Shown one piece after another: positions 1 through 64,000 of a DNA stretch of 64,000 bases (its first letter is position 1; each line of letters begins with the position of its first letter). This stretch comes from Scedosporium boydii. Lineage: Eukaryota > Ascomycota > Sordariomycetes > Microascales > Microascaceae. A program made the translations under genes and the position numbers. The notes beneath the pieces were generated by a model that saw only the letters and a program-made list of their open reading frames with translations, was not told the origin of the DNA and did no database searches. The stretch spans positions 40,633-104,632 of the forward strand of contig NJFT01000146.1 of the NCBI GenBank assembly GCA_002221725.1. The letters run 5' to 3'.

Positions 1-296
1 ACCAAGGTGACCCTCGTGTCCCTGCCATTTCCCTCCTTCATTTTATTCCCTTCTCTCTCTTTGTTTCGACGCGGAAAAATTAGGCCTCGCCTTTTCACCC
101 GGCAATTCATCGCCAGCCGATCGCTCCACCGTTAATTGTCGCCCCATCCAACCGGAACTAGTCGAAATCAGCCCAAGGAAAAAGCATCGACTTCAGGAAC
201 AGCAATTGAAAAAGCGAGCGATTTCCTGCCTCTCCTCCCCTCTCCTCTCGAATCGATCCTAGCAAGTAATCCGGGCAATCGAGAAAACTCCCAGAA

Positions 297-1507
297 ATGG
301 CGTCGCCGTCTCCCCAGCCCGATCTCGACCGCAATAGGCTTCCGACTTTGTTCGAAGTCCTAAGCGGTCGAACGCTCCCGCCCGTTGACTTGTTTTCCTT
401 CTACATTTATATGCGAGACCAGCAGCGATCGGTGGATTACCTGGACTTCTGGTATGTGGCCTTTCGGTGCAGGGTCGTAGGATGGGGTGAGGAATTTTCG
501 TGTTGCTAACGGTACAATGAACCAGGCTTGATGTCGCCCAACACATGTCTCTGTGCCGTCACTATGTTCGTGAGCTTCGAAGATCGGTTCTCGTCGGAAC
601 TCCTGAGCCTGGTTCCAAGCGTTCGTCGGCGATTCTCGAATCTCTCGGTGAATTAAACCACCCTGTCGCCGGCCCGTCCATGTACGCGACAGAAAAGGAA
701 CGGTCTCAGGATGCCCAGATGTCAGCTTTCCTCAGGGAAGACCAGCTAGGTGCTCAGGATTCCCCGCACGGCAGCAACAACCGAAACAGCCCTCGAACCG
801 CCGACACTCCTCTGGACCCCACCTCCGATTCAAACTCCCCCGCCAACGCCGTCGTCCGTCAGGATATTCGGGCCTCGGCCGAGAAGATCCTTTACACATT
901 CCTCCTCCCCGGCGCCGAGCGAGAGATTACGCTCCCCGACTCTATTACCCGCGACATCACCATTGCGATCGAAGAACAAGGCCGTGATGACCCCGAAGTG
1001 TTCGATGTGGCTAAGGACTACGTCTTCCAAGCGATGGAGCGAGATGCATTCCCCGGATTCCTCAGGATGAAGGCTCTTGGCAACCTCATCCCCCCGACTT
1101 TGATTTTGAGACTGATTCTCGGTCTTGTTGCCATGTTCGGTGCCTTCTGGACCAGCTTCATTCTCATATTCCTTGACCGGTCTCGGGAGACTAGGCTCTG
1201 GGTAGGACGAACCCCTCTCCTGTATCAAAGCGGTTTACGTGTAACGCGAAGACTAACCCTGACTGTATAGCTTATTCTTCCATTCACGGTTGGAGTTTAC
1301 TGTCTTGCCTCCTACCAGTACTCGGTGGATCCCATCCTAGCACTTATTGGTTTCAGCGAGTACACCCCCTTCAATTTCTCGAGAGTCCGCGAGCCTTACG
1401 TCCGCAAGCTACTTGCTAAGCGTGCCATTATGGTTTTGGCCGTGACTATCCTCATTGATGCGGCCCTTTGCGTCTTGTTCATCCTTGTCCCCGGCAAACG
1501 ACTCTAA
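297..1507 (+). CDS. RAX1: RAX1-like RGS-domain membrane protein
   Basis: Three exons can be joined: 297-451, 526-1201 and 1271-1507, giving 355 residues. Donors are GTATGT and GTAGGA, branch sites GCTAAC and ACTAAC lie just before the acceptors, and all phases agree. The N-terminal half starts like an RGS domain (LPTLFEVLSGRTLPPVDLFSF, then DYLDFW) and carries a long Ser/Asn-rich insertion. Three hydrophobic segments follow: after the DAFPGFLRMKALGNL stretch, at the start of exon 3, and at the C-terminus, which ends in FILVPGKRL. That order (RGS then TM helices) is the layout of yeast Rax1, a bud-site/polarity membrane protein. Function in polarity is inferred from the family. The ATG at 297 is the first that opens the RGS domain. 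The gene converges on the CSN7 gene. Confidence 0.85.
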
Positions 1508-2246
1508 CGGGAGAACCCGCCTCTATTGATGCGCCATTGCTTTGTTTTCAACCTGGCATCGCGCGTCTGCGCTTCTCCATGTTCGGCATCGCTGGACTTT
1601 ATTAACGACGACGGGATTTCACGAGCTAATGACCACACATTTTTTTGCGCGTTTCTTTTCATTTCTGAAGTTTTTTGCCATCTTCCGAGATGGAATTATA
1701 CCAAGGGGAGGAAAAGGAGGCCGGTAATGGATTTCAAGACATCAAGTTTAGGAAAGGAAGGCTGGGTATTTCGTTGCAGGCGAGAAAGGGAGTAATAGGC
1801 GTAAGACGATTTCGCTTTTGAACAAAACAATTTACGCAATGTACGACTATGGTGTTATGGCATATTGTTTTTTCTTTGCCTTTTTTCTTTTCTTTCATTC
1901 ATCATATCTGGCTCTCTATCTCATGTTTCGTAAGCCTGGTGGCGGGAGGAGGGATGTGAAGGTTTTCTTTCTCAAGATAGATGGTAGCTCTGCATAAAAT
2001 TGTATCTCTGCATTTGGGAACCTCCGTGATGCTTCGAGTCTATGCTGGGCTTTGTGGCCATCACGCATGACGTTTATCTCATACTTCTAGGCCCCGGAAA
2101 CTCCATACTCCCTTGATGTGAGATTAAATAGGGTCGTGGTGTGCTAGGGATATTGAAGAACACCTTGAGAGGGGGGCAGGAACATCATAAAAGGTCAGAC
2201 CAGGCGGATTTCACCTCCGTGAATGAGCTCCGGGCCAAACCTAGGC
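1508..2246. other. intergenic, convergent 3' ends
   Basis: This 739-bp stretch lies between the stop codons of two convergent genes and should hold both 3' UTRs. It has T-rich tracts (about 1866-1900) but no open frame with coding character and no recognisable RNA gene. Confidence 0.6.
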
Positions 2247-3159
2247 TCAGAGCTTCCTCCTGCTAACTCGAACCTTACTACCCGCATCGTCATCAACATC
2301 GACATCCATAGCCTCCTCGGAATGATCATCCACAGCGCCCCTCTTCCCAAAACGCATCCCCTTCCCAACCACAGCAGCAGCAGATTTCTTCCCGGCGCTC
2401 TCCGACGTAGGCTCCTTCAACAGAGCCGTGAGCCTCTGCGTCTCCTTATCTTTAAGCTCCTGGTCCCACTGGCGCCTCGCGGCCTGATCCTTGATAGCCT
2501 GGATCTCGGCCTCCAGGTCCGCGAGGGTCGACGTGCACCTATCGGACCAGGCGGACAGCTTCTCCATCATGGGAGGGACGGCTCCGGGCGCGAGGTCCCT
2601 GAGGGGAGCGACGCTATGCACCTGCACGACCTGACGATTCGGATCGAGCGTAGCGTCAAGAAGCCCCGCATACACGGCCGTCACGACAAGGTTCTCCAAA
2701 TCGCGGGCCTCATCGAGGCCCAGAGCCTCCGACAGCTTCTCATACGTGAGGTTCCGCCTGTCGCGGGCGAGGCTGAGCAGGGAGAGTTGGCGGAGCTTGA
2801 GGGTTTGGGCGTCGTTCAGCTTGGGGAGGGCCGGGGAGGCGGCGCGGTAGTCGGCGTAGGTGCCGTAGCTGAATATCTGGAGGAGGGCGAGGGAGGAGGC
2901 GTGGGTCGGGGAGGATGCGAGGGATTGGATGGAGGGGGTTTGGAGGAGTTCGGAGAAGAGGTAGGTGTTTGCGGCGGAGGTTGCGCGGGTGACGAGGTCG
3001 GCGGCTGCGATGGGGGAAGTGGCGGTCTTGTGGAGAGCCAGGAACGGCTTGTCTTCATTGTTAGCATTATTCCTTGAGCTAGGGCGTTTGTCCTATTGAG
3101 GTTACGATATGGGGAAGATGAGATACCTCGAGCGCGTTAAGAGCTTTGGTTTGCTCCAT
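2247..3159 (-). CDS. CSN7: COP9 signalosome subunit 7 (PCI domain)
   Basis: Two exons read on the minus strand: 3159-3127 (11 codons, starting MEQTKALNALE) and 3047-2247, together 277 residues. The donor is GTATCT and the acceptor ACAAG; this acceptor keeps the frame and places PFLALHK directly after NALE, as in fungal CSN7. The body is a helical PCI-type region (IFSYGTYADYRAAP, then LKLRQLSLLSLARDRRNLTYEKLSEALGL), followed by the winged-helix part ENLVVTAVYAGLLDATLD and a charged coiled coil. The C-terminus is acidic (EEAMDVDVDDDAG) and ends in a basic RVSRRKL. CSN7 is a core subunit of the complex that removes Nedd8 from cullins. The closest confusable family is eIF3m/other PCI proteins, but the N-terminal sequence fits CSN7. 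Confidence 0.88.
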
Positions 3160-6100
3160 CGTGAAGGGATGGGATGCCTGGCTGATCTGCGGAGGTGAGA
3201 AGCGTTGGGATTTCAGTTGCAACTGGTTGGAAGAAAGTGGCGTTGTGCAAGGCTGAGGCCAGGCAGACGGAAAGCCGGTGAGGCTACGCTACATGCGAGT
3301 TGTGTGTGTGGGTGGTGTGGATGTGTGATGAGTGATGATGCTTGCTTGGTGAGTTCGTGAGCTATCCGTGGTGCTCCTTGCTGTTGGTTGGTCCTGGCTT
3401 TGGGTTCGCTGCCTGTCGTCTTGATGCGGGGCTTGTTTGCTGGACGGTTAGTGGAGGGGCGTCTTGGAGGGTAGCTTAGCGTAAGTCGAGAGCGCTAGGC
3501 GCTAGTGGTGGGGGTTGGTCAGTCAATTGGTGACAGGGGATTTCAGGTGGTTCGGCTAGGTCCCAGGCTAGCGCGATTGCATCACCAGAATTGGCCGAGC
3601 TGGACCTTAACACGACGCTGGACGTTCACTTAAGGCTGAGGAGGGAAATCTAGATCGGCGGGAATGCAGAAAACGCATGGAATGTCCGACGGAATAACCC
3701 CTGTACGGGCCAGCAAAGGCAAAAGATGGACGCTTTCCCCCGGATCGTGGGTTTTGCGAATGATATTACACTATCACGTCATGGAGGATCCTCATCGCTG
3801 GTTCTTACTCAGATTACACTTCACGATTACAGGTTGCTGGATATGATCAATGTAAGCGTCAAGCTATCGCGGCCTGGCCACGGTGTTCTTTAGATTACGG
3901 TGCATGGACGCGATGCCTGAGGGGAGGAATTCGGTGGTATTGAAGCTGACTGGACGCATCCCACGCTGTCGCCATTGTCACTAACCTTCCCGAGAGTTGG
4001 TTCTTCTTGCGACTATTACTTCCACTTGTTCGTCAAGGTCGATCATCGTCGAGCGCTCGGCTGTTTTCAAATCCGCACCGCCCTGACTAGAATAGACTGA
4101 GGTATGTAGGAACAAGAGGCAAGACGTCCACGGAAGACGCTCGAGCGAACAGGAAGCTAGCAACGCGTGTTCAAAGAGTTGATGAACTTGGTACAGCACC
4201 AGAATGTCCGATAGGGGGTGTAAGTACAACGACGGGATTGGTGCTGGACAGGGAGCACGGCCACCAGCCAAAGGTTATTTTTAACGGGCCATTACTCATG
4301 CGCCTTCACGCCGTGAATGGAAGGAAGTCGAGGTAATGAAGTACTACGCGCCAGTGGGGTTACTTTCCTCATCCTCTTGAACGTTACCTTGTACTTTGTG
4401 TCTAGTGTTTCTAACGGGTTCGTGTTTCTTGCTCGCACGCACTGTTGCTGGCCCTGAGTCTGAAGCGCAAGTGCGACTTGTTCTCAAGCAGTGTTTCGCG
4501 AGGTTTCCTCGAAAGAGGAGTCCGTGGGGCGCCAAGCTTCAAACAAAAATTCTGGAAACCAAGCCAAGATGGGCACGGTGGTCGGACATTGGGAGCTTGA
4601 AAGTGTTAGCTTAGCACTGGGGTGCGATGATTTCTCTCGATCCCTAAGAGTCCTGAGGCCACATATTGAGGGTACTTTGATGGCGGAGAAAGAGAAAAAG
4701 AAACAAATTTGATAACAAGGGGTCACGCGCAGCTGCAATTACAAGCATTGATAATCTGAGTGTACATGCTGATGCATACACTACAAAAAGGTGGAGGGAT
4801 GAAGACAAACTACTTCGTACTTCGTGGATGGGCAAATTCGGGTGAGATGCCGAAATGGGCGGTCATTGGCGATTGGTGTATCGCTGCACCTCTATATTAG
4901 CCCACCAGTCAAGACGGCACAACAGTATAGGCGATAGATGAGTTTGATATCTTCAGCACACCTTTTCCCCGAGTCGTATATTATATCACCTGGCTCTGGC
5001 ATTGCCACTCAATATTGTTGAAAATTTGCTAGTGAACCGAGATCGATCCAGCATCAAAGTGGACTTTGGGTTTTGTGTTTTGTTACATCGTTTAGGGGTG
5101 ATGGGCTTACTGAAGTGAAGACGACTTCTTGTCCGGACTGGCAAAGCACTGGTGAATCGATTCAGACACGCAATCCATTGTGGAGTGCGGAGTGGGCCTG
5201 CGCTGGGGGCGCTTAACTGAGCAAGTATGAAGTATTTGATGCGTGCTGTTAATTAGTGGGCGGAGGTACACAGGGACTCCGGAATGTACTTCGAGCTTCA
5301 ACTTCCCGGTGCAGGAGATTTTCTCCAGAATGTCCATGTGGGGCTCGCCAGGGTGACCAGGGTCCTTACTCACCAACGCACCATCGACAAGGGTATTTGA
5401 ACTTTGGGCTCGGAGATGGATGGAACATGGAACATTGGTTTTGACCGCAACAGGGATTTCGATTGATCAATTGAGAAAAAGGACACAGTGGATGCGAGTG
5501 CATTGTTCCATCACGTTGGGTCCTGATATTCCCCTGCTTGTCCAAACCCAACGCTCTCCTCGTTGTCGGGCGTCATGGCTTCCGGAGGCCAGCGATACAG
5601 AGATCCAATTGATAATGTTCGGTGTGTTGCTTACCATCAGCGGAGAATCCGGGAGTGATTTTACAAAGGCTTTGGGTGCCATCTGCACATCTGCAGTTGA
5701 CGATATCTGATCAAATCCATCAGTGGAGTTTTCCCCTAATGTACCTCATACTTGTTGTTGAGCAGTGCAACGTACACAACTCTTAGTACTTGGACATGCA
5801 TTAAGGTGGGTTTTTCCCTGGTCAAGTGCCGCCAGTTGAGCTAGATCTTAAAACCCTCTCCGGACCCTGTCCAATTGTCTGCCACCCGCCTCGACCACCC
5901 CCCGAAGATCCCGGACACTGATTGAGACTCTATTTATCATCTCCATCTGCAGTACTTCGTACTTCACTACTTCATTTGTACTTTTCCGCCCGCCAAAAAC
6001 AGACGCAACCTTGTCCACCACTTTTACCCGATCGACATTTCCCATCCCTCCCGTCTCCCACTCTCTCTATTACTCTCTCCAAAGTTCCAAACCAGCAGAA

Positions 6101-6615
6101 CCCCTCCAGACTGCGGTCACATATCGACGCTAGAAACTGCTGCCGTGGGGGAATTAAAATAAAGCTCGGCATTACTCGAACCGGCTGATTCTTATGTCAC
6201 AATTGATCCCTTTTTGCCAAGTACCTTCCTAGACTTTCTCATCCATATTGCTACCCTTGTGTATCTCTTTGTCTCGCTTCTATTGATATACATAAAACCT
6301 CCCGCCCTCCCTCCTCACATCTGGCCTGCCTGGCGCAGCAGCTGTCTCTCAATTATCACGCTTATATTCTTGTCACCATACTACTTTCTTTTTTTCCCTT
6401 TTTACCACTTGAGAGTTGCAAAAAGATGCTCTGTATGTTGAGGCGGTAGTCTGTGGTAACCTTCACCTAACAGCCAAGGTCCCCTTGTTTCACCTTTGGC
6501 AGGAGGCAACTCTTCTCCAAAGGCCCGGAAATTTGGCTTTCTGCCTCGATTTCTGTATTCCCTCTCGATCTCGATCCTCCCGACACTCCCAATTCCAGCG
6601 CTTTTCTAGATCACA
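3160..6615. other. intergenic, divergent promoters (3.5 kb)
   Basis: Gene-free stretch between the divergent CSN7 and copper-ATPase genes. Open frames are short and lack coding character. Two exact copies of the dispersed word TACTTCGTA occur here (4811-4819 and 5953-5961), the second within the pyrimidine-rich leader region of the copper ATPase. From about 5990 to 6610 the plus strand is strongly C/T-rich, as is usual for long fungal 5' leaders. Confidence 0.6.
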
Positions 6616-9600
6616 ATGGCGCCTTCATACATCAAGGTCCCCGACGGGGATACCGACATCCGGAGAACCTCCCTCTCGGTGCCGCACATGGCCACCACTA
6701 CGCTGAGGATAGGCGGCATGACGTGAGTTTTCCCTTTTAGTTTTCTACTGTGCATTACGGCGTCCATGATGTGTGCTCACAGTATCTGTTCCGGTATGTA
6801 GGTGCGGTGCTTGCACGTCTGCCGTTGAGTCGGGCTTCAAGGGCGTCGCCGGTGTCGGCAGTGTCTCCGTCAGTCTCGTCATGGAGCGAGCCGTCGTCAT
6901 GCACGACCCCCAGACCATCTCCGCCGAGAAAATCCAAGAAATCGTCGAGGATCGCGGGTTCGACGCCGAAGTCCTCGCCACCGACCTCCCGAGTCCCCTC
7001 CTTCCCCGCCGCTCCGCACCGTTCGATCGAGAGTATACCACAACGACGGTTGGGATTGAGGGCATGACCTGCGGCGCTTGCACGTCGTCCGTTGAAGCCG
7101 GCTTCAAGGATGTGCGTGGAGTAAAGAGCTTCAACATCTCTCTACTCTCAGAGAGGGCCGTCATCGAGCACGACTCTTCCCTGTTAAGCCCCGAGAAGAT
7201 TGTCGATTTGATTGAGGAGCGCGGATTCGACGCCACGATAATCAGCAGCGAGAAAATGACACCAGCTTACGAAACGGGTAGCGCAGAAAATGAGAAGGAG
7301 AAGTCCGTCGCAACAACCACGGTGGCCATCGAGGGTATGACCTGTGGTGCTTGCACGTCCGCCGTCGAAGGTGGTTTCGCCGACGTCGATGGGGTTCTGC
7401 GCTTCAACATCAGTCTTCTCGCGGAACGGGCCGTCGTAACCCACGATACTCAGAAACTACCCGCCGACAAGATTGCGGAGATTATCGAGGACCGAGGATT
7501 TGGGGCGACTATCCTGTCGACCGTTTCTCAATCCGACGACCATGTGGGAGGAAACTCAACCGCTCACCTGAAGCTCTACGGCAACCTCGACAGTTCCGAG
7601 GCGACGCTTCTTGAAAACACCCTCCTCGCTTTACCCGGCGTCTACTCGGCATCCGTCAATCTTGCATCCTCGCGGCTGACGGTGGTGCACAAACCCGCTT
7701 TGATCGGCCTCCGTGCTGTTGTTGAAGTTATTTCGAAGCAAGGGCTGGACGCCCTGGTTGCGGATAACGAGGACAACAATGCGCAGCTAGAATCTCTCGC
7801 GAAGACGAGGGAGATTAACGAATGGCGCATGGCTTTCAGGACCTCCCTCTTCTTCGCCATTCCCGTTTTTCTCTTAAGCATGGTTCTACCCATGATCCCT
7901 GCCTTAGATTTCGGCAGCATAGTTATAGTCCATGGTCTCTACCTGGGCGATTTGATTTGTCTTGTTCTTACGATACCCGTTCAGTTTGGCATTGGAAAGC
8001 GATTCTACGTTTCTGCATACAGATCTATCAAGCACAGATCACCCACCATGGATGTGCTCATCATTCTCGGCACCTCGTGTGCGTTCTTCTTCAGTCTCTT
8101 GGCCATGATGGTGTCCATCTGCAGCCCGCCGCACACGCGACCCAGCATTCTCTTCGACACGAGCACCATGCTCATTACTTTTGTTACTCTGGGTAGATTC
8201 CTGGAGAATAGGGCCAAGGGCCAGACGTCTAAGGCCTTGTCCCGATTGATGTCTTTGGCACCGTCCATGGCCACAATCTACGCCGATCCCATCGCCGCGG
8301 AGAAGGCGGCCGAGCACTGGGATCAGGTGGACGTAAAGGAAGAGACGAAGACGAAGAAGGGCGCCGCGAACGCCGAGGCAAATGCATCGGAGGAGCAGGT
8401 CATTCCTACCGAGCTCATCCAGGTCGGCGACATTGTTATTCTTCGTCCCGGTGACAAGATTCCCGCAGACGGTATTCTGGTTCGAGGCGAAACCTATGTC
8501 GACGAGAGCATGGTCACCGGTGAGGCGATGCCGGTGGAAAAGAAGAAGGGTAGCGTCATGATTGGAGGAACTGTCAACGGCCACGGCCGTGTCGACTTCC
8601 GAGTTACTCGCGCGGGTCGAGACACCCAGCTCAGCCAGATTGTCAAGCTCGTCCAGGAAGCGCAGACCACGCGGGCGCCCATCCAACGACTTGCTGACCT
8701 GATCGCCGGTTACTTCGTCCCCTGCATCCTTGTCCTTGGTTTCCTGACCTTTTTTGTGTGGATGGTTCTCAGCCACGTCCTACCAAACCCCCCAGCTATC
8801 TTCCTCAAGGACGAGAGTGGAGGTAAGGTCATGGTCTGCATCAAGCTGTGCATTTCCGTCATCGTGTTCGCCTGCCCCTGCGCCCTCGGTTTGGCTACGC
8901 CCACGGCCGTCATGGTTGGCACTGGCGTTGGAGCTGAGAATGGCATCCTGGTCAAGGGCGGCGCTGCACTGGAGACCGCCACCAAGATCACCCAAGTCGT
9001 CCTCGACAAGACTGGAACTGTCACCTACGGAAAAATGAGCGTGGCCAAGGCTAGCCTAACGCCGACCTGGACTTCCAGCCCGCTCAACACGCGCCTCTGG
9101 TGGGCCGTCGTAGGCCTTGCCGAGATGGGCAGCGAGCACCCCGTCGGAAAGGCTGTGCTCGTGGCGGCTAAGGAGCAGCTCGGCGTTGGGTCCGATGGTA
9201 TGATTGAGGGCAGCGTCGGCAACTTCAAGGCCGCCGTGGGCAGGGGGATCGGCGCCGAGGTCGAGCCCGCGATAAGCGGTGGTGGCGAGCGGACACGGCT
9301 CAGGGTGCTCGTCGGCAACGCCAAATTCTTGCGGGAGAACAACGTGACGATTCCCCAGGACGCTATCGACGCGTCGGAGCTTGTAGGGTCCGAAGGCAAG
9401 GGCTCCTCGGCGGGCACGACCAACATCTTCGTCGCCATCAATTCCGAATACGCCGGCTACATCTGCCTGGCGGACACGATCAAGGAGGGCGCGGCAGCGA
9501 CAATCGACGTGCTCCATAGGATGGGTATCAAGACGGCCATGGTAACCGGCGACCAGCGCTCCACGGCGCTAGCGGTTGCACGCGTCGTCGGCATCCCCGA

Positions 9601-10192
9601 GGAGAACGTCTGGGCCGGCGTCTCCCCCGACCAGAAGCAGGAGATCATCAGGGAGATCCAAGACCGCGGCGAAGTGGTCGCCATGGTCGGCGACGGCATC
9701 AACGACTCCCCCGCCCTCGCGACGGCCAATGTCGGCGTCGCCATGGCCAGCGGTACGGACGTGGCCATGGAGGCCGCCGACATCGTGCTCATGCGCCCGA
9801 CGGAGCTCATGGATATCCCCGCGTCTCTGCACCTAGCGCGCCATATCTTCCGACGCATCAAGCTCAACCTCGCGTGGGCGTGTCTTTACAACCTTGTCGG
9901 TCTCCCCTTCGCCATGGGTATGTTTTTGCCCCTTGGTCTGCACCTGCACCCGATGGCTTCGGGTGCTGCCATGGCGTGTAGTAGCGTGTCGGTCGTGGTG
10001 TCGTCGCTGCTGCTCAAGTTCTGGAAGAGGCCTTCATATATGGATGACGCGCTTGCGGGTAAGGGGATGTTGAGGAGGCGGGGGTCATGGGGCGTAGGTG
10101 CGTGGATTAAGGATGTTGTTGTGAGGAGGAGGGAGAGGAGGAAGGAGGAGGGATACGTGCCGCTTCAGACTCTTGAGCAGGCCGACGTTTAG
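6616..10192 (+). CDS. CCC2: copper-transporting P1B-type ATPase (Ccc2/ATP7 family)
   Basis: Exons 6616-6722 and 6802-10192 give 1165 residues. The intron (GTGAGT...TGTAG) sits inside the first metal-binding motif. Three N-terminal HMA domains carry GMTCGACTS (Cys37/40, 126/129, 217/220); a fourth HMA-like fold (about 255-330) has lost its CxxC. The catalytic core is complete: TGEA near 608, the CPC transmembrane motif at 727-729, DKTGT with the phosphorylated Asp771, a SEHP motif, and GDGIND near 999. These features define a Cu(I) pump of the trans-Golgi that loads copper oxidases such as multicopper ferroxidases and laccases. The CPC motif and HMA domains exclude calcium or proton P-type pumps. 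Cu(I) is the expected substrate from the family; silver or cadmium specialisation cannot be excluded from sequence. Confidence 0.95.
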
Positions 10193-10706
10193 GATTGGGT
10201 GGTTTACTCTTTTGTTACTTTTCTTTTGTACCGGGGCAAGGGCATGGATTGTATATTATGATGGGGTCTATATGGGAAGAGAGGTTTGAGATGTTGGGAC
10301 TATATCACCTGCGTACTCGGACGAGGGGGTGTGATGGGAGGAGTTATTGTAAAAAGCGTGGGCGTATCCGTGTTTGTTTGATTGGCATCTATGGAGTTCC
10401 GAAGTATATCATCGTTATTGTCCACTTGTTTGGAGTGAATATGGAGTTTCGAAGTCAAATATTCAAAAGGTCAACGTACCCGCCATGCGAGGAATGAAGA
10501 TGAATATAAATCTATACATTCAGTAATTGATGTGCTTTAGTAAAATTCATTCGGCCGTGAGGCCCTCCATTCTGTTTTCTGCTATTAGGCTAAGCTCACC
10601 CACAACTCCAATTTCTATCTATTCAAGAATAGAAAAAAAAAAAAGAAAAAAAAAAAAAGAAAAGAAAAGAGAAAACGATAAACCGTGCTCATGAGCTGTT
10701 ATTCTC
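10193..10706. other. intergenic, convergent; A-rich tract
   Basis: Space between two convergent stop codons. It contains an A-rich low-complexity tract on the plus strand at about 10627-10675 (A runs broken by single G residues). Nothing else is recognisable. Confidence 0.6.
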
Positions 10707-12731
10707 TCACAACTCCTTCAACTCGGAATGATAACCACCACAAATACCCTCCATCTGCTCCTCAGACAAAACAGCCCTCCACCTCCTCACCTCCTCGACC
10801 GTCATCCCATCCAACAACCTCCTCACGTCATCCATGGCCCTCTCCCTCTCGTCACCTCGCCCAGCCCCAAGGACCTTCACCGTCGGATGCCCCTGTCCAA
10901 AATCCACCCCCTCGACACCCAGTCCCCGGACACCCGTCAAATTTGCACTCTTCCCCCCGGCCCCGTTCTCCCGCTTCGACTTCTCCAGAATAGCAAAGCG
11001 GAGGATAACCTCGGTGACGGTAACGACGATGCTGACGGCGATGAGGATGATGATGATCCAGGTGATGTGGCTCATCTTGGAGTCGGCGACGGAGTCGGAC
11101 AGGATCTCGGCGAGGTCGAGGAAGACGCGGCAGCGCTCGTTGAGGACCTTGATGCGGTGGTCGATCTCGAGGTATTCGCGGATGGCGACGTAGAGGGGGT
11201 GGAGGGTGGGTTCGGCGTCCCAGAAGAAGTTGGGCACGTCGAGCATGTTGGAGGCTATATGAAAACGGGGAGGTTAATATCAGGGAACACAGAGGAGGTG
11301 GGTGGTTCTTTCGACTTACAGAGGTTAATGTCTACTCGACTCTTAAAGAGCTGCCCCAAAATCTTCACAATCTCCGTCCTCCCCATCGTCAGCTCCCCCG
11401 TAAGCGCCAAATCCTTGGGCACATGCTGCGCATCCAACATCGTCTCGGACATCCTCTCCTCAAAAAAGCACAACTTCGTACTCTGCGCAATAGCATGGCT
11501 AATCGTAAGCTTAATCATATGATCGAACCGCGGCAGCAGCGTAATCATATCGTTAAAGATACGGGGCCTCCTCGCGTCGGGGCTGTACTCAAAGTGGAAC
11601 TCCTCGGTCTCGTAGTCGACCTGGTCGAGCGGGCGCGTGAGGAGGGCTACGCCCGTGTCATTCTCGGCGAAGGTGAGGTCGGCGAGGATGTCGCGCTCCT
11701 GGGTCTCGGTGAAGTTCCAGAAGACGACGACGCCGTAGGAGAAGACGAACATCTCGGCGAAGTTCTTGGCGTCGGTCACGAGGCGGCTGATGGGGTCGGG
11801 TAGGGTGGAGGCTTCGTCGTTGCCGTTGGGTGTGAGCCCGGCTTCGCTTTGTTGGAAGGCGTATTCATCGAAATAGCCCTCGTGGGCGACCTGTTCGCTA
11901 CGCTCGATTTCGAGGTCGACGACAGTCTTTCCGGTTCCGGGGGTTCTCAGAATGGCTCTGCTTCGGACTCGATATCCATCTCCGCCGGCTAGCAAAGGAA
12001 GAGCGTAGATAACGTAAAGACAGTCGTCATAGAGCTTCGTCCTCGCCTCGTGATGGTTCTTCAAAAACTCGGCTGTCTGCTTCATCTTGAACGACTGTGC
12101 CGTACAATACGCCGTCAACCGCGAGACCTTTTCCGTCCTCTGGACCTTGGGCAGACGCTCAGCATAACTCTTGCCGCGGATACCACCCCTCTTCTTCAGC
12201 ACATCTCTCTCTTCGTCCCTCAGCGGTCCGTCCTCGACCTCGGCCAGGCGACGATTAATGGCGCCCTCGGAGAGCTCCTCATCCTCGAGCAAACCATCTT
12301 CTTCGGCTTCGGGCAGCAGGACGAGCTTCTCGCTTAGCTTGGTGGTACGCGAGGGGATGTGCTGGCCGGTGCGGGAGAGTGCATGCGGCAGGCCGCGCGG
12401 GGGTCCGGCGGCTCGGCGGGCAGCTTGGGGTTGCTGTTGTTGATGTTTGGCGAGGGGGCGGGACCGGGGAGGAGGCGTGCGTGGTTGGCCGGAGGGGATG
12501 TCGGAGGAACCTTGGAGGATGCGGTCGAGGGAGATGTTGCGCATGGGAAGGGTGGACGGGACGGTGTGGTGGTGTCGAGGGTTCGGAGGGCGCTGGGGAG
12601 TGGGAGTCGATTTCATTGCGGATGGCGGCTGGGCCGAAGCCTAAGTTGTTGTTAGTTGGGGCGGAGCGAGGATTGGAAGTGTGAGGTAGAAGCAAACATA
12701 CCGACGAGTCGGGCTGGTTTCCCGAAGACAT
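10707..12731 (-). CDS. RMD1: Rmd1/Sif2 family DUF155 membrane protein
   Basis: Three exons on the minus strand: 12731-12702, 12640-11320 and 11254-10707, giving 632 residues. Splice signals are GTATGT/CTTAG and GTAAGT/TATAG. The first quarter is Pro/Arg/Gln-rich and probably disordered. A conserved block follows (RLTAYCTAQSFKMKQTAEFL, then DDCLYVIYALPLL, then the FSYGVVVFWNF segment with DILADLTFAE), which is the DUF155 signature of yeast Rmd1 and S. pombe Sif2/Sif3. Near the C-terminus one strong transmembrane helix (about HITWIIIILIAVSIVVTVTEV) is preceded by an FLDLAEILSDSVADSKMSH coiled segment typical of the family. Yeast Rmd1 is needed for meiotic division and related proteins are mitochondrial or vacuolar; location here is not determinable. 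Confidence 0.88.
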
Positions 12732-15584
12732 GGCTTATGAACGGTTGTTACGGTGGCTGCTGCAGTGGCAACGCAAGAAGGGCAGAAGAGGTCACCAGCA
12801 ACACAGAAATAGCCGGGTGGGAGACCAATACAAGGGCCGGCCACAAGGCCACAGCGGCGGAAAGCAGAGCTAATGCAACACCGGCAGCAGCAGAAAGGGT
12901 CACCCGCGATGGGTAAGGTTCAGAGCTTGTTTAGGAGGAAGGTTGCAAAAGCCGGAGATAGCCAGACCGTATGCGAATTGGGGATTGAATGTAAGTTGGG
13001 AACTCTGGATTGACCTGGATTGGACAGAGGGATGGGTTACAAGCAAGGCGGCAGTGTGGCTCGAGACAATTTTAGCGATCCATTCGCAATTGATCTAGGG
13101 AGTAGATGAGGCCGTGTCGATGTTGACTTCGGTGGAAGCAAGCATCAAAGTGGGTGGTGGTGGTGGTGGGCTGGTGACTTCAGTGTTGGTGACGGAATTT
13201 ACAGATGTCGATCCCGGTTCAAAACGGACTAGCTCCAACTGAGCGCACGGAGGACATACACAGGGTCCTAGAGAGGATAGCGCATATTTAATGTACACAG
13301 GGTGTAGTATCAACGTTCACACTGGTTTTCTAAACTGAAAACGGTATGGTACAAGTGCAGCTGTGGCTCGATAGCCGAGAGAAAAGTTGATTTTAATCGG
13401 CTCAAGGCCAAGAAAAACAAGCTACCAGATTTAAATCTTGGCATCTGTGACATCACAACGACGGGACGAAAAAGAAAAGGAAAACGAGGTAGCGATTTCA
13501 TGCCAGAGGGAAGATGGTCGCAAGGAACAAGAACAGGTTTAGCCCTGGTGAAACGGAGTAATCATTGTCACGTATTAGACCGACCGCGGCCTTCATCAAC
13601 GATACAATGATACAAAATGACATTGGGATTCCGGACAGATGGAATCAAGTGTCATAATCAATCGATGTGATCAGTCTAGACTGTCTAGTGTACGAAGTCA
13701 ATGTATCCGAAAGTCCTTCGTACCTGGATGGACTTGCGACTGTACGAAGTACAACATCGATACCAAGACTTTTGGCGATCCGAGATCCGAGAGAAAGTAA
13801 CATTGAACTTGAACTTGGGAACAGAAGAAAACAGAGGCCGGCGATAGCCAGAGGCAACGAGCACAAGCAAGATTCAAAGGCACAAGCCAGCTCTACCAAG
13901 TTGTTTACACAACGGCTGTTTTTTATAAACACTGCCAAAGCCGATGGGCCAGACCCCAGACTCGCGGACTAAAGCCATTAGCCGCCGTTTTCACCTTAGC
14001 GCCTGCCGGACAGTCTTTGCCAACCCGAGCTTCTCGTTCCTAGCTTCTAGCCTCGATGGCTATCAACGGGGCTCCATTTCTTTCGCATTGCGCAGGAAGG
14101 TAGCGGATGTCAAATGCTTAGGGTCTAGCTAGCCCATCGCGAAAGAAGGGAAGGGTAAGTGAACGGTACTTCCCCGGCACTGGGCTCCGCAGTGTGGTGT
14201 GGTGGCGGCTAATGGACCTGCCTTCTTAGGGCTGCGGTCGTCCGGAGCTTGTTGATCGATCGACTAGATCAAATCCTCGAGGAGGGAGGTGAGTGAGTGA
14301 CGGAGGTGCCGAATGCAACGAATGCAACAGAGCCCACCTTTGGGATGTCCGTCCTCAATGAAGTGCGTGATTGTGACTGAGACTGACCATGGTAAAAGTC
14401 CCCTCCGGCGCCGGACCAAATATGTGATCAAAGTCATCAAATGCAGGCCGTATAGGAACATGGAGCACACTCCACGTTAGGATGGAGATGGCGATGGCGA
14501 TGGAGATGGAGATGGCTTCATGGATGCAGTTAGATCCACTACCATCATCCACATACCCACAAGCCTCGTGGCTAGTGTTTAATCAATCCTACACTACGCA
14601 ACACTACGCAACCTTGACAATTGTACTGCCGACGAGCCAGAATGTATCAATCAATTTGGCTCGATGTTTAACTCCGACTCTTGAAAGCAACATTGAAGCG
14701 TTGCGACGGACCCCACTTGTCCCCAAGCTCCTAGATCCTTCCGTTCAATCAATTTGCCTCTCCGCGTCCATCTCTCTCCACATTTGAGATGATCTGCGCA
14801 TGTCCGCCATGATCATTCCCTTCCCCGCGCATCTCTCTTCCCTCCTTCCTCTTTCTGCCGTTCTCCCCGGCCCCGATCACGCTGGTTTCTCTGCATCTGC
14901 CACATCTGCTATCCCCGTGAATGAAAGAGAATCTCGTAACTGGCATGTCCATCAACTTAGTGCATCCAATTGTCATCCTGCATCATCAGATCCAAGTGTG
15001 GGCCTAAGCTGCTAGGTTCCATTTTAACTCTTATTTTTGCTAGTTGTAGAAAGGTCAGGGCCGATCCCCGGATCCAACTCGGCATCACTCGCATGACTTC
15101 CCCTCACTTCCTCGGTGTCCCAACTTTACGTCGTACTTTGCTCGTGGACGGCAAATGGCTTGGTAGGAATGGATGTGGATACCAGTGAAGAAGACGTTCC
15201 AAAGGGATGTTCTAGACGAAGCCTCACGACAACTAGATTCGGCGTATTCTGTCCAACCCCCAATCCTACCTTAGCCTCCCGACTTATACGCAGAACAACA
15301 ACACAAACCTGCTTTACTTCTGCCGCTTGCCATCTCACGAGGATGACTCGTACAAGGTTTTTCGGTGTTGTGCTGCAGGAGCTGCATGTCTTGCCCTGGT
15401 TAATGAAGACGATATAACTCCGGCTCCAGATACCCTTCTCCCCTCCCTCGATGTTTGTGCTCCCTTGACTCCTCTTTCTCATCCCGCACACACCTCCCCT
15501 CATAACTCTGTGCAGAGGGCCACTCCAAAAAGTGATCTACCATTCCCTTTCCCTTTCTATGCTCTCTTTTACCCTCACGTCACC
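12732..15584. other. intergenic, divergent promoters (2.9 kb)
   Basis: Gene-free region between RMD1 and JEN1. It holds one exact TACGAAGTA (13743-13751) with two near copies within 60 bp (13691, about 13716), and a short GATGGA/GATGGC tandem array at 14481-14515. The last 400 bp upstream of JEN1 are pyrimidine-rich and contain several ATG triplets upstream of the chosen start, so short upstream frames are likely in the leader. Confidence 0.55.
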
Positions 15585-16630
15585 ATGTCTTCCTCTATAG
15601 ATCCCAAAATCCAGAGTAATCATCGCCATGGCTCTTCCTCCCCCGATAGCAGCCGCAACAGGGAACAGGTTGGCGATTATTCCACCTCGCGCTACAGCAT
15701 GTCGCCGGGAGAGTATCTTCGCACTCGCGTCACCACCTTGCGCCCGCCCATGCACAAGGTGTCGAATCCCATTCCTCTCTTGCGCATGTTGACCGGTCGT
15801 CAATGGGCCTTTTTCGCCGTTGCTCTCTCTGCTTGGGTATGTTCCATCCAGTGCTATTGCTCCTTCAATTTCTTCGCATCTTTTACTCGGTTAGCTCCTG
15901 TCTCGTCTCTCGTCTTACACTCCTTTTACTCTCTAGACCTGGGATGCCCTCGACTTCTTCACCGTCTCCCTGACCGTCACCGACCTCGCCAAGGACCTCC
16001 ACCGGTCCAAGACGGACATCACCTGGGCCATCACTCTCGTACTCATGTTCCGGTCCGTTGGCGCCATCATCTTTGGTATTCTCTCCGATCGCTACGGTCG
16101 CAAGTGGCCCTTTATCGTTAACAACTTTTTGTTTGTCGTCATTGAGCTTGTAAGTCGAGAGGATTTTCCTTTTTTTAATCAACCATCATCAATCATGCTT
16201 CTCATCATCTCGAGATAATATTTTGTAATATTCACTCCCCCGCCCCTAATCGGAGCTCTCTCCGCCAAAGACTGCAGTTCTCAAACTTCAGCCAAGACCG
16301 CTCCGCTCCCGGTCCGCGCCGTGGTTGCATCGACGCCATCTGGCTTGGCGCATAAATTCTCCGCCGCGCCAAGCCCACTTAGGACAACGTCTCAACAACA
16401 AGAGAGATAATATGGACCTCGATTGACATTTCGCTTTTTTTTATTTTAGGGAACTGGTTTCTGCGTCACTTTTGAGCAATTCCTGGCGTGTCGAGCTATT
16501 TTCGGCATTGCCATGGGTGGTTTGTACGGAAACGCCGCGGCCACGGCCCTTGAGGATTGCCCCCATGAAGCTCGCGGCCTGATAAGCGGTATGCTTCAGC
16601 AAGGTGTAAGTCAAAAGTTCCCGAGAATAT

Positions 16631-16675
<45 letters not shown>

Positions 16676-17688
16676 CCTTAAAAAAAGGCTGTGCCATTTT
16701 CGAGAATGAAAATCTGACCCATCCAAAGTACGCCCTCGGCTACCTCCTCTGCGTCGTCTTCGCCCGCGCCCTCGTCAACACCACCCCCCACGGCTGGCGT
16801 CCCCTCTTCTGGTTCGCCGCCGTGCCCCCTGTCCTCATAATGATAGCGCGCTACTACCTCCCCGAGAACGACGCCTACATCAGCCAGCAGCGCCTGCGCG
16901 CCGAGGCCGAAATCAACCAAAACGCCTCCGTCTCGCAGACCTTCATCCGTCAGGGAAAAGTCGCCCTGCGCCGCCATTGGCTTGGGCTCGTGTACCTCGT
17001 GCTCCTTATGGCTGGGTTCAATTTCATGTCGCATGGTAGTCAGGATATTTATCCCGTTATGCTGAGCAATCAGTTTGGTTTCAACCATGATATGGTTACC
17101 GTTACGCAGGTTGTTGCGAACTTGGGTGCCATCTGTGGCGGTACGACTGTTGGGTATTTGAGCCAGTTCTTCGGCCGGCGACTTACCATTATGGTCTGCT
17201 GCGTTGTCGGCGGCGCGCTGTTGTATCCTTACACCTTTGTCAGTTCCTACGCGGTCATAGCGGCTGCCTTTGTCGAGCAGTTCTGCGTCCAGGGCGCATG
17301 GGGCGTCATCCCCATCCACCTCATGGAACTCTCCCCGGGCGCCATCCGAACCTTCGTCGTCGGCACGTCCTACCAGCTGGGTAACCTCGCCTCTTCGGCC
17401 AGCTCGACCATCGAGGCTCGTCTGGGCGAGCGGTTCCCGCTGCCTCCGACTCCCGAGGGCGACACTCGCTACGAGTACGGAAGGGTCATTTGCATCTTTA
17501 TGGGCTGCGTGTACGGCTATTTGCTCATCCTTACGTTTTTGGGGCCCGAGAAGATGGGTAGGGCTTTCGATGCGGGTTCGGACGATGAGGCGATGGAGGT
17601 GGCGGGGGTGGATGCCATTCAAGCTGTGAGGGGGATGGGTGCGAATGAGGAGAAGAAGATTTCGGATGATGTTGAGAAGGGTGTTTGA
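15585..17688 (+). CDS. JEN1: Jen1-like monocarboxylate (lactate/pyruvate) MFS transporter
   Basis: Four exons, 15585-15836, 15937-16149, 16450-16605 and 16729-17688, give 526 residues; every junction is GT-AG and in phase. The sequence has the twelve-helix MFS layout, with the loop motif SDRYGRKWPF between helices 2 and 3, and family-specific blocks TWDALDFFTVSLTVTDLA, TITWAITLVLMFRSVGAIIFG-type helix 2, and FNFMSHGSQDIYPVML, which are characteristic of the sialate:H+ symporter (SHS) group including yeast Jen1. The substrate would be lactate, pyruvate or another short carboxylate taken up with protons at the plasma membrane. The C-terminal tail is acidic and Lys-rich, a likely place for ubiquitin-dependent endocytosis in this family (inference). 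Intron 2 is unusually long (300 nt) and intron 3 holds a microsatellite. Confidence 0.9.
16634..16667. repeat. (AT)17 microsatellite in JEN1 intron 3
   Basis: A perfect 34-bp AT dinucleotide array lies inside intron 3 of the Jen1-like gene, 28 bp after the donor and about 60 bp before the acceptor. It is likely length-polymorphic. Confidence 0.95.
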
Positions 17689-18870
17689 GCGTGTGTCTGG
17701 GAGAGAGGGGGAGGGCCTAAGCATTGTTTTGATATTAACGATGTTTTTGTATGTTGCTATGGGTAACTTTTTAGCCGTCAGAAGTGTGCCGAGGTAGGCA
17801 TTTCATGTAAACCAACATACCGCAGTATCAGTATCAGCATGGGCATTAAAGTTCAAAATCGCAATTCCAAGTTGTGGAAATTCGTTTGGGACGCACCTTC
17901 CTCCCGAGAGTTGGAGGTTGTCTGTGTATGTGTTATAAATGAGAATTTGGGTCTGGATTCTCAACGTCTCATGGAAGCTCAAGTGGTCGAGCGGTGACGC
18001 ACTGCTTGCAAGCTACTTCCGCAAGGCGCCGGCGTGGAACCCGGTCTGGTCAAACTATGAGACGTGGAGGAAATTGGGAAACGGGATTTGGGAAAGAGAA
18101 ATTGGGAACTGGGTTGGGAGAAGTGGGAATTCTTTTTTTTGCTGGATAATCTTTTGATAGTAGAGATTCTGTTTTTCCTTTTCCCTTTCCGCAAGAGAGT
18201 ATCTCGAGTCTTTTTCTGGGCTCTGTTTCCAGGGGAGGAGTGAGGTGAGGGGTGATGTTTGGAGAGGTTGTTCGTTCGAAATTAGTGGCGAACATTCCTA
18301 CCTTTTTTTTTCTCTCTCTTTTTCTTCGCTCTTGTGTTGGGGGATTTCCACTTCGCTTCGAGCATTAAGAGGATCAGGTGCTCTCCTTTTGGATTATTTG
18401 ACCGGTCTTGGCGATAGCTGAAAAGGGACTCCATCAAGCCATGTTGAATGCTCGTTGACATGGACTCGGTCTGTGGTCCCGCGGTCTCCCGTTTCCTTTC
18501 TGGCACTCCAAGAACCACGATCCAGGCGTATCGTGGGTTGAACAAACAAAGACACAAATAGGTCACCAAAAAAGGTGATATAATCGCCATAGATCCTCTC
18601 GGAACTGGAAAGTATGATTGCAAACCATATGAAGCGTACACCAAAGCATACCCGAACGCCAATTCTCCCTAATAAACATCCCAATCCTCCCTTTGCCGCC
18701 CTCAATCTCTCTGTCCTTGTAGATTCCACCCTCGAAATAGCAGTCGAACCAACCGTATTCGTCATATCGTAACCGCCCCTAACCCCTTCCTTCCTATATC
18801 CGAACCGCCGATCGATCCTGCCAATTAGCCTGGGACGCGAGCCACGATCCCGGCTACTCCGCACTCTTCA
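17689..18870. other. intergenic, convergent
   Basis: Between two convergent genes. It contains a tRNA-like relic at about 17980-18056 (A-box-like TGGTCGAGCGG and a degenerate B-box), then purine-rich DNA and a T8 run near 18132. No coding frame is convincing. Confidence 0.5.
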
Positions 18871-19342
18871 TTAACCATACCTCGGGGCCCCCTGGGGCGG
18901 ATCCCCATGCCATCCCTGCTGCGGAGGACCAGGCGGAAGAGGAGCACGACCGTTCGCCATGGCCGTAACGTCGGGCCTATTCTCGAGGGGTTGTCGGAAA
19001 TTGCAAATGCGGCAGGAAATGTCTTTGTAGCCCTTTATGGAGAGAGGAATGATGGGCTAAAAAATCGCAGTAAAAACAACGGTTAGCATTCCATGACAAC
19101 GCCCTGAGCGATGCGATCCAAGGAAATAAATAGAAAGAAGCTATCCCGAACGAGCCGCGGCAGAAAGGAGAGATGCGAAAAGAAGAGAGAAGACTCACGA
19201 TCCAGCACAGGGTGAACCACGGATTGGACTTGAGCACGCGACCAGACATGTTACTGCAGTTGTAGCATTGGCAAACGATGTTTTCGTAGCCGGGGACCGG
19301 CTTGCGAAAGGTGTGTTCGCCGAAGACGAAGAAGAAGAACAT
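18871..19342 (-). CDS. small zinc-ribbon protein
   Basis: Two exons on the minus strand, 19342-19199 and 19056-18871, give 109 residues. Splice signals are GTGAGT and TTTTTTAG, phase 0. The protein starts with a hydrophobic MFFFFVFGEHTF segment, then carries CQCYNC and, after the splice junction, CRIC, so two Cys pairs about 45 residues apart can form one zinc ribbon. The junction reads NPWFTLCWI then PIIPLSIKGYKD, a continuous hydrophobic strand. The C-terminus is Gly/Pro-rich. This matches the short fungal zinc-ribbon family (Pfam zinc_ribbon_15 type); no biochemical role is known to me. The intron lies between the two half-sites. Confidence in the gene model is high, in any function low. 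Confidence 0.82.
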
Positions 19343-20944
19343 GGCGAGGGAGGAGTTTCGCTTCAGATCTCGGTTGTTCTGGCTCGTCTACGTTTCGCTC
19401 TCGGAATGTTTCGCTTCTATTTTCGGTTTCGCTCAATTGATCGCTTTTGCTGGGGTATTCGTATCAATCGCTCGATGGTATCGGTTTGTGTAGCGTTGGG
19501 ATTTCGTGTCCTCTTCACAAAACGTGTTTGGGTATGGAAGAGGGAAGATGTGTGTGTGAGGGTGTGTTGGCTCTTGTGTGCCTTGAGTCCTTGGCGAGAT
19601 GGTCCAAGGCGTTAAATGAGCAGTTCAAAGTTGCATGTAGTGGTCCATTCGGTGTGGGGTGCGTGGCGAGAGAACAGGACAATTGGACGCGGAAGGTGCG
19701 GCAGGGTCCCCGTCGTGATTTGTGCCTGTTCCGCTAAAAATGGGCAGTTTCCAAATTCCCGTTGAGACGGGCTCGGGGCTCTGTGGGGTTGCACCGGGAG
19801 GAATGGGAGGAACGGGCTTTGACTCTTTTGAGTTTTTTTGGCAGTATTCGCGGGTATTTGGGAGATTGTGATTGTCCTTTCGTCTTAGCCGCTCTCTGTT
19901 GACCACTTTGGATGTGGAATGATGGGGATCTACGAAGTATGTCGAGGAATGGAAGTTGAGGCCAAGAGAGGTTTTATGGAGATCAACGCCCCATTCCAAA
20001 AGATATTGAGCGAAGGTGGGTGGCGTTCAGGTCAAGCGGCGCTCAAAGTCGACAATGGCAGAGATGATTGGGATTGAGATTGATCAATGTCGATCGATCT
20101 ATCAGGATCTGTTCGATGACGTTGCCAACATTTCAAAGCACTGGAGCGACATTGAACTAGCTCATTGGTACGAAGTCAATGACCTGACTGGGGGTGGCGC
20201 AGCTCGGGCGAGACGACATGATTAGAAGTGCCAAGACAATATTTTGGGTTCTAGCCTGGAGGGGGGGAAGCTTGAGAATGTCGCATTGGAGCCTAGTTGA
20301 GAGATTTCCCATTGGTGAAGCCGATGGATCAACGATGAGCCACTTTGATAGTCCGCAGACTTATACGCGTATGACAATGGGAAGGAGCGAGTCTCACGAC
20401 TTCGTACATTCAATTGATGCACTTCGCAGGTTGCCTGGCTTCGTAGGCTGTAGGTCGGCTGAGCGAGGTGCCGTCCAAGTCTCACAGCTGACTGCGCCTG
20501 GTTGCTGATGACTCAGCTCTCGACCCCAATTCAAGCAATGTCACATCAAGATTGCGCCTCGCCGAATCTTAGCTTGGCGGGGACCTGCAGCAAAATAATT
20601 CTCGAGCACTCAAACTTCAAAAGTCTAAAAGTCCACCTCGATTCGCAACAGACAACGCTGGACGCTATTATCACGAACCTCTAGGTGCTTGTGATTTATA
20701 CCATATTCTATGCCTTGTCCAGCAATTTAAACCCTCACCAAGAACCAATTCGTTCTCTCGAAAACGCCCCTCGCCTGTATTGTCGCGTCGAGTCACCCTC
20801 CCCCACTACTCCGACCTCGACACCCGTCATCACCACCTTGCGCCTCGAGTTGGCCAACTTGCGAAGGCACTTAGCACCTCGACCTAGTCCTTTCATAGCG
20901 ATGTGATAGGGGACCCCTCGAATTAGCCCGAGCGAGGAAGCATA
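19343..20944. other. intergenic, divergent promoters (1.6 kb)
   Basis: Upstream regions of the zinc-ribbon and RPP1 genes. One exact TACGAAGTA (19931-19939) and degenerate copies at about 20169, 20399 and 20442 are present. No convincing open frame. Confidence 0.55.
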
Positions 20945-20984
20945 CACACGCACACGCACACGCACACGCACACGCACACGCACA
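20945..20984. repeat. (CACACG)n hexanucleotide repeat in the RPP1 leader
   Basis: About six and a half copies of CACACG, essentially perfect, ending 7 bp before the RPP1 start codon. Confidence 0.95.
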
Positions 20985-20991
20985 GCTAGCC

Positions 20992-21939
20992 ATGTTCGAC
21001 CTCAACATCTCCTGGTCGCCTTCGACCACCCCCCAAGACCTCGAACGCCGCCTCTCCCACTCCTCCCAACTCGGCTACAAAACCGTCGCCATCAACCACA
21101 TAATCTCCACCCCCATCCCCTCTCAAATCAAAAACCCACTCCCCCAACTACCCTCCACAAACGACCAAACGTCCTCCAAACCCACAGCAACAACGACGAC
21201 GACCCTCCCCACCGTCCTCCACCGCGCAACCATCATCCTCTCCGAACCCTCCCAAAACCACCGCCTCCTCTCCCTTACCCCGCACTACCACCTCCTCGCC
21301 CTCCGCCCAACGACCGAAAAATCCTTCACGGCAGCCTGCCAATCCATCACCGACATCCCCCTCATATCCCTCGACCTCTCACAGCGGCTCCCCTTCCACC
21401 TGCGCCCCAAAACATGCGCCGTCGCCGTCTCCCGCGGCGTCCGCTTCGAAATCTCCTACGCCCAGCTCCTCGCGGCCCCCGACTCTAGGGCTAGGGCCAA
21501 CTTCATCGGCAACGTCATGAGCCTCGTGCGTGCTACGAGGGGCAAAGGGTTGGTTGTTTCGAGCGGGGCGGCAAGGCCCGGGGATCTTAGGGCCCCGATG
21601 GATGTGGTGAATCTGTTGAGCGTTTGGGGGTTGGCGTGCGAGAGGGGCGTGGAGGCCATGGGGGCGGGGCCGAGGGGGATTGTGGTGAATGAGGGGATTA
21701 AGAGGGTTGGGTATAGGGGGGTTGTGGAGATTGTGAAGGCTGTTCCTGCGCCGCCTGAGAAGGAGAAGGAGAAGGATGGTGCCGATGGGAAGAAGAGCGG
21801 CCAGGCTGCGACTGGCTCTCAATCTAACGTGGGGGGAAAGAACAAAAAGGGCCAGAAGAGGAAGAATGTGCAGGAGAGCCCTGGCGGTGAGGGAAACCGG
21901 CCGGGGAAGAAGTGGAAAGGAGGTCAAAAGCCAAAATAG
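20992..21939 (+). CDS. RPP1: RNase P/MRP protein subunit Rpp1 (p30)
   Basis: Single open frame of 315 residues without introns. It begins MFDLNISW and continues with the p30 pattern: a TIM-barrel-like start, LGYKTVAINH, an RATIILSEPS segment, HYHLLALRPTTEKSFTAAC, then ISLDLSQRLPFHLRPK and AVSRGVRFEISYAQLL, and further on RATRGKGLVVSSGA and DVVNLLSVWGL. Rpp1 is a shared protein of nuclear RNase P (tRNA 5' maturation) and RNase MRP (rRNA processing). The last 70 residues are Lys/Gly-rich and disordered, plausibly RNA-binding and carrying a nuclear signal. The first half uses C-rich wobble codons strongly, the second half G-rich ones. The start codon follows the hexanucleotide repeat directly. 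Confidence 0.93.
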   Translation: MFDLNISWSPSTTPQDLERRLSHSSQLGYKTVAINHIISTPIPSQIKNPLPQLPSTNDQTSSKPTATTTTTLPTVLHRATIILSEPSQNHRLLSLTPHYHLLALRPTTEKSFTAACQSITDIPLISLDLSQRLPFHLRPKTCAVAVSRGVRFEISYAQLLAAPDSRARANFIGNVMSLVRATRGKGLVVSSGAARPGDLRAPMDVVNLLSVWGLACERGVEAMGAGPRGIVVNEGIKRVGYRGVVEIVKAVPAPPEKEKEKDGADGKKSGQAATGSQSNVGGKNKKGQKRKNVQESPGGEGNRPGKKWKGGQKPK

Positions 21940-22512
21940 GTCGTACTTCTTTTGCAATACTTGTTTTCGGGCTCTTTTTTTCACACTCGGGCCAGGACTA
22001 CATATATACTTGATACCCATACAATAGATAGACATGGTATGCTCAAAAAAAAAAAAAAAACTATACAACTCGCCACGGCAAAGTTGGGAAATTTTGTGCC
22101 GGGAATCATCTCTCTCACACTGGTCTCTGTCTACAAGAGTCGAAAGGGGGAAAAAAGTGATTTACATTCGTATCCAGAAAAGAGATGGAAGGGAAGAAGA
22201 AAATAAGAAACGAACCGGCGTAAGAGAAGAAAAAAAAGTATCCAGGAAATGAAGAGAAACCCGACCAAAACATACTTCACCGCACTCAAGAGAGAACATC
22301 TCATTGACACCGGATCTTCCATTGAAATAGCATACCTGTCTATTTTCCCCTGCACAGGTAACACACACAACATCCGAAGTCCCTTCCAAACATCCAATCG
22401 TCAAAAACAGAAAAAAACCCTTCCCATTCTCCAGGGACCCTTGCCTTTTTTGGTATTATACGTGTCAAGTGCGTCAAGCACTCCCCCTTCTCTTCAGCCA
22501 TCCCTCTTTCAT
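21940..22512. other. intergenic, convergent
   Basis: Short convergent spacer holding both 3' UTRs, with an A15-type run near 22046-22060 and purine-rich DNA from 22140 to 22260. Nothing else seen. Confidence 0.55.
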
Positions 22513-24341
22513 CTAGCCAAGATTGCCGAGGTCGACGACGTTATTGAGGTCGAGACCGCTGAGATCCAACTGGGCGGGGGCAGCGACGGGAGCCGCATCG
22601 GGAGTAGCAGCGGGTGCAGCGGGATTAGCGGCGCCTACGCTGTTCGATCCGTCAAGGCCGCCGAGGTTGATGTTGTTCTGGGGCGCTGGGATTTCAGCGA
22701 CGGGAGGTGCCGCGACTGGGGGTGCTACGACGGGAGACGGGGCAGTCACGGGTACGGGAGTAGCGGCAGCGGGATCGGGAACCGCGGGGGAGGCGACGGG
22801 CGGGACGGCGGCGATAGGGTCCGCCGAAGGAACGGGCGCAACGGGGACAGGCGCGACGACTGAGGCAGCCGGGTCGGCGATTGGCGCGGGCGCAACTGAG
22901 GCGGCGGGGTCGACGATGGGAGCGGGAGCAACTGCTGAGGCTGCGGGATCAACGACCGGGGCGGGAGCAACTGAAGCTACTGGGTCAACGACTGGAGCTA
23001 CCGAAGCGACGGGTGGAACGACGGCATCGACGGAGGAGGCGTCAATTGCTGTGATCTTGATTAGCAAAATGGAATTTGAACGAAGAGAAGAATCTCTGGG
23101 GAAAGAATACGTACCCGACGATCCAGCACCGATGTTAGCAGCAGGGTCGCTGACAACGGGAGCAGCCGCGGCAGGTGGAGGCGTAGGAGCCGCGTCGACG
23201 TTGGTCCTAGGTAGCGTAGTCGTGGGGCCGCGAGTGTCCGGCAGCGAGACGAGGACGATGCCGATTCCGGTAGAAATAATGACAGGAGTGTCGACGCCGC
23301 CTTGGTTGTTCTGTCCAGCGGCGTTTCCGAGGTCTGCGGCGGGGGTCTCGACGGCACCAGCGGCGTCACTTGCGACGGCACTAGAGACGTCACCGACAGT
23401 GTCACCGACGGCGGATGTGGCATCAGCCACGGAAGAGCCACCATCGGTGGAGGCGGCATTGTTAACAGTGCCAACGTCTCCCTCCTGTAATCGAGTTAGC
23501 CGGAGATGAATCTTCATAAAAGATCTGTGACCGTGTAGAGGAACTTACGGCAGCGGGAAGACCGGTGACAGTCATCATCATGGTGACAGTGAGGGTCTCA
23601 GTCTCGGTGACGGATTCCGTGATAGTCCTAAAAGACACCTTATTAGGCTTCTCAAAACTCTTAATGGGTGTCGGCCGTGATCCATGACTTACGCAGCCTC
23701 GGCGTCGGCGGTGACAGTTTCTCGTTCGGTCTCAGTAACAGTCTCCGTCTCCGTTTCGGTCTCTGTCTCCGTGACAGCGCGATTGTTGCTGCTGCTATCA
23801 TCCCCGCCATCGTCGTCGTTATTGTTGTTGTTGTCGTTGTTGTTCCTGTTATTACCGAAGTTGAACAGGTTACCCAAGTTGCCAAGGTTGAACAAGTTGT
23901 TGCCATTGTTCACGCCGACGTTGTTATCGTCGTTGCTATCATCATTGCTGCCGTCATCCTCGTTGTCTTCATTGTCGTCGTCATTGCTGCTATCGTCACT
24001 GTTCTGGTTGTTCCCCCGGTTGCCGCCGAGGTTATTGAAGAAGTCGAAGAGCCCATTCTGACGCCTGGCTAGTGCCACATCTTGATGGGGTCGCGCGAAG
24101 ACGGCAGCCTATATTTTTTCCCCATGTCAGTCTCTTCCATCTTTGAGCCGTCCATGATTGGGTTTCTCGGCCGGTCTTCCTTCAAGATAGATTCACGATC
24201 CTCCTGCGACCAAATCTAAGTCCCATCACAACCCCATTGCCTCATCCCTCAAGCCCCCAAATACAGAGCAACAACATCGGTCGACCTTACCTGCGCAAGC
24301 GAAAGAATGGCGACGACGAGGAACCAAATGCTGTGCCTCAT
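22513..24341 (-). CDS. secreted low-complexity protein (Asn-rich, Thr/Glu and Ala/Pro repeats)
   Basis: Five exons on the minus strand (24341-24291, 24108-23693, 23627-23549, 23484-23115, 23048-22513) join in phase to 483 residues. Exon 1 is a clean signal peptide (MRHSIWFLVVAILSLAQ), with cleavage likely in the AAVFARPHQ region; LARRQ just after could be a Kex2-type processing site. The rest is compositionally layered: an Asn/Asp-rich block with FNNLGG and LFNLGNLGNLFNFGNN, a Thr-Glu alternation (TETETETETE), a T/V-rich stretch, and a long Ala/Pro/Val region with repeated VAPAPxxDPAAS units, ending in LDLSGLDLNNVVDLGNLG. The product is probably a cell-wall or secreted structural protein; no enzymatic domain is visible and no GPI signal is obvious. 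No homologue is recognised with certainty. Confidence 0.75.
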
Positions 24342-27103
24342 CCTGAGCTAAAAGGTTGCCAAGCGAACCCCGAAGTTTCTCTCAACGAAGTCGTTTCGGC
24401 GGATCGATCCTGGATTTCCAAAAACACAAAAGTTGTACTCTGATCTCAACAGAACCAGCCGTCGGATGGCAAGTATGTATATATAAGAGTTAAGGTGTAA
24501 AAAATATTTCGATAAGTCGGGATCAACCCTTCGTGTCGAAAGACAAAATATTAGACTAGAAAATGAGCGGAACGGGTCACGAAACAAATCGGCCTCGACG
24601 GAAAGGAAATCGGACAACGATCTCTCTATGGTGGGTTAAAAAAGAGAGAGATGATCGAGGCGAAATCGAAAATCGCGAGCACCGATCAATTCGGAGAAGA
24701 AGAAGAGTTTGAAAGTCAGAAAAGAAAGAAAAAGGAATGACAAGAGTTAGCGGGTCGGCATCCCAGGATTGATCGGAAAGGAGTTTCCCACGAGCTAATC
24801 TAGAAGAAGAAAATGACAGAAGAAGAGATGAGAAGAAAAGAAGAAACAAAGATGCTATTCAAAGAACGAAGCCGTCAACGGCTATGCATTGGAACCAGGA
24901 GGTGATTCCCGGGGGGACATTACAGTACTACAGCGAAAAAGGGGAAAGGAGAGAGTCTGGGATGGGGGGAAAGTTCGTGAACAAGGGAACAAGGGCCCGA
25001 CCATTGGAAGTGGGTTCAAGGGCATCCCCTGTGACAATGCCACGCAGTCAGAGCTACACTACGAGGCAGAAGAGAACTTGAGGAGATCGATGCGACGGCA
25101 AAAAAGTCCGTATAGGGTAAAACGGTGGGCATGGTGGGCATGGTGGGTTCCTGGACAATTGTTTCGTCTAGGGTATGTGCCATTCTGACGACGGGGCAGG
25201 AGATCTCCAATGCTAGGCGAGGGTGGACCGACGATGCGAGACGAGACAGATCGTGACTTCGTAGATCGATTATCAAGGACTCTTGCTTCGCTTCGTTGGA
25301 GTGGATGATGGAGAGGACCGGGCAAGCTGTAGCGAGGCGCCGTGCCAAGCTCAGGCCGCTCGCCGTAGAACGAGTCCCGATTGGCGAATGGAAACTAGAC
25401 AGGGGAACCCACGCTAGAATGTCTTGCTTCTACTTCTTCGTAGTTCCCACGCACGCACTGGACCATTCAAAAAGAGGAAAAGCGACATGCTTGTTTGAGA
25501 ATAGCCACGGACTCAAACCTTCACAACCTCGAAGCTTTCCCACTTTTCGACTCCTCCCCCTGGCCAAAGTTGAGGCTCAAACGGACGATGTGGGACCTTG
25601 CATGGGTCGACTCTTCATGTGTGGAGGCTTGGCGCGACGCCGAGACGGCGGGACAGGGGGTTTTGAGCTTTTTGAGACGTGCTCCAGACAAACCTTGTTT
25701 GAGCCCCCTCCGAGGGAACCGAGCTCGCCGGCCAATAAAAAGCGACGACGCCGGGATTCTCTGCACAAAGTTGAATCGTCGCGGCCTGGTGGTCGAGGTT
25801 ATGTGCGTTTAATGAGGGCATCATGCAAGGGCGAGATGCCAGACAAGCTTGACCAAACGGAGGATTTCATTTGGAGCTTCGATTTCTGGATGAAGTAGGG
25901 ATTTATTACGCTATGCATGATGCTGTGTACGCATTCTTTGTACGCGCCGTCTTCAACAGTGTGACGGCGAATAAATCAGACTCTGCGTCGCAAAGATTCG
26001 GGATTCGTCTCGGGTTCCCTGTTGCAAGAGAAGAGGGAAAGCCAAGGAGGTGGATTGTTCGTTGATCGGCAAATGCGGTGGACCATCTTTCCTCTGATGC
26101 TCCGTGCTCTATTGCTTCGATGGGTCCAGACTCCACTTTGCTTCGTATTATCAATCAAGATCATCTTTGTGTGCACTCCACTTCGTTACTCTCCCCTGGC
26201 GAGAATCCTCGGAGATGCGCTGCTGCAGATTAGGGCCGTTTTTTGGGCCTGCTCCGAATCAAGATCGCGATACGACTACGGAGCACTTTCACAAAAGTAA
26301 TACAGAGTACAGAGGAGCCAATAGATTCTTCGCGCCGAAGCAAGACGAAGTGCAGAGGAGGCCCCGGAGGCCGCGGCCAAGGAATCCTCCCAATGTCCAG
26401 CAATAGTCGAGATCCCCCTTGGCAGCGAATCCTGGGGCCGTCGAGAGGTAAATTCTCCGCCCGGCATGCCGAAGAAGCCTCACTGCCGACAAGCCACGAG
26501 GGGGGCCATCGATTCAAGTTTAATCAGTTTTCTTTCCTTAAAAATCGATTGATATTCTCATCTGGGCCTCGTCCACAATTGTAATCGGAGATAAAAGTTC
26601 GTGCCAAGATGCGACTGAGCTTTGGCCCGAGTGCGTGGTACACAGGTAAAGTTGGAAATCGTGGAACTTTTTAGTCGAGGGGTCTGGTCTGGCGTTGCTG
26701 CTTCGGTTTCCCCAAATTTCGTCACGTGTTTAGGCGTCCCACTTTCGACGAGACCAACTGAGGCAGGCTCAAAGCTCCATTACCAACTTGCCTCGCCCAA
26801 TAGATTGATATCAAGTACGAAGTATTACCACCCCAATTCTCCATTGATACAACTTTTCAAATGCCTTGCTCGTCTTAACTGGGGGCCTCGATCTTGGAAA
26901 CCCCAGATCTGAACTAAGAGCCGAAGTCCTGCACCCAATAGCGCCAACACCTCAATCGCTTTGACGGCTTGGACTTGATACAGCATCGCAGACAAGAACA
27001 GAGTGAAAGGCAAAATAGGAGACAACATCATTTATATGACACCTAAAGCTGTTTAACTCTCGCCCCAAATATGCCCCCGACGAGGACATTGATGCGATGA
27101 ACA
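24342..27103. other. gene-poor stretch (2.8 kb)
   Basis: Upstream region of the secreted protein gene and downstream region of the six-exon gene. Longer open frames here (for example about 200 codons at 25296-25898) show no domain, no splice logic and no codon bias, and are taken as chance. One exact TACGAAGTA (26816-26824) and many degenerate CTTCGTA words are scattered through 25250-26200. Confidence 0.5.
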
Positions 27104-28902
27104 TCAGGTGAAAAGATGCTGCATTGATGGGTTCTCCTTCATCTCTTTTAGACCCTTGCACAGGACCTCAAGCTCCTTATCGAGCGTAGCCTGGTAGTCT
27201 GCAAGCGAACTGTTCTGGCCCAAGCCGTGAGAAGTAAGATGAGCTCGTAAATCCTTCATTTCCTGGGCTTCGGAGGCTAGGTCTTCCTCAGAGGAGACTG
27301 CCTTGTTGGAGTACATGACTAGCCACTGGGCGAGCCTCTGAATGGCACGATATTGCCCAGCCAGGTCTTCCGAAACTGCAAAGGCAAGGAGAGTGTAAGT
27401 AGTACTTGGAAGTTTTTAAGGAGGAGAAAAGGGTTAGGGGGTGGAGGTTAAGGAAAAGGCTGACGATCAGGACTCACTCATCTTAAATTCATCTGCACTT
27501 TCTTTGGCCTTCCGATGTAAAATGTAGTGCCCGGTATAAATACAAGCACTAAAGACGAATAACGCAAGGGGGCACAAGACTGCTGCTGAACACAGCGCGG
27601 TACCAGCAGCACTAGCAACACTAGCACCACTAGAAGCAGCGCCAACACACGCCTTCCCAATCCCAAAAACCACCAAGCCAAGGCTCCCTCCCGCAGCGAT
27701 GCCAGAGATTTTCAAGTTGTTTTGTGCGCTGGATATAATCTCCTGCCACTGTTTGAAAACCTCGACGTTGACGGTGAGGGCATCGAAGCCGATTTCAAGA
27801 ACCTCGAGGATGGTCTTGAAGAGCTTGATTTCAACGTCTGATGGCAACCGGGACTTCTCTAGTTTTCGCTGCAGTGCACATGCTTGGCCTAGATAACGGT
27901 TAAATGGTTGTCCTTGCCCAGTCATGAGCGAGGGAGCTGGGAATTGTCACTGACTAGCGGCGCGAACACAGCCTAACATTTGTTCCACCTTGCAGAAGAA
28001 CCTCTTTGACCTATCATCGCTCGTTCTTTGAAGTACTTCGTCCGGTTCCCTCGTCTCGAAATTCTATCATTTTTTTTTCTCCATTAGTAAAGGCCGGAAA
28101 ATACCTGCGATCCTTCGGGTGGTACCTACGAAGCTATTTCGGATTGCGAGGGAGATCGCTTTGCTGACCTCGACGGCATCGCCCTTACCGCCCACCGCCA
28201 CAGCGAGGAGCGATACGGATCTCACCCTGTTTCCGAAGTCAGCCATTTGGCCTACATGCCTAAACCCTTTCGGGCCCTTTTCGCTCACCATGGTGTAAAG
28301 AATCCTACACCTGCTATATCATCGAAGATGGGGACTTTCTTCCGAACGAATGTGTCGAGGAAGCCTTGTGTCCAGTAGAACTCGAACCATGGGCTCAAAG
28401 GACGAATGCCGAGGAGCGAGCGATTGGTAATAAGACCCAACTTGGTTTCAACTTCGCCATGGGCCTTGAGATCGAAGATTGCTGAGCAGAAGTAGCTGAC
28501 CGCTGAGCAAAAAGTATCTTCTTGGTCGTCTCGATCCTGATCGTTTTCTGAGAGTTTTCCCGGCAGTTTAAATCTCAACTATATGTATTTCGAGGTTTGA
28601 GTGAAAAGATTAGTTTCAAGGGCAGAAAAGAAGGCCTTCTTGTTTTCTTTTTTGTTCGTATGTGGCCTTACCCGCACCGTGTTCGTTGATGTGTTCCGGT
28701 AGGTCATCGGACAGTTTTCTGCTTGAGCAACATCTAACTGTGGAGGAACCTGTTCTCCCCCGGAGCTAGCTTTTCTTGATTTCCATAACGCACGTATGAA
28801 ACGTTTCACGTCGTCGACATACTCCTCTCTATCTTCATCGGTTTCTAATCGAGGCTTGATACACTGGATATGCCAAACATCGAGCTCGGTCACAGTTGTC
28901 AT
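27104..28902 (-). CDS. unknown protein with Gly/Ala-rich hydrophobic segment, six exons
   Basis: I joined six exons on the minus strand: 28902-28672, 28578-28311, 28251-28130, 28063-27955, 27888-27478 and 27375-27104, giving 470 residues with no internal stop. Donors are GTAAGG, GTGTAG, GTAGGT, GTCAGT and GTGAGT; acceptors end in TAG or CAG, and a CTAAT branch site precedes exon 4. The N-terminal half is soluble and mixed (DVWHIQCIKPRLETDEDRE, later FEFYWTQGFLDTFVRKK). The C-terminal half has a long helix-forming region and then a hydrophobic Gly/Ala/Ser segment (ISGIAAGGSLGLVVFGIG and the 45 residues after it) that could make one or two membrane helices, followed by a charged helical tail. 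I do not recognise the family. Exon 4 and the GTCAGT donor are the least certain parts. Confidence 0.65.
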
Positions 28903-30001
28903 GTCGTTGGTTGTTCTAGTCGCCCGGGATGGTAAGCTTGGGGAACTTAGACCGCCGAGAGCAGTCGTTGTAAATGCATAGGCAAGAAGAGGAAACCAAA
29001 GGAATAAGAGGAGGAGCGATGGTTAGACATCCAGAAAGACGACAAGTACAGTAAGAGGCACATTGAAGCGGGGGACGGCGAAAATCCCTTTTAGACGTAC
29101 CTCCATCATACCACATCAGCCCAAGAGCCTGGCCAACATCCCCTGGCTCTTGGCCAGCGAAAGGCGATTCGTGCCCCTCGTTTTCAAGTCTTCAAGCCAC
29201 CAGGCTAGGGCTGTGTGACTTTGCTTTTCAATCGGCATAACCTGCCAGCTCATCCCTCTCAAAATCCCTCCAGTTACAAGCTACTTTCGCGGTCCGCGAA
29301 CCGGACAAGAAAGGAGAGGGAGCCTGAGTCCAGCACAAAGTAAGTCGGTCCCGGTTGCTTAAGGCGAACGCATACTTGTACAGCCCAAGATGTTGGCTTA
29401 ACAATGCCACCGGCCTTCTGCAGCCTAATTGACTTGTCACACGCCGCTAGCCGTCAAAACTGAGCATCATCGACCTGTCTTGCCCGGTGACCAAGCACAG
29501 GGACAAACCTCAGGTGGCATGATTATTCCCAACTTCATCCATGAACTCATAGATTTGTTTTAGCTTGTCAGTATACGATCGTAGTTGCTGTTACTTGTGA
29601 CGTTGGGCATCCAAAACGCTGCGACGGTCTCATGCAAGTATTAGAGGGAAGGCTGCGTGGATGGCTGCGTGGATGGTTTCACAGGAGGATGTCGGATGGA
29701 TGAAAATGTGATGGACCAGGCTGGCTGTGTTGTCGTGCATACAAATGTACAAGTACATGGAACCTCCATTACTTCGTAGGTCAATTCCCATAACAATACC
29801 AAGGCGAGCGAGTACCAAGGTACCCCGACCCCTTTACGCCTAATATATCTGGCGACGATCCCCTGCAGCCCCCTCGTGCCATTTTCCAAAATCAACATCT
29901 CATTGAGTTCCCATTCCGGAGAGAAATTCTTACAGTTATAAGCTTCCTTTCAGCAAGCGAAAACGGGAAGAAAAAAAATAAAGAGGAAAGAAAGAGACGT
30001 A
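28903..30001. other. intergenic, divergent promoters
   Basis: 1.1 kb between two divergent genes. One exact TACTTCGTA at 29770-29778, about 230 bp upstream of the next gene. No other feature recognised. Confidence 0.55.
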
Positions 30002-30816
30002 ATGGATGGCCCTACCGACCGGACACCGCTCCAAGAGCACCTCCGGGCGACTCCATCGGTTCCATTTTATAGTGTTCGAGTGACGAAATCGCACGCAGCG
30101 ACCTACCTCCAACAGTACAGGCGTTACCAATGGCTTGCTGCCTCCCGCGGGCTTTTCCCAAACGCAGACCCTCCAGGTAAGTGAAATCCTGTTTCCTTCT
30201 ATTATGATTATTTTGTTGGCATGCGCTGAATCTTGATAGCTTCCGATCCGCCGCAACCCGAGGAGTTCGCCCTGGGTCGTCTCGAGGAAGACGATGAACT
30301 TGTTCTAGCGCGGACGCGCACAGCGCAGTCCTCCATTCAAACGTGCCTCTCGGAGCTTGATTCGGATCTGTCCAGGTTGGAAAAGTTCCTGCTTTCAAGA
30401 CGACAGACTGTCTGGGTGCGTACCGGCACCATGTGAGTCTATCTTCCCACCTCAACACGTAGAGCAACTCCTAACTTTTAATTCTTTTCTTCTTCTTCCC
30501 TCTTCATTTCAATAGCGCCTTGATCGTTACCGCATTCCTCACCTACATTGTCGCGTCGTCCAGGCGTGAAGTTACACGGTTTTTGAGCTTCATTCCACGA
30601 AGTCTCCAGGTCCTCATCCCTTTCATCCCGACGCCAATTGCTGTGGGTTTCCTCCTAGCGAGGGAAGCCCAGATCGCCTCCGTTTCAGTGGTGAGGAATC
30701 GTCTCGAGAGGTTGCGCACCACTGTCGTATCTTCCCACCCAGTTTCTCGCGAGGAAATTGCGTGGCTTGAAAGTGAAAAATGGGAGGGGGTGGATTGGAG
30801 CCTGATTGGGCTTTGA
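30002..30816 (+). CDS. conserved-looking small membrane protein, function unknown
   Basis: Three exons, 30002-30176, 30240-30432 and 30516-30816, give 222 residues; donors GTAAGT and GTGAGT and acceptors GATAG and AATAG keep the frame. The N-terminal 120 residues are soluble, with an Arg/Tyr-rich YLQQYRRYQWLAASRGL helix and an acidic LEEDDELVLARTRTAQSSIQ segment ahead of a coiled-coil-like LSELDSDLSRLEKFL. A transmembrane helix spans about residues 122-138, and a second, weaker hydrophobic stretch (LIPFIPTPIAVGFLLA) lies about 25 residues later. The C-terminus ends WEGVDWSLIGL. The splicing logic makes the gene convincing; I do not recognise the family. The divergent neighbour is the six-exon unknown gene. 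Confidence 0.75.
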
Positions 30817-31507
30817 AATCTCAATTGCGGGAGTCGATGTACTTCCCTGAGTCCACCCTTCATGCCATCCTTGCACCTACGTTTGACACGAATTGCTATT
30901 TATGCAGTAATACTCTCGTTGCCCCTCGAGGCTCGGTATATTTTATCAGATCGACTGAGCAGTTGGCTTGGGTGAAGGCTGGCGACAGGTACATCGATGC
31001 AGGTAGTCTAAAATGGTAATGGAACGGAAGGGGCATCGCACCTTTCTGGAGATGGCAGGATCGTCCCGATATTTATCTTCATGTCTGCTCTCTGAGATTA
31101 TCTTTGAATACACTTAGATGGATTGATGAGTTGATTCGAGTAAGCCTCTGACGGTGTCCGGGGCCGGGTTCCACTCCGGCTCTGTCTGCTAGCGTTGTAC
31201 GAAGGTACACTAATAGAATCTTGGGCCGGCTGATCGGGAGCGGATTGGGAGGTTTTATTGAATTCATCCCCCTGCCCCTGCACTAGCAGGAGCACGCATC
31301 ACACGCAACGAGAGAAAGACGGATGAAGGACGGGAGAAGGAAATTGAGAGACTTTGGAATATGGAGCTTGCGAAGCAAAATGTGGACCACAGGCCATTGA
31401 TGAATTGGCGGCATACTTTACGCGATTCCAACCATGGTCGTTATCTTGCTCGCCCTTCCCAGTCTCGCTAGCTTCAAATGCTGCCGTAAGCACGTGAGTA
31501 TCAACAA
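30817..31507. other. intergenic before tRNA
   Basis: 690 bp holding the 3' end of the preceding gene and the 5' flank of the tRNA gene. Open frames on both strands lack coding features. Confidence 0.5.
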
Positions 31508-31591
31508 GCCCGTATAGCTCAGTGGTAGAGCGCATCACTAGTACGAGCTAGTGGAATGATGAGGTCCCTGGTTCGATCCCAGGTGTGGGCA
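31508..31591 (+). tRNA. tRNA-Thr(AGT) with a 12-nt intron
   Basis: The cloverleaf is complete: the 7-bp acceptor stem pairs GCCCGTA with TGTGGGC (two G-T pairs) and A31591 is the discriminator; the D arm is GCTC/GAGC; the anticodon stem is CATCA/TGATG; the T arm contains GGTTCGATCCC, a perfect B box. The A box is TAGCTCAGTGG. The anticodon loop CTAGTA with final A is interrupted after position 37 by CGAGCTAGTGGA (31544-31555), the canonical site for tRNA introns. The anticodon AGT (31540-31542) reads threonine ACU/ACC after conversion of A34 to inosine. Without intron the tRNA is 72 nt. Confidence 0.95.
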
Positions 31592-31593
31592 TC

Positions 31594-31599
31594 TTTTTT
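31594..31599 (+). terminator. Pol III terminator of tRNA-Thr
   Basis: A run of six T residues starts 3 bp after the discriminator base, the normal RNA polymerase III stop. Confidence 0.85.
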
Positions 31600-31628
31600 G
31601 CCTTTTTTGCCAATGTTTATTGCGTGTA

Positions 31629-31682
31629 CCATCCATCCATACCATCCATCCATCCCATCATCCACCCATCATCCATCCATCA
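31629..31682. repeat. CCAT-type tandem repeat downstream of tRNA
   Basis: Imperfect CCAT/CATC tetranucleotide array 40 bp after the tRNA; weaker copies continue to about 31737. Confidence 0.85.
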
Positions 31683-32326
31683 GTAAGTGAATCCCAACTC
31701 CATCCCATCATCATCAATCCAATTGATCCATCCATCACCTTTCGACCGCATCCGATCATCTGTCGACTCTGGTAAATCGTATACTAAATAAACATTGGTA
31801 TTCCGTGAAACTATTACTATTCTTTTTGATTCCTCTTCCTGAGGAGAGCGACTCCCTCATTTTGCTGACCTTGTTTGTTAATTGATTGCCGATCCTTTTC
31901 TCGGCAAAACGTCAAAGTGTCAGATCCCGCTACATTCTGTAACGTGCCTCGATCCTTTGGATTGTTTGTGTCACCCTGTGAAGGATGAAGGAACGGCCTG
32001 GCCCAACCCAGCCCCTCTCGAGCAATTTTTCCTGCTCCTGACACAATCATGCCTCATCCCGTTTGGTAGCTTGAAGAAACAACCTTTATGAGGCTTCACC
32101 CGGTTTGGTAGGCATTCCGTACCGTTGATACGGAGGCACATCAGAGTAAATTCAAAAGAGGATGATACTGGTGATGCCCTCTTCTGGTATAGTTCACGAC
32201 AATAGATGGGGCAGTAGCGACGCGACGCTAATCCATCGAGTAGACTTCTAACGTGCCGCATTCAATTCATCATCCCCTTCTCTTCGCGGCCCAAAAGATA
32301 TTCGGCTGCAGACTAGATAGCCCATC

Positions 32327-33537
32327 ATGGTGGTTCATGTGTTGGACGACTTCTATCTTGGTCTCACGGCCATCATTACCGTTGTCTACCAGCTCATCTT
32401 CTTCACCATCTCCTACTCCTGCAAGTTCGACTTGTTGACAGGTACTCACTTTTCCATTTCTGCCCTTGAGATTTGCCTTTGTTTCCGCCCAGCGTAGAAG
32501 CCGGCGGCGCTAATACACTCTCACATCGATACTCATCGAGAAGACATCCAAAAGACATCAAAAACTAACTCATATCTCAGACTTCGCGGGAGGCACCAAC
32601 TTCGCCATCCTCGCCATCACAACCCTCTCCCTCTCCCAGTCCCCCACCCCGCGCCAAATCCTCGTCACCATCCTCATGGCCATCTGGGCCCTCCGCCTCT
32701 CCATCTTCCTCTTCTACCGCATCCTCCGCACCGGTCACGACTCTCGCTTCGACAACATGCGAGGCAAGTTCTTCCCCCTCCTTACTTTCTGGGTCTTCCA
32801 GGCGCTCTGGGTCTGGGTCGTCTCGTTGCCCGTGACCATAGGGAACTCGCCTGCCGTGGTAATACCCCAGAAGAGTCCGGACGGAGCTGTATCGTTTGGC
32901 ATGGCGTCCGATATTCCTGGATTGTTCATGTTTGTGATTGGGTTCGCGTTGGAAGCCGTTGCGGATATTCAGAGGTATGCGTTTAGGAAGAAGTATGGTG
33001 GTGGGGCGGCGCAGGTCTGCAACAAGGGGCTATGGAAGTATTCGAGGCATCCAAACTACTTCGGAGACATCCTCGCCCAGTTTGGTGAGTTATCGTCTTC
33101 TTTGTCCTTGGCCTTGCGAAAGGATAAGCTACTAACGCAATGTGTCAGGCATCTACACAATCTCCGTCTCACCAGTGATCTCTCGCGCCCTCCCCCCCTC
33201 CCCACGAGCAGCCCTTTACGCCTCCATAGTGGGCCCCCTCTTCATCACCTTCCTCCTCTTCTTCGTCTCCGGAATGCCCCTCACCGAGCGGCCCGTCGCC
33301 AAACGCCGGTACGAGCTGGACCACGGCTGGGACGAGTACGCGGACTATCTGCGTCGCACCAGTCCGTTTTTCCCGTTTCCGCCTTTCTTGTACGTTTATG
33401 TGCCGGCTGGGTTGAAGAGGACGGTGTTTTTAGAGTTGCCTCTGTATGTTTTTGACCCGAGTCGGGATTCGGAGGTGGGGAGAGGGGGGCTGAAGCGTCC
33501 GGGTGAGGGGGCTAGAGGAGAGGGAGAGGCTAATTAA
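32327..33537 (+). CDS. DUF1295 / steroid 5-alpha-reductase-like membrane protein
   Basis: Three exons, 32327-32441, 32581-33084 and 33149-33537, give 335 residues with in-phase GT-AG introns (branch sites ACTAAC before both acceptors). The protein is polytopic, with hydrophobic segments at the N-terminus, around ILVTILMAIWALRLSIFLFYRI, FWVFQALWVWVVSLPV, GLFMFVIGFALEAVAD, and in exon 3. The conserved C-terminal signature of the DUF1295/steroid dehydrogenase superfamily is present: RLSIFLFYRILRTGHDSRFD, LEAVADIQRYAFRKK, GLWKYSRHPNYFGDI, and later YELDHGWDEYADYLRRTSPFFPFPP. This family is related to NADPH-dependent 5-alpha-reductases and isoprenylcysteine methyltransferases; the GLWxxSRHPNYxG motif binds the nucleotide cofactor. 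The substrate cannot be inferred. Likely in the ER. Confidence 0.88.
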
Positions 33538-34002
33538 TGGCATTTGGATCTGATCTAAGTTGGATAACATGAGAGTGGGCATGGCTTATGAACCTTTATT
33601 GAGAAGAGATTGTAGGCCAAATACATATTCAGATGACTTACCTGCTCTTCCCCTCCCTTCGATGATCTCTCTCATCTCACATTTTCTCCCCCTTAGCAGA
33701 TGGTTCCCGAACGGTTATTTTGATGCAGAGTTTGCGACAGAAAAGTAAAATTATCAATAATATTGTGCCTATCCATTTTGATCTCGGAAAGAGAAGCCAC
33801 AAACCAACTATATAAAGCGTACCCAAAAAACCCACTATACAATTCCCTCTACCACCAATTTTATATATATCCTCAACTCCCTGAGTCCTTCCTCCACCTC
33901 ACCGCACCCTCTAATCGAAGGAAAAACAAAATCTACAACTAAGCACCCCGGGAAAAAAAATCAGCTCTTTTTCGTTTCTTCTCTTCTCGCATTTCAAGTC
34001 TC
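33538..34002. other. intergenic, convergent
   Basis: 465-bp convergent spacer, A/T-rich compared with its neighbours, no feature beyond 3' UTRs. Confidence 0.55.
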
Positions 34003-34834
34003 TCACTCCCCACACGGATCCTCACCGCTCCCAGTCAGCTCCCCGGGTTGATCCAGTACCTCTTGCGTATCGCCGTAATACGAGCTACCGGACGAGTTCT
34101 CCGAGTGAGTCTCGCAGCCCTCGGGGATGGGCACCATGGCGGATTTCGTCCAGATGTGGATGGCGGTGGACCAATCTATGCCCTCGATACAGCCGGCTTT
34201 AACCGACACGACGTTTTTGGTCTGCTTTTTTTTGGAGTTTGTGTTAGGGAGGGGGTGAGTTTTCCTACTAATTTGACGGCGTAGAGATATGGGGTAGACA
34301 GAATGAGAAGGAGACTCGTGTGAGTGAGATTGGGGGCGGGCGAAGACGGACTGGTGTTGCGTGGATGAGTCGGGTTCCACATGTTTTGCAGAAGTAGCTG
34401 TGATGCTAGGATTAGCTGGGTTCCTTTTGCTCTTTTCAACCCCCGCTCATAGCTTGATTTTCATGAGAAGGGAAAATGAGTTGGACCTGGACTTACCAGT
34501 GAAGCTTGTCGCCGGTGGATGTCAACCTCCTGTTTGCCTGTGTCAGTAAATCGAACCAATTCACCGCCCGCGTCCCAAGACTCCCCAACGATGAAACAAA
34601 AAAGTAGAAGCACGCCATCATCACTTAGAAAATCGTGGGCTGGGACGGAGGTTCTCACGCATAACAAGCAAGCTTCTCATCCGCCGGAAGCGTAAACTTG
34701 GGAAAGATGGCGCTCGCTCCAAACGCCGAGCCGGTCTGCCTGCGACAGGCCGAACAGTGGCATATGTACAATGCCAAGGGCTTCGGCGTGGGCGTTTGAA
34801 AGCTCACGGAGCGACATTGGCAGTGGACATCCAT
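34003..34834 (-). CDS. GFA-domain (CENP-V/GFA) zinc protein
   Basis: Four exons on the minus strand, 34834-34659, 34529-34497 (only 33 nt), 34397-34352 and 34221-34003, give 157 residues. The product carries the whole GFA zinc signature: CQC at residues 5-7, CHCSACRRQTGSAFGAS, then LHCYFCKTCGTRLIH and VKAGCIEGIDW. Bacterial Gfa was proposed to condense formaldehyde with glutathione; most fungal members of this family are uncharacterised, so a formaldehyde role is only a suggestion. Three introns use GTGAGA, GTAAGT and GTCCGT donors; the last is weak but the acceptor GCAG and a CCTAAC branch site support it and the frame across it matches the family. The tail after IPEGCETH is Ser/Gly/Asp-rich. 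Confidence 0.82.
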
Positions 34835-37800
34835 GATGGGCGAGGGCTGAGTGTGGCTAAGAGTGTATGGTGGGATTCCTTAGATCTATTTTAATTTCTT
34901 TATTGCTGGTTAGTATGAACTTGAAAATTGACCGTTTATTTGGGGAGCAAAGTATATATCGGTAATACTGGTCATGGTAGAGGTAGGGAGGTTCCAATGG
35001 GCATTTTCAATACTCATGCCGGTGCGTTGGTGCATGATCTGTGACGGGGGCGAGAGTGGTTCGCGAGGAGTAAACGTACGAAGCTGGTGTGCATGCTCAC
35101 AGACTGACTAGAGGAATGAATATGCAACGGTGCAGAGGGATGGGATTATATGAACTATTAGAAGGGACTTGGAGGGGGACGGATATAAACAGGAGCAAAT
35201 GCTCTTCAAAAATAAGAATCAATGGTCTATGACGATGATGGTGTGAAGTTGAGTTGGGGAGGCTGCAAGGCATCAACGAACTTGCGCAGGTTCTTATATA
35301 TCTTGGCCGCCGCACCGCTCACATTCACTCACACGCACGCCGGTCCGATCCGACGAGTGACGTCTGCTCAGTAGAGTCCTAGACTAAGACCATCCTGAAT
35401 TGGAACTACGCATTTGCAGTCAATTAGCTTCACTGAGATTGATACCAGCATCCGTCCCGTGTTTCCTACGGGTTCAAAAGCAATCTTCACGTTTTGAGAA
35501 GTCAACATTGAAACCATTCATCTTCAAGAGACAGGGATAAAAAAAAAAAAAAATATCAAGAAGAGTCATCGTTTATCCTTTAAACTCCGTTCCTATTTTC
35601 ATCCCCCGCCGCCGTCTCTGCAAGTAATCTCCACAGCTTAATGCAGCTAGGAGATAAGGATAAGAATAAGAACAGGGAAAAAACAAAAAAAGTTCCCTGT
35701 CAGGGTTGAGAAACAGGACTAATTTACCCTCACAGTCTTCCCTAATTAATCTCTGCAAAATTCACGACTTCACAGCCGTGGCTCGTGACTCACCGTGAAC
35801 GAGATGAACGAAAACGACGTAAGAGGCGACGAGGATTGAGGGGCACTGAAGTCTGAGAGGGTGTCACCTCCGTGTCCGGAAGCCTCAAAAATGATGCGGG
35901 GGCACCAGGCAAAAGGATCTGATGGGACCACACAAGACCCAGACGCTACCTGTGGCTTGCGGCTTGCAGGGTGCGACATGCTGGCTGGCTGGGGGAGGAG
36001 GTGGTGGAGCGAACAGAGCGCGTAGTCACCTGCTGTGAAGTTGTACTTAGCAGCGTGCAAAGTACGTCCGCCATTCCCGAGTTGTCCTAGCGTTGAATGT
36101 AATATGGATAGCTCCATTGATCTGTTCCAAGACTTGATGTTTTTTTGCGGCGCAGTTGAGAAAAGTGCGACGACGGGAGAACTCGATGCTCAGCTTACGT
36201 ACTTGTCCAAGTGCGCCTGGGACGTTCTTACAAAGTACGAAGTAGACTTTAGGCACGATACCAGTACCTTTGACTTGAAGGTATCAATTCACTCCTGACC
36301 TCAAAATTATTTGGCATTTGATGTATTATCAATATCTATTTTGGAACAGGGCAGGACAAGGAGGCGAGGGATCGATCCATCGTCGCATCAGTCATGTTGC
36401 TCCAGTCCACCACTAACAATAACGATGCCAACAATGGAGCAATTCTCGCATCTCTCGCATCTCGCATCTCGCGTGGGTCGTCGGGGGGGCGTACGACATC
36501 GAATAGAACCAACCGTGGCGCTTTTATTAATAATTTGATATAAACTGTCATTGATCAATCAATCCTTTCACCGCTCCAAGTCCGCTCCTGTTTCGCCGAG
36601 ACCAGGTATCATCGAGACCGGAGACTAGCCAACTCCCATCAATGGTGGTCCTTCCGCCGGATTGACTCATACTGACTTCGCCCCGACTGAGCCGACGCTC
36701 GGCAACTCAATTGATCCTTCGACCCTTCTCAGCGCCAATTAAAAGAAAACAAACAATAAAACCAATCCTCCATGCGCCTGTGATACTATATGAAGTATGT
36801 AGTAGCCACCAACACGAACACGAAGACCAAATTGCCTCGTCCACCAGGGGACACACCCTCAAGATCCCCCTTCCCCCTTCCCCCTTCTCCCCACGTCCCC
36901 GAGTTCTCCGGCCCCGAGACGGCCCCGCTTCCTCCCGGCTCCTTAATGATTTGACATGTCATAGTGCAGGAACTCGACCCGTTGCCGTAGTCGATAGAGT
37001 CATCTATAGACGGGGCCTTGGAAGGTGCGTGCTCCCATGCGGCTGGGGGAACTCTGTCTGCATAACTGAAATGCCAAACATCTGCAAGTGTTGGGGGACT
37101 CTTACATCAATCTATGGTAATAACTTGAGAGAATGCCTAAGCTGTGGGTTTGAGTCATGGTCGACAATGCTGGTAGCCGGCGTCCTAAGAGAATCTGACA
37201 AGGTAGACAACCAACGAGAGCATCGGAGGAACTAAATGCCGCTGGGTCTGTTCGGGTTGCTTCAAAGGTATGGGCTTTATTCCCTAAAATCCGGTTTGCA
37301 GTTTGCAGCTGTGGTTGTGGGACGTAGTTGAGGGCAATCTACATACACCCCGAGTATCTAGTACCGCATAAATATCTGTTGATGTCTATTTGTTACTAGG
37401 AACAGGTCTCGGATCACGATCCAAGTCCAAGCAATCAATGAGCGGTCTTCCGAGGTTCTTCCAAGTTCATGTGGTAGTCGATGTCCTCGAATATCCTTGG
37501 GAAGGGGCGATGGAACATGAGGATCCATCAGCAGACTCGATCCTCGTTGTCACCGTCACTGCCAACAATGAATCTTGGCCCATTCAAGCCAGCAAAGTCC
37601 GTCCTGGTATGCCAGGTATAATGAGTGATCCTGGTAATGCTTGTGACCCTCTCCTCCCCTTTCTTTCCGCCGATAACTCCTGCAGTCTACTATTAATATT
37701 CTGGCTTTTAGACGAACGTATCTATTTCATAACCATCCCTAACCAGTGTGACTTGGAGTCGCGGGAGTCGGACTCGGAGGCGTTTCTAATACAGGGACTC

Positions 37801-38946
37801 AGGCTTGTGAAGAGTCATAACAGCGTTACAGTCCCGAATTATATTCGGCGACCTTCTCCGTAAAGGGTGGTACCGATAACGGAAGACTCATTATGCAGAA
37901 AGTGGAACGGACTCGGCTCCAGAACGTCTGGGATGTCTGGGATGGATTGGATGACTCCGCCAAGCCTCGCATATCTCAAAACACATGGACTACTGTTTGG
38001 ACTATGGTTTGGACGAGATGGGGTGGATGGATAAGACGAGCCAAAGGAGTGGGATGTCTCGGGTATTGCGAACGCAAGGAGTTGAGCGTATTATTCTTGA
38101 CAATACTCCCCCCCAAGCCGCCATGATGTTTGGTAACCTTGGCCCCTGAAGACTCGCCTTCCTCGTTAGCCCACGCACGTATACTTCCATCCGCGCCCAG
38201 ATGGAATCGGAAGCGTCGGTTCTACGGATGCACAATGCAGGTGCCAATAAGGCCTAGCTACGTTGGTAAAAGGGGTATAGACTACATCAACCCTCGGCAG
38301 TGGTAGACTCTGCCTCCCACTAGCAGTTGCAGAAGTGGATCTTGGGGCTGTGACTCTTCATTGTTCACTGTCATATTATGTGTGATGAGTTCCCGACAAG
38401 GACGTTCCAATGTGATAAAACTATCTTAATGGGAGAGGGTCACACTAATTAACCAAACGTTGCTCTGGGGAAATTACGATAGGATCTTCGTACCTACTGC
38501 TCAAGGACCTCCTCCCCATTCCGGGATTGGGGAAAGAGTGTTTTGAATCCTTGCCCATTCGGGTCAGCCAGAATTGAATCTCGTTTGGGTAGGAAAACGG
38601 CGGGGGCGAAGTAAGTCGATATTGGGTAATGCCATGATCTGACTCGGACCAAGGCAGGAACAGGGTTGCAGCTCTCTTCAACATAAAGGCACCCCCAAGA
38701 ACAGTCACACACAGCTTCTACCTTGGAAAGGAGACATCACGAACTAAAGTCGATTTTCCATTGAGTCATGCCACACCCCGTGTTTTCAACGCCGAAAGGA
38801 CGAAAGGAAGAAAAAAAAAAAAAAAAAAACTCTAGAGCCCCGAGGCTCTCTGCCCCCGCGAACGAAAATGAAGATATGACTCCCGATGGAGTTTCGCGGG
38901 TTTCGGTGGCACGGGTCGGCTGCCGTTCGATAGTGAGGAGAGGCGA
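34835..38946. other. gene-poor stretch (4.1 kb)
   Basis: No gene can be supported. The longest frames (175 codons at 36711-37235, 158 at 37390-37863, both plus) show no domain, signal peptide or splice signals. The region holds one exact TACGAAGTA (36236-36244), a CATCTCTCG/CATCTCG short tandem at about 36446-36474, and an A-rich run at 38809-38829. Confidence 0.5.
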
Positions 38947-39484
38947 TTAGTTCTTCTTTTTCTTCGCCGAGTGGTCGGCCTTCTCCTTAGTCGAGGCATC
39001 ATCCTGTTTGCCGTCCTGCTCGCCAACGGTTAGAACTTCTCTCCAACTAACCATACGTTCCCTCAAACGAAAGGCAGGAAGCGGGAAACGGAAAAGAGAA
39101 GAAAAAGAATGGGTATGAGGAAAAAAGTACACTTACATCGATGACCGTCTCTCTGGCCTCACCAACAACCTCTTCTCGGGGATCGAAAATGAGCCTAATC
39201 GCCATCCAGACCGCAACGAGGGCGGTCCAATATGCAATAAGTAACTGGACAAAAGCAAAAATCAAGATCCTTCGGAATGTTGGCGCGAAGAGGACGGGGA
39301 CGATCTGCTCGATTCTCTCAAACATGAGGGCGGCGACGGGTCGCAAGACATACTCAGCGAGCTTGAAAATGACGAGGACGATGGCCGTGAGGAAAAGAAT
39401 CTGGCACATGGAGTCTAGCCACATACTGGACAACATCTTGAATTTGGATGTATCGTGGGAACGGCCTCCTCCGTATCGATCCAT
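38947..39484 (-). CDS. small two-TM protein with C-terminal dilysine motif
   Basis: Two exons on the minus strand, 39484-39137 and 39015-38947, give 138 residues; donor GTAAGT, branch TTCTAACC, acceptor GAGCAG, phase 0. Two strong hydrophobic helices lie at about residues 27-50 (MCQILFLTAIVLVIFKLAEYV) and 71-98 (RRILIFAFVQLLIAYWTALV onward), separated by a charged FERIEQIVP loop. The C-terminus ends KKKKN, so Lys occupies positions -3 and -4: a KKxx ER-retrieval signal, which predicts an ER membrane protein with a cytosolic tail. The N-terminus is hydrophilic. No family recognised. Only 229 bp separate it from the next gene upstream. Confidence 0.7.
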
Positions 39485-39713
39485 GTCGACTCTAGCACTG
39501 AACTTGGGGTGATGAGAGTGATGAGGGCATTCACGATGGTTGGGATGGGATCTGTCAAGTCATGTAAGTCGTGGTGGAGGTGTAAGTCAGGAACCATCAC
39601 AATGGCACCAAGCCAGCAACTACCAGCCAGCACCTTCTCAATGAAGAAGACAAGAGTTGCTGCCAATAAGTCAAAGGCCCTCTTTGTCCAATCTTTCCCT
39701 TTCAACCTAAAGA

Positions 39714-40718
39714 TTATAAGACAAGGTTCAACTCCATAGGCTGCTCACTCCTCCTAACATCCACCCCATCATCCTTTCTCCTCACAGCAACAACTTTCAC
39801 CCCTCTAGCCTGTCCTCTCTTATCCAGAAACATCTGAAGACCCCTGCACACATCCACCACAAACTCACTCTCCTCCTCCCCAACGCCATCAACCTCGACC
39901 TCGACCTGCCTCAAGGCTCTCATCACCCTCAACCCGCCCCCAAGCTCTCTCACCAAGCCCTCCTCAACCTCCTCTTTACCAACTTCCCAAGACCTTACTA
40001 ACCCCAACACTAACACCTCGTCAGGAAAAACCCTCAGCCTCAACCCCCTCACCCCCGCCAACCCCTCGCAAAGCGCTCCCCAACTCATCACCGTCTTCTT
40101 GTCGCTCCGCAAATCACCTAGCTTCATCTCGAGCCTGACGTAGCGAAGGGAGTCCAGCTGCCACGCCGTAGCTCCCCGGACGAGCACGCCCGCGGCCGAA
40201 AGCCCTGAGGAGAAGAAGGACGGGAAGACGAATTCGTTGTCGAGGTAGGGCGTTTCGCGGGCTTCGTGGTATAATTGGCGGTTTGTGAGGAGGAGGGACG
40301 TGGGGAGGTAGCCAAAAGGTCGGTCTGGGGAGAGGAGGGGATGGGAGGGATGGATAGGTTCCGGAGGTGTCGCTGTTCCTTCTAGCGTGGGCGTGCAGTT
40401 GGCTGGTGGTGGAAGAAGATGGGTTGTGTGGTATGGCTTGATCGCTGGACTTGGATAGCCTGGTGCTAGTTCTCTGTACTTGAAGGGGTGGAGGATGTGA
40501 ACCCAGGCGTATATCTGTAGCCTGATTTCAAGAGGCAGGTCTAGGAAGGAGAGCCGCGGTATGTTTTGAGAGGTTCGTTCATCGTGATGTGAGGTTATGA
40601 CATCTTTCTGAATCGTGGAGGTTCTGTCCCCTTGGATACGATCCCGAGAGAAGTGACGAAAGGAGATATAGTAGCCCGATGGCATTGGAGGCCGGCTTGC
40701 AGCGCCGACGAGAGCCAT
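39714..40718 (-). CDS. DUF7730 / F-box-like protein
   Basis: A single 334-residue open frame on the minus strand. After a short variable leader comes the characteristic IPRLSFLDLPLEIRLQIYAWVH block, the F-box-like start of a large fungal family annotated as DUF7730 or F-box-like proteins. A Pro-rich linker is followed by LLTNRQLYHEARETPYLDNEFVF, the second hallmark of the family (a helix reading NRQLYxEA). The rest is an alpha/beta region (RYVRLEMKLGDL, then LRLRVFPDEV). These families are numerous in Pezizomycotina and mostly uncharacterised; an adaptor role in SCF ubiquitin ligases is possible only if the N-terminal helix really binds Skp1. The stop codon is 229 bp upstream of the next minus-strand gene's start. 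Confidence 0.78.
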   Translation of the reverse strand: MALVGAASRPPMPSGYYISFRHFSRDRIQGDRTSTIQKDVITSHHDERTSQNIPRLSFLDLPLEIRLQIYAWVHILHPFKYRELAPGYPSPAIKPYHTTHLLPPPANCTPTLEGTATPPEPIHPSHPLLSPDRPFGYLPTSLLLTNRQLYHEARETPYLDNEFVFPSFFSSGLSAAGVLVRGATAWQLDSLRYVRLEMKLGDLRSDKKTVMSWGALCEGLAGVRGLRLRVFPDEVLVLGLVRSWEVGKEEVEEGLVRELGGGLRVMRALRQVEVEVDGVGEEESEFVVDVCRGLQMFLDKRGQARGVKVVAVRRKDDGVDVRRSEQPMELNLVL

Positions 40719-41538
40719 GGTGAATATCTCTAGAATTCAATATACGTAGATACTATACAGCAATAGGAACAAGTAGGTAGGAAACAACCACATCTCAAAT
40801 CGAAAGAAAGACGGGAGATGAAAGCTTCATATCTGGAAACCCAACGGTTCCCCAATGCATGCCCAGACGAGGTAAGCTGACATCAACCCTGCCCAAACCC
40901 TTGAGCCCTCCATATCCGCTCTCTCCAGAACTCCCCAATCACAGAAGAAAATATAACGCCTCCCTCCAATCAACCAGAGGTATACGAAGTAAAACAAAAG
41001 CTCACGACCCCCCAAGTCTGAGGCTGAAATCCAAAATAGGTGATGATGTTACGTCAAGACGCCAACTTTAGAGTTTGACCAAACCGAACGCGGAAAGGGG
41101 AGGCGCAGACGTCGGTCCAATCCCGTCCGGGGATATCTTGGGAGGTGTCAGCCCGCATTCTTTTCCTAATTTGGCGGGGGTTGACGTTGACTGACATTCA
41201 GCCCTACTTGGGGGTGGGAGAAGCATCAATTGACGGGGGACTGGGGCTTGGAGCGGTGAATTGGGAACTGAAGGAGAGGTCAGGGTTATCCCGATTGCGT
41301 CGGCGGCAGTGGCCGAGATCCTGGTCGATACATGTCGGGGAGAGAGACATAAAAATCCCTCCGATCTCTTCGGGGCGAGTGTGCGGCGCAATTACTAGAA
41401 ACGAGTTCGTGTTCTACGTTGCAGAAGCACGGATCCAATGAATGAATGAGAGTATTTCAACTCGGATTCGCTCTTCTCTCTTGAACATCGTCTCCATCGG
41501 GTATCATTTAAAGTAAAAAGAAAAAGAGTAGCATCCCC
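40719..41538. other. intergenic (0.8 kb)
   Basis: Promoter of the DUF7730 gene and 3' region of MED8. One exact TACGAAGTA at 40983-40991. Nothing else recognised. Confidence 0.55.
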
Positions 41539-42412
41539 TCACCTCACAGGCACCCTCCCTACCCCCATCTTCCGCTTCATCTCCCAATCCGCATTAGGCG
41601 GCGCCTCAAACCTCCCCACAACCGAATTCCTCGCCAACCTCAACCTCGCACTCCTTACCTCCTCCCCCTTCTTCTCCTCCTCTTCCCCTCCCTCTTCCTC
41701 CTCTTCTTCCTCCTCCTCCTCCTCCACCTCCTCATCCATCCCCTTCCTCAACCCCGTCCTAACATTCTCAATCCCCCACGCCCTCTCCTCCGCCGTATAC
41801 ACCTGATACGTCTCCTCGCTCGCATACTGCTCGATCCTCGAGTCGCAGTACTCCCTCGCCCACCGCCACAGCGCCCTCTGCGCCTTCCACGCTCCCGTCG
41901 CTACGCCGTCTCCGCTGCCGTTATCTAGGCGCTTGGCCGTCTCGCGCCCCGAGTCGAGGAGCTCTTCGACCGAGGGCTCTGGTTTTTTGCGGAGGAGTTG
42001 CAGGAGAATGGCTTCTTGCTGGCGGCCGGGGAAGTTTGTGGCTGGGTGGATGGCGATGCGTTCGAGGAGGGTGGCGTGTTCGGCGATGAAGGTGGTTAGG
42101 GTGCGGAGGTTTGCTTGGATGATGGTTGTTGAGGCTTGGATGGAGGATCTGCGGGAGGGGTTGATTCTAGGGTTAGTATATGAATGTCTGTAGCATGGAG
42201 AATAGCTCCAGAGGACCGGGAAGAAAAACAACAAGCAAAAGAAAAGAAGAAAGCAAAGATTAAGAAGGACGCCCAACTCACGCTGGAGGCAAAGGCTGTC
42301 CGACCACAACGTCATCCTTAAACTTCTGCAAGCTGCTCACAACCTGCGCCAACCGCTGTCTAATCGATTCCAGAATCTTGACCTCCTCAGGTGAGAGATT
42401 AAGCGACGCCAT
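41539..42412 (-). CDS. MED8: Mediator complex subunit Med8
   Basis: Two exons on the minus strand, 42412-42282 and 42166-41539, give 252 residues; donor GTGAGT, branch ACTAAC close to the acceptor CTAG. Exon 1 encodes MASLNLSPEEVKILESIRQRL and LQKFKDDV, exon 2 continues INPSRRSSIQAS, TIIQANLRTLTTFIAEHATLL, and the signature IHPATNFPGRQQEAILLQLLRKKPEPSVEELL. These match fungal Med8, a head-module subunit contacting TBP and RNA polymerase II. A run of about 20 acidic residues (mostly Glu) followed by basic residues forms a disordered tail; the coding DNA there is an almost pure purine/pyrimidine strand asymmetry (about 41655-41740). Length and order fit the family. Confidence 0.9.
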
Positions 42413-43009
42413 TTTCCCCCTCTTCTCTCTTTTCTTTCTCTCTTGGGGAGATAACGCGGCGTTGTCTTCGAATGGGTCGCGTTGTACGCACGCACTCGTC
42501 GGATAGGCTTCGCGGTTTTCTTTGGGAAGGGCAGCGTCAATTGAGAGCGCCTCGCGAGAATAAAAGTCTCTAATTGTGCTTTAATAGACGAGTGGCTTCG
42601 TGTGGTCTGTTTGGCAGCGCCAATTCGGAGTTTTCAAAGGTTGGTGAGGTGGGTAAAGTTAGGGAGAGGAGAGGTGAGGAAGGAGCCCCAAGTGTGGCGG
42701 GGAATAAATTGGTGATCCAAAAATGAGCCTCACCGCCAAACTACAATTCATTGTTACAATTGCCCCTCGACCTACACTCGACGACCTCGACGTTCAACGA
42801 CATTCACAATGTTCTTCATAGAGACAAGCCAAACTACGCAAGACTCCAGAGTTTATTAATTATTCTTTTCTCTACTAGTCTTAATCTCTAAAAATCAAAT
42901 CATTCAATGTCATTTCTCATAAACGCCATGACCATAGTTTCATCATTATGCTCTCAAGGCAAATCCCACGACGCAATCCTGCAACATATTCCCTAAATCT
43001 CACTCAGTT
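42413..43009. other. intergenic (0.6 kb)
   Basis: MED8 promoter and choline-sulfatase 3' region. No recognisable element. Confidence 0.55.
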
Positions 43010-44880
43010 TTACTCGCCGTGGGAGCCAGCTTGGTCAACAAGAACCCTGGCCGTCTCCCGACCATACTTGTCAACAGCGGGATACCGCGCTCGTCGCTCG
43101 AGATCGTCGAGAGGAATATGCGAACGAATATACCTAGGATGGGTTAGAAAAAGAAATAAAGAAAAGGGACATATGAGGGCCACCTACTTTTCACGGCCAT
43201 CATCAATCGGGTCATGATCCCAGCTCGTAAACCGTCCCAACTTCAGGGCAGACCACACCAACCTCCTCTTACGCTGCGACTCCAGCACCAGCTTACTCGC
43301 CGCCTCAAAATCCCACCTCGAAGCCGTCTCTGCCTTAAGCTCATCCAGCTTAGCCTTGGCCTCCTCTTCATCGGCAGTGCGCGGCTCCGTCTTCTGCAGT
43401 AGGAGCGCGAGGTTGATGAGCTCCTGAGGATCCCGCTCGAGGTTGAAAAGTTGCGTGCCGTCTGTGGGGCAGTATATGTACTTCCAGGGCCCATCCTTGA
43501 TCATGACTAGAGGGCTGATGGTGCCTTCGCCTGTGTACTCGCCGTAGACCTTGTCGTGACCGGGTTTACCCTGGAGGTGGGGCAGGAGGGACTTGCCGTC
43601 GAGCGGGAGGCCATCGATGGGCTTGGAGCCGACAAGGTCGCACATCGTGGGGAGGATATCGAGGGTGGATACGTTGGCGGTAACGCGGTGGGGCGTGTAG
43701 TTTTCAGGGTCGTGGATAAGAAGCGGCACCCGGACGGAGCTCTCGAAGTAGCTCATCTTGTACCAAAGGCCACGTTCGCCGAGCATGTCGCCGTGGTCGC
43801 CGCTGAAGACAATGATGGTATTTTCGTCGAGACGGCATCGCTTAAGAGTGTCTAGGAGACGACCGATGCACTCGTCCACGTAGCTGACGGCGCCGTAGTA
43901 TGCCCTCCTCGCCGTCTTGATCTGCTCGTCGGTAAAGTCTTCATCCCAGAGATCACACACCTTGAGAAGGCGCTTGCTGTGCGGGTCTTGCTGGTCCTTA
44001 GGAATGCGGACTTCGGGGAGTTCGATATCGACGCCCTCGTATAGATCCCAGTATTTTTCCTCAATGGTGTAGGGGTCATGGGGGTGAGTGAGAGAAACCT
44101 AACGCCACGTTAGAAGGATGATGAATTGAGAATGCGCTTACATGCAGTATCGAGAGGGGAAAAAAAAAGAAAAAAAAAACCACTTACAGTGAGGCAGAAG
44201 GGTCGGGCGTCTGGACCCTCCCGAACATGGTCATACAGGAACTGAGTCGACTTATACAGAACCTCCTCATCATAATCAAGCTGGTTGCTCCTCACGCATG
44301 TACCAGCCTGCAAGATGGAGCTCGCATTATGGTACCACTCCAGCCTCGTATCAGGCTCATCCCAATTCACCACCCAACCGAAATCGCCAGGATAAATATC
44401 CGAAGTAAGCCGCGTCTCGTAGCCGTGAAGCTGGTCGCCGACAAAGTGCATCTTGCCCGCCAGCACGGTATGATAACCAGCAAGGCGTAGGTAATGGGCG
44501 TAGGTAGGGATGTCGCTGGATATTTGCGCGGCGTTATCGTAGGCTCCAATCTTGAGAGGCAAGAGACCGGTAATCATGCTCATGCGCGACGGCGCGCAGA
44601 GCGGGGAGGGGCAGTAGGCTGAGTCGAATTGCACGGCATTGGCGGCTAGGGCGTTGAGGTTGGGTGTCTTGATCTGGGACTTGGGATTGTACATCTTCAG
44701 AAGGGGAGCGGCGAGCTGGTCGGCCATGATGTACAGGATATTGGGTTTCTTGGCGCCCGAGGGGCCGGCCGGGCTGGAAGCAGCGCCATTGGTGCCTCGG
44801 GTGCCGTTGATGGCGGGCGCGGCGGGAGCGGTGTCGGGAATCACCGAGGAAGGGGGTAGAGAGTTGAGATCGGGTGCCAT
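43010..44880 (-). CDS. choline sulfatase
   Basis: Three exons on the minus strand, 44880-44188, 44098-43188 and 43133-43010, give 575 residues. An in-frame upstream ATG at 44961 would add 27 Cys-rich residues; I prefer the ATG at 44880. Sulfatase hallmarks are present: KPNILYIMADQL (metal ligand Asp54), the CAPSR sequence at 95-99 whose Cys95 becomes formylglycine, GKMHF, and later VFSGDHGDMLGERGLWYK. Family-specific blocks such as HGYETRLTSDIYPGDFGW, DEPDTRLEWYHN, SNQLDYDEEVLYKS and SLTHPHDPYT mark choline-O-sulfatases rather than arylsulfatases. The enzyme releases sulfate and choline from choline-O-sulfate, a sulfur store and osmolyte. No signal peptide, consistent with a cytosolic enzyme. 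In related fungi it is under sulfur repression; no regulatory site was established here. Confidence 0.9.
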
Positions 44881-45338
44881 TGGACGCTCACTTCGTGTCT
44901 CAGCGCAACAGCAGTATATACGAGAGTATGTGGGGGTCGGGCGGGTAGCGACAACGGGCAAAGCGGTCCGTTCAGATCACAGCTTTAGATTTTTGTTTTC
45001 TCTTATTACACAGCACCAAGAGTAGGTTATACAGGATTTTTCCAAATTAACACAGGCTCAGTGAGTGGGTGACAGCAGGCAAGGAGAGGACCAGGGTCAG
45101 ATGCCACGATGCGCGTCAATTTGATCAGTAATCATCAAGGTGCGTCGGTGGTGGCGTGCGTGACGATATAAGACGTGGGGGAGGCTCAATTGCAACGCGG
45201 GGGCGTATTCGGAGTTCGGTGGACGACGAATAAGTAAATTGTTGGGGAGAGAAGTGAGAGTGACGATGTCAATGGAAAGGTATGGAGGAGACCGTGACAG
45301 GGAGGACGAGCTACGGTTCAGAGTTGGAGGAGCAGAGC

Positions 45339-45399
45339 GAGGAGGAAGGAAGGAAGGGAGGAAGGAAGGAAGGGAGGAAGAAAGGAAGGAGGAGGAAGG
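45339..45399. repeat. GGAA/GGGA purine tract
   Basis: 61 consecutive purines built from GGAA and GGGA units on the plus strand, about 0.46 kb upstream of the choline sulfatase start codon. Confidence 0.9.
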
Positions 45400-46072
45400 T
45401 AAAAGTGTATGGAGATGTACGAGGCCGGATGTTTAGCAACTTGCAAAAGGGCACAGGACAGAGCAGAGGGAAGGAAGACCAGAGACCAGGACGGAGACAG
45501 GGCAAGGGTCCAAGTACTTATAGGACAGAAGTGGTGTGCGATTGTTGGTCCCTAGTTTGTGGGGAAGAGGAAAGGAAGGAGCCAGCCGGAGATAAGTGTG
45601 AATTGGCAAGCACGACGGGACCCTTGGGCTCTGACGGGTGGAACGATTATCTTGGCAGGCTAGAATGGCGGAAAGAGGAAAGCAGAGGGAGGGAGAAGAA
45701 AAGAAAGAAACGGAAAGGGGTACTCGGAAAGGTCTCGGTCTAGAGCGGGATGGGGAACAACGGGGAAACTGCAATGGAGACTTGGGGACTGGAGTATTTC
45801 GTTGAATCTGATAAGGGAATGGGACTTATAAAGTGTGTACATGGTCGAGGGCACGAGGGCAGCACGAGCCGGCCGTTTAAGACGACGACATACAATGTGC
45901 AACGTACGACGTGGACGTCGTAAAAGGTAAGAAGGCGAAAGAAAAAAAATTGATCAACGTTAAAGGTATTAGTGCGAGCGTCGTTTGTGTGTGCGCCATT
46001 GCCGTCTTCGGAATCCAATTCAAATTAGTCGCATTATCAATAACGAGTGTTGAAGTACGTATTTGTATACAG

Positions 46073-46098
46073 TACTCAGGGTACTCAGGGTACTCAGG
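46073..46098. repeat. TACTCAGGG tandem, about three copies
   Basis: Three head-to-tail copies of the 9-mer TACTCAGGG, the last missing its final G. Confidence 0.9.
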
Positions 46099-49000
46099 AC
46101 TCGGACACCAGACTCGTCCGCCACTTCCACTTCTGCCCTAGCATCAACCTCTTCTCACCGCACTTTCCCTCCCTTCTTCGCAGGCCAGCCATCTTAGTAT
46201 CTATCTATTGATAGTCTGCCATGATCTCTCCTCCGTGAGGTACTGAGTGTGTCCCCGGCCATCCTGTTCCCCCCCTTTCTATTGATCCTTGCTATCACGA
46301 CCTGCCCGACTCGACAGCCAGACCAGACCTTGCTTAGCTGCTGCATCTCCGGATGGACATAAGATCTTTTCAGTCCGATTACAGTCCGATGGGGCGGGAA
46401 ACCGCAGTGCCGTGTCTATCCATCCGCGTTGAGATGGGAAAAGATCAATTATGAAATCAATTCCAAACAGCACGTCATCGAGCCTGGTGTGTGGAGGGGT
46501 CATTGGTGAGGTTGAACGGACGGCCGTCATTCATCCGTCTTTGCTTTTCTGCCGTTGACATCCGGTGTGTGCCCCTCGTACAAGTCAAATTGTTCTTCGG
46601 GATGGTCGCTGAATGATCGGGGTGTATCTACAGGTAATACTTCGTAAGTTACAGGTACTACACCAGATGTGCATGGTAAGCACGCGCTCTCGTCCAATGC
46701 CAGCATTGCCTGGCAGTCAGGAACAGAAACTGTGGGCAACTTTTGCAATCTCATCGACGAAGATTGGACTGAGCATGTGAGAAGTTCTTTGTGTGTCCTC
46801 GGATGCGTTCACACCTCTACTCTCACTTCCATCTTCCCCAGCCACGAATGATTTGGGACATTTGTGCTGGCGCACTTTCAATTTGCCTTGCCTTCAATGT
46901 TTTCTCCCAACTGTCGTTTCTCCTGCATGAGCCCAAGCCCTAGAAGAACACCCCCCGTCGATGCAGTGGGCGCTAGGCCGAGATGGGAGAAGCATCAACA
47001 TTGATGGATGGATCCTGAAGGCGCCGTTGCCGGATTAGCGCACTCGCCAATCGAGGAGCATCGCACGCCACTGCGTATTATTAAACTCCCTCCTTCGTAC
47101 TTTTTACACCAAGAGTTGCAGTTCTAGCATTGATCAATGATCAATGTCGCCGACGACTAGTCTAGTGTCGAGTCGAGTCCCGGCCTTGAAGCTAAAAGGT
47201 TAATTAGTTGATTCCTCATCCACCGTATCCATGATAACAGATTATATATATATAATCTTCCCCTCATGCAAGTCGGGAATTGGGAGCAAGCTCAGCCCTT
47301 CCCTTGCTGGCTTCAGGAGGCGGGGGAGGGGGGTAAGGGGTAAGAGACGAAGATGCGAAGCTGGGACACGTCGAGAGATGGCATGGAAGGCATCCATCCA
47401 ACCTACGATGCATCCATACAACACATAGACTAGCGGATCTGGATCGGGCGTCGTCTTGAAGTAGCGTGCGACCCGTGGCTTATGCCACGTCTGGCGATAG
47501 TGATGGCCTGGCTCGACCATGCTGGCGGTGTGAGTCCAGTGGACTTTGCAATAACCCGTCTTTGCTCTGTCCCAGACTCGACAAACCAACCGATGCAGGC
47601 ACCAAGTTTGAAATGATTCAAGTTGTGTACTCCTCTCGTTCAACTCGGTCTAAAAAAGGTCCCCACATGCGCACGAAGTATCGCAACGTCAAACAAACAC
47701 TGTGGATTTCCAATTCGCAAAGATTTGCCTTCCTCACCTCAGCCATGGTGCAATCCGACCCCACACTCGCGTTCATCCTCATTTTCTCGCCTTTTCACAC
47801 AATTTCCCCTGAACTAACAGGAGAAATGACCCGAGTGTAACGATGCATGCGTTGTATTATGAAGGAATCAAAAGAAACAGCAGGGAAATGCGTCATTCCG
47901 GCTCTTATCGCCGCTCCTACATTTGCTTGTTCCCCCTCTCCCCTGCACCCATTGTCCATTCCCTTCCCGATACTCCCGACTGGGCGCAGCTGGGACGGCA
48001 AACAAGCATTGTTCTGAGCAATTTTCTCTCTCTCTCTTCCATTTTCCTCGCCAATTGACGTGGTTCGACGGCAAAAAAAACGAGGCTTTGTTTGTTGTAA
48101 AGCGCAGGTGACTTGATGGGGTTGAGGAGTCACGCATACTCTTTCCTTACTGCTTCACCGAGGCCGCTTTGAGATCAAACTTGTTGAATGTGCTTCGCCA
48201 GTTGAACCCAATTAGGCATAGTGGAATAATAAAATAATAACTGATCCATTGACAGGGACCCAGAACAAACTAGCCCTGGTCGAGTCGAGCCCTAGTCACC
48301 ACTACTCCCAGCCAATGCTGTGCTGAGGGGACTGGAGCAGCCACGATTCCTCACTTACACCGGAGTGAGAGAAAATCAGAAGCTCGTCTATGCATGGAAA
48401 CGAACGCACAACTTAGCCAATAATGGAAGTCATCAATGCGAAGGACCGGCTTCGAACCCCGTAGAACAATGGGCGCTCCCGATGCAACCCTCAGATCGGC
48501 CATGGATGCTCGGTTCGATCCATCTGGGAGGAATTTCGACTGGCTCCTTTCCCTAGGCAGGCCCTAGCGATTAGGCTGGCGCAATATGTGATCACGATTA
48601 CAATTCCTTGGTCCTAAACTATGACTCGGAGCACACTGACCCCGGGTCCCTGTACTTTGCAGGTCGTATCGTGTTGGTCGAGTCTGGGGTTAAAAGAGCG
48701 AACTCCAGATCGTAAACCTTGACTGGAAGAAAATCTCCCGAGAACCAATGGGTAATGGGAAACGGCCCTGGCCAACGGGAACTGACGATTGATTGATAGA
48801 TTGACGGACGGCCTCAGTCCGGCGGGGAGAATGGTACTCAAAAAGACTGAACCTTGCAGTATACGCAAGTACGCTCACCCCCGGCTTTAAACAGACGATG
48901 ACACGGTCTCGGTCAACTACAAGTACGCAAGTACGACAAACTCCAGGGGAAATATTGACCCTGAATCCAACTATTCCCCTCCCCCGGTCTTGGCTAAAAC

Positions 49001-50179
49001 TACCACCCACTCGCCGTTGACACGTCATATCATCGTTCTCCAAGCTACGGGCTAAACCCCTTGGCAAGAGTCCACTCGACCCAAGGAAGAATCGTATGAG
49101 CTGTCACCCGAAAATTCACTTGCCCTTTCGAGAGATCAATTTCTCAATCCCTGGCTTTGATTGGGTGAAGTGGCCTACCATGGGTAAAACCCGCTGCCAA
49201 TCTGCCACACTTTGAACTGCTCTGGGATTATATCGAGAAGTATTATCCGAGTTCTGGTTTCGTTTCCGCTCCGCTGTTAGACAACTTATCGTAGATAGAA
49301 TATTCTACGTGAGCGCCGGCTTTTACGTTATAAATACTTGCAAGATCATTTTCGTCGTTGGTAATCGTCCCCTCGCTTCTTCACAACATCTCGAACAGGA
49401 CGAGACATTGTTATTCGCAAAGTTTATTGATAGTGATGTATAGAAAATGGAGTTCACATCAAATGATATTACTGTCAGTAGTATAAAAAAATAAAAGTAG
49501 AATATGAGAGAATGATATCCATATCCTGACTCCATGCGCAGGATCGTAGAAACGAAACGCACTACATCACAACGGTCAAAAACCCTCACGAGGAAGCCAA
49601 AGCCATCGTCGTTGTTGTAACTCATTTTTATTCTCAATGCTAACCGCCTCATTCCGGTTCTCTCGAGTGTATCACAATCTACTCCCACCCAGACAGATAT
49701 CCCATCTTCCCTCCTCCCACCACCCTCACTCATGCTATGCTACCAAGCGAATGATGAGAAACGAATGAATATCCATGCCAAAACGAGAACCCACAAGCAA
49801 GAAGAGGAGAAAAAAAAGGGTGAGAAACAGAAAACGTGAAGGGAGTTAAAAAAGAGTAGAAAAGAAGAAGAAACTCCTCTGTTACAAACCGCCCTCCCTT
49901 CCCATCTCCATCCACCCCTTTCCCTGAGTCCTTCCCTTGCTCCGAAAAAAGAAGAAAAGAAATAATGTAAAAAAAAGAGCCCTACAACGTTGCCTCATAA
50001 ATCGCGTTTTCCATCCTTCATAACAGGACTCAGAAACATGATGAGAGAAAAAAAGATACCCGAATAAACCCATGTGTGTGTGAGAGTGTCAATACCTCCT
50101 TTCCCTTTTTTCCCCATCTCCATACCTTCCTCATCTACCGCCTCTCTCTCTAGACCACCTCGACCTCTCCGCCCCCTCT

Positions 50180-53100
50180 CTACTGCGTCCTGTAAAACTT
50201 CTTATAAAGAAGATGCAAGATCAAATTCACATTCATCCTCAAATTCCCCTCAAACAAGTCCATAAACTGCCTCGCCTCGAACTGCGCTTGCAGCAGATCC
50301 TCGATAGGCACCAGCGCGCTGGCCCCGGGGATCTGGATGTGTCCGCGCGAGCCCTCGATGGCGAACACGCCCACCTCGTCGCACGAGATGGTCAGGTTGA
50401 TCTTGTCCCAGTCGCGGTCGCTGACGCCCTTCCACGACACGACGGCGCCCTTCTCCATTAGGTCGCGCACGCTGTACTTGTAGCTGCCGAATTTGGGGAC
50501 GCGGCCGCTGCGCTCTAGTTCGCGCTGGTGGTTGTATTGTTTTGTGAATGGTAGGAGGAATCTCTTCTTGCTGTAGTTGGGAGAAAAACAGTGTTAGACT
50601 ATCACGACAAAATTATGGAATTGGAACAAGGCGTAACTCACCCCTTCTTATTCTGCAGCGTCGCCATTGCAGACTCGATATAATCATCGTAACTCTTCCG
50701 CTGCTGCTCCAAATACTTCGCCTTCTCGTGCAAATTCGCCAACGTGAGCCTCACGCCCTCGAGCTCCCTCTGCCTCTGCACCCTCCTTCTACTCTTCGTC
50801 CGAATATCCAGCGCAATCGCGTTAAGAATGTCCTGGTACTTGTTGTGCTTGGAGATGCGGCCCATGTGCTCGAGCCGGAGCACGTTCTCCAGCGCCGACC
50901 GCTTGAGCTCGTGGTATGTCATGCGCGTCACGTCGATCATGTTAGCATCCGAGTACGCGCCGCGCGTGCGGTTCGCCGCCGAGAACTCCTCGCGGAGGAG
51001 CGCCCGCCACTTCACTTCGTCTTCGGCCGTGATGGGCTTGATGAGGATGTCGAGGAGGCTGAGCCCTTGCTGCACGCGGATGATGTAGAGCACGCAGCGC
51101 TTAGTCTCCATGAAGAGCGCTTTGACCTCGGCGTCCGGGTCCTCGACGTCGTGAAGCTTGGGCGTCAGGAACATCTGGATATCCGAGGATCCCGTCGCCG
51201 TCATCTCGTTCTCGTTGCTCTTGGCGCTGCCGAGCTCCTGCATAATCTCGCGCACCACGTCGTCGCGGTTGGGGCAAATGTGCTGGAGTTCCGACGCGAC
51301 GAGGTTGTGGATGGCGAAAACGTCCGCCATTTTGATGTAGAGAGTTGGCTTGTTCTTGGCGTAGAGATCGTTGAACTCGTCAATGTCAAACGTGGCCTCG
51401 GCATCGGCCACCGAGATGAGCTCTCCCATAAGGTGTCCGAGCCTCTCGATAGAGTCTCCGACAAAGGCGTTGAGCGGTTGCAGGTAAATGTTCTCGCCGC
51501 CGAAGAGCCTGCCAGACGCAACCTGGTTCAGCACCTTGGCCACCTCGCCGAGGTTGCGCTTTTGGAGAGGGCTGAGTTGACGCTCGATAACACCCATAGT
51601 CTCCGGCGCCGTGAGGGCGGGCTGGAGATAGAATCTCCAGAGCCAGTGGGAAACGACAAAGAGGATCTGGTGCTGAGGCTCCCGAGGGAATTGTTGGCAG
51701 AGAGACTCAAACTTGCTCCTGCAGAGGAACCGGAGGCCATACGGCAACCTGGGCATTAGGTCCTCGAAGGCGGCGAGGTATTGGTCGCAGACTTCCCGGA
51801 GGTCCCGAAGGTGGTCGATAAAGAGCTCTCTCGTCTCGGGGTCCTTGATGGCTACCTCGCGAGGGACATCTAGGGGTCGGCGGCTTGGCCTCCCTGTGCG
51901 AAGTTCCTCGTTATTGATGGCAGACCGGTAGATATGCATGGGGTCGCTCTCGAGGTCGAGCGCCGGGTCCTCGACAATGTTGTCTCGGATGAGGGGACCT
52001 AGCAAGTCTCGAAGGTACTTCCGATCCCTCGGCGAGCGCGTGTAATTTGCCACGAGCTTGCTCCAGAAGAAGTTGCCCCGGATGTAATCCTGCACCGCCC
52101 TGCAGCCCTCCACCTCCTCGCGGATCGCCCTCGCGATGAGCTTGAGCAGATAGTACTCCTCTCTCCTCTTCTGCGCGTACCCGAACAGGCTCATCACGAG
52201 CAGCTCCGTCCTCTTGCACTCCTTCTCCGCCATGCCCTGCTCTCGCACCCTCCTAAACAGGCGCGCGAGGTACTGAGGCTGCGTCTGCAGGTTGAAGAAC
52301 AGCTGCTGGTACAGCTCGAGCTTCTTCCTCGAGCTCTTGTTGAGCGCCTTGAGATCGAACTGGTTCGTCGACGCGATGGATGAGTTGGCGATCATGCTCA
52401 CGGCGTGCCCGCCGAAAGTGTGCTGGTGGCGCACCACCTCGTCGAGGGTGATCTTGTTCTTCACGAGCAGCGCAATCTTGATGTCGAGCTGGTCGATGTA
52501 CTGCTCCACCATCTCGTTCTGTCTCACCTGCTGCACTACCGTCTTGCGCATCCGCTCGAACTCGACCTCCTCGTTAAAGTCGAAATCGCTATCGTTGAGC
52601 AGGTGGACAAAGTTCTTGACGGCGTTGACGGGAGGGTTCTTGCCCGTGGTCAGGCTCTTGTAAGCCTCTCCTTGGATCTTGGCGCGCACGAAGCTCTGAA
52701 TCTTGACGACCTTTTGCATGTTCTCGTTGAAGTAGCGCCTCTTCTCCTCAAACTTCTTACGCACAATAAAGCCCTTGGCGTGCGCCTGGAATGCAACGAT
52801 GGAATCCTCAGCCTCTTCGAGCTCGGAGAGTATACCGTCGATCTCGGCCCTTAGGAGCACGGCGCGAGCGAATGCCTGGAGTTGGATAATCTCCGGGGTG
52901 TGGGATCGGAGCTCCTCGAGGAACTTTGCATTTTGTTGACGGAACAGGTAACCTCGAATGCGGGCCTGCAACGCGCGAATCTTGGGTTCTTGTCGAATGA
53001 GCGCTTCTTGGTCGGCTCGTCGCTGCTGACGCACAAGCATGCCGCGGATAAGAGACTGGAGCTCGATGATGCTTGCTTCATTCCCGCACAAAGCGTCCAA

Positions 53101-55566
53101 GTCCTTCGCAATGGCCTGCCTCACAGCGCCCGCGCGCACGAAACTCTGGAGAAGGGTAATCTGAGGGCTGTAGCACTTGAGTTCGTTCCTGAGCGCGTCG
53201 AGACGCGATCGGACGAGCGATCCCTGAGCGGCAGCCTGCAGCGCCTCCCAATCGGGGTTAAACGACTGGAGATGTTCTTGCTGAAGTGAGATCTGGTTTC
53301 TTGTCAGCGCCGCCCTCGCAAAGGCCTGCAAGGCAGTCACGGCCTCGGCCTGTCCGCGCAGGAGCCTCTCGTCCTCTGCGACTCTTGCCCTCAGCTGCAT
53401 TCCGCGGATGGCGGACTGGAGGTTCGCCACCGAACCCGCCGTGTGCGCCGTCTCCTGCTGCTGAGCGGCCCGAGCTTTGCGGACCAAGAAGCCCCTAACC
53501 AGCGCCTGGACGTCTCGAACAGGCCCGTCGTGTCGCACCAGCTGAGATCGCACGCCGCATACCTTGTTCCGCGCCTTCGCCGCCCGTATCATGCTCTGCA
53601 GCTCGAGGATGTCGGGCTCCAAGCTCTTCCAGAAATGTTCCGTGTTCGCGAGTCGTTGTCGAACTAGGAATCCCCGAGCTGCGCTCTGCAGATTGACGGC
53701 GAATTTCCTCATCTCCATCCTGTAACCAACAATCTGTCTCGTGAAATCGCCCCTAATTCGAGACTGGAGGTCGATCAGCCAGTCCTCGCTATCCCACAGT
53801 CCTTGCATGACCTTGCCTAGCTTCATCCTCTTCATGGCGCCCCGAATCTGTGCCTGTAGGTCAACGATCATGGCCTCGTTCTCCGCCAGCTCTCTATCTA
53901 TCCTTTCCTCTTCCGTCTCCTCGGGCTCCGGTTCCGGCTCGACGCCAAAATCGGCGCCCATATTGCCGAAGCTCGGCATGCTTGCTCCAAGCTTGTCAAG
54001 GCCCTTTTGCATCGCCTCGAGTTCATGGTGCTCGAACTCTAGTTGTCCTAGGAGGTTGCCGATGCGGAAGTCGACAATCCCCTTCCTGAAGAGTAGCCAA
54101 CTTAGGGCATGGATGCAGTAGATGACCTTGGGGATGTTCTTCTTCTCATACAGATCAATCAGCTCGAATCTAAAAAGATCCGGAAGGTCAACCTCGTCAA
54201 GGTAGCGGAAGAAGATGGCAATATTATCTGAGTGCCTGAACTGGAGTCTCGGGTGTCGGAAGATGCGGTATCTCCTGTCAGGGTTAAGCGCCTCGACCAC
54301 CTCTGCCAGGGTCACACCGTCTCTCAGCGCCTCCTCAAGTTCGACAATGGGAGGAAGGTTTTTGTTCATCACGTCCTCGATCCACTCCTTGGCTTCTCCG
54401 ATGTGGCAAAGGTACTCGTATGCCTGGAGGAACTGTCTTTGCTTGTCCATCCAGTTCCGCCCCTCCCATCCATATCCTCCACTTCCGGCACCAAGTCTAT
54501 TGCCATTTGGCTTTCCCACCCTCTGGAGTCGGCGCCGACCTCGAAGACCCACGACCTGCTGGTCAGGGGAGGTGATCGCAAAGTCCTCGGCGGACTCGGA
54601 TTGGGCAAGCGTGGACAGAGTCCTGAGCTGGCTCGTAGCGGAGCGGCCTAGCTTTTCGAGATCGGGCTTTGCGAGGTGAGTCGTAGTATGGTGGACCAAT
54701 TGAGCAGAGGAGTGAGGAGGGATCCCGATGCTATCCCTGATGGAATCCGATCGTGTGAGGAGCATCGAGTTGGGGCGCAATGGCAACGGCCGAGGAGGCG
54801 TGGTCGGCGTCCTTCTCTCTTGATTCGATATAGCCATTTTCCCCATATCGACGCTTAGCCCGCGCTCGTGTCGTTGAAGGGTACTTCGATGGCCCGGAGA
54901 CAGCGCCGGCAGCGTCACGTCAACGCTTTGCCCCCTCTCATGCTGATGGTAGGAATGGTGGGGCGGTGAGGGGGTGGCTAGATGTCCGCCGTGGAAAGTT
55001 TGTCCACGATCACGTTGACCGAGTGGACGGCGGGTTGGCGAAGGAGTGGGTGTGATGGCGGTCTCTCCACCATGAAAAGTTTGTCCACGATCGCGCAGGC
55101 CGAGTGAGTGACGAGGAGGGGACGGAAGTACGGCAGGCTTTCCGATATCGACGCTCGAGGCGCGGTCGTGCTGATATAGCGAACGTCGAGGGGGAGGCGA
55201 AGGCGCCGCCGCCGCCGCCGCTGTCGGGCTCTGTGCGGGTGCTTGAGGTAGAGGCCTCAATGACTGCCTCATGGTGGCGTACAGGTTGTTGTCCTGGGCG
55301 TTAGATTTTCTCGGGCTTCCATTTCTGTCGGAGAGGTCGAGTGGTTGTGGTCGACCCAGGTCACTCTGGCCACGCTTGTGGAGGAGGTAGGGAGAGCCGG
55401 CCGGACTCGTGTTCGTCGAAAAGTGGGAGCCATTTCGGCTGTAGTCGGAGCTGCTGTTGGAGTAACCTGACGACGCGGATGATGATGTTGTGGATGCCTG
55501 CCGGTTGACCCCCGAGGAGTAGTCGACTGTGTGCGACTGCCTCAGGGTAGGCGGCCGGAAAGACAT
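50180..55566 (-). CDS. IQG1: IQGAP-type scaffold (Rng2/Iqg1 family)
   Basis: Two exons on the minus strand, 55566-50642 and 50570-50180, give 1771 residues; donor GTGAGT, acceptor CTACAG. Order of domains: a Ser/Pro/His-rich N-terminal region (1-370) with an internal peptide repeat at about 128-244; a calponin-homology domain from about 373 to 500 (FLQAYEYLCHIGEAKEWIED, then LRDGVTLAEVVEALNP); about a dozen IQ-like repeats to roughly 960 (IxxLQAxxRGxLxR pattern); a RasGAP-related domain from about 1100 to 1400 (LLVMSLFGYAQKRREEYYLL, YGLRFLCRSKFESL); and the RasGAP C-terminal domain, which spans the intron (KYLEQQRKSYDDYI, GRVPKFGSYKYS). IQGAPs organise the cytokinetic actin ring and septum, bind actin through the CH domain and calmodulin or light chains through IQ motifs; they generally bind rather than inactivate GTPases. 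Confidence 0.95.
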
Positions 55567-57866
55567 TGTTTTCTATGTGTTGTCGTGTTGATGCGTATGG
55601 AATCGATGCCTCGAAATAATCCGGAACGCTCGTGATGCTGTTGTTCTATGAGGAGGAAAGGAACGTGGGTGCTGACATGGGGTCGTTATTTGTTGTCGCT
55701 AATTTGGGCTTGGGAACGGCGGCGATGGAATATGCCAGCCAGGGAATGGGAACAATGTTGGTCAGTGATGGATATCGCTCGTCGTCGTTCCAGTATCTTT
55801 CTTTGCCTTGCGAGTCTTGCGGTCTAAAAACAAAACCTGAGGTGGATCAACAAAAGGACGTCGGACCAGTAACAAATGACCTCCCTTGGTCGAAAGAGGC
55901 TTCATAAACAACTCCTTTCAATCGATGGTGAGAGAAACGGTTTTCGACCTTAGCGCGCACAGCGCAACAGGGGGAAGAACGAACTTGAAGGAAAAAAAGA
56001 AGAAGAGAAAAACACAAGGGTTGTCGATGATGTTTGTTGCTGAATCGAAAAAAAGAGGTGCCAAGGAAGAATGTGACGATGGGCAGCGATGAGAGGGAAA
56101 ACACATTCAACAATGACCGATTTAGGAAGACCTCTTACCGAATTCGTCTTGATCTTCTCTGACCTCCAATGGCGGATGAATGGGGGGGTGCAATGATGGA
56201 GAAAAAGAGTACAATGTAGGAGCCGAGCAGGGGGGGGCCACGAACCACCAGGTGGGAGGGGACGAGATGCTATTGGGGAAACGAGGGGCGACTTCCCTGG
56301 TTGAACGAGTTTGTGTTGCTGTTGCCAGTTGGTTCCGGGAATATTTTGTTTACTTTGCGTAGCGACAGCAACCATCGGGTTGTACCAAAGTACCGATGCC
56401 AGCGATATTGGACCTTTACAGCTGGAAGCAGGCGATGTCGGTAGTGGCAGTGGTCTGTGCGCGAAACTGCGACGCGTCTGAGTTTATTTGGCAGCCGCTG
56501 GCGTCTGAAGTTTCGCCGACGCATCAACGACAAACCAGATTTAAGCCCAAATGACCAAAAGAGCTGCATCCAGCTAGTGTAGCTCCAACCACCGCCATCA
56601 TGGCTTGTCAGTATTACATGGCAAGCTGAATGATGTCTCAAGATGACGTTCATCGTACCTTCATGGAACGTCTTCTTCCGATAATAGCCAATAGCCCGCG
56701 TTACTACTTCGTACTTGAGCATCTTCATCTTCAACACCGGGTTCTCTAAGTTTTGGAGCCTACTCCGTATATTAATCCGGCAATGCTAGCTATATCCTAA
56801 AACCAATAAAGTCGGCGTAATATAACTCGTACATCTTCGATCCCATTCGAACGTAACTGTTGTTCTAAAGCTCTCGACATATGCATCCATGTCTCACTTA
56901 ATTACAGGGTGCAGCATCACCGGGATCATATAAAACCCTCTAATATCCCGGACATGGGGAAATTTCCCGTTCCAAGAACACGCCTAGACTTAGACAACGC
57001 GAAGGCAACGGGAAAAGGAAAAACACTGAAGGAAGGATATTCTCTTCAAAAAGTTCAAATTGAATTCAATCGACTCGGGAAAGGACCTACACGAGCCAGC
57101 CGCCCTATTATGCCGGGCGTAATTTGTAGTATGCAACGCCAATCTACCATCCACCAGACCTCCCCCAAGCCCCAAAATACGCCACTTCCTGTCCCCTCGT
57201 CATTCTTGGTTCATCGTTCCATTCCACCAGCAAATTTTATCCAGTCTTCTATATCTCTTCCTCGCGTCCCGGGGGAGTGTCGAACAGAAGTATCGCAGTT
57301 ATAGCCGGACGCAAAAGGCCGGTATATAGTGTAGTGTCGTGAGTACGGCGCGTGATCGCTCCATCTCCTCGTCTGCCACGGATATCAAGCTCGGAGTAAC
57401 ATGTAGTCCGACTGGAAGGGCTGGATGGGACCGGGCTGCATGTATGCGTGCGTGAAAAACTCGAAGTAGTGGGAAAAGGCCGGATGGGGCACTATAGTGT
57501 AGACTGCAGCGAAAAGAGCAGAGTAAAATCAAACTAGACGAAGATGACCGAAAGAAGTACATTATGAAGGAAGAAAAAGGCACCGGAAAAAACACACAAA
57601 ATCAACAAATCACACACAAGGCTCCACCAAACTCGTAGATGAAAAGAAACCCAAAACCCCGCTGCCCAATAGTACATGTACAGGTTCATGATCCCATGCA
57701 ATAGTCGTAAAAGAGCAACGCGTAGCAACAGGAACTACCCAGATCTGTCGAAGGACAGTCCCTGCGCAGAACGCCTCTATCAAACTCGACCACACCCTCC
57801 ACCCGTATCCGATGGTATATAGTATATAGATATATTCGTTTGGTGCGTACGCCAAGGAATGGGCTA
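55567..57866. other. intergenic (2.3 kb)
   Basis: IQG1 promoter and 3' region of the SH3 gene. One exact TACTTCGTA (56705-56713) lies 47 bp from the sister word TACTCCGTA (56761-56769). No gene recognised. Confidence 0.55.
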
Positions 57867-59501
57867 CTACCGCGCTGTCCCTGCTGAGCCCCCCTCCTTT
57901 GCCGCTTCCTCGGTCCCTATATGCGCCTTCTCCTGTACGCTCTCGGCCTCGGGCACTGGTGCCATCTGGGTATCACTTCGACGCTTGCTGTCCTGGCTAC
58001 CCCGATGGGTTGCCGCATCGAAACTACCTCGACGTAGTATTCCGACGTCGTGATGATTGGAAACGGTCGGGGTGTTTGCCTGGCTCCCACCTCTTTGGCC
58101 ATGGTAATGAATGACCTGCGGCGGAGTCTGTCCCACCTGAATGCCGAGTGCCTGAGTCGGGTAGGGGTCCAGATCGCGGCTCGACGTGGAGAACGTCGAC
58201 ACTATAGGTTGGGGATAGCCATTCGAAGCGGTGCTGGCGGTTGGGGTGTGTCCATAGTTGCTAGTCCCATGCTCGGCCTGAGTAGGAGTGCCGGAATCGT
58301 TAGGAGATCCAGAACCCTCCGCCAACGTCCCCGAAAGACTATTCATGCCTCCCTCTATATCCCTGAGAAGCCGAACATATGCCTCAGGTACCAAACCGCT
58401 CTCCTGGGTCTTGGGATCCTCAGCAACAAGCCAACCTTCGCCATGGCGATACGAAATTAATATAATCTGACCCTCGACAAGCGGCAGTTCGTTCTCGCTC
58501 TCTCGCTGAAAATCGTACAGGGCAACAGCCTTGCCATGCATCTCTTCGTCGGGCGAGGTAATGGTGAACTGGTAATCGCGCGAGTAGCGGGACTGATCCT
58601 CATCACAATAGCCAGGCGATGAGGCGCAGCTCGATCCGTCGGACCCATAGCCATCGTGATCGGCATACTGCCTGGGCTGTTGCTCGCCGTGTAGTCGGTA
58701 AGGATTGTCCGCATGTCTCGCTTGATCGGGAGGATAGGTCACGTATTCACCACCAGGGCCATTTGCCTCGCCGCCTTGGTTCACGTAGTACCGCTCACTA
58801 CCATTTCCGCTTGTTCCGACATAGAATCCTCGTTCGGGATCGTAGTTTTCGGGGTTCATAACCGACGATTCTCCTTGTTGTTCTTGGTTGTGATGGTGGT
58901 GGTGGTGGCGATGATGCTTCGTTCGGGGATACGAGCTAGAGGACTTGTGTTTGCGATGGCGGGAGCTTACCACGGGACTCTGCAAATCCTCGTCCTCACT
59001 CCAAGGAGGACCGTCGCCGAGGAGAATGGGGGGAATATCCTCGGCATTCTTATACGGATCCTGTCCCCAGCCGATGGGATCCCAGCCTCCCTTGCTCTCC
59101 CAAGATGGCCCTAGCGGGTCCGAGAGTCGCCTACTTTCGCTCGCGGGGGTCGTCATACCGGACGGCGGGCGGGATGGTTCAGGGGGAGGTCCATAGTGCA
59201 GCTGGTGCATCGGAGGATAGGCGAAATCGCGGACTAGTGTATAAGAGAGACTTGACGGGAAGAGCGGGAATATATTGGAGGGTGGGCGTGACCGGGCGGG
59301 GCCGGAGCCTGTCGAGTATTGAGAGAGCCGGTGCTTGGAAGCAAGAGACATTGGCCTAGAGAGTGTGCTCCGACGAGAAGGTGGTGATGTTATAAGCGGA
59401 GGTAGTGGAGGGTGTGTTGCGCTGGAGGTGGGAGAGGTCGCAGGCGGTGGAGAGGTTGGCGGGGAGGAAGCAGAAGACATTGTCGTGGTCATTCTTGTCA
59501 A
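57867..59501 (-). CDS. NBP2: Nbp2-like SH3-domain adaptor
   Basis: Single open frame of 544 residues on the minus strand. Most of the protein is disordered and rich in Ser, Pro, Gly and Tyr, with a His run (KHHRHHHHHH). One SH3 domain lies at about 323-380: AVALYDFQRESENELPLVEG, then IILISYRHGEGWLVAED and SGLVPEAYVRLL. The combination ELxLxEGQI-ISYRHGxGWLVAE is typical of yeast Nbp2 and S. pombe Skb5, adaptors that bring the phosphatase Ptc1 to kinases of the stress and cell-wall MAPK pathways. A role as a MAPK-damping adaptor is therefore inferred; the flanking regions do not resemble the yeast protein. An internal Met a few codons downstream (MSSASSPP) is an alternative start. Confidence 0.8.
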   Translation of the reverse strand: MTRMTTTMSSASSPPTSPPPATSPTSSATHPPLPPLITSPPSRRSTLSRPMSLASKHRLSQYSTGSGPARSRPPSNIFPLFPSSLSYTLVRDFAYPPMHQLHYGPPPEPSRPPSGMTTPASESRRLSDPLGPSWESKGGWDPIGWGQDPYKNAEDIPPILLGDGPPWSEDEDLQSPVVSSRHRKHKSSSSYPRTKHHRHHHHHHNQEQQGESSVMNPENYDPERGFYVGTSGNGSERYYVNQGGEANGPGGEYVTYPPDQARHADNPYRLHGEQQPRQYADHDGYGSDGSSCASSPGYCDEDQSRYSRDYQFTITSPDEEMHGKAVALYDFQRESENELPLVEGQIILISYRHGEGWLVAEDPKTQESGLVPEAYVRLLRDIEGGMNSLSGTLAEGSGSPNDSGTPTQAEHGTSNYGHTPTASTASNGYPQPIVSTFSTSSRDLDPYPTQALGIQVGQTPPQVIHYHGQRGGSQANTPTVSNHHDVGILRRGSFDAATHRGSQDSKRRSDTQMAPVPEAESVQEKAHIGTEEAAKEGGSAGTAR

Positions 59502-62500
59502 CCTGGCTTTTGTGTGAGGGTCGGTATTAAGAGAGGTGGTGTCTCAGCCCAGAGCCAAGCACCTGCGAATGCCCCAGCGCAAGATACAGGCAGAGAGTTG
59601 TTTGAATTGCTAAGATGTGAAGCCAAGTTGTCGAATTGTGATGGAAGCAGAGGTGCGAAAGCGGGGCTTGTTGGGTGATGAGAGCAATCACCGGGATGCG
59701 ACAAAATGTGGAATTCCCCTATCACAACTTCATCTAATGTTAGCTGCCTTCTCTCTGTTGCTCTTTTTCTCACAGCACAGAATTTGGTGAATTGCCACTT
59801 GTGTGGGTGTATGTGTACTGTTGGAGAACCTTGTTGATGGGCAAGCAGGGTGGGGAGGGGGAAGGCAATCATGAAAGACAAGGAGGGACAGCCATCAACC
59901 TACATGAATATTGGGGGAAACAAGAAAAAATAACTTTTTAAGTAAAAAGATATACCAAACAGCCCAATGCAGTTTGCTATTACCAGAAAAAGGTGTGCCG
60001 ACAAGCAGCCTCGATGAAGAAGAGAAAGGAGCCTGGTGGCTGAATCGCAGGCGCAGACGAAGATTAGGTGAAGAAGAGATGGGAAATGGAATCGATGACT
60101 TATCGCAAAATGCGGGAAGGAATGGCGTGAAAGGAAACAAGTGGAAGGACGCTGAAAATGTGTGATGAAAATGAGAAGATAGAAATGCGAAGATGGAATT
60201 CGGCCGGCTCTTCGCGAGGAAGCTGCCTGCTTTGGGGTTGAGGACCTGGTGCAGAGAAACCGGCGGAATATTGAGTTCTCGAAGGAAAGGAGTCGGAGGA
60301 GGAGAAAGTTGGCGGCTACAGACGAGGAGGTTGCGAGAACTGAAGAGGAACGCCAGCAGGCGGTGGAGGCGTGGAGCGTGGAGGCGTAGAGGAGGGTGCT
60401 TCGTCAAAGACCCAAAGGTGGTTCGTACTTGCCCTACGACTTCGTGGGTACAGCCCGCTGGAGGGAAGTGGGAAATCTGGACCGGAACACCCACTACGAG
60501 AACAGAAGGACGGACCAGGCAGGACCAGCTGGGCGGCTGATAACCCCATCCAGGTCAGTACAATTGTAGGTACAATGTAGAGGTACTTGGGGGAACTCCC
60601 CGGCGGGTACAAAAGCGAACCTCGATTCATTGATTCTTTGCAGCTTCAATAATAGCAGCTCCCCAGTGCCTGCCTGTCGCACATCCCTGACAATCAGGTA
60701 TTATTATTGCCTCGTACTTCGTACGATATACTACTACCAGTGTGTTGTTTCTACAACGTTGGAGTGTACTGATCCATGTGGACGTCAATGTTCTATAACT
60801 GTAACGGGAATTGCGAAAGCAGCAAGGAGCAGCAAGCAAGGCACAGACAACATTGAACACGACGCTCTCAAAATTGACTGATTGATCTAATGATGTTTAA
60901 GTACTTCATAATCAGAATGGCACTCCAAGGATGAAGTACGAAGCTGTGTACCTCTACCTCGGTATCGCAAGACAGCCTCGAAGAGTTGCTTTAAGCAGCG
61001 ACGAGAAGTAATGCCAAAGAACAGGAATGCTGGTTCCACGGCAACTTCGCTCGTATTATCATTTATCCAGGAGTCGAGGGGGCCCGTCGGAAGAAGGTCG
61101 AAAAAAGGAAAACAGCAAAAGGCACACAAGACAGACGAAGTAACTTGTTTTGGGGAAAGACGGGACGAGAAAGTTGGGAATCCGAGATCGACTGAGAGAT
61201 GAAACAAACTACCCCAAGCCTGCAGGAAGACCCTCGCTAACCGCCCCACCAGCTGCTTGCAATGTGCGTGTGCCTGCCCCATTCCTCATTTGATCAATCT
61301 TGATGGGTCCCTGACCACTGAATCCCTGTGCGTGTCCAGTGTGTGTGCTCTGCTGTTGTGTCGGAAAGCGTCAATGTCTCTGAACAGTAGGCGTTGGACC
61401 GTGGACCGAGAGGCGGACTGACCATGGTCGAGCACAGAAATATTTGATGGCAATTAGCTTCTACTTGAGAGATGCGAGGACACGATATCAACCTGGGCCA
61501 TTGCGGCGGGGTTTGAAGCCAAATTGCCTGGCTACAGAGTAAGCCGCAACCATAATTTGGCCTGCCCTGTTGGACATTGATGTTTGACAATGTTGATGGG
61601 ATTGACTACACACACAACCATTCAATGCTGCATTCTCCAACAACTCTTGGTTTGTCTCTTGTCCGTTATGAAAAAAAACGAAGAAGAAGGGGAAAATGGA
61701 GCGTTCGACACTTCGGCGAATCCAGGAGCAACCCGGAACTCTCTTCTCAGAGAATTTGTCCGGTGCATGGCACAACAGAAATTGCCAGCCCCAGTATTCT
61801 ACTCAGGCTTACTTTGTCGTGCTGAGGGCTCAACTGCAACGACAGAGGGCGCAATTTACATTGGCGTACATCCAGCCATCGCCAGCTATTTTAGTGTCCT
61901 GCGTCGTCGTACACTAAAGTCCTCTCCCCCACGCAGAGGACCCCGACTTTCATGCAAGAACCGACACGGCAGAAGCTCTCAGAAAACCGCATCTCTCGGC
62001 TAGGCATCAATGATCGAATCGATCCCGTCCGAAAGCAACACGCTGCAGTTGGGCTCTCTGGGAATCCCGCCTGTGAGCGGCTTGTGTTTCCCCTTCCTTG
62101 CGCTCCGTGGCCCGACATCACACACCACAGCATACATAACAAGTTTTAGGGAACCAGAGAAAAAATCCGCAAACCGCCAATCAAGGGCCTCAGGGCGGGG
62201 CCTGTCGCACAGGTGATGCCAATAATAGAAAATGCGAGAGCAGGGTGCAGGTTGGTCTTCCAACCTCCGCTAAAAGGTAGTTGTACTTGAGGATACCGTG
62301 GGCCTCGAAGATGGCGAGTAACGTGCGTTATTACTGTACGAAGTAATAAACTGTAAAATGGCTGGACGAAAGCAAGGGCTGATGATTGGGTCCTGGGGTG
62401 AGAGTCGCCTGGGTTCCCAGTCACGCCCATCCTCCGTAGAATATTCCTCTCCTTCCACACTATTAAGAAGGATCCATGAACGGACAAACTTTCTGCCAGG

Positions 62501-63176
62501 GGGTTGCAGTAAAGACCCTGTCCCCAGATCGACAAGTGGCGAGCTCATGGCTCAACCCATGACTTATCAAGGCGTTTTATCAAGAACTCCCAGCTAACTT
62601 CGGCTGATTTGCCTACCGTCGCCAGCCAGCGCCGGGGTGATCGATGCCCCTTGCCCAGCCAGGCTGCGCCGGCGCATCAGCACCGGAATCGCAGATTCCT
62701 TTCGGATAAGGAGATGGCGGAGCCGATCAACGAGTCATCGAGTCTCAAGAATAAGAGGATGATTTCTAGCCTTTCTAGCCCGTAAAGGCTATGAATGCGC
62801 AAGATCTGCTCCGACGAGGAAGAAGTCATCGCGAACCAGTCCAGCTGCAAGTCGTCGCAAAAAGAACTCCCTCTGCGAATGCGCCTCCTGCCCCTGTGCG
62901 CGCAGGGTGTCCTACTCGCAAGATGAGCAAGGAGTTAACGGAGGGAGAATTTAAACTTCAAAGTTTCTATCTTCAATAAGTAATTGCCCTTTCAGAGCAT
63001 ATTTCATTGCTAAGCGTCTGGTATTCCGACCTCCTTGCGATCCGACGCAACCTCGATCAATTCAGGTTGTGTGCGGGGACATAGGGCGGGGTTGATGGCA
63101 ATGGGCTGTCAAGATTGAGCGGTGCGATTTGGAGAGTGGGGGCGCTAAGAGGGTAGCTTTAAGTATCAAATAAGAG
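59502..63176. other. gene-poor stretch (3.7 kb)
   Basis: Promoter region of the SH3 gene and then unassigned DNA. A 200-codon minus frame at 59895-60494 lies in a pyrimidine/purine-skewed leader and has no domain. Exact copies of the dispersed word are at 60715-60723 (TACTTCGTA) and 62337-62345 (TACGAAGTA), with near copies at 60902 and 60936. No gene supported. Confidence 0.5.
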
Positions 63177-63228
63177 GACGAAGCTTTCGCCTTCGGGCAT
63201 TTGGTCAATTTGCAAAAATACAGAGAAG

Positions 63229-63286
63229 GTAAATATCTCCCAGATGAATTCCCTCCTTACAGCGATATACTAACTAAGTCCTACAG
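63229..63286 (+). other. 58-nt spliceosomal intron inside U6
   Basis: Begins GTAAAT, has the optimal branch sequence TACTAAC at 63268-63274 and ends CCTACAG. Removing it restores an uninterrupted U6 catalytic core. Introns in U6 genes are known from S. pombe and some other fungi. Confidence 0.9.
63243..63251 (+). promoter_or_regulatory. possible intronic B box of U6
   Basis: GATGAATTC matches the tRNA-type B-box core GWTCRANNC at all fixed positions but one (G instead of C at position 4). S. pombe U6 also carries its B box inside its intron, so this is a candidate TFIIIC site; the match is not strong on its own. Confidence 0.4.
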
Positions 63287-63340
63287 ATTAGCATGGTCCC
63301 TGCACAAGGATGACACGCTCAATCAAAGAGAAGCTACCAA

Positions 63341-63348
63341 TTTTTTTT
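63341..63348 (+). terminator. Pol III terminator of U6
   Basis: Eight consecutive T residues directly after the U6 3' tail. Confidence 0.88.
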
Positions 63349-64000
63349 GCCAATTTTTTCGACAGCGAATTGTAGTTTTCTTTTGCTTTTGTCAAGTGTA
63401 ATTAAAACGCTGGGTAGATTGGTAGAATAGTCTTGTAAAAGCTGTGTTGTAGACGACTTGTTCTCAAGTGATATGATTGGGTCCGGGGATGGACTTTCTT
63501 AGCCTGCGCTATTTTACATAAAACTGTCTATCACCGAGAAGGGAGATCGCTTCTCTGCGACGAAGAGAAGAGGCTTGGACATCTTCACTTGATAATACGG
63601 ACAAATGCAGTGCAACGGAAGAAACTGACCACAAAAAGAAGAAAAAAAGCTTGAGTATTGGTGAGTTGAACGTAGACTCAATAACTGCATATGGGCAACA
63701 ATGGGTTTGTGCTCAACGACAAAGAAGCACAAGCTGTAACAGTGGATAGGGAGAGCGCCACTCGTGTTGAAGGCTTGAGGATTGCTCAACAAAGCTGGCA
63801 AGCGACACGGCGCATGTGCAGCCGAGCATGTCTTTGATAGTGGATGCGCAAACAGCTATTAGGTTTCGCCTTGCCTCCCTTGCATCGCCCTTAATAAAGC
63901 TTCCCGAGACGAGGACGCATAAACACTTCGAGGCGATCTTCTCCCTTTCAATCTCAAGTCCAACACGCCTAAACCTGCTTCTCAAAGACAGCCAAAAAAA
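63349..64000. other. right edge; possible partial minus-strand gene
   Basis: Downstream of U6. A minus-strand frame open from the window edge to 63713 encodes a stretch with coding-like composition (RFRRVGLEIEREKIA, then KGDAREARRNLIAVC), but no family is recognised and no splice structure could be fixed. It may be the 3' part of a gene that begins outside the window. Confidence 0.3.

Follow-up and report, generated by a model that had tools for sequence, protein, structure and literature searches.

Scedosporium boydii carries a U6 snRNA gene with a predicted spliceosomal-type intron near its catalytic core, and an intronless U6 gene elsewhere

The window, i.e. the whole stretch of DNA analysed here, is 64,000 nucleotides of Scedosporium boydii (contig C146, positions 40633–104632), from an assembly of 42.9 Mb in 442 contigs that was itself searched. 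It encodes an IQGAP-like protein of 1642 aa which, over the 641 residues searched, shares 99% identity with a protein of Scedosporium apiospermum and 94% with a protein of Lomentospora prolificans. The first of these matches bears out the Sordariomycete host assumed in a preliminary description of the locus, made from the sequence alone. A tRNA gene lies at 31508–31591 on the plus strand (Rfam, 57.3 bits). ARAGORN gave it no name; visual inspection suggests a tRNA-Thr whose AGT anticodon is followed by a short intron.

Close to the right end of the window, the Rfam U6 model RF00026 was matched end to end (model positions 1–105 of 105) at 63189–63345 on the plus strand, with one insertion of 58 nt. 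The score, 64.4 bits (E 6.1e-14), exceeds the gathering score of 44. The Rfam match starts 12 nt downstream of 63177, the feature start given in the preliminary description. Exon 1 (63189–63228) extends from the 5' stem GCC-UUCG-GGC to ACAGAGAAG and includes the ACAGAG box (63220–63225). Exon 2 (63287–63345) starts with ATTAGCATGG and contains the AGC triad (63290–63292) and the U4-pairing region TGCACAAGGAT. A run of eight T (63341–63348), read directly from the letters, is the expected RNA polymerase III terminator, and the contig, like the window, ends 652 nt beyond it. The 66-codon frame previously noted over the gene (63201–63401) does exist, with TTG as its start codon.

The 58 nt that separate the exons (63229–63286, plus strand) begin with GTAAAT and end with CTACAG. 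They contain a TACTAAC branch site (63268–63274), which 12 nt, the final AG included, separate from exon 2. The signals of a U2-type intron are thus present, namely the GTAAAT donor, which is without the common G at position +5, the RCTRAC-like TACTAAC, and the 12 nt ending in CAG. The insertion point, AAG/A, is located 3 nt past the ACAGAG box, and is a proto-splice-type site, one of the four MAG/R sites in the mature RNA. Removal of the 58 nt joins ACAGAGAAG to ATTAGCATGG, a junction identical to that of an intronless U6 copy present elsewhere in the assembly and described below, from which the 58 nt are missing. The spacing of the ACAGAG box and the AGC triad then becomes normal, with the box at nt 32 and the triad at nt 44 in both copies. 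The preliminary description was therefore correct in the coordinates and nature of what it called a 58-nt GT-AG intron with a perfect TACTAAC, and the full-length RF00026 match agrees with its claim of a U6 gene interrupted at the very end of ACAGAGAAG, ahead of the AGC triad.

Judged from these letters, the insertion is a spliceosomal-type intron. That intron-like letters were assembled there by chance is hardly credible. The donor GTAAAT, not being the commonest form, would suit such an accident, but GT, AG and TACTAAC are all placed so that their removal restores the sequence of the paralog. Moreover, TACTAAC was found at a rate of about 0.05 per kb per strand in 146.5 kb (the window and loci L010–L037), so that only about 0.003 copies are expected in 58 nt; the rate itself is slightly inflated, because the sample counts the U6 intron twice, in the window and in the overlapping L028. 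Counts of intron-like patterns, relative to the mean of five shuffles, were small and uninformative as to splice-site preferences (2 versus 2.0 for the GTAAAT donor, 6 versus 2.4 for GTATGT and 2 versus 1.8 for GTAAGT). The absence of T-runs from the intron is also uninformative, since most segments of this length share it (83% of 58-nt segments are without TTTT, and 54% without TTT).

A search of the genome by DNA similarity revealed no related intron elsewhere; of the three matches obtained, one was the gene itself, and the others were the stretches of the intronless copy that correspond to the two exons. An insertion at AAG/A, near the ACAGAG box, is compatible with the standard idea of reverse splicing, and no source intron was found.

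The second U6 gene was detected by Rfam in the whole assembly, on contig C35 (155731–155829). It is uninterrupted and scores 88.5 bits. Rfam, DNA similarity and a 24-base core pattern (3 mismatches at most) all gave two U6 genes, the Rfam genome count being a lower bound as 47 of 2387 candidates were scored. A gapped U6 pattern matched the intron-bearing gene and two other places, on contigs C24 and C350. The C24 match was rejected as a further U6, its score of 31 being at chance level, since 300 shuffles with the shared 10-mer preserved reached up to 32.

The existence of the C35 gene bears on two statements of the preliminary description. According to the first, the catalytic RNA of the spliceosome has to be spliced by the spliceosome itself. 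Such a dependence is unsupported, because the genome also holds an intact U6 gene that has no intron and whose TATA and B box are better. The second was that an intact intronless U6 elsewhere, together with decay of the intron-bearing copy in close relatives, would make the latter a pseudogene; the search for other U6 copies proposed there yielded one such intact gene, which is the first half of this pair of observations.

We asked whether contig C35 is part of the same genome. The tetranucleotide distance between 17 kb of C35 and a reference consisting of the window and 26 pooled loci was 0.119. Control distances ranged from 0.104 to 0.119 for three pieces of the window and from 0.105 to 0.113 for four pieces of the pooled loci, which places C35 at the upper end of typical values, in a comparison where the control pieces belong to the reference and C35 does not. 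A glucose-transporter-like gene is located at a distance of about 5 kb from the U6 on C35. When it was searched against the assembly, 77 matches were listed: the gene itself came first, then a match that is 40% identical along roughly half of the gene, and the others were weaker by E-value, one of them being a 34-residue piece at 68% identity. As counter-evidence, for two proteins encoded on C35 around the intronless U6 (loci L042 and L043), no Scedosporium name appeared among the best 120 of 715 and 1523 hits, respectively, most of which are without full names. Among the matches listed, the best hits were unnamed proteins, with 91% identity along 71% of one query and 98% along the whole of the other. 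Contamination as the origin of the C35 U6 was rejected, given the typical composition and no sign of a second genome. Because its composition is similar and the next match of the transporter-like gene is at only 40%, the contig looks like the host's, and we judge on these grounds that it belongs to it.

The joined exons of the intron-bearing gene differ from the intronless copy at nine of 99 positions and agree at the other 90. None of these differences falls within nt 26–74, which leaves an identical run of 49 nt across the splice junction (after nt 40). This clustering is modestly significant (permutation P 0.014, 200,000 random placements). The genes end with T-runs of eight (intron-bearing) and seven (intronless). 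Identity between the downstream flanks was 0.44, versus 0.49 in shuffles, indicating no homology, and that between the upstream flanks was 0.54, versus 0.47 (s.d. 0.026), at most a weak excess. Since the flanks show little or no homology, a recent segmental duplication alone would not account for the identity of the exons. Such dissimilar flanks could also result if one copy originated from U6 RNA that had been reverse-transcribed.

This leads to a reading in which the intron-bearing gene is the older of the two, and the intronless one arose when spliced U6 RNA was copied back into DNA, as opposed to a history in which the other copy gained its intron. We regard this order of events as possible, though we lean against it. 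Largely unrelated flanks are what it predicts, and the segment CATTTGGTCAATTTG, near the 5' end of the intron-bearing copy, presumably matches budding yeast U6, while the intronless copy differs from it at 3 of 15 positions. A gene born from RNA would, however, have had to acquire the well-placed TATA and the exact downstream B box that the intronless gene possesses. In any event, this alternative concerns only the direction of change, and is not in conflict with a function of the intron-bearing gene.

The two copies differ in their promoter signals. For the C35 gene, there is a TATATA at -29, and 15 nt past its T-run comes a B box without mismatch, GTTCGATTC (positions 2148–2156 of locus L003); exact B-box matches are present in 1.7% of 58-nt segments. 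For the intron-bearing copy, the region from -45 to -15 contains no exact TATA, and 63180–63700, read on the plus strand, no exact B box. It displays a weak TATA-like stretch 20–31 nt upstream (63158–63169, plus strand; TTTAAG and TATCAA, one mismatch to TATAAG or TATAAA), and, within the intron, a weak B-box-like site, GATGAATTC (63243–63251, plus strand), with one mismatch to GWTCRANNC. The latter is not significant, because 21.5% of 11,008 58-nt segments hold a match of this quality. By these motifs, the intronless copy seems to have the stronger promoter of the two. One could imagine that the genes represent two polymerase III layouts, the B box lying past the terminator on C35 and within the intron in the other gene, the intron being kept as a promoter carrier and U6 being supplied under different controls, one of them gated by splicing. 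We find this scheme quite improbable.

The same weak signals would be expected if the intron-bearing copy were an untranscribed or decaying pseudogene, all U6 being supplied by the C35 gene, and the higher score of the latter points in the same direction, although the insertion itself lowers the score of the former. Against this stands the state of the copy: it has an intact core, intact splice signals (donor, branch site and acceptor) and an intact T-run, and the differences between the copies avoid the core. Furthermore, the 5' stem has kept the UUCG loop of the Rfam consensus in the intron-bearing copy, but not in the intronless one. A copy free of constraint is not expected to keep its core, three splice signals and a terminator, so that the intron-bearing gene is, on indirect and moderate evidence, probably functional; the conservation seen between the two copies of this genome also argues against decay. 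A pseudogene is therefore an improbable outcome.

We consider it likely that the intron-bearing gene is one of two U6 genes, that it is transcribed by RNA polymerase III, and that its intron is spliced out to give a product with the same core as that of the intronless gene, the cell not being dependent on this splicing. Transcription by polymerase III would follow from its U6 identity and T-run terminator. The 58-nt intron would be removed by the ordinary spliceosome, as suggested by the presence of GT, TACTAAC and AG where removal restores U6. The mature U6 so produced, with a catalytic core the same as that of the intronless gene's product, would then be used in spliceosomes alongside it. 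The cell need not depend on splicing the U6 transcript, because the intronless gene could in principle supply U6 alone. A single U4 was found, on contig C142, and U4/U6 stem II is predicted with both U6 copies. It is equally predicted in the unspliced RNA, whereas the canonical stem I was predicted in none of the three RNAs (spliced, intronless and unspliced). U4/U6 folding therefore says nothing about splicing, since stem II forms in the unspliced RNA too.

An intron in U6 is a known fungal phenomenon, for which several published cases support the preliminary description, and the Scedosporium copy adds a new one; no paper on a Scedosporium U6 gene was found within one literature collection. 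In Schizosaccharomyces pombe, an mRNA-type intron in U6 is attributed to Tani and Ohshima 1989 and Frendewey et al. 1990, as cited in PMC10484740 and PMC8917221. PMC10484740 places it near the catalytic nucleotides, and PMC8917221 describes northern blots in which both mature and intron-containing U6 were probed. The Scedosporium gene is likewise split by a predicted spliceosomal intron near the catalytic nucleotides. To our knowledge, the intron-bearing gene is the sole source of U6 in S. pombe, whereas an intronless U6 is also present here, on C35. A further difference concerns the B box, which is in the intron in Schizosaccharomyces, as reported by the title of Frendewey et al. 1990, while the intronic site found here has one mismatch and is not convincing.

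According to the title of Canzler, Stadler and Hertel (RNA Biology 2016, cited in PMC5832005, PMC7827515 and PMC9518982), introns were inserted multiple times in fungal U6 genes, and the present gene resembles the subject of that survey, as its title presents it, in having an intron within a fungal U6. Two U6 genes are also described in Colletotrichum sansevieriae, another Sordariomycete, as U6-1046 and U6-1751, one with 'extra regions' and the other plain; in the passage concerned, these regions are not called introns and their place is not given (PMC6908651). Similarly, excerpts on Trichoderma reesei mention two U6 gene promoters used for guide RNA, and one construct with a 'U6 snRNA promoter with 1st intron' (PMC10512326, PMC9518982), which recalls the two genes and the intron seen here; how many introns there are, and where, is not stated in these excerpts. 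Because of the Colletotrichum sansevieriae and Trichoderma reesei cases, the arrangement with two U6 genes may, by analogy, be widespread in these fungi.

Should both genes be expressed, they would form a natural pair in which the same catalytic RNA is made with and without a splicing step. With such a pair, in which the intronless copy would be the internal control, one could test directly whether the splicing of U6 acts as a limiting or a regulatory step. The gene also adds a Microascales case for placing the gains of U6 introns.

Scans for RNA genes produced some additional observations. A divergent second match to U2 snRNA was detected on contig C56 (111487–111704, minus strand; L046 positions 488–705), at 62.8 bits versus 137.5 for the copy on C1. 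It keeps the GUAGUA branch-recognition region and differs in the downstream stem, and is either a pseudogene or a variant. Fungal U3 genes often carry introns, as stated in a passage of PMC5832005. Two U3 snoRNA matches were found, both on the minus strand, at C154:61978–62255 (278 nt, L047) and C124:41595–41879 (285 nt, L048). They are without a large internal insertion, because these lengths cover the full model of 274 positions. Two scans of viral contigs with the U6 core pattern and one with the intron pattern gave no matches. A scan of contigs from prokaryote genomes gave one eukaryotic U6 (L041 positions 2304–2330, JAIYDP010000129.1), in a metagenome-assembled genome of Verrucomicrobiaceae; we take this U6 to be plant-like, and its presence in that contig is probably due to contamination.
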